Positions 1-58,372 of a DNA stretch of 58,372 nt are shown piece by piece. The notes under the pieces are model-generated. The model made no database searches. It was not told the origin of the DNA and was given only the letters and a program-made list of their open reading frames with translations. Within the stretch, counting starts at the first letter, position 1. Every line of letters starts with the position of its first letter. A program made the translations under genes and the position numbers. This DNA comes from Chromera velia (lineage: Eukaryota; Sar; Chromeraceae): assembly GCA_018398765.1 (NCBI GenBank), contig JAHBMJ010004664.1, positions 1 through 58,372 on the forward strand. Reading direction: 5' to 3'.

Positions 1-830
1 CTCTCTCCCTCTCTCCCTCTTTTCTCTCCTCATGCCTTTTTCTATGAGTTCTTCATTCACTCTTTCTGTCATGTGCTCTCTCTCTCTCTCTTTCTCTCTA
101 TGTATGTATGTGTGTGTGTGTGTATGTGTGTGTGTATGTGTGTGTGTATGCATCCGTAACCGTACGTGTCCGTATGTCACAGTATCTATGTCTGTGTCGA
201 TGTACGCCAGTGTCCACAAGCTGATGCAAGCATGTTTGGTTATGTGTATACATCATTGTCTGTTTGACTTCTTTCTCCCCTCCTTCCCTCCCCTTCTCTC
301 CCTATATCTCTCTCTATCTGTCCCTCTGTTTCTGCTCTGACATCGACTTGGAGTCCTCTCGGCACCTTCCTTTCCGCCTCCTCCCGGTATTTCCCCTTCC
401 TCCCTGTTTCATCTTCGCTTTCTCTTTTGTTTTTCTCCATTTATCTCTCCTTTAAATTGTCTCAATCCTGTGTACGTTTGCTCCGTTTTTCTTTCTCTTA
501 ATCCCGTCATGCAGACTCTCTACTGCGACTTTCTCTTTAGACTCGCTTCTCTCCTCCCTATAGTGACTGTCCCCTCCTCTTTCTGTATGATCCCCAAAGC
601 TCCCTAGCCAAGCTTTTTTTACCTACTCTCCTCCCCCCTTCTTTTTTTCTTCTCTCTCGGAGTCTTTTTTCTGTCTCTTTCTTCTCTTTTTGACTCTTCA
701 CTGAAGGAAATCCTCCACTGAAATTATACACCTTTCTTTTCTCTCTGTTGCCATATGAATTACTCTTTCCTTTCTAATCGCTATGCCATTGGTTTAAGCC
801 GCATGAATCTTGTGTGATGGTATGTATACA
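1..830. repeat. CT/TG-rich low-complexity DNA, no gene seen
   Basis: The plus strand is strongly pyrimidine-rich: CT runs near 1-30 and 78-100, (TG)n near 108-150, and T/C tracts to about 700. Short open frames here are Ser/Leu/Phe or Cys/Val homopolymer-like and carry no recognisable domain. It could be an intron or a 3' flank of a gene lying left of the window, because introns elsewhere in the window have this composition. Nothing in it fixes a coding exon. Confidence 0.6.
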
Positions 831-1810
831 GCTGCATTCCTTCCTGATTTGAAAGTTATAGATTGATAAGCAACGACCTGCGCCAATAGGATTCGCTTTA
901 GATGTAACCCCCAGCCCGGGATATCATTTTTGCTTGAAGTTTACGTGTTTCCATGCACATGCATGTAAATGATAGCTAAACTGTACCGAAATATTTAACT
1001 TTAAAACACTTGTATCAGCTGCTGGGTTCGACGCACGCGCGCTATAGAGCTGGGTGTGCGCAAGCTGTTTTGAAGTTAGATCCCAGGCCGGCTTCTTTTT
1101 AAAAAATTCAGTGACATGCATTTATGAAAAATAATTTAAAAATTTAATTTGTTCAGCACTTAAAGCACGGATCTGAGTCGGATCATCTGATAAAGCAGTT
1201 TTTTTGTTTTTATTACTAATTAATAGACTATTAAATATTTTGTAAAAAAAATGTATATAATTAACTTTTAAACCACCATAAACCACTCAGTCCAGATAAA
1301 TTAGATTTCAAAGGAATTTAAGATTGCATGACAGTGTATTAGTTTCTACAAAATGTGCCATATTGTATATGACTGATATAGTCATATTATATTTTTTTGT
1401 AAATAATTAGTTGATGAATAAATAATGTATGATCATCTCTTTCATTCTCAATTATATGATATTAGGTGGAAGATTTTAAATTTAGGCTAAAATTTAGGTT
1501 TTTTTGAATGAATTAAGATAAAAGTTCGACTTGAGGGCAAAAGTCCACTTTTAAAGGCACAAGCCTTTTTATCACAAAGTTATAGAGGTTTAAAGTCATT
1601 TCGCTACTATAGGTTCTAAAAAGACAAAAGCCTAGGTTCAGTAACTTTTTTTAGAACCTAAGAGAACCTTATAGAACCTTATATAACTTTACTTCTACTG
1701 AGTTCTAATGCTTAAAAACGTTTTTTAACGTTTAAGTTTCTTACATAAACGATAGTTTTCTTCATTCACTTCATTTTTAAAGCTAGTCTGAAAGCACATC
1801 CCCAGTCTAG
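831..1810. other. AT-rich intergenic DNA, probably transposon-derived
   Basis: Base composition changes from CT-rich to AT-rich at about 830. No coding segment is seen. A block near 1635-1662 (GGTTCAGTAAC then TTAGAACCTAAG) recurs in the same orientation, with a few changes, at 2551-2578. The pair flanks the decayed frame at 1811-2347 and resembles internal or terminal direct repeats of an old element. Confidence 0.5.
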
Positions 1811-2347
1811 GACGATTTATTGGTGATTGAGGTCAGACACTACGATGCGGAGAAGGAAGATGGGTCTAGCTATGTGGGGTACGTCCGATTCGGAATTGAG
1901 TTGCGTTCCAACACGTATGCAACAGCAGGAAAACAGAAGAAAGACTTCGTCGTCTGAATAGGAAAGAATGAAGTTCTTCAGTGTGTGAAGTTTGTAGAGC
2001 ATTGTGAAGGTTTCCACTTTACAGATGTAAAACAGATGAAAGTCAATTTGGAGAAGAAAGGGGGGGCTGAGAAAAAAAAGAAGCAGAGTGGTGCCGCTGC
2101 CGCTTAGACTTCACCTGCAGGGGGCAGTGCTTCCAAAAGAAAGTCTGAGGGTGGAGCTACTCCTGCGGCTGATGCTCCAAAGACTCAAAAAGGGAAGGGG
2201 GCAAGGGAAGGGGGTAAACAATAGGCAGAAGGAGAAAAAAAAGACAGCCACCGCTGTCATTCAGTTTTGTCATCCAGGCCTCATCCTGCAGTTCTAAACG
2301 AAAGTCCGGGCGGCGTTGCGGCTCTAAGCTGCGGCTGCTGTTCATAG
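1811..2347 (+). pseudogene. Decayed open frame, unknown protein, three in-frame stops
   Basis: One reading frame runs for 178 codons with only three internal stops: TGA at 1955-1957, TAG at 2105-2107 and TAG at 2222-2224. It ends at TAG 2345-2347, and a TAG (1808-1810) lies immediately before it. The translated pieces are protein-like. First comes a mixed-composition segment starting DLLVIEVRHYDAEKEDG. A second segment contains CVKFVEHCEGFHFTDVKQMK. Then follows a Lys/Ala/Gly-rich tail (EKKGGAEKKKKQSGAAAA, then SASKRKSEGG). No family is recognised. It lies inside AT-rich DNA just left of a transposon end, so a dead transposon protein or a captured host-gene fragment is most likely. Confidence 0.5.
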
Positions 2348-2904
2348 TTTAGGCAATGAGGGAGGGGGATAGGAGGGAGGTGACGGCTAGGGCGCGAAGA
2401 AAGACAAAAACACAGTTTTAAACACTGATTGTCTCATCAGTTTACAAGCGTTCCTGGTCGGTTTGATCATATTTCTATTAAGAAAAGGCCGGTTTAAGGT
2501 GGTTTCAGCAGGTTCGGGCAGGTTCTGAGGAAAAGGTTTTTAGAAACGGACGGTTCAGGAACTTTTCTTAGAACCTTAGGTGGCGAAACATCTATCATCT
2601 ATTATAACCTACCATAACCTGACTATAAATATTCAAAACCATGTTTTTTAAGCTTTTAAGAAGTTGTTTAATCATTTTGACTCTTAGGAACTTGATTTTA
2701 TTTGTTGAAAAATAGTGTTCTTAGTCTAAAACTTTGCTAGAACTTTTATATAACCACAAGCAGTGACACACCCTAGGTTACGGGTCTGATCGTATATACA
2801 ATGGTGCTGACATACCGGAACCGTGCATGCAATATCAGACGGACTGACTCCAAGAATGTAACATCTGATCAATTGAAAAGCATAGAACAAGGCATGAAAA
2901 CCGA
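2348..2904. other. AT-rich DNA between the decayed frame and the satellite
   Basis: No gene is seen. It contains the second copy of the AGAACCTTAG-type block (about 2551-2578) and, at 2762-2776, an end-like sequence matching the termini of the transposon inserted in the satellite. Satellite units begin at about 2905 with GGCTTAAAAAGAGACATGG. Confidence 0.5.
2762..2776. mobile_element. Right-terminal inverted repeat of an old DNA transposon
   Basis: AGTGACACACCCTAG differs by one base from AGTGATACACCCTAG, the right end of the intact element at 18,010-19,467. Its reverse complement begins CTAGGGT like that element's left end. A matching left end and target-site duplication were not found in 1-2760, so the left boundary is unknown. 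Confidence 0.55.
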
Positions 2905-5900
2905 CATAATGGCTTAAAAAGAGACATGGTTGACTTTTATCCCATCTTATTTGTATTGGGGGGCAATTATGGCATGAAAGGAGGCATGGTCGACTTTTGT
3001 CCCACCTTGTTTGTGTTAGGGTGCAGTTATGGCTTAAAAAGAGATATGGTCGACTTTTATCCCACCTTGTTTTTCTTAGGGTGCAGTTATGGCTTAAAAG
3101 GAGGCATGGTCGACTTTTGTCCCACCTTGTTTTTCTTAGGGTGCAATTATGGCTTAAAAGGAGGTATGGTCAACTTTTGTCCCACCTTGGTTTTGTTAGG
3201 GTGCACGTATGTATATAGCTTGAAAGGAGGCATGGTCGACTTTTGTCCAACTTTGTTTATGTTAGGGTGTAATTATAGCTTAAAAGGAGGCATGGTCAAC
3301 TTTTGTCCCACCTTGTTTATGTTAGAGCTAGGTGTTGGAGTGCAGTTATGGCTTGAAAGGAGGCATGGTCGACTTTTGTACCACCTTATTTAGGGTGCGA
3401 TTATGGCTTAAAAGGAGGCATGGTTGACTTTTATCCCACCTTGTTTATGATAGAGTGCAATTATGGCTTGAAAGGAAGCATGGTCGACTTTTGTCCTACA
3501 TGGTTTGTATTAGGGTGCAGTAATGGCTTGAAAGGAGGCATAGTCAAGTTTTGTCCCACCTTGTTTGTGTTAGGGTGCAGGTATGGCTTAAAAGGAGGCA
3601 TGCTCGACTTTTTTCCTACTTTGTTTCTGTTATGGTGCAATTAATATGGCTTGAAAGGAGGCATGGTCGACTTTTGTCCCATTTGGTTTGTGTAAAGGTG
3701 CAATTATGGCTTAAAAGGAGGCATGGTCGACTTTTGTCCGACTTTGTTTGTGTTAAGGTGCAATTATGGCTTAAAAGGAGGCATGGTCGACTTTTGTCCC
3801 ACCTGGTTTGTGTAAAGGTACAATTATGGCTTAAAAGGAGGCATGGTCAACTTTTGTCCCACATTGTTTGTGTTAAGGTGCAGTTATGGCTTAAAAGGAG
3901 GCATAGTCAAGTTTTATCCCACCGGGTTTGTGTTAAGGTGCAGTTATGGCTTAAAAGGAGGCATAGTCGACTTTTGTCCTACCTTGTTTGTATTACAGTG
4001 CAATTAATATGGCTTGAAAGAACACATGGTTGACTTTTGTCCTACATGGTTTATGTTAGGCTGCAACTATGGATTGAAAGGAGGCATGGTCGACTTTTGT
4101 TCGACTTTGTTTATGTTGGGGTGCAAGTATAGCTTAAAAGGAGGCATGGTCGACTTTTGTCCGACTTTGTGTTGTGGTGCGATTACGGCTTGAAAGGAGA
4201 CATGGTCGACTTTTGTCCCACCTTGTTTGTGTTAGGGTGCAGTTATGGCTTAAAAAGAGATATGGTCGACTTTTATCCCACCTTGTTTTTCTTAGGGTGC
4301 AGTTATGGCTTAAAAGGAGGCATGGTCGACTTTTGTCCCACCTTGTTTGTGTTAGGGTGCGATTGTGGCCTAAAAGGAGGCATGGTTGACTTTTGTCCCA
4401 TCTTGTTTGTGTTAAAGTGCAGTTATGGCTTAAAAAGAGGCATGGTTAACTTTTGTCTGACCTTGGTTTGTTTAGGGTGCGATTATGGCTTGAAAAGAGG
4501 CATGGTCGACTTTTGTCCCATGTGATGTATGTTAGGGTGCAGTTATAGCTTGAAAAGAGGCATGGTCGATTTTTGTCCTACCTTGGTTGTGTTAAGGTGC
4601 AATTATGGCTTAAAAGGAGGCATGGTCAACTTTTGTCCCACTTGGTTTGTGTTAGGGGGCAATTATGGCTTGAAAGGAGGTATGGTCGACTTTTATCCCA
4701 TCTTATTTATGGTGAGGTGCAGTTATGGCTTGAAAGGAGCATGGTCAACTTTTGATAGTCTTTTGTCCGACCTTGTTTGTGTTAAAGTGCAATTATACCT
4801 TGAAAGGAACGAGGCATGGTCATGCATGGTCGACTTTTATCCCATGTTATTTATGTTCTAGGATTATGTTACGGTGCAGTTATGGCTTGTCAATGAAAAG
4901 AGGCCTAGAAAAGAGGCATAGATAGGCATGGTCGACTTTTGTCCCATCTGGTTTGTATAAATTTTGGCTTGAAAGGAGGCATGGTCGACTTTTATCTAGA
5001 CTTTTGTCCCATATGGTTTGTATTAGGATGCAGTAATGGCTTGAAAGGAGGCATGGTCGACTTTTGTCCCACCTTGCTTATATTGGGGTGCGATTATGGC
5101 TTAAAAAGAGGCATGGTCAACTTTTGTCCGACTTCGTTTATGTTGGGGTGCAGTTCTGGCTTGAAAGGAGGCATGGTCGACTTTTGTTCCACCTCATTCA
5201 TAATTGGGTGCGATTATGGCTTAAAAGGAGGTATGGTCAACTTTTTCCTACCTAGTTTATGTAAGGGGGCAATTATGGCTTGAAAGGAGGCATGGTCGAC
5301 TTTTGTCCCACCTTAGTTGTATTGGGGTGCGATTATGGCTGAAAAAGAGGTATGGTCATCTTTTGTCTGACCTTTTTTTGTATTGGGGTGCAATTCTGGC
5401 TTGAAAGGAGGCATGGTCGACTTTTGACCCACCTTATTTGAATTAGGGTGCAGTTATGGCTTAAAAGGAGACGTGGTCGACTTTTGTCTCACCTTGGTTG
5501 TGTTAGAGTGAAATTATGGCTTAAAAGGAAGCATGGTCGACTTTTGTCCCACCTTGCTCTTATTGGGGTGCGATTGTGGCTTAAAAGGAGATATGGTCAA
5601 CTTTTATCCGACTTTGTTTGTGTTACAGTGCAATTATGGCTTGAAAGGAGGCATGTTCGACTTTTATCCCACCTTATTTATGATTGGGTGTGATTATGGC
5701 TTAAAAGGAGGCATGGTCGACTTTTGTCCCACCTTATTTATGATTGGGTGCGATTATGGCTTTAAAAAAGGCATGGTCGACTTTTCTCCCACCTGGACCG
5801 GTGAGCTGGTTTATGTTAGGGTGCTAGGTTAGGGTGCAATTCTGGCTTAAAAGGAGGTATGGTCGACTTTTGTCGGACCTTGTTTGTGTCAGGGTGCAAG

Positions 5901-8900
5901 TATAGCTTAAAAGGAGGCATGGTCAACTTTTGCTCGACCTTTTTTGTGTTAAGGTGCGATTATGGCTTAAAAGGAGGCATGGTCGACTTTTGTCCCACCT
6001 GGTTTATGTAAGGAGGCAATTATGGCTTGAAAGGAGGCATGGTCGACTTTTGTCTCACCTTGCTTGTGTTGGGGTACGATTATGGCTTAAAAGGAGGCAT
6101 AGTCAACTTTTATCCCACATTGTTTATATTAGGTGCAATTATGGCTTGAAAGGAGGCATGGTCGACTTTTGTCCCACCTTATTTATGATTGGGTGCGATT
6201 ATGGCTTAAAAGGAGGCATGGTCGACTTTTGTCCCACCTTATTTGTGTTAGGATGCGATTATGGCTTAAAAAGAGACATGGTCGACTTTTTTCCCACCTG
6301 GACCGGTGAGCTGATTTGTGTTATAGTGCTAGGTTAGGGTGCAATTATGGCTTGAAAGGAGGTATGGTTGACTTTTGTCGGACCTTGTTTGTGTTAGGGT
6401 ACAATTATAGCTTAAAAGGAGGCATAGTCGACTTTTGTCCCTCCTTGGTTATGTTAAAGTACAGTTAATATGGCTTGAAAGGAGGTATGGTCGACTTTTG
6501 TCTGACCTTGGTTTGGTTAGGGTACGATTATGGCTTGAAAAGAGGCATGGTCAACTTTTGTCCCACCTTGTTTGTGTCAGGGTGCAGTTATGGCTTAAAA
6601 GGAGGCATGGTCGACTTCTGTCCCATATTGTTTGTATTAGGGTGAAATTGTGGCTTAAAAGGAGGCATGGTCGACTTTTGTCCCACCTTGCTTGTGTTGG
6701 GGTGCGATTATGGCTTAAAAGGAGGCATGGTCAACTTTTGACCCACCTCATTTATAATTGGGTGCGATTATGCCTGAAAAAGAGGCATGGTCGACTTTTG
6801 TCCGACTTTGGTTATGATGGGGTGTAAGTATGGCTTAAAAGGAGGCATGGTCAACTTTTGTCCCACCTTGCTTGTGTTGGGGTGCGATTATGGCTTAAAA
6901 GGAGGCATGGTCAACTTTTGTCCGACTTTGTTTGTGTTGCGGTGCAATTATGGTTTGAAAGGAGATATGGTCGACTTTTGTTCCACCTTATTTATGATTA
7001 GATGCGATTATGGCTTAAAAAGAGGCATGGTCGACTTTTCTCCCACCTAGACCGGTGAGCTGGTTTGTGTTAGGGTGCTAGGTTAGGGTGCAATTATAGC
7101 TTGAAAGGAGGTATGGTCAACTTTTGTCGGACCTTGTTTGTATTAGGGTACAATTATAGCTTGAAAGGAGGCATGGTCGACTTTTGTCTGACCTTGGTTT
7201 GGTTGGGGTGTGATTATGGCTTGAAAAGAGGCATGGTCAAAGTCAATTTTTGTCCCACCTTGTTTGTGTTAGAATGCAGTTATGGCTTGAAAGGAGGCAT
7301 GGTCAACTTTTGTCCGACTTTGTTTGTGTTGTGGTGCGATTATGGCTTAAAAGGAGGCATGGTCGACTTTTGTCCCACTTGGTTTATATAAAGGGGCAAT
7401 TATAGCTTAAAAGGAGGCATGGTCAACTTTTGTTCGACTTTGTTTGTGTTGTGGTGCGATTATGGCTTGAAAGGAGGCATGGTCGATTTTTGACCCACGT
7501 CATTCATGATTGGGTGCGATTATGGCTTAAAAGGAGGCATGGTCGACTTTTGTCCCACCTGGTTTATGTAAGGGGGCAATTATGGCTTGAAAGGAGGCAT
7601 GGTCAACTTTTGTTCGACTTTGTTTGTGTTGTGGTGCGATTATGGCTTGAAAGGAGGCATGGTCAACTTTTGTCCCACCTTGCTTATATTGGGGTGCAAT
7701 TATGGCTTAAAAGGAGGCATGGTCGACTTTTGACCTACCTCATTCATGATTGGGTGCGATTATGGCTTAAAAGGAGGCATGGTCGACTTTTGTCTCACCT
7801 TGCTTGTGTTGGGGTGCGATTATGGCTTAAAAGGAGGAATGGTCAACTTTTGTCCGACTTTGTTTATGGTATGGTGCGATTATGGCTTAAAAGGAGGCAT
7901 GGTCGACTTTTGTCCCACATCATTTATGATTGGGTGCGAGTATGGCTGAAAAGGAGGCATGGTTGACTTTTGTCCCACCTGGTTTGTGTAAGGGGGTAAT
8001 CATGGCTTGAAAGGAGGCATGGTCGACTTTTGTCCCACCTTGCTTGTGTTAGGGTGCGATTATGGCTTAAAAAGAGGCATGGTCAACTTTTGTCCCATAT
8101 TGTTTGTGTTACGGTGCGATTATAGTTTGAAAGGAGACATGGTTGACTTTTGTTCCACCTTGTTTATGTTGAGGTGCGATGATGGCTTAAAAAGAGGCAT
8201 GGTCGACTTTTCTCCCACCTAGACCGGTGAGCTAGTTTGTTTTAGGGTGCTACGTTAGGGTGCAATTATGGCTTGAAAGGAGGCATGGTCGACTTTTGTC
8301 GGACCTTGTTTGTATTAGGGTACAATTATAGCTTAAAAGGAGGCATGGTCAACTTTTGTTCGACCTTATTTGTGTTAAGGTGCAGCTATGGCTTGAAAGG
8401 AGGCATGGTCGACTTTTGTCTGACCTTGGTTTGGTTGGGGTGCGATCATGGCTTGAAAAGAGGCATGGTCAACTTTTGTCCCAGCTTGTTTGTATTAGGG
8501 TACATTTATGGCTTGAAAGGAGGCATGGTCAACTTTTGTCCCACCTTGTTTGTGTTGGGGTACGATTATGGCTTAAAAGGAGGCATGGTCAACTTTTGTC
8601 CGACTTTGTTTATATTGGGGTGCAATTTTGGCTTGAAAGGAGGCATGGTCGATTTTTGACCCACGTCATTCATGATTGGGTGCGATTATGGCTGAAAAGG
8701 AGGCATGGTCGACTTTTGTCCCACCTGGTTTATGTAAAGGGGCAATTATGGCTTGAAAGGAGGCATGGTTGACTTTTGTCCCACCTTGCTTGTATTGGGG
8801 TGCAATTATGGCTTAAAAGGAGGCATGGTTGACTTTTGTCCGATTTTGTTTGTGTTGTGGTGCAATTATGGCTTGAAAGGAGGCATGGTCAACTTTTGTC

Positions 8901-11900
8901 CCACCTTATTTATGATTGGGTGCGATTATGGCTTAAAAGGAGGCATGGTTGACTTTTGTTCCACCTTGTTTGTGTTGGAGTGCGATTATGGCTTAAATAG
9001 AGGCATGGTCGACTTTTGTCCCACCTGGACCGGTGAACTGGTTTATGTTAGGGTGCTAGGTTAGGGTGCAATTATATCGGTTAAAAGGAGGCATGGTCAA
9101 CGTTTGTCGGACCTTGTTTATGTTAGGGTACAAGTATAGCTTAAAAGGAGGCATGGTCGACTTTTGTCCCACCTTGTTTGTGTTAAAGTGCAGTTATGGC
9201 TTGAAAAGAGGCATGGTTGACTTTTGTCTGACCTTGGTTTGTTTAGGGTACGATTATGGCTTGAAAAGAGGCATGGTCGGCTTTTGTCCCACCTTGTTTG
9301 TGTTAGGGTGAATTATGGCTTAAAAGGAGGCATGGTCGACTTTTGTCCCACATCATTTATGATTGGGTGCGAGTATGGCTGAAAAGGAGGCATGGTTGAC
9401 TTTTGTCCCACCTTGTTTGTGTTGGGGTGCGATTATAGCTTAAAAAGAGGCATGGTCAACTTTTCTCCCACCTGGACCGGTGAGCTGGTTTGTGTTAGGG
9501 TGCTAGGTTAGGGTGCAATTATATGGCTTAAAAGGAGGCATGGTTAACTTTTGTCGGACCTTGTTTATGTTGGGGTACAATTATAGCTCAAAAGGAGGCA
9601 TGGTCGACTTTTGTCCCACCTTGTTTGTGTTAAGGTGCAGTTATGGCTTGAAAGGAGGCATGGTTGACTTTTTCCCACCTTGGTTTGGTTGGGGTGCGAT
9701 TATGGCTTAAAAAGAGGCATGGTCAACTTTTGTCCCACCTTGTTTGTATTAGGGTGCAGTTATGGCTTGAAAAGAGGCATGGTCGACTTTTGTCCCACCT
9801 TGCTTGTGTTGAGGTGCAATTATGGCTTAAAAGAAGGCATGGTCAATTTTTGTCCGACTTTGTTTGTGTTGTGGTGCAATTATGGCTTGAAAGGAGGCAT
9901 GGTCGACTTTTGTCCCATCTCATTTATGATTGGGTGCGATTATGGCTTAAAAAGAGGCATGGTCGACTTTTGTCCCACCTTTAAAAGTTATTTATGATTG
10001 GGTGCGATTATGGTTTAAAAGGAGGCATGGTTGACTTTTGTCTCACCTTGTTTATATTAGGGTGCAGTTATGGCTTGAAAGGAAGCATGGTCGACTTTTG
10101 TCCCACATTGTTTGTGTTGGGATGCATTTATGGCTTGAAAGGAGGCATAGTCGACTTTTGTCCCACCTTGTTTGAGTTAGGGTGCAGTTATGGCTTAAAA
10201 GGAGGCATGGTCGACTTTTGTCCCACCTTGGTTATGTTAGGGTGAAATTATGGCTTAAAAAGAGACATGGTCAACTTTTGTCCGGCTTTGTTTGTGTTAG
10301 AGTGCGATTATGGCTTGAAAGGAGGCATGGTCGACTTTTGTCCCACCTTTCTTGTGTTAAGGTGAAATTATGGCTTAAAAAGAGGCATGGTCGACTTTTG
10401 TCCCACCTTGTTTGTGTTAGGATGCGATTGTGGCTTAAATGAAGGCATGGTCGACTTTTGTGCCACCTTGCATGTTTGTGTTAAGGTGCAGTTATGGCTT
10501 AAAAGGAGACGTGGTTGACTTTTGTCCCACCTTGGTTTGGTTAGCGTGTGATTATGGCTTGAAAAGAGGCATGGTCGATTTTTGTCCCACGTTGTTTGTG
10601 TTAGGGTGCAGTTATGGCTTGAAAGGAGGCATGGTCGACTTTTGTCCCACATTGTTTGTATTGGGGTGCATTTATGGCTTAAAAGGAGGCATGGTCAACT
10701 TTTGTCCGACTTTGTTTGTATTAGGATGCAATTCTGGCTTATAAAAAGGCATGGTCGACTTTTGACCCACCTCATTCATGATTGGGTGCGATTATGGCTT
10801 AAAAGGAGGTATGGTCGACTTTTGTTCCACCTGGTTCATATAAGGGGGCAATCATGGCTTGAAAAGAGGCATGGTTGACTTTTGTCCCACCTTGCTTGTG
10901 TTGAGGTGCGATTATGGCTTAAAAGGAGGCATGGTCAACTTTTGTCCCACTTTGCTTATATTGGGGTGCGAGTATGGCTTGAAAGGAGGCATGGTCAACT
11001 TTTGTCCCACCTTGCTTATATTGGGGTGCAATTATGCCTTAAAAGGAGGCATGGTCAACTTTTGTCCAACTTTGTTTATGTTGTGGTACGATTATGGTTT
11101 GAAAGGAGGCATGGTCAATTCTTGTCCGACTTTGTTCGTGTTAGGGTGCAATTCTGGCTTGTAAGGAGGTATGGTCGACTTTTGACCTACCTCATTGATG
11201 ATTGGGTGCGATTATGGCTTAAAAGGAGGCATGGTCGACTTTTGTCCCACCTGGTTTATGTAAGGGGGTAATCATGGCTTGAAAGGAGGCATGGTCGACT
11301 TTTGTCCTACCTTGCTTGTGTTAGGGTGCGATTATGGCTTAAAAGGAGGCATGGTCAACTTTTGTTCGACTTTGTTTGTGTTACGGTGGGATTATGGTTT
11401 GAAAGGAGACATGGTCGACTTTTGTTCCACCTTATTTATGTTGGGGTGCGATGATGGCTTAAAAAGAGGCATGGTCGACTTTTCTCCCACCTAGACCGGT
11501 GAGCTAGTTTGTGTTAGAGTGCTAGGTTAGGGTGCAATTATGGCTTGAAAGGAGGTATGGTCGACTTTTGTCGGACCTTGTTTGTATTAGGGTACAATTA
11601 TAGTTTAAAAGGAGGCATGGTCGAGTTTTGTCCGACCTTGTTTGTATTAAGGTGCAGTTATGGCTTGAAAGGAGGCATGGTCGACTTTTGTCTGACCTTG
11701 GTTTGGTTAGGGTGCGATTATGGCTTGAAAAGAGGCATGGTCAACTTTTGTCCCACCTTGCTTTTATTGGGGTGCAATTATGGCTTAAAAGGAGGCATGG
11801 TCAACTTTTGTCCGACTTTGTTTGTGTTGTGGTGCAATTATGGCTTGAAAGGAGGCATGGTCAACTTTTGTCCCACCTTATTTATGATTGGGTGCGATTA

Positions 11901-14900
11901 TGGCTTAAAAGGAGGCATGGTTGACTTTTGTTCCACCTTGTTTGTGTTGGAGTGCGATTATGGCTTAAATAGAGGCATGGTCGACTTTTGTCCCACCTGG
12001 ACCGGTGAACTGGTTTATGTTAGGGTGCTAGGTTAGGGTGCAATTATATCGGTTAAAAGGAGGCATAATCAACGTTTGTCGGACCTTGTTTATGTTAGGG
12101 TACAATTATAGCTTAAAAGGAGGCATGGTCGACTTTTGTCCCACCTTGTTTGTGTTAAAGTGCAGTTATGGCTTGAAAAGAGGCCTGGTTGACTTTTGTC
12201 TGACCTTGGTTTGTTTAGGGTACGATTATGGCTTGAAAAGAGGCATGGTCGGCTTTTGTCCCACCTTGTTTGTGTTAGGGTGAATTATGGCTTAAAAGGA
12301 GGCATGGTCGACCTTTGTCCGACTTTGTTTGTGTTAGGGTGCAATTCTGGCTTGAAAGGAGGCATGGTCGACTTTTGACCCACCTCATTCATAATTGGGT
12401 GCGATTATGGCTTAAAAGGAAGCATGGTCAACTTTTGTCCCACCTGGTTTATGTAAAGGGGCAATCATGGCTTGAAAGGAGGCATGGTCGACTTTTGNAT
12501 GCGATTATGGCTTGAAAGGAGGCATGGCTGACTTTTGTCCCACCTTGTTTATGTTGGGGTGCGATAATGGCTTAAAAAAAGACATGGTCGACTTTTTACC
12601 CACCTAGACCGGTGAGCTAGTTTGTGTTAGGGTGCTAGGTTAGGGTGCAATTATAGCTTGAAAGGAGGTATGGTCAACTTTTGTCGGACCTTGTTTGTAT
12701 TAGGGTACAATTATAGCTTAAAAGGAGGCATGGTCAACTTTTGTTCGACTTTGTTTGTGTTTCGGTGCGATTATGGTTTGAAAGGAGACATGGTCGACTT
12801 TTGTTCCACCTTGTTTATGTTGGGGTGCGATGATGGCTTAAAAAGAGGCATGGTCGACTTTTCTCCCACCTAGACCGGTGAGCTAGTTTGTGTTAGGGTG
12901 CTAGGTTAGAGTGCAATTATGGCTTGAAAGGAGGCATGGTCGACTTTTGTCGGACCTTGTTTGTATTAGGGTACAATTATAGCTTAAAAGGAGGCATGGT
13001 CGAGTTTTGTCCGACCTTGTTTGTGTTAAGGTGAAGTTATGGCTTGAAAGGAGGCATGGTCGACTTTTGTCTGACCTTGGTTTGGTTGGAGTGCGATTAT
13101 GGCTTGAAAAGAGGCATGGTCAACTTTTGTCCCACCTTGTTTGTGTTGAGGTGCATTTATGGCTTGAAAGGAGGCATGGTCAACTTTTGTCCCACCTTGT
13201 TTGTGTTGGGGTACGATTATGGCTTAAAAGGAGGCATGGTCAACTTTTGTCCCACCTTATTTATGATTGGATGCGATTATGGCTTAAAAGGAGGCATGGT
13301 TGACTTTTGTCCCACCTGGACCGGTGAACTGGTTTATGTTAGGGTGCTAGGTTAGAATGCAATTATATGGGTTAAAAGGAGGCATGGTCAACTTTTGTTG
13401 GACCTTGTTTATGTTAGGGTACAATTATAGCTTAAAAGGAGGCATGGTCGACTTTTGTCCCACCTTGTTTGTGTTAAAGTGCAGTTATGGCTTGAAAGGA
13501 GGCATGGTTGACTTTTTCCCACCTTGGTTTGGTTGGGGTGCGATTATGGCTTGAAAAGAGGCATGGTCAACTTTTCTCCCACCTAGACCGGTGAGCTAGT
13601 TTGTGTTAGGGTGCAATTATATGGCTTGAAAGGAGGCATGGTCAACGTTTGTCGGACCTTGTTTATGTTAGGGTACAATTATAGCTCAAAAGGAGGCATG
13701 GTCGACTTTTATCCCACCTTGTTTGTGTTAAGGTGCAGTTATGGCTTGAAAGGAGGCATGGTTGACTTTTGTCTGACCTTGGTTTGGTTGGGGTGCGATT
13801 ATGGCTTGAAAAGAGGCATGGTCAACTTTTGTCCCACCTTGTTTGTATTAGGGTGCAGTTATGGCTTGAAAGGAGGCATGGTCAACTTTTGTCCCACCTT
13901 GCTTGTGTTGGGGTGCAATTATGGCTTAAAAGGAGACATGGTCAATTTTTGTCCGACTTTGTTTGTGTTGTGGTGCAATTATGGCTTGAAAGGAGGCATG
14001 GTCGACTTTTGTCCCACCTTTAAAAGTTATTTATGATTGGGTGCGATTATGGCTTAAAAGGAGGCATGGTCGACTTTTGTCCCACCTTTAAAAGTTATTT
14101 ATGATTGGGTGCAATTATGGCTTAAAAGGAGGCATGGTTAACTTTTGTCCCACCTTGTTTATATTAGGGTGCAGTTATGGCTTGAAAGGAAGCATGGTCG
14201 ACTTTTGTCCCACATTGTTTGTGTTGGGATGCATTTATGGCTTGAAAGGAGGCATAGTTGACTTTTGTCCCACCTTGTTTGAGTTAGGGTGCAGTTATGG
14301 CTTAAAAGGAGGCATGGTCGACTTTTGTCCCACCTTGTTTTTCTTAGGGTGCAATTATGGCTTAAAAGGAGGTATGGTCAACTTTTGTCCCACCTTGGTT
14401 TTGTTAGGGTGCACGTACGTATATAGCTTGAAAGGAGGCATGGTCGACTTTTGTCCTACTTTGTTTATGTTAGGGTGAAATTATGGCTTAAAAGGAGGCA
14501 TGGTCGACTTTTGTCCCACCTTGTTTGTGTTAAGATGCGATTGTGGCTTAAATGAAGGCATGGTCGACTTTTGTCCCACCTTGCATGTTTCTGTTAAGGT
14601 GCAGTTATGGCTTAAAAGGAGACATGGTTGACTTTTGTCCCACCTTGTTTGTGGTGGGGTACGATTATGGCTTGAAAAGAGGCATGGTCGATTTTTATCC
14701 CACCTTGTTTGTGTTAGGGTGCATTTATGGCTTGAAAGGAGGCATGGTCGACTTTTGTCCCACCTTGTTTGAGTTAGGGTGCAGTTATGGCTGAAAAGGA
14801 GGCATGGTCAACTTTTGTCCCACCTTGGTTGTGTTAGGGTGAAATTATGGCTTAAAAAGAGGCATGGTCGACTTTTGTCCCACCTTGGTTATGTTAGGGT

Positions 14901-17900
14901 GAAATTATGGCTTAAAAAGAGGCATGGTCAACTTTTTTCCGACATTGTTTGTGTTAAGGTGCGATTATGGCTTGAAAGGAGGCATGGTCGACTTTTGTTC
15001 TACCTTGGTTGTATTAAGGTGAAATTATGGCTTAAAAGGAGGCATGGTCGACTTTTGTCCCACCTTGCTTGTGTTAAGGTGCAATTATGGCTTAAAAAGA
15101 GGCATGGTCGACTTTTGTCCCACCTTGCATGTTTGTGTTAAGGTGCAGTTATGGCTTGAAAGGAGACATGGTTGACTTTTGTCCCACCTTGGTTTAGTTA
15201 GGGTGCGATTATGGGTTGAAAAGAGGCATGGTTGATTTTTGTCCCACGTTGTTTATGTTAGGGTGCAGTTATGGCTTAAAAGGAGGCATGGTCGACTTTT
15301 GTCCCACATTGTTTGTATTGGGTTGCATTTATGGCTTGAAAGGAGGCATGGTCGACTTTTGTCCCACCTTGTTTGAGTTAAGGTGCAGTTATGGCTTAAA
15401 AGGAGGCATGGTCGGCTTTTGCCCCACCTTGGTTGTGTAAAGGTACAATTATGGCTTAAAAGGAGGCATGGTCGACTTTTGTCCGACTCTCTTTATGTTA
15501 GAGTGCGATTATGGCTTGAAAGGAGGCATGGTCGACTTTTGTCCCACCTTGCATGTTTGTGTTAAGGTGCAGTTATGGCTTGAAAGGAGACATGGTTGAC
15601 TTTTGTCCCACCTTGGTTTGGTTAGGGTGCGATTATGGCTTAAAAGGAGGCATGGTCGACTTTTGTCCCACCTTGGTTATGTTAGGGTGAAATTATGGCT
15701 TAAAAAGAGACATGGTCAACTTTTGTCCGGCTTTGTTTGTGTTGGAGTGCGATTATGGCTTGAAAGGAGGCATGGTCGACTTTTGTCCTACTTTGCTTGT
15801 GTTAGGGTGAAATTATGGCTTAAAAGGAGGCATGGTCGACTTTCGTCCCACTTTGGTTATGTTAGGGTGAAATTATGGCTTAAAAAGAGGCATGGTTGAC
15901 TTTTGTCCCACCTTGTTTTTGTTAGGGTGCGATTGTGGCTTAAAAGGAGGCATGGTCAACTTTTGTCCGACTTTGTTTGTGTTAGGGTGCGATTATGGCT
16001 TAAAAAGAGGCATGGTCAACTTTTCTCCCACCTAGACCGGTGAGCTGGTTTGTGTTAAGGTGTTAGATTAGGGTGCAATTATGGTTGAAAGGAGGCATGG
16101 TCGACTTTTGTCTGACCTTGTTTGTGTTAAGGTGCGATTATGGCTTAAAAGGAGGCATGGTCGACTTTTGTCCCACCTTGTTTATGTAAGGGGGCAATTA
16201 TGGCTTGAAAGGAGGCATAGTCAACTTTTGTCCCACCTTGCATGTTTGTGTTAAGGTGCAGTTATGGCTTGAAAGGAGACATGGTTAACTTTTGTCCCAC
16301 CTTGGTTTGGTTAGGGTGCGATTATGGTTTGAAAAGAGGCATGGTCGATTTTTGTCCGACTCTCTTTATGTTAGAATGCGATTATGGCTTGAAAGGAGGC
16401 ATGGTCAACTTTTGTCCCACCTTGCATGTTTGTGTTAAGGTGCAGTTATGGCTTGAAAGGAGACATGGTTGACTTTTGTCCCACCTTGGTTTGGTTAGGG
16501 TGCGATTATGGTTTGAAAAGAGGCATGGTCGATTTTTGTCCCACCTTGTTTGTGTTAGGGTGCAGTTATGGCTTGAAAGGAGGCATTGTCGACTTTTGTC
16601 CCATATTGTTTGTATTGGGGTGCATTTATGGCTTGAAAGGAGGCATGGTCGACTTTTGTCCCACCTTGTTTGAGTTAAGGTGCAGTTATGGCTTAAAAGG
16701 AGGCATGGTCGACTTTTGTCCCACCTTGGTTATGTTAGGGTGAAATTATGGCTTAAAAAGAGGCATGGTCGACTTTTGTCCCACCTTGTTTTTGTTAGGG
16801 TGCGATTGTGGCTTAAAAGGAGGCATGGTCAACTTTTGTCCCACCTAAACCGGTGAGCTGGTTTGTGTTAAGGTGTTAGATTAGGGTGCAATTATGGTTG
16901 AAAGGAGGCATGGTCGACTTTTGTCCGACCTTGTTTGAGTTAAGGTGCGATTATGGCTTAAAAGGAGGCATGGTCGACTTTTGTCCCACCTTGTTTGTGT
17001 AAAGGGGCAATTATGGCTTGAAAGGAGGCATGGTCAACTTTTGTCCCACCTTGCATGTTTATGTTAAGGTGCAGTTATGGCTTGAAAGGAGACATGGTTA
17101 ACTTTTTTTCTCCCACCTTGGTTTGGTTAGGGTGCGATTATGGTTTGAAAAGAGGCATGGTCGATTTTTGTCCCACCTTGTTTGTGTTAGGGTACAATTA
17201 TGGCTTGAAAGGAGGCATTGTCGACTTTTGTCCCATATTGTTTGTATTGGGGTGCATTTATGGCTTAAAAGGAGGCATGGTCGACTTTTGTCCGACCTTG
17301 GTTGTGTTAGGGTGAAATTATGGCTTAAAAGGAGGCATGGTCGACTTTTATCCCACCTTGTTTGTGTTAGGGTGCGATTGTGGCCTAAAAGGAGGCATGG
17401 TCGACTTTTGTCCCACCTTGCTTTTGTTAGGGTGCGATTGTGGCTTAAAAGGAGGCATGGTCAACTTTTGTCCCACTTTGTTTGTGTTAGGGTGCGATTA
17501 TGGCTTAAAAAGAGGCATGGTCAATTTTTCTCCCACCTAAACCAGTGAGCTGGTTTGTGTTAAGGTGCTAGTTTAGGGTGCAATTATGGTTGAAAGGAGG
17601 CATGGTCGACTTTTTTCCGACCTTGTTTGTGTTAAGGTGCGATTATGGCTTAAAAGGAGGCATGGTCGACTTTTGTCCCACCTTGTTTGTGTAAGGGGGC
17701 AATTATGGCTTGAAAGGAGGCATGGTCAACTTTTGTCCCACCTTGCTTGTATTGGGGTACAATTATGGCTTGAAAGGAGGCATGGTCAACTTTTGTCCGC
17801 TTTTGTTTGTGTTGTGGTGCGATTATGGTTTGAAGGGAGGCATGGTCGACTTTTGTTCCACCTTATTTATGATTGGGTGTGATTATGGCTTAAAAGGAGG

Positions 17901-18009
17901 CATGGTCAACTTTTGTCCCACCTTATTTATGTTAGGGTGAAATTGTGGCTTAAAAGGAGGCATAGTCAACTTTTCTCCCACCTGGACCGGTAAGCTGGTT
18001 TGTGTTAGG
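2905..18009. repeat. 60-bp satellite array, left block
   Basis: About 250 head-to-tail copies of a 60-bp unit. The consensus on the plus strand reads GGCTTAAAAGGAGGCATGG, TCGACTTTTGTCCCACC, TTGTTTGTGTTAGGG, TGCGATTAT. Many units keep a GTCGAC (SalI) site; common variants are GTCAAC, CCGACTTTG and TTGCTT. Because 60 is divisible by 3, two plus frames and one minus frame stay open through a consensus unit, giving long but periodic ORFs (for example 7430-7966). These are not by themselves evidence of a gene. A non-unit cassette containing ACCGGTGAGCTGG interrupts the array at many places. A single N at 12,498 marks an assembly join. Confidence 0.95.
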
Positions 18010-18428
18010 CTAGGGTATTTCACTTATTTGAGCTGACCTAAGATTTTGACAGGTTTTTAGGTATAAAATTTAGTGTTTTAATCTTTTGTCTTGCTTTAAA
18101 CTTAAAATCAAAGCTCTAAAAAGCTTAAAAACCTATTTGGACACTGTTTTAGGTAAGAGGGCTTAAGTTTTTATAGATTATATGAAGTTTTAAGGGTGGT
18201 GTCACTAAAAGTTTTTTTTTTTGGATTTATAACATAGCCTTCATGGGAAAAACGTGTAGAAACCGCCAAAAACCTGCAAAAGCCGCATCTTCGATAGCCC
18301 CTAGCCGCTGTTGATAAAGACTAAAACCATCTTCGGCGGCTTCCAATCAAACGTACTTTAGTGTGTGGGAGGTTTTCCTTACCCCCCCCCCTCCTCCTCT
18401 TCCCTCCCTCCCCTTCCTCAGACCCAGC

Positions 18429-18689
18429 CTAGGACTCGGTCTTCTCCTTTTTATCAGACTCATGGGCAACATTAGTCATCGAAAGCCTCTTAAAAATTTT
18501 GGGCCGCCCATCAGAACAAATCTCATCTCCTGACTCCGCTTTATAGAAAGAATTTACTTTTTCTGTAAGCGTAGTAGGTGGCCAAAGAGACTGCACACCA
18601 TCGCGTTGCAGTGCTTTTTTAATGTTAGACAAGGTGACTCGTTTGCAGACTGGGTGACTCGTTTGACTCGAAAGCTCTACCTTTGTCAT
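18429..18689 (-). CDS. Short open frame inside the transposon, unknown protein
   Basis: An 86-codon frame of ordinary, non-repetitive composition. The best-looking part reads VTLSNIKKALQRDGVQSLW, followed by a segment ending SMTNVAHESDKKEKTES and a TAG stop. It partly overlaps, on the other strand, the start of the 178-codon frame, so probably only one uses the overlap. It may be the last exon of a captured or transposon gene whose upstream exons lie at higher coordinates. No family is recognised. Confidence 0.35.
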   Translation of the reverse strand: MTKVELSSQTSHPVCKRVTLSNIKKALQRDGVQSLWPPTTLTEKVNSFYKAESGDEICSDGRPKIFKRLSMTNVAHESDKKEKTES

Positions 18690-19142
18690 GCGTTACCGGA
18701 GCGAGGGGACTATTCCGTAGGGATTGGAGACATTGTTGCTTGTTGTTGGGAGACGGCTGATGGCAGGAATGAAGAATGGTTTATAAGTAAAGTTTTGGAT
18801 CTGGTTGATCCAAATGATGTGCATCCTGTAACAAAGAAAGGCAGAAGCTTGGGTATTGCCCACATCACACATGTAGAAGAAAATTCAGATTTCTGCACTC
18901 GTATCATTTTATATAAACGTGTGTCTTCTTCTGATGAAACCACCAAATTTGAACCTCTTTTGTTTCGCCAAACTTTAACACCGAGAACAGATGACACGCC
19001 TCTTTCTGCCGTATTCTTTTGGTTGCACTCTGCGATGTTGGTTGGAGGGGGGGTCACGATAAATAATGATGAGCTTGCTCGAGCAGAAAGTCAGTTCAAC
19101 GAGAGAATTGAACAAGCAGATGAAGATGAAGCAAGTGAATGA
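18606..19142 (+). CDS. 178-codon open frame carried by the transposon, unknown protein
   Basis: Continuous from ATG 18,606 to TGA 19,142, with mixed composition unlike the satellite. The first 30 residues overlap an opposite-strand frame and contain a GTGACTCGTTTG direct repeat, so the true start or a splice acceptor (gtttgcag near 18,646) may lie later. The core reads VGIGDIVACCWETADGRNEE, then WFISKVLDLVDPNDVHP; this alternation of hydrophobic strands after GDIVA is reminiscent of small SH3/Tudor/BAH-like barrels, which is only an impression. The tail is acidic (EQADEDEASE). No DDE/hAT transposase motif is visible. It could be transposon cargo or a captured host exon. Confidence 0.55.
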   Translation: MQCFFNVRQGDSFADWVTRLTRKLYLCHALPERGDYSVGIGDIVACCWETADGRNEEWFISKVLDLVDPNDVHPVTKKGRSLGIAHITHVEENSDFCTRIILYKRVSSSDETTKFEPLLFRQTLTPRTDDTPLSAVFFWLHSAMLVGGGVTINNDELARAESQFNERIEQADEDEASE

Positions 19143-19467
19143 CCAATTCTGAATGAAACAAACACCTTTTCTGATCAGTACTGATAAGTTTTACTTTAGT
19201 TTTTCAAGGTTTTTTTAAGTTTTTTCAGGTTTTGCTATAAGTTTTGTAACGTTGTCTTTAATAATTTGAAACTTGAAGTGGCACTTTCATAAAAACCTTT
19301 GAAAACCACTATAAAACGAATCGTTGCTAGCATAGTAAGTATCTGTATGTGGTTTTTTTAGGGAAAAGGACCATTTTGGACATACTTTTAGAGTGTTAGA
19401 TCCTTTCGATTTCTAGAGGGGGGGGGTCAAAAAAATTTTTTTTTTTTTTTTTAGTGATACACCCTAG

Positions 19468-22400
19468 GTGTTAGGGTGCTAGGTTAGGGTGTAATTATGG
19501 CTTGAAAGGAGGCATGGTCAACTTTTGTCGGACCTTGTTTGTGTTAGGGTACAATTATAGCTTAAAAGGAGGCATGGTCGACTTTTGTCCCACCTTGTTT
19601 ATCTTAAAGTGCAGTTATGGCTTGAAAGGGGGCATGGTCAACTTTTGTCTGACCTTGGTTTGGTTAGGGTGCGATTATGGCTTAAAAAGAGGCATGGTCA
19701 ACTTTTGTTCCCCCTTTTTTATGTTAGGGTGCAGTTATGGCTTAAAAGAAGGCATGGTCGACTTTTGTCCCACATTGTTTGTGTTAGGGTGAAATTATAG
19801 CTTGAAAGGAGGCATGGTCAACTTTTGTCCCACCTTGTTTGATTTAGGGTGCAGTTATGGCTTGAAAGGAGGCATGGTCGACTTTTGTCCCACCTTGGTT
19901 GTGTTAGGGTGCAGTTATGGCTTAAAAGGAGGCATGGTCGGCTTTTGTCTCACTTTGCTTGTATTGGGGTGCGATTATGGCTTAAAAAGAGGCATGGTCA
20001 ACTTTTGTCCGACTTTGTTTGTGTTAGGGTGCGATTATGGCAAGAGGGATGGTCAACTTTTGACCCACCTCATTTATGATTGGGTGCAATTATGGCTTAA
20101 AAGGAGGCATGGTCAACTTTTGTCCCACCTGGTTTGTGTAAAGGGGCAATTATGGCTTAAAAGGAGGCATGGTCGACTTTTGTCCCACCTTGCTTATGTT
20201 AGGGTACGATTATGGCTTAAAAGGAGGCATGGTCCACTTTTGTCCGACTTTGTTTGTGTTGTGGTGCAGTTATGGTTTGAAAGGAGGTATGGTCGACTTT
20301 TGTCCCACCTTGTTTGTGTTAGGATGCGATTGTGGCTTAAATGAAGGCATGGTCGACTTTTGTCCCACCTTGCATGTTTTTGTTAAGGTGCAGTTATGAC
20401 CTAAAAGGAGACATGGTTGACTTTTGTCCCACCTTGTTTGTGTTGGGGTACGATTATGGCTTGAAAAGAGGCATGGTCGATTTTTGTCCCACCTGGTTTG
20501 TGTAAGGGGGCAATTATGGCTTGAAAGGAGGCATGGTCGACTTTTATCCCACCTTGCTTGTGTTGAGGTGCGATTATGGCTTGAAAGGAGGCATGGTCAA
20601 CTTTTGTCCGACTTTGTTTGTGTTGTGGTGAGATTATGGCTTAAAAGGAGGCATGGTCAACTTTTGTCCCACCTTATTTATGATTGGGTGCGATTATGGC
20701 TTGAAAGGAGGCATGGTCAACTTTTGTCCCACCTTGTTTGTGTTAGGGTGCGATTATAGCTTAAAAAGAGGCACGGTCGACTTTTTTGCCACCTGAACCG
20801 GTGAGCTAGTTTGTGTTAAGGTGCTAGGTTAGGGTGCGATTATGGCTTAAAAGGAGGCATGGTCGACTTTTGTCCCACCTTGTTTGAGTTAGGGTGTAGG
20901 TATGGCTTAAAAGGAGGCATGGTCAACTTTTGTCCCACCTTGCTTATATTGGGGTGCAATTATGGCTTAAAAGGAGGCATGGTCAACTTTTGTCCAACTT
21001 TGTTTATGTTGTGGTGCGATTATGGCTTGAAAGGAGGCATGTTCGACTTTTGTCCTACCGTATTTATGATTGGGTGCGATTATGGCTTGAAAAGAGGCAT
21101 GGTCGATTTTTGTCCCACCTTTTTTGTGTTAGGGTGCAGTTATGGCTTGAAAGGAGGCATGGTCGACTTTTGTCCCACATTGTTTGTGTTGGGGTGCAAT
21201 TATGGCTTGAAAGGAGGCATGGTCGACTTTTGTCCGACCTTGTTTGAATTAAGGTGCAGTTATGGCTTAAAAGGAGGCATGGTCGACTTTCGTCCTACCT
21301 TGCTTGTATTGGGGTGCGATTATGGCTTAAAAGGAGGCATGGTCAACTTTTGTCCGACTTTGTTTGTGTTGGAGTGCGATTATGGCTTAAAAAGAGGCAT
21401 GTTCGACTTTTGTCCTACCTTATTTATGATTGGGTGTGATTATGGCTTGAAAGGAGGCATGGTCGACTTTTGTCCCACCTTGTTTCTATTGAGGTGCGAT
21501 TATAGCTGAAAAAGAGGTATGGTCAACTTTTCTCCCACCTGGACCGGTGAGCTAGTTTGTGTTAGGGTGCTAGGTTAGGTTGCAATTATGGTTTGAAATG
21601 AGACATGGTTGACTTTTGTTGGACCTTGTTTGTGTTAGAGTACAATTATAGCTTAAAACGAGGCATGGTCAACTTTTGTCCGACCTTGTTTGTGTTAAGG
21701 TGCAATTATGGCTTAAAAGGAGGCATGGTCAACTTTTGTCCGACCTTGTTTGCGTTAAGGTGCGATTATGGCTTAAAAGGAGGCATGGTCGACTTTTGTC
21801 CCACCTTGTTGGTGTTAGAATGAAATTATGGCTCGAAAAGAGGCATGGTTGACTTTTGTTCTAGCTTGCTTATGTTAGGGTACGATTATGGCTTAAAAGG
21901 AGGCATGGTCGACTTTTCTCCCACCTTGTTTGTGTTAGGGTGCAGTTAGCATGGTCGACTTTTGTGCCACCTTGTTTGTGTTAGGGTGCGATTATGGCTT
22001 AAGAAGAGGCATGGTCAACTTTTGTCCGACTTTGTTTGTGTTGGAGTGTGGTTATGGCTTGAAAGGAGGCATGTTCGACTTTTGTCCTACCGTATTTATG
22101 ATTGGGTGTGATTATGGCTTGAAAAGAGGCATGGTCGACTTTTGTCCCACCTGGTTTATGTAAGGGGGCAATTATGGCTTGAAAGGAGACATGGTCGACT
22201 TTTGTCCCACCTTTTTTGTGTTAGGGTGCAGTTATGGCTTGAAAGGAGGCATGGTCGACTTTTGTCCCACATTGTTTGTGTTGGGGTGCAAGTATGGCTT
22301 GAAAGGAGGCATGGTCGACTTTTGTCCCACCTTATTTGAATTAAGCTGCAGTTATGGCTTAAAAGGAGGCATGGTTGACTTTTGTCCCACCTTGGTTGTA

Positions 22401-25400
22401 TTAGGGTGAAATTATGGCTTAAAAAGAGGCATGGTCGACTTTTGTCCTACCTTGCTTATGTTGGGGTGCGATTGTGGCTTAAAAGGAGGCATGGTCAACT
22501 TTTTTCCGACTTTGTTTGTGTTGGAGTGCGATTATGGCTTAAAAGGAGGCATGTTTGACTTTTGTCCCACCGTATTTATGATTGGGTGTGATTATGGCTT
22601 GAAAGGAGGCATGGTTGACTTTTGTCCCACCTTGTTTATGTTGGGGTGCGATTATGGCTTAAAAAGAGGCATGGTCGACTTTTTTCCCACCTGGACTGGT
22701 GAGCTGGTTTGTGTTAGAGTGCTAGGTTAGGGTGCAATTATGGCTTGAAAGGAGGCATGGTCGACTTTTGTCGGACCTTGTTTGTGTTAGAGTACAATTA
22801 TAGCTTAAAACGAGGCATGGTCAACTTTTGTCCGACCTTGTTTGTATTAAGGTGCAATTATGGCTTGAAAGGAGGCATGGTCGACTTTTGTCCCACCTTG
22901 TTGGTGTTAAGGTGAAATTATGGCTTAAAATGAGGCATGGTTGACTTTTGTCCTACCTTGTCTGAGTTAGGGTGCACTTATGGCTTAAAAGGAGGCATGG
23001 TTAACTTTTGTCCCATCTGGTTTGTGTAAAGGGGCAATTATGGCTTAAAAGGAGGCATGGTCGACTTTTGTCCCACCTTGCTTGTGTTAGGGTACGATTA
23101 TGGCTTAAAAGGAGGCATGGTCAACTTTTGTCCGACTTTGTTTGTGTTGTGGTGCAGTTATGGTTTGAAAGGAGGTATGGTCGACTTTTGTCCCACCTTA
23201 TTTATGATTGGGTACGATTATGGCTTGAAAGGAGGCATGGTCGACTTTTGTCCCACCTTATTTGTGTTGGGGTGCGATTATAGCTTAAAAAGAGGCATGG
23301 TCGACTTTTCTCCCACCTGGACCGGTGAGCTGGTTTGTGTTAAAGTGCTAGGTAAGGGTGCAATTATGGCTTAAAAGGAGGCATGGTCGACTTTTGTGCC
23401 ACCTTATTTGTGTTAGGGTATAATTATAGCTTGAAAGGAGGCATGGTCGACTTTTGTCCGACCTTGTTTGTATTAAGGTGCAGTTATGGCTTAAAAGGAG
23501 GCATGGTCAACTTTTGTCTGACCTTGGTTTGGTTAGGGTGCAATTATGGCTTGAAAGGAGGCATGGTCAACTTTTGTCCCACCTTGTTTGTGTTAAGGTG
23601 CAGTTATGGCTTGAAAGGAGGCATGGTCGACTTTTGACCCACCTCATTTATGATTGGGTGCAATTATGGCTTAAAAGGAGGCATGGTCAACTTTTGTCCC
23701 ACCTAGTTTGTGTAAGGGGGCAATTATGGCTTGAAAGGAGGCATGGTCGACTTTTATCCCACCTTGCTTGTGTTGGGGTGCGATTATGGCTTAAAAGGAG
23801 GCATGATCAACTTTTGTTCGACTTTGTTTGTGTTGTGGTGTGATTATGGCTTAAAAGGAGGCATGGTTAACTTTTGTCCTACCTTATTTATGATTGGGTG
23901 CGATTATGGCTTGAAAGGAGGCATGGTCGACTTTTGTCCCACCTTGTTTGTGTTAGAGTGCGATTATAGCTTAAAAAGAGGCATGGTCGACTTTTTTCCC
24001 ACCTGAACCCGTGAGCTAGTTTGTGTTCAGGTGCTAGGTTAGGGTGCGATTATGGCTTGAAAGGAGGCATGGTCAACTTTTGTCCCACCTTGCTTGTGTT
24101 GGGGTGTAATTATGGCTTAAAAGGAGGCATGGTCAATTTTTGTCCGACTTTGTTTGTGTTGTGGTGCAATTATGGCTTAAAAGGAGGCATGGTCGACTTT
24201 TGTCCCACCTTGTTTGAGTTAGGGTGCAGTTATGGCTTAAAAGGAGGCATGGTCGACTTTTGTGCCACCTTGTTTGTGTTAGGGTGCGATTATGGCTTAA
24301 GAAGAGGCATGGTCAACTTTTGTCCGACTTTGTTTGTGTTGGAGTGTGATTATGGCTTGAAAGGAGGCATGTTCGACTTTTGTCCTACCGTATTTATGAT
24401 TGGGTGCGATTATGGCTTGAAAAGAGGCATGGTCGACTTTTGTCCCACCTGGTTTGTGTAAGGGGGCAATTATGGTTTAAAATGAGGCATGGTCGACTTT
24501 TGTTCCACCTTTTTTGTGTTAGGGTGCAGTTATGGCTTGAAAGGAGGCATGGTCGACTTTTGTCCCACATTGTTTGTGTTCTGGTACAATTATGGCTTGA
24601 AAGGAGGCATGGTCGACTTTTGTCCCACCTTGTTTGAATTAAGCTGCAGTTATGGCTTAAAAGGAGGCATGGTTGACTTTTATCCCACCTTGGTTGTATT
24701 AGGGTGAAATTATGGCTTAAAAGGAGGCATGGTCGACTTTTGTCCTACCTTGCTTATGTTGGGGTGCGATTGTGGCTTAAAAGGAGGCATGGTCAACTTT
24801 TGTCCAACTTTGTTTGTGTTGGAGTGCGATTATGGCTTAAAAGGAGGCATGTTCGACTTTTGTCCCACCGTATTTATGATTGGGTGTGATTATGGCTTGA
24901 AAGGAGGCATGGTTGACTTTTGTCCCACCTTGTTTGTGTTAGGATGCGATTATGGCTTAAAAAGAGGCATGGTCGACTTTTCTCCCACCTGGACTGGTGA
25001 GCTGGTTTGTGTTAGAGTGCTAGGTTAGGGTGCAATTATAGCTTGAAAGGAGGCATGGTCAACTTTTGTCGGACCTTGTTTGTGTTAGAGTACAATTATA
25101 GCTTAAAACGAGGCATGGTCAACTTTTGTCCGACCTTGTTTATGTTAAGGTGCAATTATGGCTTAAAAGGAGACATGGTCGACTTTTGTCCCACCTTGTT
25201 GGTGTTAAAGTGAAATTATGGCTTGAAAGGAGGCATGGTCGACTTTTGTCCCACCTTGTTTATGTTGGGGTACAATTATGGCTTAAAAAGAGGCATGGTT
25301 GACTTTTGTCCCACCTTGTTTGAGTTAGGGTGCAGTTATGGCTTAAAAGGAGGCATGGTCGACTTTTGTTCCACCCTGGTTGTGTTAGGGTGCGATTATG

Positions 25401-28045
25401 GCTTAAAAAGAGGCGTGGTCGACCTTTCTCCCACCTGGACCGGTGAGCTGGTTTGTGTTACGGTGCTAGGTTAGGGTGCAAACATGGCTTGAAAGGAGGC
25501 ATGGTCGACTTTTGTCGGACCTTGTTTGTGTTAGGGTACAATTATAGCTTAAAAGGAGGCAGGGTCGACTTTTATCCCTCCTTGTTTATGTTAAGGTGCA
25601 GTTATGGCTTGAAAGGAGGCATGGTCGACTTTTGTCTGACCTTGGTTTGGTTAGGGTGCGATTATGGCTTAAAAAGAGGCATAGTCAACTTGTGTCCCCC
25701 CTTTCTTATATTAGGATGCAGTTATGGCTTGAAAGGAGGCATGGTCGACTTTTGCCCCACATTGTTTGTGTTTGGGTGAAATTATAGCTTGAAAGGAGGC
25801 ATGGTTGACTTTTGTCCCATCTTGTTTGATTTAGGGTGCAGTTATGGCTTGAAAGGAGGCATGGTCGACTTTTCTCCCACCTTTGGTTGTGTTAGGGTGA
25901 AATTTTGGCTTAAAAGGAGGCATGGTCGACTTTTGTCCTACCTTGTTTGTGTTAGGATGCGATTGTGGCTTAAAAAGAGGTATGGTCAACTTTTGTCCGA
26001 CTTTGTTTGTGTTGGGTGCAATTTTGGCTTGAAAGGAGGCATGGTCAACTTTTGACCCACCTCATTTATGATTAGGTGCGATTATGGCTTAAAAGGAGGC
26101 ATGGTTGACTTTTGTCCCACCTGGTTTGTGTAAGGAGGCAATTATGGCTTGAAAGGAGGCATGGTCGACTTTTATCCCACCTTGCTTGTGTTGGGGTACG
26201 ATTGTGGCTTAAAAGGAGGCATGGTCAACTTTTGTCCGACTTTGTTTGTGTTGTGGTACGATTATGGTTTGAAAAGAGGCATGGTCGACTTTTGTCCCAC
26301 CTTATTTATGATTGGGTGCGATTATGGCTTGAAAGGAGGCATGGTCGACTTTTGTCCCACCTTGTTTGTGTTGGGGTGCGATTATGGCTTAAAAAGAGGC
26401 ATGGTCGACTTTTCTCCCACCTGGACCGGTGAGCTGGTTTGTGTCTAAGGTTTGTGTTAGAGTGCTAGGTTAGGGTGCAATTATGGCTTGAAAGGAGGCA
26501 TGGTTGACTTCTGTCGGACCTTATTTGTGTTAGGGTACAATTATAGCTTAAACGGAGGCATGGTCAACTTTTGTCCGACCTTGTTTATGTTAAGGTGCAG
26601 TTATGGCTTGAAAGGAGACATGGTCAACTTTTGACCCACCTTCGTTATGTTAGCATACGTGCAATTATGGCTTAAAAGGAGGTATGGTCAACTTTTGTCC
26701 CACCTGGTTTGTGTAAGGGGGCAATTATGGCTTGAAAGGAGGCATCGTCAACTTTTGTCCCACCTTGCTTGTGTTGGGTGCAATTATGGCTTAAAATGAG
26801 GCATGGTCAACTTTTGTCCGACTTTGTTTGTGTTCTGGTGCAATTATGGCTTGAAAGGAGGCATGGTTGACTTTTGTCCCACCTTATTTATGATTGGGTG
26901 CGATTATGGCTTGAAAGGAGGCATAGTCGACTTTTGTCCCACGTTGTTTGTGTTGGAGTGCGATTATGGCTTAAAAAGAGGCATGGTCGACTTTTTTCAT
27001 ACCTGAACCGGTGAGCTAGTTTGTGTTAGGATGCTAGGTTAGGTCGCAATTATGGCTTGAAAGGAGGCATGGTCGACTTTTGTCGGACCTTGTTTATGTT
27101 AGGATACAATTATAGCTCAAAAGGTGGCATGGTTGACTTTTGTCCCACCTTGCTTATGTTGGGGTGCGATTGTGGCTTAAAAGGAAGCATGGTCAACTTT
27201 TGTCCGACTTTGTTTGTGTTGGAGTGTGATTATGGCTTAAAAGGAGGCATGTTCGACTTTTGTCCTACCGTATTTATGATTGGGTATGATTATGGCTTAA
27301 AAGGAGGCATGGTTAACTTTTGTCCCACCTTATTTGTGTTAGAGTGCGAACATGGCTTAAAAAGAGGCATAGTCAACTTTTCTTTCACTTGGACCAGTGA
27401 GCTGGTTTGTGTTAAGGTGCTAGGTTAGGGTGCAATTATGGCTTAACAGGAGGCATGGTCGACTTTTTTCGGACCTTGTTTGTGTTAGAGTACAATTATA
27501 GCTTAAAAGGAGGCATGGTCAACTTTTATCCGACCTTGTTTGTGTTAAGGTGCGATTATAGCTTAAAAGGAGGCATGGTCAACTTTTGTCCCACCTTGTT
27601 GGTGTTAGGGTGAAATTATGGCTTGAAAGGAGGCATGGTCGACTTTTGTCCCACCTTGCTTGTGTTGGGGTAGGATTATGGTTTAAAAGGAGGCATGGTC
27701 GACTTTTGTCCCACCTTATTTATGATTTGGTGCGATTATGACTTAAAAAGAGGCATAGTCGACTTTTGTCCCACCTTGTTTGCGTTGGGGTGCGATTATG
27801 GCTTAAAAAGAGGCATGATCGACTTTTCTCCCACCTGGACCAGTGAGCTTGTTTGTGTTAGGGTGCTAGGTTAGGGTGCAATTGTGGTTTGAAAGGAGGC
27901 ATGGTCGATTTTTGTTGGACCTTGTTTGTGTTAGGGTACAATTATAACTTAAAGGGAGGCATAGTCGACTTTTGTCCGACCTTATTTGTATTAGGGTGCA
28001 GTTATGGCTTGAAAGGAGGCATGGTCAACTTTTGTTTGAGTCAGA
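19468..28045. repeat. 60-bp satellite array, right block
   Basis: About 143 more copies of the same 60-bp unit in the same orientation as the left block, resuming exactly after the transposon's target-site duplication. The longest periodic open frame is 20,859-21,509. Units after each ACCGGTGAGCTGG cassette have characteristic variants (TCGGACC, then GGTACAATTATAGC), showing higher-order organisation. The last recognisable unit ends near 28,045, where the sequence changes to TTTGAGTCAGATGTGTGGG. Confidence 0.95.
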
Positions 28046-28810
28046 TGTGTGGGCTGAGAAGCAAGGGAGAATAACTTTTTTCGATTTGTGTCTTTAATCC
28101 AGGTCCTTGCAGCAGGCTCTATCTGGCTTGTGCTGCTTTCTGGGTCTTTTTGCAACCGTTTCCATCTTTCAAGTTTCTATCTTTCTGTGCTTGGTGAGAA
28201 GCTTAGATAAAAATGTGACTTACGTCTTCATACGCCTTTCCGTGCTCTTGTTTCTTCCTCACCCATGCATGCGCCTCTCTGTCTGCAGGCACCCAACTTG
28301 TCAGACTGCCAGTCTTCCTGTTGACTGGCAGCTGCTGACTGCCAACGGGTCAGGCATACGAATGTTCATGCCTAGGCAAAACGAATGCAGAAAGAAAACG
28401 CGGTTGTCCAGGGTCAAGCTTAGGGTGAAAAGTGTCCGGACGGCTCAAAACATGCATTTTTCCATACAAACTCTATTTATTATTGAGATTTCCCATGTTG
28501 CAGTCTTAACTCGCACTGCGATGATCAATTGCAGCGTTACCCTACACGTGCATGTTGTTGCATGACTTTAATTCGATCATATATCGGGCTTGTTCATGTG
28601 TATCGCCCTTAGTTGCCGTACACAGACGGGCTGAATTCAGAGGAGCATGGGCTCTTTGCTTCAGAGGGACACCGTGTTTGAGCGAGAACTTCTTTTGCCC
28701 TCCCAGAGATTCCAAGACGGTGCGCTTCCTTATTTCTCTCTGCCTGTTGCACAGCTGCTGGCTTCCTGTCATATCCCTCCCGAAATTTCTGCCAGAAAAG
28801 TGCAGTAAGA
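28046..28810. other. Intergenic DNA upstream of the methyltransferase gene
   Basis: A non-repetitive stretch between the satellite and the first methyltransferase exon. A 152-codon frame (28,107-28,565) is open but shows no domain, no convincing signal and no compatible splice context. It is not called a gene. Confidence 0.4.
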
Positions 28811-31800
28811 ATGGGAAAGGATCACTGGGAAAATATGTGGTCAGCCAGCTGCTGCTCATGCAGACAGAGATCTGAGTTGAAGGTCGTGTGTTGCTCTGCC
28901 TTTCGTTGCCGCACTCGTTCAAATGTACGTAAACTTTTTGCAGGTCTGCGGGGATCAACCCCGGCCAGGCCTTTGACGCAATGCAGCCAGGTGAGGCAGA
29001 ACTTCATTCCCCATCTTTCCTTTCAGAAGGAAGCCCACCATCCTGATTGACACCAGTGTCTCTCTATCTGTTAGCGGTATCAGTTGCTTCAACATGTGTC
29101 TTTGATTGACTGACCTTTGTGTGCGCATGCATTCAGTCCCGATCCTCTCCAAGATGGTGAAGGAGGGCGCTGTCCCAGAAGGCCGAGCCCTCGTGCCAGG
29201 ATGCGGACGGGCGTATGACGTCCAGCTGCTTGCTTCACCTGCTCGCTTCGTGTTGGGAGTCGACATTGCGCCAACAGCCGTTGCCCAGGCACAAGGTGAG
29301 ACTGAAATATAGACCGACTCAGACTAGGATTGTGAAGGGTATCAGCGGGTGGGTGGGTGGGTGCGGAACGTAGAAAAAAGACTAAGGTTGAAAGCAGGGT
29401 GCGGGTCAGGTCTGGTCAAAGGCAAACAGACAGTGCTCACACGGATTCCTCGATTCTGCTGAGGCGTTCCTCTCTCCCCTCCCTCCCATTCTCATTATTC
29501 GATCATGTCTCTAGTGTCATATGATACTTCACCCTTACCCTGTATCTTTCTTGTGCACAGCTTACTTGGACACCTGCGATCCTCCTCCCTGCCGAAACTT
29601 TGAGTTGATGGCAGCGGACTTCTTCTCTCTGGGCGAGTCTGAAGAGAAGAAATTCGATTTCATCTTCGACTACACTTTCCTCTGTGCACTCCCTCCAGAG
29701 CTCAACGTCCGTCTTTCTACTCTCGATGCTACTGCGGGAAATAGTCTGCATATCTTTCTTTTTGTCTGCATGTGCGTGTCTCTCGTCCAACTGCAAGCTG
29801 GCTCTCTTCTGATCCTCTTTTTTCTGAAGTTCCTGATGGGAGCCGCACATGGAGAATTTCGCCCTCGCACTTCTGAGTTTATTCCGTGCCGTTGCCATTG
29901 TTCCTAAAACTGTGTGTATGTACCTGTTGCAAGCATGTGTGGACGACGCCCGGTGTCCCTCCCTTGCAATTAATCCATTTAATATCTCCTTTCCTTTCTC
30001 GGTGCTCCCTCCCTCCCTCCCTCCCTCCCTGAATATCGAGAAGAGTCAATCAATTTGTTTGTGTATTCTCTGCCATGCACTCTGCACCACATTGAAGCAG
30101 CCTCAGTCGAGATCTCTTTCTTTCAGCCGGTCGCCCCTCAGTCAGTAAGTGCGTCAATCACTCTTACTCTTCCATCTGAGACTGACAGAATTCTGCGTGT
30201 TGCAATGTGCTTCCGCGCTTCTCTGCATGAGATGACGCACGCATGCAGGCACAGAGGGCCAAGAAGATGTCGTCATTGCTGAAGCCTGGGGGGGTGCTGA
30301 TGACTCTCATATTCCCTATCTGCCAGAAGGAGGTGAGCGCGTGGCTGCATGTGTGCTCGAGGGGCCCCACTCGGATGCGAATCAATCGACGGTTTTTCTT
30401 CTCGTCGCTATCGATTAATTGGGGTGTGAAAATGTGTCATGTATGTGCGAATTAGTGAATTCTGCCGGGAAAGAGCCACTCGATGACCATTTAGTTTCCC
30501 CTACTAGTTATTTTGGTTGTTGTCTCTCTTTCGGTCTTTCCTTCCTTCCTTCGTCACGTCTTTCTTCGATCCGTTCTTTCTTTCCTAGGTTTGTCGCCTC
30601 CACAATTAAACCGTGTGTGTCTGTCTTTGTTTGCTTCTTCTGGATTCCCACTTCGGGTTTTAATTGTTTACTGGTTTCTCTGTGTATGTCCAAAGTCTTT
30701 TGTTTTTTGTCCATATTACTATGCAGTTTGTTTTTTTGTTGCCTCGAGTGCCACTAGGACTGTACTTTATTCGCAGGGAGGTCTCTGTCTCGTTTCGTTG
30801 GACATTCGCGTATCGACGCCTCTTTGTGTGATTGGTTGTTCTCTTTGCTTCTTTGCTTGTGAATCTCTACTGCCACGTTTCTAAATTCTATTATCTTTTC
30901 AGGGAGGGCCTCCTTTTGCGATGTCTCTGGAAACTGGAAAAGGTGCGGGGGCTCTGCGAAGACGTGGGGGGACTGAAGGTCTGTCGGTCGGTCGGTTGCT
31001 TGCGGGGGCGGTCTATGATGGTTGTTCAGCTCAGGGTCAATGAAATTGCGTTCACGCTGCGAGGTGTATCTTGGAACCAAGAGAGGAACAGGGGGTAGAG
31101 AAAAAAAGAGAGAGCCAAGCAGTGGCCATCCGAGTGCATCGATCGAACATTCTGTATTCTCTGTCTGTCTTTGCTTCTGCATGGGGTCTCAACACATACC
31201 GACAACTAACTGCGTGAAAGCAACTCAAATCGACAAGGGGCCCGAGTGGCCCTGCCGACATTCTTACCAGCAAAGAAGTCACTTGTGTGTGTAGAGCTTG
31301 TAAGAGTCCCCTCTCGCTGTCCTTTTTTGACTGACTGACTGACTGACTGACTGACTGACTGACTGACCGACCGACCGACCGACTGACTGACTGACTGACT
31401 GACTGGCTGGCTGGCTGGCTGGCTGACTGACTGGCTGACTGGCTGACTGGCTGACTGGCTGACTGGCTGACTGGCTGACTGGCTGACTGGCTGACTGGCT
31501 GACTGACTGACTGACTTGACTGACTGACTGACTGACTGACTGACTGACTGACTGACTGACCGACTGACCGACTGACCGACTGACCGACTGACCAACTGAC
31601 CGACTGACCGACTGACTGACTGACCGACTGACCGACTGACCGACTGACCGACTGACCGACTGACTGACTGACTGACTGACTGACCAACTGACCGACTGAC
31701 TGACTGACTGACTGACTGACTGAATCTGCATGCATGAGTGACTGTTTGACTGATTGACCACCTGCCTACCTGACTCACTGGCTGAGCCATTAATTGACTG

Positions 31801-31987
31801 ACTGCCTCTCCAACTGCGTGACCCATGCCTGAATGAGTGTACATGCATCCGACTGATTGACTGATCATGACTGCAGAAGGCCAAACTGGAAGACCTGTCC
31901 CCAGAGGACAGCCACCCCGACAGAGGAGGGGGGGAGGGGTCCATGTTTGGTGCCTCTTCTGGCATCGGATTGTGGGTGAAAGAGTGA
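28811..31987 (+). CDS. Thiol/thiopurine S-methyltransferase-family protein, 7 exons, one apparent frameshift
   Basis: Predicted SAM-dependent methyltransferase of the TPMT/HOL (thiol and halide methyltransferase) family. Exons: 28,811-28,839; 28,944-28,990; 29,137-29,295; 29,561-29,706; 30,249-30,332; 30,903-30,978; 31,877-31,987 (stop TGA). All introns are GT-AG and phases agree. Motifs in order: the N-terminal HWENMW, GINPGQAFDAM; the SAM-binding loop ALVPGCGRAYDV; LGVDIAPTAV; FDFIFDYTFLCALPPEL; LLKPGGVLMTLIFPIC; GGPPFAMSLE; and the C-terminal SHPDRGG, then GLWVKE. Length is about 216 aa, normal for the family. Oddity: in exon 6 the frame must shift by one base at about 30,933 to pass from GGPPFAMSLE to LEKVRGLCEDVGGLK; the total is exactly one nucleotide over a multiple of three. 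This could be an assembly error or a recent inactivating mutation. The substrate (thiol, hydrogen sulfide, halide) cannot be read from the sequence. Confidence 0.85.
31327..31731. repeat. (CTGA)n/(CTGG)n tetranucleotide tract in the last methyltransferase intron
   Basis: About 400 bp of CTGA repeats with CTGG and CCGA variants. On the minus strand they read as artificial Ser-Val-Ser-Gln-type frames. It lies between the donor after 30,978 and the acceptor before 31,877, so it is intronic. Confidence 0.9.
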
Positions 31988-32400
31988 GCTACGCATGCTC
32001 GTACAGTATAAACGTTGAAATCGGATTCGGGACCATCAAATTCACAGTTTCGAAAAACAGATGACTCAGCAAATAAGAATGCTGTATCCAATGTCGCAGT
32101 GTAGTATTTTTGATCGACTTGGCGGATGCTTGCACACATTCATCTACACATTCATGCGTGTACATTAAAAATGTTATTGAAAACATGAACAAGAATGATT
32201 TGATGAAATGTTTAACAATGAAAGTATATTAAAAAATGATTGTTCTAGTTATTGTTGGCATTTTTTTTTAGTCTATCAAATATTTTTATAAACTCCAAGA
32301 GTCTAAGTATACAGATTTATTTTAGAGAAATGAATTTCTAATTTTTTGACACCGCATCAGACTGATCCACCTTGGAATTAAACTCAGGCTCCCCAGGACC
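31988..32400. other. 3' flank of the methyltransferase gene, AT-rich, nothing else seen
   Basis: After the stop at 31,987 the sequence becomes AT-rich. No coding exon, RNA gene or clear terminator was seen. It ends in CCAGGACC, the left copy of the MITE target-site duplication (32,393-32,400). Confidence 0.5.
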
Positions 32401-32672
32401 CTAGGTGTGATCTATAAAGTTTTAAAGTAAAATAAAGTTCAAAGTCTGGTTTCAGTCTGTAGACTCTAAAATAGAACTTTAGAAGCGCACTTTAAAAGTT
32501 TTTTATCATACATAAAAAAATGTTTTTAAAGGCTAAACAATCCTAAACAACATATGAATGTGTTGAAGCTTTTGATTCTTAAAGTTTCAAAACTAAAAAA
32601 GTTTTACAGTCTAAAGTCTGTGGTCAGACTTTAATACTTTATTATAAAAATAACTTTACAGATCATACCTAG
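32401..32672. mobile_element. 272-bp MITE with 8-bp target-site duplication
   Basis: It starts CTAGGTGTGATCTATAAAG. The reverse complement of its right end starts CTAGGTATGATCTGTAAAG, so the terminal inverted repeats are nearly identical over about 20 bp. It is flanked by perfect 8-bp duplications CCAGGACC at 32,393-32,400 and 32,673-32,680. It is too short to encode a transposase and has no open frame. The CTAGG end and 8-bp duplication place it in the same class as the element at 18,010-19,467. Confidence 0.85.
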
Positions 32673-32779
32673 CCAGGACCTCCATTGTCTTGCTCAGCTT
32701 GCTATCCTTCCATCTTTTGTTTTATGCTTCCCGGTCTCCCTGATCCTTCCATAGTACATATCACAATGTTAGATGGAGA

Positions 32780-33789
32780 CCAATCATTGATACACATGTA
32801 ACTACTAGTTGGTTACCAAATTGAATCCTAACTGGTAGGTAATCAATTTTCAAGATGATTGGTAACCAAAAAAGGCTGGTAATCAATTTTTACGTGGATT
32901 GGTTACCAATCCTTATGTAATCAAAAACTTTTTTATAGTTTTTGAATAGAAAAGTCGATCTCCAAACTAAATGAATGAATGAATGAATGAATAAATGAAT
33001 GAATGAATGAATAATTGAGGGTTAAATCCTAGATCCAGCAATGCCAGACCCCAAGCCACTAGCAAGGCTTTGAGGACAACCCCATGTCATGCAAAATGTT
33101 CACTCAACCTAGGTTCCATCGGGCATTTAAAGGCTTGCAAGACTAGGCGGCCCCTTCGCTTTAGTCTTAACCACGCACGCCGGATGGAAGTACTTTGAAA
33201 AAGACACAACCTGCATAGCATACAACAAACTAGCCTCCCACCAGTCTTCTCCCCTACAAGAGTAGGACGCCCGACGGCACCATTTGTTCGGAACTTATGG
33301 AGGGGCAGAACAAAGGACTCCTCTGTCCAAAGCCCCCCTTCCACCCATTACCCCACTTTCATTTATTTCAAGAGCTAGTAAACTTGCAGTTTGAGGTTTA
33401 ACCTCAGGTTAAAACAACTTTAAACTTCTTTAATTTAACGTGCTTTAAGTCCTAAACTTAATTTCAAAATCATTTAAATTACAGGGTTTAACCTGTGACT
33501 CATCCACTCAAAATTTAAAAAAAATGGCAATGATTCAGAAACTAGTTAGCAACGGTCTTCAACTCGATTGAAAATACTTGATATTGAAGACTAGAGAAAA
33601 TCAGTCTTAAATGGGCAGATGTTTTAATTTTAGCAGTGCAATTTGCTTTGTTTTAGCCTTGTTTTAGCAATGACCGAGACCGTTGGTTATTAAAAATTGG
33701 TTATCAATTATTGGTAACCATTGGATTCTAGAATTTGATTCTAGCCTAGACGGATTGGTTACCAACTGGTTACCTGTGTACTTGATTGG
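32780..33789. mobile_element. 1-kb element with imperfect terminal inverted repeats, possibly composite
   Basis: The left end reads CCAATCATTGATACACATG, then TAACTACTAGTTGGTTACCAA. The reverse complement of the right end reads CCAATCAAGTACACAGG, then TAACCAGTTGGTAACCAA. Both ends are rich in the near-palindrome TTGGTTACCAA. No convincing target-site duplication was found. The interior (about 33,015-33,350) has a different, less AT-rich composition bordered by an (ATGA/TGAA)n tract, so a second element may be nested within it. Confidence 0.6.
32971..33350 (-). mobile_element. Possible nested retroelement 3' end with tetranucleotide tail
   Basis: Read on the minus strand, a moderately GC-rich segment (33,350 to about 33,016) ends in TAACCCTCAATT and runs directly into (ATTC)n (33,014-32,971). 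A body ending in a short tandem tail is typical of some LINE or SINE 3' ends. The 85-codon frame within it shows no reverse-transcriptase motif. This is a tentative call based on layout alone. Confidence 0.3.
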
Positions 33790-34987
33790 GGCGTTTCCGT
33801 AAAGAACAAATTGCAGACTGGCAACCGGTGATAGCAGCTCTCACAGCTTGATTTGAGAAGCAGAGGTTGCGCTTCTTTGAGTGGAATCTGTCACATTTGT
33901 ATGAAGGCTTGAGATTCTTTGATGTAGTTTGAGCAGTTTGAGCGCAGTTTGAGTAGTTTGAGTAGTAAGAGGTTCAAAATTATTCTGACCAGCAGATTTA
34001 ATCAATTTTTAAGGATCGAGACAAAGCTTTAGTCACAAAGGGTACGTTTACGTAATATGGTTCGTAGACGAAGTCTTACGGAGATACAAAAGGGCTTGGA
34101 ATATATCGGGAGGGCGTCAACGTTTAAAAAAGGTATATCACCTTATATCGATTGTACTAACTTTTATTACTATTAAATCTCAAAGAAAAACTACTCAGAG
34201 GAGGAAATTCTGAGAAATTACGAAGAAAGGGGGGTGGAAGGCTTAAAAGCGATGTCCGGGACCATCTAGGTATGGTATGGTTTGGTACTCTATGGTAGTG
34301 ATAGGATGTGGTAGGGTATGATTGATTGATTGATTGACTTTAATTAATTAATTGATTGCTAGATTGATTGATTGATACAATTATGATTGATTGATTATTT
34401 TTTTTTAAACTTCAAGTTAGAGTTCAACAGATAAAAGATTGCAATTAGAATTCTTGATCTGAGGACAACACAATGTGATCAGAAGTTATATCTAAAGTAA
34501 TTTTAAACAATGAAAAACATTAAAAAGAGTGCGACGTGCATAGAAGTACAGACAAACTTTGCCCTCCTTTTTTATTTTATACATAGCCAAATATGAAGCA
34601 CCAACGGCGCTTACAGTGCATGTTAAAAAGATTAGTATATAAGATTGTAGAGAAAACAAATGCAATATATGCAATTAACTATCGGGAATAAAAACAATCC
34701 AAACTTAAATATAACTTGCAGTAACTTGCAGTCATCTGTAGTCTATGACTATGACTATGACGCGCCATCGTCATCCATATCCAGAGCTAGCTGGATACTT
34801 CTAACGTCATCCGTAGTCATTGAAGGTATAATTTACTACATGAGAAAAAAAAGCAAAACCTACGTATTAGTAGTAGAGCTGAGAGCCTGAAAAGAGAAAA
34901 CTCAATCTAGAAGTCAATCATAACACAATGTTTTATTTCACTGTTTAACTCAAGTTATTTTATTCAATGCATGCGCGATTGATGAAA
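33790..34987. other. AT-rich intergenic DNA with small tandem repeats
   Basis: No gene is seen. It contains a short GTTTGAGTAG tandem near 33,930-33,965, a GGTATGGTATGG block near 34,268, (GATT)n tracts at about 34,319-34,400, and (GACTAT)n near 34,742-34,760. It is the 3' flank of the minus-strand channel gene. Confidence 0.5.
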
Positions 34988-35916
34988 TTAGAAGAACACA
35001 TCAACGTCAACTTCTGCTTCTGCCCCTCCTGCGTTATCTTGTTCTGAGGCAACGCCGCGTGCTTGCTGCGACTGCCCTTCTTTCCCTCCCTCCTCTCCAC
35101 TTCCCTCCCTCCTTTTTTCCTTCTTTCCACCGTCTCCCTTTTCCCATGCCTCCACAGACTGAAGCTTGCCTTCCCCTTCCCCTGGCCCTCTCACGTAGGC
35201 CCTCCAGAGTCCACGAAAGAAGAAGCCAATCACAAGGCAGAAGACCAAGTGAGAGAAGCAGAGGTAACTCACCAACACCCACAGTCCATTGTCGCTATTA
35301 GAAAAGGAGGGAATCAAACCCAGTCCCACCGTCCACACACAGAGAAAAAGTATGCCAAGTGCCTTGTCAGACAATACCAAATTGCGTGCCGCGGTCACCT
35401 TCGCTGAATGCAGCACCAGCCAGAGAAGCGCCAGCTCAAACAGCAACAAGATCACAGTGATACAGTACAGATGAATAAAGTCCACCATTTTCATATACGA
35501 CGTCGGGGGAAGTCTCAGAAAAGAAATCACCACCGAGAAAAACATGCCAACCGTTCCCGACACACGCACTGCCAATTGAGGAAAGACGGTCACAGACAGA
35601 GTCACCAACACAAACCCGAATACCGTGGCGGAAATCGGAACGCCAATCGCTCGCACGAACGCCGACGCATCGCTCCTCATGATTGTTGTGGTGAACGTGA
35701 TTCTGTCAAACACCTCATGCCCCCCCAACAGTTGACCAAGGGGACTCCCGAAAGCAATCTCCTCCAGTTTCTGCTCAAAACTCACAACTGTCCACCTGCA
35801 GATCGAAAGCCGATAGGGACGAATGAAAACAAACCAATACTGGGTGTAACAGAAGTGCTTCGTAGCACACGCATGCTCCTGCTTCAGCCCAATGACGACA
35901 GCACACACACGAAATG

Positions 35917-35973
<57 letters not shown>

Positions 35974-36554
35974 CGAAATGTTTGGTTTGCCTGTCCACCA
36001 CGAAAACCTACCAAGCCACCCCCCCCTCCAACAGCAACGATCGGAAAGATCTCATCCATTTCTCTCCATTTTCATTTCCACATAATGCTGCAGAGAAAGA
36101 CCGAGAGAGACCCCCCCCCCCCCNNNNNNNNNNNNNNNNNNNNNNNNNNNNNNNNNNNNNNNNNNNNNNNNNNNNNNNNNNNNNNNNNNNNNNNNNNNNN
36201 NNNNNNNNNNNNNNNNNNNNNNNNNNNNNNNNNNNNNNNNNNNNNNNNNNNNNNNNNNNNNNNNNNNNNNNNNNNNNNNNNNNNNNNNNNNNNNNNNNNN
36301 NNNNNNNNNNNNNNNNNNTCAAGCACCTACCCACCCACCCGTCTGCCAGGTGCATGTCGGGTTTGTACCCCGACTTTGGGTCCATTCGGAATTTGACCTT
36401 CCCGACGTTCTGGAGAGATTCGATTACGATGTTGAAGTTGTGAGAGTCAAACGGCCACCTGAAGAAAGGAAGAAAGGAAAGAAGAAATGTTCATGAGTGA
36501 GGAAGAATGCAGTGATGGAAGGGGCACACACGGAGATGCTGGGTGAGAGGACGC

Positions 36555-36600
<46 letters not shown>

Positions 36601-37478
36601 AAACACGGCAGCCACCGCAAAGTTCTTTTTACAGCGCAGGCAGTCAAGGTCGGACTTTGTGAGTTTGAACACAAATACACTGAGACTGCAGGGCTTCGTT
36701 CCTTCCTTGTGCGAGCCTTGCAAACGTTTCTTCAACTTTAGCTCAGACCGCAAATGCCACAGAGCTAGGTGCTCTGTCTGACCCATTAAGTGCAGAATGC
36801 ATGCATGAAATCGAATACATGCGCCGTGTCCCCGGAATGTGACAAGAACGAGGGTAGAGCCACACTGAAGTATGTGAAAATACTCACTGACTCATTCAGA
36901 CTGACGCACGCAAGCAGGAGAACAATGATTATAGACTTTTGATGACAAGAGTAAGGATGGATGGATGCATATATCTGTCTGTCCACAGAATGTAAGTACA
37001 ACCCCCCAAACAAAGAACACAGAAATCGGATGTGGAGGAAGAATACAATGCAAGAGTACTACTACGTACAGCATTGAAGAAAGGAATGAAGCCCTGACGG
37101 CTCACCCACCTCTTCAAAGAGAAGAAGTCGACGAAATACCCCGATACAAAGTAATAAGACAGCGTCCCGCCAGTCGAACTGGAGGTGGAAGTTGAGTAGC
37201 TGATATCGGGAGGTTCTTCTGAAAGTGTGTGCATCAAACGGATCGATAGGCAATTACGTTACAGGAATGGAACTTTTGCACATTTTGATCCTTTTTGGTT
37301 TGTCATTGAGCATGCCTTTGTCTCACGCACACATCGAGTGGGATTGACAAAAGACTCAACGGCAAAGACAAGCAGTTCAATGGGCTAGTCTTCTCCATGC
37401 AAAGGAATGAAAGAAAATCAATTACCGCAACAGAAAGAGAGAGAGAGAGACAGAGAGAGAGAAAGAGAGAGAGAGACA

Positions 37479-37512
<34 letters not shown>

Positions 37513-37530
37513 CAGAGACAGAGAGAGAGA

Positions 37531-37561
<31 letters not shown>

Positions 37562-38305
37562 GGAGAGAGAGAGAGACAGAGGGAGGGAGAGAGAGAGAGA
37601 GAGAGAGAGAGACACAGAGAGAGAGAGAGAGCTTCGATCTCATCGATCGATCGATCGATCGAACAAAGGGACCAGGCAGGCATACAACTCCCCAACTGCG
37701 TGGCTTCTACGAAGAGAAGAGCGTGCACCTGGGTGGCCTGTCGCTGGATTCACTCATCCGTTCAGACAGTGAAATCATCGGGCCATGCATATATACTTCC
37801 GGTGCACCTGGGAAAGTTGCCATGCAGGGTATATAATCAACAAGCAAGCAAGTCGCGGATATACATGCTTGAACGGGTCAGGACATCAACGAAAAAAAGC
37901 TGTACAGAACAAGAAAGAAGGCAAACAATCGAGGGTGCAAGACTCGAAGGCAGGAGTATGTCGTGCAACGTGCACAACTAGGCCCCTCCCTCGCTTCCTA
38001 TACATACCTGCGGAGGCAAATTCAACGAAGTCCGAGAGCACGGAGCTGTCTGTGCAGTCTGATGCCATCCAGAACCCTGCCCTGATTCTGTTCTTTGTGA
38101 TGTCAAACGCCGTCATCTGGGTTAGCCACAGGGTGACAAGGCAGGAGTCCCCTTGGGCATCTGAGCTCACCAACTGGCCCGTGCATTGGTGGGACAACAG
38201 GAACAGGAACAGGAGGAGGGAGTGAAGAAGGCGGAAGGGCTGCTTTGGCGTGCTTCTATTTTCTGCATTTCCATTGTAGATGCTTCCCGACAATGAACTC
38301 TTCAT
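34988..38305 (-). CDS. Pentameric ligand-gated ion channel (Cys-loop superfamily) homologue, 4 exons
   Basis: Predicted membrane receptor channel of about 444 aa. Exons in transcript order: 38,305-38,008; 37,218-37,110; 36,458-36,339; 35,795-34,988 (stop). Phases 1, 2 and 2 agree at every junction, so the N gap falls inside the last intron. The N-terminus has a long signal-like segment (LLHSLLLFLFLLSHQCTG). Extracellular beta-sandwich hallmarks are LTQMTAFDITKNRIRAGFW, YYFVSGYFVDFFSLKRW, PFDSHNFNIVIES. Membrane part: VPISATVFGFVLVTLSVTVF (TM1), RVSGTVGMFFSVVISFLRL (TM2), the LPPTSYMKMVDFIH junction and YCITVILLLFELALLWLVL (TM3). Two further hydrophobic helices follow (ALGILFLCVWTVGLGLIPSF; LWVLVSYLCFSHLVFCLVIG), where the family normally has one. 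The C-terminal tail of about 70 residues is charged and low-complexity. The Cys-loop cysteines are not evident, as in prokaryotic-type members. The ligand is unknown. Confidence 0.75.
35917..35972. repeat. (AC)n-(AG)n microsatellite
   Basis: An AC run followed directly by an AG run, in the intron before the last channel exon. Its only coding potential is periodic. Confidence 0.9.
36124..36318. other. Assembly gap (195 Ns)
   Basis: An unknown stretch directly after a poly-C run, inside the last intron of the channel gene. Phase continuity across it means that no missing exon is required. Confidence 0.98.
37434..37632. repeat. (GA)n-rich microsatellite in a channel-gene intron
   Basis: About 200 bp of GAGA with CAGA and GGGA variants, followed by (TCGA)n near 37,643-37,662. 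It lies in the first intron of the minus-strand channel gene. Confidence 0.9.
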
Positions 38306-38321
38306 GGTTAACCACGCCACA

Positions 38322-38475
38322 GAATTGAGACCCCAAATGAAGGTCAGACAATTTTTCGGACAACAGAGACAAGTTCAGAGTGATGAACGTGTATATAATC
38401 AAGCTATGGTGCTCTTTGTCTTTCCTGTGGGTGATTGTGTAACTGTTCTCTCACCGCACTGCGTGGTGTGACGGA
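38322..38475 (-). promoter_or_regulatory. Promoter/leader of the channel gene with blocks shared with the lysozyme-like gene
   Basis: Upstream of ATG 38,305. Block B (38,322-38,383, plus-strand core GGTCAGACAATTTTTCGG), a TATA-like run (TATATAAT, 38,391-38,398) and block A (38,455-38,474, core CGCACTGCGTGGTGTGACGG) occur in that order going upstream. The same order occurs upstream of the lysozyme-like gene at 41,988-42,175. The position of the TATA-like run suggests that transcription starts in or near block B; this is an inference. Confidence 0.5.
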
Positions 38476-38639
38476 AATAATTAATGCACGTCTTTACATT
38501 TCGACTCGTACACGGCATGATATATATGCATCCGACGCCTTCTATACAGGGATGGAGGGCATATGCAGTCATGGGCAGTCGTCACAGGGCGCGCCCGAGT
38601 CGCAGGCATCCCGCCCCCGCCCCCGCCCCCCGGTCCAGT

Positions 38640-39515
38640 GCCGCCGAACTATATGCCAGACACCCTAGGACACCTTAAGTTATCCGCTTCATGTGCACAA
38701 CTTTTTTACTGAAAAATATTTTATGGCATGCATTTATAGCTAGTTGACGTGCACTTGATTAATAGAGGGGAGCTTAGACCAGACTCAATAGAGAAAGCCC
38801 GAGAGAGCCTGTATCTAAACAGGTTATCCACTTAATATTAGAAGATCAACAAGAAGCAAACTATTAAAATAATGATCGCATATAATGATAACAAGTAGAA
38901 AACATATATGAATTCAATATAAATATAAACTGAAATAGTCATAGTCATAGTCAAATAAAATTTTAATTATCTAACGCGAAGGAACATTGTCCAAACACAC
39001 GAAATGAGTTGTTTTTCCTTTCTAAGGGCCTCCTTCTTTAAAGAATTGTCTGGTTGAGAACCTAGTTTCTGATCTAGTCAGTGGTCCATGTGTTTTTAAA
39101 ACTAGGTTGCCCACTTGTGACGCGGGCACAGCACAGCACCAGCCATCAGCGTTCATCTGTCGCGAGAAGAAAACTAAGACGAATGCGCAGAGGGCCTGGA
39201 GCCACTTCCCCCCGGCCCCTTCCTCACCTGACGGAGAGACGGGCATGCAGCTAGTTGCTTGGTAGCTGGAGACCCTCGGGAGATCTTGGGACAAGTCGTA
39301 CAGAGGTGGGCCGGCCAGAAAATACCGAAAGCTTATATTGTCGACTTAATTTGATCTTGGAGATCAACCAATCATGCAAACAAACCTGCAGTCAGACATG
39401 CAACCATGCAGGGAACTCTTTTTCTCTCTCGAGTTAAGCCTGACTTGATTTCAGAAGAGAAACCTTGGCGGCACGTACGCGTTGACTTTTTGGAACCTCC
39501 CCTCGAAATAACCAC

Positions 39516-39556
<41 letters not shown>

Positions 39557-39751
39557 CTGTACGTTGATTGGACAACCGACACTAGCCTCAAGACTTGCTT
39601 TGAGGCGCTTTCTTTCTACACTAGAAAAAGAATGGATCCTGCAGACAAAAGCAGACGCAGAAACTCGCAAGCACCCAGGAAAACATAGGATGCCTGTGCA
39701 GGCCCGCATGCGTGGTCGGACTCAGGCATTCAGAAACACACAAGCACGCAC

Positions 39752-39789
<38 letters not shown>

Positions 39790-39892
39790 CTAGACCGGCA
39801 TACACACAGACACGCACAGGAAGACGGGGAAGTCTTCTTGATTGATCTGACCTTCGTCAGCTTTAGGTTCCTTCTTGCCCTCCTCTGTACTT
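38640..39892. other. Intergenic DNA, no gene supported
   Basis: 38,585-38,635 is GC-rich (CCCGCCCCCGCC). About 38,690-39,000 is AT-rich and transposon-like, with a hexamer run AGTCATAGTCATAGTC near 38,937. 39,515-39,556 and 39,750-39,790 are (TG)n and (GA)n tracts. Open frames here have no domain. Confidence 0.45.
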
Positions 39893-40655
39893 CTACTTCC
39901 CGTCTTTCTGTTGGAACAAGTCGGAGAACAGACCCTCCACTTTCAGATGGTCTGCCCCTCCAAGGCCCTTTCCGAAGTCTCCAATGTCTCCAAACTTTTT
40001 GAAGGCCTTTTCTAGCTCGGAAAGCTCGATCTGCATCTATTTGCGTGAATGCACGACGAAATACAAACAGACAGACAGCGAAGAAGAAAGCATTCACACA
40101 CGAGCGCTAGCGCAAGGGGAGCGCAAGAAGTACGGTGCCTTTCCCAAGTACCCCCGAAGGCCAAACTTTTCAAGTCAAGTTCCTCAGAGTCCGAACATGC
40201 CGGGGCAGCCTATTAGACCGAAAGAAAAACGTCACTGCATGGATGCTCCAGGGTGCCGTCTGGTCTGACCTTCGCAGCCCGATTCTTCTTCCCCTGCTGC
40301 CCTGCCTCCTGCATGCGTGCAGATGCAAGAAGAAGCTAGGACAGTCAGTCAGTCAGTCAGTCAATCACACAATGAAGGCATCTATCTGTCGGTCTGATTC
40401 CTGCCAGTTGAAAACTGATGGAAGCATCCTGCTGAATTCTTGTTTATCGCTATCCAGGCGACACATAGCTTGCTGTATTCACAGAAAAAGTACGGCAGTC
40501 AGAAACAGACAAACAAACAGTGAATTCTGCATGGAAGAGAGAAACGGCGGAAAGCAAAAATAAATAAATAAATACACACAGCGACACTCAGATGGAAGGA
40601 AGGCGTTTACTGAACTGACCTCACCGTCCGCCTCCTCCTCTCCGCCAACTCCGAC
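39893..40655 (-). CDS. 3' exons of a small unknown gene
   Basis: Three segments in transcript order, each phase 0 and bounded by AG/GT: 40,655-40,620 (VGVGGEEEADGE), 40,308-40,270 (EAGQQGKKNRAAK) and 40,030-39,893 (IELSELEKAFKKFGDIGDFG, then GADHLKVEGLFSDLFQQKDGK and TAG). The last exon looks like a charged amphipathic helix pair. Both donors are GTCAG-type, as elsewhere in the window. The 5' end was not fixed. An upstream ATG frame at 40,888 has a hydrophobic LVLSCLAFALPAARG that could be a signal peptide, but no single phase-0 donor stands out. The family is not recognised. Confidence 0.45.
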
Positions 40656-41197
40656 CTGCAAGAAAGAAACAGAACGCGGCTGTCCGTTGAATTAGCTTCG
40701 ACAGATGAATTCAGCATTAGGGAAACGAAGACCCCCAGACCAAGTGTGAACTTGGCAGCTAAGCAGGAGAGAGAGATAGACGGAGGAGGGTCCCCGCGGG
40801 CGGCCGGAAGGGCGAAGGCCAAGCAAGACAAGACAAGACCATCACGGGCTTCAGAAAGACGACAAGTGAAACGGAGGAACACATTCATTCATTGATCCAT
40901 TTGATGAGTCCAGTTCATTTACTCGATCATCAATAGATAAATGTGGGGGAGAGGGCAGGAACTCAGACTCGATTCAAGGAAGGAGTGGGGGGGGGCCATA
41001 CTGGGGAGCAATCTACCAAATTAACACACTCGAGATAGCAAAGAGAAATGGGAGGACCGAGCTCCAACTAGGTTTATGTTTTTCGGCCGGGAGGCTCGTG
41101 AAACAATTAAGTGTAATGAACAAACAAGCTTAAACGGTCGACTCGTCCCTCCATTCGATCAGCGGAAACGCATGCAGGGAAAGAAACAGTTTCTCAT
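40656..41197. other. Intergenic or 5' part of the small gene; nothing firm
   Basis: Contains the 93-codon minus frame with a possible signal peptide (ATG 40,888), then the purine-rich 3' flank of the lysozyme-like gene. No other exon or RNA gene was seen. Confidence 0.4.
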
Positions 41198-41911
41198 TTA
41201 GGCGCTGACGTTGTCGCATATGTCCTGTGCAGAACTGAGGCCTCCGGGAAACTTATCGTAGTAGTAGGTCGGGAACGGGGGTTGAGCCATCTCCTGCCCC
41301 CCACCCCAGATGTAACCGGCCGTAGCCCCTGAGCGCACAATGCCAATGTGACAAAAGGGCCCAACCCAGTTGCAGTTGCCTGCACTTCGGAATCCGTCGG
41401 GAACCAGCTCGGTCGTCTCTTCGAGCCCGCCTTGGGTGAAACATCCGGTATTGTAGTTGGTCTGGTTGGTGGTGGGATTTATGTCTGGTTGAATAATAAA
41501 GTTGTACAGTTGCTGGACGCTGCACCCGATGTTCTGAAGGTCACAAGGACGATTCACCAATCCGGTCAGCTGCCAAATGCCACTAGCACCAGTGGCTGTG
41601 ATGTCACACCCAACCACCAGTCCCCCGCTGACGAAGGGTCTGCACTCTCCTGACGCAATCACCAGGGCAGCCGCGCAGTACTGCGATTCCCCTCCGGCCT
41701 GGATCCATGCCTCTGCGATCTGCTGGAACGTTGCGTCCCCAGAGCTGGGGAAGGCGTATGACTCGTTGAGGGGGCCAACAACGAGCTCTGAGGCCTGAGG
41801 TCTGACGCACGGCTCGGAGGAAAGAGGGGAAGAAATGCCGAGCCGGGCAGAGCTCTGAGCAATGTGCAGCGCGCACACGCACGTACTCAGGAGAAATGAG
41901 ATGAGCTTCAT
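41198..41911 (-). CDS. Secreted cysteine-rich lysozyme/transglycosylase-like protein, single exon
   Basis: 237 aa, intronless, from ATG 41,911 (context AAAATGAAG) to its stop at 41,198. The N-terminal signal peptide is MKLISFLLSTCVCALHIAQS. The mature part contains ALVIASGECRPF followed about 20 residues later by ATGASGIWQLTG. This spacing and pattern resemble the catalytic Glu region and the G-x-WQ strand of lysozyme-like/SLT folds, with the Glu of SGE as the candidate catalytic acid. About eleven cysteines after the signal suggest disulfide bonding outside the cell or in the endomembrane system. The protein could cleave bacterial peptidoglycan for feeding or defence. The fold assignment rests on two motifs only, so a non-enzymatic lectin-like relative is possible. 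Confidence 0.6.
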   Translation of the reverse strand: MKLISFLLSTCVCALHIAQSSARLGISSPLSSEPCVRPQASELVVGPLNESYAFPSSGDATFQQIAEAWIQAGGESQYCAAALVIASGECRPFVSGGLVVGCDITATGASGIWQLTGLVNRPCDLQNIGCSVQQLYNFIIQPDINPTTNQTNYNTGCFTQGGLEETTELVPDGFRSAGNCNWVGPFCHIGIVRSGATAGYIWGGGQEMAQPPFPTYYYDKFPGGLSSAQDICDNVSA

Positions 41912-41987
41912 TTTCCTCTTAAATTTGTCGTTGAACTAGTTTCCTTGCTGGCTTCCTGTTTTGGATGTGTGATGATTAAGAATTGGG

Positions 41988-42175
41988 AATTGCGACCCGA
42001 ACAGAGAAAGGTCAGACAATTTTCAGACAAGTCCACAGTGATATATATATTAATATAAACGTGCGATAATGGTCGGTTCTTTCGTGACTTTGCACCTGGA
42101 TTGAAACAAGGTGTGCTTCCTGCGGATTACTGTGTGGCCATCCTCTTAATTGCAGCGCACTGCCTGCTGTGACGG
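41988..42175 (-). promoter_or_regulatory. Promoter/leader of the lysozyme-like gene with shared blocks
   Basis: Block B (41,988-42,041, core GGTCAGACAATTTTCAGAC), an AT-rich TATA-like run (ATATATATATTAATATAA, 42,041-42,058) and block A (42,155-42,175, core CGCACTGCCTGCTGTGACGG). These match the channel-gene upstream region in sequence, order and orientation. Confidence 0.5.
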
Positions 42176-42483
42176 CATGCAGGCGTCTATACCGTTCAAC
42201 ACGCAAGAGAAAGAGTATATATATGCATGTTCATGAAAGAGTGCACGCGTGCATGTGTATTCGTATTCAACGCGATCAATCTCATCATGCATTCATATGC
42301 GTCCGATTGTCGAGGCACTGACCTCAAGGAGGGTGTCGAGGAGGGTGTATCACGTGTTGTGTCATACATGCAGCTCCAGCTTCCGGCCAACAGTATCTCT
42401 GCACATGAGGGCAGCTCTGCACATATGAGGCCCAAGAAGTGGAACTATAGCATAACATGATTTCGGCGGGAAATTGTTAATTC

Positions 42484-42570
42484 GGCGGCGCCGCCGCGCG
42501 GCTGGCTGCTATAGCTGGCCGCGCCGCCTTGCCGCGCCGCCTTGCCGCGCCGCCGCGCTATATATAAGCT
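42484..42570. promoter_or_regulatory. GC-rich tandem block with TATA box, candidate promoter of the giant gene
   Basis: An abrupt GC-rich island with inverted repeats (GGCGGCGCCGCC) and three tandem GCCGCGCCGCCTT-type units. It is followed at once by TATATATAAG (42,561-42,570). It lies between the divergent lysozyme-like gene (start 41,911) and the giant gene (ATG 43,001). It would give a leader of about 400 nt if transcription starts about 30 nt past the TATA run. Confidence 0.5.
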
Positions 42571-43000
42571 AGCTCTCAAGTTAAATTTTGCCCGCGGCCG
42601 GCCTTCAATTTTTTTTCGTGAGTCTCCCCTTCTTGTAGCGCGCTCTTGCGAAGAGTACCCGCCTCGAAATCATAGATGCTGCCCTGCATGCCAGACTCGA
42701 TCCATTCGTTGTTTGGCGTTTTTGTTTACTTGTCCGACGGTGCTGAACTCAAGGCCTCGCCCTGGATCGTCTATGTAAGACGCTAGGCAGTTTCGAACAA
42801 CACCAACAGACACCATCGCCGTTATTCTGGCGTCTCCTTTGTGCCGGTCCTTTCCAGTCTCTCCTGTCTGCGGGAGTCGCACGGAAGAGAGCTGCAGGGC
42901 TCAATTGACGGGGCTGTAACAAGAGACGGGAACATCACCAGGCGGGCATTAGGTTCGGGGGGGATTGAAGCCATCCATCTAATTTTTTAAATCTAACCGC

Positions 43001-43725
43001 ATGAGAGAGAACAAAAAAGTAACAATGCGGTGGAGTGACTCTTCGCGCATTGCGCTCTGCGTGTGCGCCCTTCTCTGCTGGCTCCCGCAGCCTGTGTCCT
43101 CCTTCTTTCACCAAATACAGGGGGGCTTTCTCGGGAGTCACACAGAGAGGGGCCGTGTCCTTTCTCGGAGAGGTCTGTCCCACAAGCAAGTCAACAACCT
43201 GACTTCTTCCTTCATTGTGTTGCCGTCTCCTCTTGTCTGCTCCCCCCCCTTCCATGTAAGAAGCTGTTTTTAGGGGTACTGATCTTCTCTTCAGTCTTAC
43301 TGCAGCAATTCTTCGTCGGACTAGACCGCCCCGGCCTCTTCTCTCCCAAACGAACGTCTGCATGCCGTCTCTGCTCGCCCCGTCTCGTCTGCTTGTTCTC
43401 TCGTCTGCGAACTTTTCCCTTGCCCTTGACTTTGCAGAAACAGGCACGATCCCTGTGACACGCGGCAAGGACACTCGCAGCGTGCTGCTTCATTCTGTAG
43501 CTGAGTCTCTGCTTGACCTGTCGGAACTCGGAGACGAGACGGCAGAGAGAGAGAAAGGGAAGGAGGGGCTAATGGAGGAGGAAGGAGACGAGGAGGATCT
43601 GCTGCTGCTGGGACCTCCTGAGGCAACAGAGACGGGACTCGAGGAAGCCTCCACCCTCGTACTGGAGGCACACAGAGAGGTCAGTCAGTCAGTCAGTCTC
43701 TGTGTCAGTCAGTCAGTCAGTCAGT

Positions 43726-43765
<40 letters not shown>

Positions 43766-44975
43766 TTCTTCCTTCATCACAGTGACTGCTTGTCTCTTTC
43801 CTTCTACGTCCTTTCTTTTCAGTGTGTGTGTGTGTGTGAGTGTGTGAGTGTGTGAGTGTGTGTGTGTGTGAGAGAGAGAGAGAAAGTAAGTAAGTAAGTA
43901 AGGAATGAAGTAGAGAGGGAGAGGGAGTGAGAGATCAGAGACGCAAGTTTGCCAGGAAGAAAAGAAAACTTCCCGCACTGGGGCAAAGGCAAGAGCAGGA
44001 ACAGAAACAGATTCTCTGACTGACACGCACCCGCCTTTCCCTTCTTTCAGCCACACGAATGAATTCAATGTGCCTTCATCTCGGGAGGGTGCATGCATGC
44101 CTGATCCTCGATCAATTGTTTTGAAGGAGAGAGAAGCGTTCTTTGACAAACGAATCATACTGCGCTTATGCAGCTGTCTGCCTACCTGTATGACGGCTGG
44201 GCTGAGTTCGACTCGGTGAGGCTCGACGCTAATCCTGCAGAGCGGGTGCGGCTGAACAAGTTCGTCAGTCTGTGTGTGCGTGCGTCAGGATCGGCAGAAG
44301 GGGGAGTGAGCGCTCTTTTTATGGGCTGCGCTTCAAAAAGGAAACCCTCTCAGTCTCCTCTCAATGTCGGAATCATGGCATTTGTGTGTCTGCAGTGTGC
44401 GTGTGTGCGTTCCCATCCGTTCCCCCTCCCAGTTTTCAGAGCTCACGACTCAGGATGTTGGTTGATCGACTTCCACAGACGACCAGGGAAAGAAGGGGAA
44501 CGAAGAAAAGAATCACAAAGGACGGACCTTCAGAGCTTCTTACGCCTGCACATTTACAGACATGAATGTGAACGCATAGTGGTTGACTGTGTATGTGTGA
44601 CGAGGACGTCCCTTGGAAACTTTATGCATGCAGGAGGCTGACGGTGGACCTGGAGGACCTTGGACTTCTGTGCGGGGTGAAGACCCTCGTGGGCGATTTG
44701 AAGGAGGCTGTGTCGAAGTTCGACATGAAGGCAGAGGGGGCTCGGGGGTTTCTTCTTCAATTCGTCCGCACTCTCTCCAAGGCTGCAGGAGGTCGGGGCA
44801 AGCGGGGAAGGAGAGGCATAGACGAGCAAAGAAAACGGGAGTTATTTGTGTCGTGTTTCAGTTTTTTTGTCATCGGTGCATGATTGAAACCAGCCTCAGT
44901 CGAGTTCCTTTCCTTCTTTCTCTCTCTCTATCTCTCACTCTGTGTGTGTGTGTGTGTGTGTATGTGTGTGTGTGT

Positions 44976-45037
<62 letters not shown>

Positions 45038-45131
45038 CTGTCTGTATGTCTGTATGTCTGTATGTCTGTATGTCTGTCTGTATGTCTGTCTGTCTGTCTG
45101 CCTGTCTGTCTGTCTGTCTCTGTGTGTGTGT

Positions 45132-45166
<35 letters not shown>

Positions 45167-48100
45167 TCTGCCTGTTTGTCTGTCTATCTGTGAAGAAGAG
45201 GGAAGGAAACCACATAGTCTGTCTCTGAGTAAAAAAGAGGAGGGAAAGAAATCACATAGTCTGTCTATGCGTGCGTGTCTTATGCCTTGGTTGTTGCGTG
45301 TTCCCATTGAAGTTCCCCCCCCCTCTTTTCTTGCTCAGCTTTCCTTCCTTTCTTTCTTCCTTCCTCACCGCTTCCTTTCATTCTGTGCTGTGCAGCAACC
45401 GACTTTTCTTTCGGTGTTCTGTGATCCCATATCCGTTTTTGTGTCTGCATTTGTGTCGATATGCATCTGTATTTTCGTGCGCCTCTGCATTATCCTTCTC
45501 TGCTCCTTTGCCCTCTTCTCCTTCCTCTCTGCTCTTTGTGCCTGCAAGCAGGAAACGTCGAAGCGAAAAGGCGGGCACAAGAGCTGCTTGTCAAAGCCGT
45601 CCAGTTGATGCCCTGTAAGTAGGCAGGCAGGCAACCTGACAGGTTTTTTTTTTATTTCCCGTCTCTGTTTGCTGATCTCAGTGAACGAAATTATTTGCTT
45701 TTCCTTTTTTCTCCTTCTTTCTGGCTGAGGACAGGGAGGCAACAAAAGGGGCAGGAGGGAAGTCAGAAAGTTGTGTCCTCATTTTCGTTTTGTGATTTTC
45801 TCTTCTCTGCCCCTCGCGCCCTCCCTCCTCTCTTTACGGTCTAGGAATTCCCCTTTTTTTGTAATTCTCGGCGCACACACTTTCAGTGCGCGCGCGCGCG
45901 CGCGTGTGTGTGCGTGTGTGTGTGTGTGTGTAATCCAAGTGGATCCTCGTACACTATTTTTTGTTGCAGCGACAGACCGTCAGAGAGCAGTTGTGGAAGC
46001 CCTGGGGGCCCACCTGCCAAGGCGCCTCCGCGCTCTCCGCGCTGACGTCGGGACCCGGCCCCTTGCATTCGGCAGAAGTCGGCACGAGATGGCGGCGTTC
46101 ATTCGGGAGAACAGAGAGCGCGCACCCAAAAAGAGAAAGTCACGAAGGTCAGACAGACAGGCAGGCAGGCAGGCAGGCCATAGGTCCTTTCTTCTGAGTT
46201 GACGCACGCAAAGACAGGCCCGATTCTTGGCGCGACATTTTTTGTTTGTTTTTCGCTCCGATCCGATGGACACGTGAATCGTGTGCGTCGAATTGTCTGT
46301 CCATACTTACTTGAAGGTATTGACTTTCTGCATTCATGTAGGCATCTATCTGTGCGTGTGCGCGCACGCATGCTTGTTCATGTCAGTCATGTCTGTGTGC
46401 GTGTGTGTGTGTGTGTCTTTGCAGTTACTTGCGGACTTGCCGGGACGCAGAGATCGTCCGTGTGTTTGCGGAGACAGCCGTGAGTTCCGGGCAGAAGTAC
46501 TCGCATGATGAGGTGACAGAGGCCATAGAGAGGGCGGAAGCGAAAGACAGGGCAAGGGACAGAGAACTGAGGCTCCTGAAGGCTGCGGCGTCTCTGAAGA
46601 AGAAGAAGAAGTCCGGAGAGGAGACGGCAGCTGAGCAGGAGGCGAGGGGACGGAAACCGTATGCACCTTTCGACTATGGGTGGGAGCTTCCTGAGGGACA
46701 CGAGGAGGAGCAGGAAGAGGAGATAGAGGTGATAGAGCAGGAGAGGGAGGGGGAGGAAGACAGAGAAGAATCTCAAGAAGAAATGGAGGAAGCAGAAAGT
46801 TCGACGGAGGACTCTCATAACGATGACGGGGCGGAAGAAGAATATGGTACAGAAGAAGCGGCAGAGAAAGAGGAAGAGGAGGATGGCGGGGGAATGGGAT
46901 GGTTGACTGCCTCAAGAAGTGCTCTGCGAGATGAAATGAGTCGGCAGAGGGGGGGGAATGAAGTGTCTGCAGCAGAGACAAAGAACGACAAAGAGGCATC
47001 GACTGGAAAAGGGAAAGTGGAGGTCTGTTTTGTTTCTTTGATCAATGTATGTGTTTTTCTATCCGAGGTTTGCATCTGCTTATCAGTACGTTCCAGCACA
47101 AATGTTCCCGCTATGGAAAGAAGAAAGAAGCACTACTCTACATCTTTTTTTCATTCCACTGTGCTCTTTTTTTCTGACCTCTCTGTGTGAGTGTTCGTTA
47201 CCGATGCAGCTGTCTCCTTCTGAATTATTCTCTGTCTTGCAACTACTGCCGATTCAGTAGGGCTTTTTGCAAGAGCACGCTTTTCATTCCATGTTCTTGC
47301 CTTTCCTTCCCTGTGCATCCTCCTGCTCTCCTTTTCAATCATCATTACTTCTCCCCCCCCCCCCNNNNNNNNNNNGGTCAGTTTCGCACCACTTCCTCTG
47401 AGGCTGCTGCCGCCGCCGCCTCTGCCCAGGCTTCCGCTTCCTCTGAGAGGCTGTCAAATAGGGGGCAGGCTTCCGCTTCCGATTCTGACGAGGAGACGGC
47501 ACAGATTGAGAAGGAACGACAGAGAGCTGCAGAGGGAGAGAGGAAAGTGGCGAAATTCCAACTTGAGGTGAAGAACATGGCCAAGGACGAAATGATCGAA
47601 TTCCTCAGGAAGAACTCCGATTTGGTGCCCGACAAGTCGAAGCTCCTGCAGGACATCGCTGTGGGCCGATTGCAGAGACAACCCAGGCAGGAGCTCGAGA
47701 ACACCTGCATGCTTGTGTACGCACAGAAAGTAGGGGCTGTGCAAAATACAGACATGATGTCCAAAAAGGAGCTTCTGAGGTAGGTCAGTGAGCAGGAGAG
47801 TGAGTGAGTGAGCAGGTGGTTGTTGATCGGTAATTTCGAGCAAGTGGATTCGGCCTCTTCCTTCCTTCCTTCCTTCCTTCCTTCCTCTCTCTCTGTGCAT
47901 CTATCTGCTCTGTGAGTCTGTTCACCACACACAAAAAAGAAAATGAACAAAATTTAAGCCAGGATCGAGACCTCGTTCTCTCTCACACACAGATGACTCG
48001 TCGCTCGTCTGAAGTCACGACAAAGAGGGCGACTGATTCTGTATGGTCCGCTCTTGCGTGTCCGTTCTGCCGTCGGTCTGTACTTGTATGTCTGTCCAGT

Positions 48101-48173
48101 CTTAGCGCAAGTCCAGCTTGTGACTGGCAGTTCTCTACTTCAGTCCTTGGGGGGTGCTTACAGACTCACCTGT

Positions 48174-48205
<32 letters not shown>

Positions 48206-51032
48206 GCAGAGCTCTCCGGACTCAAATCTCTGACGCCGACCGCCTCGAGATGGACGGCCGCACGGTGACGCTGAAGTCTCTCGCCTCTTTACCTGTGGCG
48301 GAGTTGAGAGAAGTCGTGAGGAATTTGGCCTCCCAGAAGCAACAAAAAAAGGTCAGTCACTCAGGTGGAGAGAGAGAGAGAGGAAAAGTGGCAGAAGAGG
48401 TGTTCGTGTGTACGCAAATGTGTCTGTGTGTGTGAGTGAGAGAGAGAGGGAGTCAGGGCGAGAGAGTGATGAGAAAGGACGATAACCAGATTTCTGTTTC
48501 TTCGGCTCTCATTCGGTCACTTTTCCTCCCTGCCTGTGCCTCTTCGCATGCGCCCTTCTGGACTACTCTCTCTTCTCTTATCTCTGTGTCTATCCATCCA
48601 TGCGAGTGTGTGTGTGTGTGTGTGTGTGCAGCTCTCCGAGGAGGACCTGTTGGCACGTCGGCTGGAGGTCTTGCCTGCCTTCATGCAGGAGAAATTCGAG
48701 ATATGGCAGAAGGACGCTTTAGTGGGCTGGTTGAAGGTGAGAGAGAGAGAGAGTTTCTCCTCAGAGGTGAAGTGCATAACGGACACCTGCAGGTAAATCA
48801 CACAGAATACTGATAGATATGAAGGCACACAGAGGCCATCCATATGAAGCAATCTTCCTTCTGTTGGGGGGGGTCCTTCCTTGTGATATCATGCATGCAT
48901 GCACAAATTGAAGGTGGGTGGAAAGAGAGAGCGAGATGTTAGGCTTCTTCAACGCGAGAAGGAAGAAGGCCGAAAGGTGATCGTCGGTCGATAGAGAAAG
49001 AGTCTGATCTCTGTTATTTGTTTTGGTCATATGACCAGACAGAGGAGCGAGCATGAAGGTCGTTCCTTCCTTCCACCCTCTTGCCTTTAGGTCTTTGCTG
49101 CGTCCATCTTGCATCTCGATGTATTCCGCTGTTCCTTTTTTCCCTGAATTCCTCTCTCCGCCTTCGCGTTCTTCTTGTGGCACGGTACCATGACTTCCTG
49201 CGTGCAGGCCAACCAGCGCATTTTCCCGACCGTCTACCAGAAGTACAAGGAGAAGGAGATCAACAAAATGAGCGCAAGAGAACTAGGCGGGAAGGTGCGG
49301 GGATGTCTGGTGGACGCCCTCATGGAGGTTCGTCTTTCTTCTGTATTGCCTCTGTATTGCTTAATTTTATTTTCTTATTCTTCTTCTGTTCTAGAAGGAT
49401 GTCTGGTGGACGCCCTCATGGAGGTTCGTCTTTCTTCTGTATTGCCTCTGTATTGTTTAATTTTATTTTCTTATTCTTCTTCTGTTCTAGAAGGATGTCT
49501 GGTGGACGCCCTCATGGAGGTTCGTCTTTCTTCTGTATTGCCTCTGTATTGTTTAATTTTATTTTCCTATTCTTCTTCTGTTCTAGAAGGATGTCTGGTG
49601 GACGCCCTCATGGAGATGCGGAGGTCTCTCTCTGTTGGTGTCTGTCTGTCTTTGTGTCTTTCTTTCTTTCTTTCTTTCTTTCTTTTCTTTCTTTCTTTTG
49701 CTGTCTGCCGACTTGCCTACTCATCCTAGCATTTCTATCTATCTATCTGTCTGTCTGTCTGTCTGTGTGTGTGTTTGTTCGCGCGTCTGTGCGTTTTCAA
49801 TCTGCTCTCTCTGAGAAAAGACATTCTCTTCGCAGATACTCCGTAGTCGACCGAAAATTCCATCCATAAATCCACTGACTGACTGAACGTGCGCGGAAAG
49901 GAACGGAAAGGAAAGGAATGTGCGGCATTGGGGGCATGCAGTTGGCGCAACTTATTAAGATTGCAGTGGAGGGGGAAAAGAGCCTTTGGACGCGGCCGAA
50001 AAGCACCAGAATGGATGCATGGAAGTTGCCAGACTAGTATTTTTGCTTTAATTCCTCTTACATTTCTCTCGGCACAAATGAATGAATAAGTGAATAAAGG
50101 AATGAAAGATTGAACGAATGAATGCTTGAATTACTTCAGGCGCGGGCAGCAAAGAAGGCGAAGGAGCAGCTTCTGCTTGAACGGCGACAGGAGAGGGAGG
50201 CGGAGACCCGGAGAGCAGTGGAGGAAATCAGGCGGCAAGAAGAGAGGGAAGAGGAGGAAAGAAGGAAAGAGCAGCAGAGAGAAGAAGAAAGGAGGAAAGA
50301 GCAGCAGAGAGAAGAAGAAAGGAGAAGAGAGGCGCAGAGAGAAGAGGAGGAGAGGAAGAGGGAAACCGAGAGGGAAGAACAAGAGAAAATCAAATCAGAA
50401 GAAGAGCGGGAAGCGAAAAAAGACGATGGAGAGTCAAATGAGAACCCCTATGGGTCTTTGACGAAAAAAGATTGTCTCCAGCTTCTCACACTTCTCCACA
50501 AATTTGTTCGTTCAGAGCTCATCTCAATCTCCTCCTCTGTCACTGAAGCGCTTGAACAGAAATATAAAAAAGACCGAGCATCAGAAAAGGAAAAAGGAGC
50601 TGCCCGGATCCCACCAGCACAACCGGGGACTTTAGAGATGCGTCGTGTATTGAAGCGTCTCCGTCTGGAAGAGTTGAGAGGCCTGGTGCGACTTGCCGTC
50701 TCGCGATCGGATCTGGCAGCAGAGACTGGAGAGGGCTTGTCCCGGTCAGACCTTCTGGAAGAACTGCAGGACCCCTCCAACACAGAAGTGCTCTCTCAGG
50801 CAGCACAGGGGGACCCCAAGAGCTTATCTTTCCTCACAGGTGAAGGGGCCCAAGGACGACTACAGCAGCAGTCGGACGCCCACCTGAGGGCAGCCTATGT
50901 GGCAATGTGCAGGTGTGGCAGTCACGTGCATGGGAAGGGAAGAAGGGAGGGGGGGGGGAAGGGAGAAGACCTTCCGATGGATGGCGCGAATTCTGAAAGA
51001 AACACACACACACACACACACACGCGCGCGCA

Positions 51033-51066
<34 letters not shown>

Positions 51067-53543
51067 AGAGGGAGGGACCTCAACATTCACAACTACACCC
51101 GGCCCACCGTAACCCCAAAAAGAGAGAGACAGAGAGAGACACACAGAGAGAGACACACACACACACACAGAGAGAGAGGGAGGGAGGGAGGGAGAGAGAG
51201 GGAGGGACCTCCATATATATACATACAAATGACTTGCTGGGTGTCCTCGCTTCCGCGCTCGTTGGTTCTTCCCACAGCACGTGAACACAGAGAGAGCCGA
51301 GCAAGATCTCCGAGTGGTTTGCCTTGCCTGCCTTGAGGAGAGGGAGACGAAAGCTGTTCCGTTGAATGCATTTTCTCTTTCTGCTATTTTCCCCTCCTTT
51401 TTCGTTTCGTGGTTGTGTTCGTTGCAGCTTCCTAGACCTCTGCCCCCTTTTGCCTCCTGTCCTCCCTGCAGAGTCGCGAGGTCAACGGAAGACTCGCCTG
51501 AGCTCTCATCGGCAGAGGAGGCCGCTCGAGATTTAGAAGAGGACATCATGTCAGGCAGGCAGGCAGGCAGGCAGACAGACAGAAAGGAAAGCAGTGAGGG
51601 AGGGAGACATGAGTGCATACATATAGATATGTGATTGAGGTGGGTGGGAGGGAAAGCGTCAGACAAGACAGCGAGTCATTGACAGACTGGCGCTTGGTCT
51701 CACAGATCGATGGATGCACTAGGTTGCATGCTTTCCCCTGTCTGTCTGTGTTAGGAGAAAGCAAGTGAAGAATCTATGACGACGCTGCATTTTCCCTCTC
51801 GCCCCCCCCCTTTTTTTTTCCCCCGTCTGCTCACTCACTGGCAGTGATCAGAAAGAAGGGTCTTGGTCGATTTCATTTTTCGCTACAAGAAAGAAAGAAA
51901 GAAAGTTTGTGCGTGTCCCTCCCTGCAGGAAAGGCAACGTGGGTGTGGGTCCCTCCATGCGTCCCGACGAGATGTCCCGAAAAGAATTGGAGTCGATGGC
52001 GTTGCTCCTCTCTGTCTACCTCCCCTCCACCGTACCTAGGAACGAGGACGGGTCGATTCTGTACAAGAAGATGAGCACAACCGATCTCAGGTAGATACAT
52101 AGAGAGGGAGAGAGGGAGGGACTGAGGAGGTTCGAACATGAGGAGGAATGCTGAGTGAGTGTGTACTTTGAAGTTCATGCTGAGTGGGTAGGGGGCGACT
52201 CTGATCAACTCACAACAATTTAATGTGACAAGGGACACCCACCTAAACAGACAGACAGACCCCATATGCACGTAAGAGATTTTGTTTGTTCGATCTGCTT
52301 CTTGAGGATTTGTCTATCTGTCTCGCTTTCCTTTGAGAACTTTCAGAGCTGCAATGAGGCAACACAAGAAACCATACGCGAAGGCGCAGAAGGGGAAATT
52401 GTGTTTCCCTCCCACCATTCCTTTCCCTCTTTTTCCCTGCAGAAAAGCTGTGCGTGATGCGCTTGACGAGGCCCTGGTGCAATCTGTGAACGGCATGTCT
52501 CGCGAGGACCTGCTGACTTCCATGGTAGCAGACATGGATAAGTTTTCCTCTTTTCTGGATCCTTCTCTTCGGACTCGAGAGGGACTAGAGGCGAAGGAGA
52601 CCACAGAGTTGCGACACCTGTTGCTTCAATTGATGGCCACTCGCACGGACAGAGAGAGGTCCATGAGGGCATTCGGTCCGGACGGTGCGGTGCAAACGTT
52701 TGCTGCTGGACATGCGGGCGGCGTGGAGTCGAGGCAAGAGAGGGCAAAGGAGGTCTTTATGGACATGCAAACACGAGAACACCCAAACTTGGTGTGTAGG
52801 AGAATATGGGCGTAGTATGTATGTGCGATTGCGTGCAGTCACTCCCTCAAGCATACAGTCATTCAATGGATATTGGGAGACACTTTTATCTTCCCTCGCG
52901 TATCTTTTCTTTTCTTGTTCTTTCTGTCTGTCCATTCTGATGCCGACTCCTTTTTCTTCCTTCACCTTTTTTCCTCCTTTCTCTATCTTCTCTCTTCTCC
53001 TCCGACATTGCCTCTTTGATTTGAGGAAACAGTCTCCCTTGAGCTCTGATGCGTCCTTCTGATGGGATGAGGTGGGAATGCGGTGGCGAATCCCTCTTGA
53101 TTCCTTCCCCCTTCCTTCCGCGTGCGTGTGTGTGTGTGTGTGTGTGTGCAGGTTGGAGAGTTGAAGCTGAGGGCTGAGGAGGCAGAGCCTGACGAGTCTG
53201 CTGAGACCTTTGCCGGAGAAGAAGAGGAGACGGAGGCTCTCCTGAGGGAGAGGTGGGGCGAGACCATGTTGCCAGTTCAGGAGATGATCTACAAAAAAGT
53301 TTTGGAAAAAGATGATGAGGTCAGCCTACCACCATTAAAGGAAAGGTTCATACTGGTGTCAAGGCAACCCACCTAGAGAGAACGCACCAGACAGAGTGAC
53401 CGAGTGGAGCACTCACTCCATTGCAATCCATTCAGAGATAGAATAACAGCACATGGACAGCCCCTTTCTTCCTTCCGCACAGACACAGCTGTCCGTCCCC
53501 ACTTCCCTTTCTGCGATCCTCGGTGAGGCCATCTGCCTTTCTT

Positions 53544-53574
<31 letters not shown>

Positions 53575-56500
53575 TTTCTCTCTCTTTGAGTGTCCGTCTC
53601 ACTGCGTATGTCTTTTGTCAGCTGCATGCAATTGCTTTCCATCAGTGCATGTGAGTGTGGAAGTAAAAAGATTCCTCCTCCTAATTTCTGCAGGAAGGGT
53701 CAGAGTACGCAATCGCGGACCTGGGACATTCCGAGCTAGTGGACCTGGTAGTTGCCCACAGGGACCACCTGCAGGACGCACAGGTGAAGGTGTCACAAGA
53801 AGCCCTGGCGGGGGAGTCGATGGAGAGTTTGAGGGAAATGGGGGCTGTGGGGCTGATGAGGGCTGCAGACAAGAGCACACGGGAACCTGTGATGGAGACC
53901 TTGAGTGACGCCATGCACTCTCTTGGGCCGTCTCTTTTCCTCGCACAGGTGGGTGGCGCGAGGGTTCGGGGATTTGCGTTGCATGCACAACAGTTTTGCC
54001 CTCATTGGTGCAGCTTTCGTTGATTAGAAGCGTCCTTCTCTTCCTGTGGCTGGGCCCGGTGCTGTCTGTCTGGTGTTTGCATGCTTCTGGTGCAGCTGTT
54101 CTTGTGTACGTGCAGTTGGATTCTGTGTCTGCGCATTTGTTTCTCTTCCCTCCCTGTCTCCTTCTGCAGACGGGGCTGACCTCCGAGATGAAAAGCCGCT
54201 TGCCCTGGAAACTCTCTCCGTTCCCCTCATCAGAAGAGAGACGGAAGAACAAATTCGCAGAAGCAGAGCTGAGCCAGGAGGACACAGAGAACTGCGAGGC
54301 CCTGCTGTCGATTCTGAGGACTTTCTCCCTTCCCCGTCTCTCCTCCATCCACTCTCTGTTGATCGAGGCCACTCAGCGCGAGTTGAGAGCCTATGAGGAA
54401 CTTCACACCAGGGAGGCAGCTGCGAACGAGGCGGCAGAGAATCCCACTCATGACACCTTCAGTGCCAGTGTAGGCCGACCAGACAAAAAGAGCCCCCCCA
54501 AGGACCCAGCCTTGGAGGAGTTAGAGAAGTTGTACGAGAGGCGGGTGCCTCAGAATGCGGCGCCTGCGTGGGCATCGAGAGACAAGAGGAAGAGGGCGAA
54601 AGTGGAGACGCCGCCTCCGATTACAGAGGAGGAGCGGGAGTCTTTGATGAGAATATTGGAGAGAGAAGACGAAGCGACGGCCTATGAAAGTCAGGTAGAG
54701 GATGGATCTCAACACCTTGTGGCAGAGAGCATAGAGGGCGGAGAGGAGAGAGGACAGAAGGGGGAGGAAAATCGAACGGCGGCTGTTGAGCCGAAAGAGC
54801 GAGAAGAGAAAGAGACTGGAGAGGAAGGAGAGGAAAGAAGAGAGAATAAAAATGAAAGCAGCTCATCGGTCCTTTCTGATCTGGGTGTAAACCGTGAGGG
54901 AGCCGAAGAGGCCCTCACCCAGTTGTGTGGGGGTGATCTGAGTGTCCTCTCCAACGCCGCCGCGTCTCTTTTCGAGAAGGAGGAGGAGGAAGAGGAAGAG
55001 GAAGGCGTAGAGGGAGAAAAGGAAATGTCTGAAGACAGAGAGGATCTGCAAACTGATATGGACGGGGAGGTTGCAGCAGATGACGTGAGTACTTTTTCTT
55101 CGGTATTGTCCGGACTTTCTGATGAGGAGATCGGCCTTCTGCTTCTTGAACTTTCAGAAGGAAGGGACCCTTCAGAGTTCGCTCTGTCAGAAGAGGAAGA
55201 GAAATCCCTTCAGGAAGCGTTGCAAGCAGAGGAGGCAGGGGAGTTGGACGTGAGGGGATTGGGCATGGAAAATTCTGGGGAGGCAATTTCTGAGTCTGAG
55301 TCTGTGTCTGTAGAGGAAACGGACAGAAGTGTGGAAGGAGAAGAAGCTGAAGTGGAGGAGGTAGGGAAAGAAGAGGATGAGGAGGGCATGCAGACAGAAG
55401 TTCAATTGACAGAAGAGGCAGAACAGGAAGAGGGAGAGGAAGCAGGAGACATGGAAGAACATCTCCTCGTCTTGTCTGACAGGGAAGCAGAGGAGCGTCT
55501 TCTTGCGGCTGAGAGGGAGGAAATGGGTGAGGACGAGACAGAGATTGTAGAGGGATTCGAGGAAGAGACGGCACCAGTAGAGTCTGGAACTGTTGGAATC
55601 CAGATTGAAGGAGGAGAAGAGGAAGAAGAAGATTCAGCCGAAGGGGAATGTTGGTGGACGGACGGAGAGGAACAGGAGGCACAGACACAGGTTGAGGAGG
55701 AAGAAGAGGAAGAGTATGAATTCAACGAAGACGATTTTGAGACTGTAGAAGAGGCGGAAATGATGGCAGAACAAGAACGACGACATACTGCCAGTTGGGA
55801 GTATGAGACAGATGGTCGTGAGAGTGCAGAGGAAGAAGATGCAGAGGGAGACGGGGAGACGGAAGGAGAGATAGAAGACAAGTGGGCGAGTGCGTGGAGA
55901 GATCTAAAGACTGCCGAATCACCCACAGATGAGGTGGATGAAGAGTCTTTGATTGCCTCTCATCCGGCTGCCATCGAGTGGTTGTCTCTCGGTCTGTCTC
56001 CTTCGTCCGTGGCTTCTGTTCTGTCCCTCGTGGGCAGTCAGAGTGTGCCTACAGACGTCCAGAGACTAGCGGTGCCTTTGCTTCTCTCGGGAGGGAAGGG
56101 AAACAGCCTGGAAGAGAGAGAGGGAGAGACGGGAAGAGAAGGAGGAGGGCAGGGACTTGCCTTTGCAGCCCAGACAGGGTCCGGCAAGACTTTCGCCTTC
56201 CTCCTTCCTCTCTTCCAGACACTCAGAGAAGAGGTCAGGCAGGCAGATCGACCTTTTCTCCCTGATCCTGCAGGTTGCACCTGGCTGGTTTCAATCGTCA
56301 GAGGTACCCTGCATTCATAGAGAGACAGGCCCTGAACAGAGAAGGCAAAAGCTGTCTATTTCGGTTTTTCACCCTCTCTCTCTTTTCTTTTCCGCAAACA
56401 TGCAACGATTTCCCCTCATACAGGTGCGCGAAGAGAGATGCCTGCCAGCACACGACTAGTCATTTTTTTGGTTCTCGTCCCTCATCGGAGCTGCCCGTTT

Positions 56501-57131
56501 TCCCGTTTGTCTGTTAAGTTAATTCTTCCATCTGCTTGCAGGAAAAGAAGAGCGGCTTCCTGAGACGTCCACGACACCCCCGAATGATTGTTCTTGCCCC
56601 CACACGGGAACTTGCACAACAGGTAGGGACGTGACGTGGGGGGCTCTCTCTTGACAGACAGCAGAAAGAAGTGATCCTTTCTTTATCACCACCTTTCACT
56701 CTCTTCATGCACTTTCTATGCATGTGTATGTCTGTATATGTGTGCATATGTGAGCGTGGCTCTGCGTACGTCTGCGGTTGTCTACTGTCTCCTTCCTCCT
56801 TTTTCTTTTTCCTCCTGATGTCAGAATTCATCGACTTCTCTCGATCGTCTCTGCATTTCTTTTCTTCTTCCGTCTTCTTTTTGTCAAGTAGTTGAATGAA
56901 GGGTTGTTTGGTGCTCTTTCTTTCTGTCCTACATCCCTCGCTGTGGGCTCTCCTTTCTTTCTCCTGTTTGCACCTTGCTTCTCTTTCTCTTGGACCTCTC
57001 TCTCTGCATGGGGGCAGGTCTTTGAAGTCGCGAAAGCGCTTTGCAAGGGGCCGCTTAAGGTTCGTCGTTTGTTTCATTATTCGTCCGTGGGTTTGTAAAT
57101 TCGTTGTTTTGCAAGGAAGTGAACGCGCTCT

Positions 57132-57171
<40 letters not shown>

Positions 57172-58143
57172 TGCGTGCGTGCGTGTGTGCGTGTGCGCAA
57201 TGTTTTCATAATTTCGCCTACAATTGACTCATTGATTGTGCACCAGCTTCCTCTCCTTGGACCTCCCACACCTCTATGGAAGCACGACAAGATCGATCAG
57301 AAATAGAGTCAACCAATCTCCTTTGTAAGTGTCCTCCCTCCCTCCGCTTTTCTTTCTGTTTGCTGTCTGTCCCTTTGCATGCATGCCGTGACGTGACGTG
57401 ACGTGACGTGTGCAGCTCTCCTGTGCGTCCCTGATTGGGGGTGACGACATCGGGAAGCAAAGGAAGGAACTGCAGAGACAGGTCGACGTGGTCGTGGGGA
57501 CACCCTCTAGGGTTCTCCTGCACTGGATGAAGGTCAGTCAGTCAGTCAGTCAGGCTGCATTCAATTTTCTTGGTGGCTGGGTGGGGGGGCCGTCTCTGTC
57601 GCTGCATGGGTGTCTCTTCTGAGAGGAGGATAGAAAGAAAATCTTTGCGACAAAGTGAGGGGGTAGTTCCATTTTTCAACTCGCTTTTGGTCTTTTCGGG
57701 GCAGCCGCAGAAGACATATCCAAGGGGATCTCGTTCTGTTCTGCTGTTCTGTGGATGAACGGAGTGAAGAGGGTCGCAGTGGTGCATTCGAGGCTTCTCC
57801 CCGGCATTTTTCTTCACTCACAATCATCATCTTCCTCTCTTCCTTCTGTCGTGTTTGGCTGGCGACTGCTTACAGGGGAACATGGCGATGGGATCTGTGC
57901 GGAGTCTGGTGGTTGATGAGGTGGACACAATGATGCTGCAGGTGGGTAGGGGTGTGTGTGGTGTGGACGGTCGTGCGGATCTGGATATTTTTGTGGATAT
58001 GTCCAAAAATATCCACAAACATCCAAAAGCATCCAAGCGTATGTGTGGACGGTCGTGCGGAACGGTCAATTGCGGTTTCTTCGATCGAGTCTCTTTCTTT
58101 CTGTCGGCTTCTTTGCGCATCCCTTTCGTTCTTTCTGTGTGTT

Positions 58144-58180
<37 letters not shown>

Positions 58181-58324
58181 TGTCTGCAGGGTTTCGGAAG
58201 TGACGTGATGCAGCTGGTGCAGCCTCTCTGTGTCCCTCGGGGAGAGGGGGAGGGGAGCCCATCAAGTGCCGGGGCCCCGGAAAGCGAAAAAGGTGCAGGG
58301 GCAAAGAGAGTAGTGCTGCGAGAG
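43001..58324 (+). CDS. Giant signal-peptide-bearing DEAD-box RNA helicase, at least 23 exons, 3' end outside window
   Basis: Exons: 43,001-43,172; 43,438-43,679; 44,174-44,259; 44,634-44,791; 45,552-45,614; 45,970-46,147; 46,425-47,022; 47,382-47,779; 48,210-48,351; 48,632-48,736; 49,208-49,327; 50,140-50,912; 51,472-51,549; 51,929-52,090; 52,443-52,752; 53,152-53,319; 53,694-53,948; 54,170-56,233; 56,542-56,622; 57,018-57,059; 57,416-57,532; 57,876-57,941; 58,190-58,324. Every junction is in phase; the sum is 6,513 nt (2,171 codons). The start is MRENKKVT or, preferably, the next ATG at 43,025, giving signal peptide [19 protein letters not shown] followed by FFHQ, like bipartite plastid presequences. 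Next come a helical region with recurring MSREDL-like motifs, a Glu/Arg coiled-coil-like stretch (50,160-50,440), an acidic region in exon 18, then Q motif, motif I, Ia, Ib and II. An N-terminal gene plus a separate helicase gene is possible, but no stop separates them. Confidence 0.7.
43680..43875. repeat. (GTCA)n, (CT)n and (TG)n tracts filling an intron start
   Basis: The intron begins with GTCAGTCAGTCAGTC directly at the donor, then a second GTCA run, (TC)n and (TG)n. It is one of several introns here whose first bases are themselves a tetranucleotide repeat. Confidence 0.9.
44938..45190. repeat. (TG)n/(TGTC)n/(TGTA)n compound microsatellite, intronic
   Basis: About 250 bp of TG, TGTC and TGTATGTC repeats between exons 4 and 5 of the giant gene. 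Open frames across it are Cys/Val or Thr/His homopolymer artefacts. Confidence 0.95.
47365..47375. other. Assembly gap (11 Ns)
   Basis: It follows a poly-C run, exactly as the larger gap at 36,124 does. It lies 6 bases before the best acceptor of exon 8, so that exon start could be slightly misplaced. Confidence 0.98.
49301..49623 (+). repeat. 96-bp tandem duplication of an exon end plus a complete short intron
   Basis: GGATGTCTGGTGGACGCC begins at 49,301, 49,397, 49,493 and 49,589, an exact 96-bp period. Each full unit is 29 nt of exon-like sequence ending ATGGAG, then a 67-nt GT-AG segment (GTTCGTC to TTCTAG). There are four exon copies and three introns (49,328-49,394; 49,424-49,490; 49,520-49,586). 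The first copy belongs to exon 11 of the giant gene. Only splicing from 49,327 directly to 50,140, or use of exactly two of the extra copies, keeps the downstream phase. Confidence 0.9.
51004..51208. repeat. (AC)n/(AG)n/(GGGA)n compound microsatellite, intronic
   Basis: Two rounds of AC-rich then AG-rich then GGGA-rich repeats, separated by a short unique segment (51,075-51,120). They lie in the intron between exons 12 and 13 of the giant gene. Confidence 0.9.
55960..58324 (+). other. DEAD-box helicase core (first RecA domain) of the giant gene
   Basis: Motifs in order: Q motif region [10 protein letters not shown], then [17 protein letters not shown]; motif [19 protein letters not shown] (about 56,160-56,215); motif Ia [12 protein letters not shown] (exon 19); a GG pair in LIGGDD and motif Ib [14 protein letters not shown] (exon 21); motif [13 protein letters not shown] (exon 22), then [11 protein letters not shown] (exon 23). 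Motif II is DEVD rather than DEAD. The DTM-x(2-3)-GFG pattern after motif II resembles plant plastid RH39-type helicases, which act in plastid rRNA maturation; that relation is inferred from memory of the motif. Motif III and the second RecA domain lie beyond the window. Confidence 0.85.
57961..58061. repeat. Intronic hairpin flanked by 19-bp direct repeats
   Basis: GTGTGGACGGTCGTGCGGA occurs at 57,961-57,979 and again at 58,043-58,061. Between them TTTGTGGATAT and ATATCCACAAA form an inverted repeat (about 57,990-58,020) with further ATCC-rich sequence. It is located between helicase exons 22 and 23. Confidence 0.75.
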
Positions 58325-58372
58325 GTCAGCTCGATCTGTGTGTGTGTGTGTGTATGTGTGTGTGTTGGGGGG

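Follow-up and report, generated by a model that had tools for sequence, protein, structure and literature searches.

Why should a six-residue pattern of the form (M/L)-S-x-(E/K/R)-(D/E)-L recur along one very long protein? A first-pass annotation of the window, by which we mean the whole stretch of 58372 nucleotides analysed here, had suggested that the pattern might mark an undescribed repeat domain. Our preferred explanation, which we hold to be probable but by no means secure, is that the gene product is a DEAD-box RNA helicase with a long noncatalytic N-terminal arm, probably targeted to the plastid of a photosynthetic protist, and that the motif corresponds to the capped starts of about ten amphipathic helices in this arm.

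Gene structure

A first model, assembled from open frames and splice signals, comprises 16 exons (47379-58324) and 1676 residues with no stop. The addition of in-phase upstream exons extended it to 23 exons (43025-58324) and 2189 residues, also with no stop. Exon joins were picked for phase and splice signals, so that agreement in phase is not independent evidence for the model. All exons lie on the + strand, and the gene extends past the contig end, the window ending at 58372.

Exon 1 (43025..43172) encodes a signal-peptide-like start followed by FF, a candidate bipartite plastid presequence. A second in-frame ATG lies at 43001, upstream of the exon 1 start at 43025. Exons 2-7 (43438-43679, 44174-44259, 44634-44860, 45552-45614, 45970-46147 and 46425-47022) are joined in phase with AG acceptors and GT donors; they supply the N-terminal part of the protein (43438..47022), which has an acidic end and holds no site of the wide form [ML][STAG]..[DEC][LIMC] that follows the first-pass annotation. 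The motif then appears in two blocks, with sites given here by their first base. Exons 8-11 (47382-47779, 48210-48351, 48632-48736 and 49208-49327) carry sites 47577, 47757, 48632 and 49268. Exon 12 (50140..50912) encodes a Glu/Lys/Arg-rich stretch (residues 771-869) and then sites 50458 and 50737. Exons 13-17 (51472-51558, 51929-52090, 52443-52752, 53152-53319 and 53694-53948) form the second block, with sites 51972, 52071, 52495 and 53721.

Exon 18 (54170..56233) contains an acidic linker, residues 1531-1935 being 38% Asp plus Glu, in which an isolated eleventh site is found at 55115. Downstream of it come the Q motif of the helicase, at 56048-56071, and motif I, which reads AQTGSGKT, at 56168-56191. 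The helicase motifs PTRELA, GTPSR and DEVD are encoded by exons 19-23 (56542-56622, 57018-57059, 57416-57532, 57876-57941 and 58190-58324). The weak points of the model are the start of exon 8, which falls at an assembly gap (47365-47375), the uncertain GC donor of exon 13 and the weak donor of exon 4. The modelled region 43025-58324 may represent two genes instead of one.

Helicase domain and candidate presequence

As judged from its sequence, the gene product is a DEAD-box RNA helicase. The Pfam domain PF00270 is matched (E 1.3e-33; 116.6 bits, cut-off 26), and the closest solved relative by sequence is DED1 (E 4.1e-23). The motifs located are Q, I, Ia and II; the window ends before any part of the domain beyond motif II can be read. 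The protein differs from DEAD-box RNA helicases in general in that about 1940 residues, with no Pfam match in the parts scanned, precede the helicase core. Motif II reads DEVD in place of DEAD, and the second RecA lobe, with motifs IV-VI, would fall beyond the contig end.

At the protein start a hydrophobic stretch (hydropathy peak 2.8 over 11 residues) is followed by FF after VSS, which places a Phe just after the presumed site of cleavage. PMC8233740 outlines the import signal of red-derived complex plastids as a signal peptide and then a transit peptide whose +1 residue is F, Y, W or L. On this basis exon 1 may encode a plastid presequence.

Recurrence of the motif

All 11 sites listed in the first-pass annotation lie in the spliced reading frame, two of them being readable only through splicing, across introns 47780-48209 and 52091-52442. 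The first ten, which together occur far above chance, fall in a motif-rich stretch of 842 residues (1-842 of the 16-exon model, 514-1355 of the 23-exon model). Consecutive gaps among them are 60, 55, 55, 126, 93, 102, 33, 24 and 151 residues, and a further 391 separate site 10 from site 11. The spacing of tens of residues described earlier thus applies to some gaps but not to others.

The excess of the motif in the 842-residue stretch is real. The strict pattern [ML][ST].[EKRD][DE]L is observed five times against 0.12 expected from shuffles, the loose pattern [ML][ST]..[DE][LIMV] seven times against 0.64 and the wide pattern ten times against 1.12; none of 5000 shuffles reached any of these counts. 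When shuffling was confined to 12-residue blocks the expected numbers were 1.17 (wide) and 0.13 (strict). A broader generic cap pattern shows a smaller excess in the same stretch, nine against 2.81 expected (P 0.0034). Control proteins carry the wide pattern at about 0.65 per 1000 residues, compared with ten in 842 residues of the extension: 39 E. coli proteins with a total of 13822 residues contain nine sites, and 51 ORFs from the same genome, with 20645 residues, contain 13.

We asked whether such a recurrence might simply have been picked out by eye. The pattern was, after all, selected after the sequence had been seen, and the eleventh site sits in a part of the protein where there is no excess: residues 843-1676 of the 16-exon model hold one wide-type site against 1.05 expected. 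Residues 1-514 of the 23-exon model hold none. The shuffles speak against a chance origin, as does a post hoc control over 57 windows in which 3780 patterns of the same form competed and the best count per window was compared. The best pattern in the 842-residue stretch, [ML][SP]..[DE][LIMV], scored 9, whereas the best scored at most 5 in 43 same-genome windows (87 ORFs) and at most 4 in 14 E. coli windows (26 ORFs); the control windows were of the same length and came from concatenated stop-to-stop frames (250 residues or longer), which are not proven genes. For the first ten sites as a group chance is refuted, and we give it a practically negligible probability. Recent DNA duplication is ruled out because the motif codons vary between sites, serine being encoded by TCC, TCT and AGC.

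The motif as a helix N-cap signature

The residues of the motif match the signature of a helix N-cap. At the N-terminus of a helix, as treated in PMC11101637, a hydrophobic contact links N' and N4, and a Glu at N3 pairs with the N-cap. In the motif, N' is hydrophobic, the N-cap is Ser, N3 is acidic (Asp or Glu) and N4 is Leu, and helix-compatible residues follow; M/L at N' with L at N4 would form the hydrophobic staple, and S at the N-cap with D/E at N3 the capping box. Two of the 11 sites, MAKDEM and LGHSEL, deviate at the N-cap. The hydrophobic staple was reportedly first described in papers from 1995.

The sequence downstream of the motif is suited to a helix. Pro plus Gly number 0.40 per 12 residues after the motif, compared with 1.03 at positions drawn at random from the region (P 0.027). 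Helix propensity is also better after the motif than at random positions (P 0.033). The hydrophobic moment at the sites is 1.05; across the region it averages 0.79 (sd 0.40). We suggest that each motif would mark the capped first turn of one of about ten amphipathic helices in the N-terminal extension. The reading of the motif in the first-pass annotation as an N-cap and first helix therefore holds for its first-turn layout and for the Pro- and Gly-poor sequence downstream, but its assignment to SAP, Rho-N or UBA-like modules found no match.

The extension nevertheless departs from what is seen for ordinary staples and capping boxes. The density of the motif far exceeds that in the control proteins, and it is mostly of one kind: seven of nine generic caps are of the narrow type M/L-S/T-x-x-D/E-L, whereas ORFs from the same genome have 15 of 91 (Fisher 2.8e-4) and those from E. 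coli five of 48 (Fisher 9e-5), a comparison that is affected by the selection of the narrow type after the sites had been seen. Independent caps should show generic variants, and the seven of nine of a narrow kind therefore favour common descent or a shared constraint.

A profile built from the 11 sites gave no match above chance among the sequences of PDB chains. Six matches up to E 10 were returned, none of them significant: MafG (the best, E 0.39), a CopG-family regulator, talin, calcium-binding protein 1, a designed protein and the plant protein At1g15810. The segments KLSKKELERLL of the designed protein, MSVRELNQHLRGLSKEE of MafG and STSELREAMRKLL of calcium-binding protein 1 are presumably helix starts. 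The main lesson at this stage is that a motif may recur far above chance and yet follow from the way in which helices form in general, a repeat domain not having been demonstrated.

Search for a shared repeat unit

If the helices are related by common descent, which is possible, the extension could be the eroded remnant of an array of homologous helical repeats, each about 57 residues long with two capped helices, in which nothing but the N-cap signature can still be recognised; the array would form an alpha-solenoid that binds RNA or protein. The spacing lends this idea some weight: the sites are spaced more regularly than expected at random (P 0.010), and four pairs of sites are 53-60 residues apart against 0.79 under random placement (P 0.0065). 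The remaining spacings, however, range from 24 to 151 residues, and hydropathy shows no significant periodicity at lag 60 (P 0.24).

The uniform, narrow type of the motif would also fit an eroded repeat, but similarity between units beyond the seed motif was not found. With the six motif columns masked, a 30-column jackknife profile gave a combined P of 0.49 over ten sites; the unmasked value is far lower but circular, since the sites were chosen by the motif. Individual masked pairs can be found that favour relatedness, the best being 640/1128 over 57 columns (P 0.008) and 750/1104 over 20 columns (P 0.004). Among the 55 non-overlapping pairs from 11 sites, however, only three fall at or below 0.05, as by chance, and two at 0.01. 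When seven units of about 57 residues were combined into a profile, the jackknife placed the left-out unit above background in 0 of 7 cases. We judge the eroded repeat to be rather unlikely, and the earlier proposal of an undescribed repeat domain gains no support from the masked jackknife, the unit jackknife with its seven failures or the masked pairs, or from the genome, where no second copy was found.

That last point rests on same-genome searches with residues 515-769 and 876-1522. Up to E 10 these returned only self-matches, namely four and seven exon matches, respectively, on the contig itself. A segment of 190 residues from the first motif block has no relative among viral contigs.

Comparison with known helical modules

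SAP, Rho-N and UBA modules share with the extension a helix that opens with a capped turn, and single units look two-helical by eye. The extension differs in lacking a profile match: searches of seven stretches and three spliced stretches against Pfam listed none of these modules, SAP (PF02037) included, up to E 10, although this negative is limited by the filtering in HMMER, which removes most matches with E greater than about 0.1. The seven SAP matches in the genome all sit on other contigs. That the motif belongs to modules of this kind is in our estimation highly improbable.

More broadly, Pfam gave nothing above cut-off in the motif region and no match in residues 1-406, and NCBIfam gave nothing near cut-off for the first motif block (best E 0.015). 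Weak Pfam matches (Spore_coat_CotO, E 0.0011; Sas-6-like, E 0.02; DUF908, E 0.022; and others) are below cut-off and were set aside as chance or low complexity, as were the NCBIfam matches, all far below cut-off, and weak PDB matches to McrA (E 0.14) and germination proteases (E 0.51).

OPR and HPR arrays, the common organellar RNA-binding repeats of algae and apicomplexans, deserve separate consideration. Like the extension as proposed here, OPR/HPR-RAP proteins have long helical stretches and are organelle RNA proteins; the likely compartment and function agree, and the family is present in this genome, with 15 RAP matches. The extension differs in its irregular spacing and in having no RAP match in the parts scanned. 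Repeats of 37-38 residues with a PPPEW or LWALA-type signature were not found, and five OPR/HPR-like signatures scanned over the 2189 residues matched only once, a WASA in the acidic linker. This signature test is limited because OPR and HPR are described as hard to recognise from sequence (PMC12691811). A search of PDB sequences likewise gave no significant match.

The RAP regions of the genome itself provide a direct comparison. In eight of them, 15 ORFs of at least 250 residues, some perhaps noncoding, hold five wide-type motifs in 6833 residues. Two of the eight, L059 and L061, carry regular 37-residue LSNTLWSLA arrays, which differ from the helicase extension. Together with the signature scan, these regions disfavour an OPR/HPR identity for the motif region, which we regard as very unlikely. 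Looser forms of the array occur in RAP regions L056 and L057.

Possible role of the extension

We return to the helicase with capped helices in its N-terminal arm. The product is likely to act in the plastid as an RNA helicase that bears an orphan helical arm, and the helices would most probably serve as a scaffold, or as a docking arm, through which the helicase reaches an RNA or ribonucleoprotein substrate. We set it beside the plant chloroplast helicases RH3, RH22 and RH39, to which we liken it by presumed role and by likely organelle import. Plant chloroplast DEAD-box helicases are described as acting in rRNA maturation and splicing (PMC5442247), and by this analogy the substrate would probably be rRNA or intron RNA. 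If such a docking arm is real, this would be an example of a plastid helicase equipped with an adaptor of its own and not reliant on a borrowed OPR- or PPR-type partner. A bolder version, which we consider unlikely, is that an unrecognised and eroded family of helical repeats of about 57 residues became joined to a DEAD-box helicase of the plastid in a single algal lineage as a built-in arm for docking to RNA or the ribosome. The genome is eukaryotic, as its spliced genes and its size indicate, and a search of this assembly for the psbA family gave no match. It contains 58 light-harvesting exon matches, which suggest that the host is probably photosynthetic.

Repeats within the window

Close to the end of exon 11 of the modelled DEAD-box RNA helicase gene, a 96-bp unit is present in 3.3 near-identical copies (99%; 49301-49615). 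This unit consists of the end of the exon (10 residues), its donor and the intron that follows, repeated. The donor in the first copy provides an in-phase join to the next exon and the remaining copies look intronic. The repetition represents either a real duplication or an assembly effect. Further along the gene, the joining of exon 13 to exon 14, as used in our model, requires a GC donor (51559), which sits within a CAGG tandem repeat.

Elsewhere in the window, a 60-bp satellite extends over some 25 kb (2909-28036), organized as arrays with 120- and 180-bp periods. Strand asymmetry is strong, with a GC skew of about +0.3 across most of these 25 kb. A long TGAC tandem repeat, comprising 49 copies of an 8-bp unit, occupies 31328-31723; the long minus-strand ORFs that overlap it are probably spurious.

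RAP regions elsewhere in the genome

Two RAP-matching regions carry strikingly regular arrays of 37-residue units, at 5407-6990 in L059 (minus strand, in strand-oriented coordinates) and at 6516-7367 in L061. The units (LSNTLWSLAKLxHYDKAVVDELCEKAM...) are OPR/HPR-like and very alike, and the arrays are perhaps young expansions. In L059 the array is followed by a RAP-like end. In L062, two ORFs lying 1.37 kb apart (at 3760 and 5134), with a RAP match nearby, have their initial ~280 residues in common, reflecting either tandem duplication or an assembly error.
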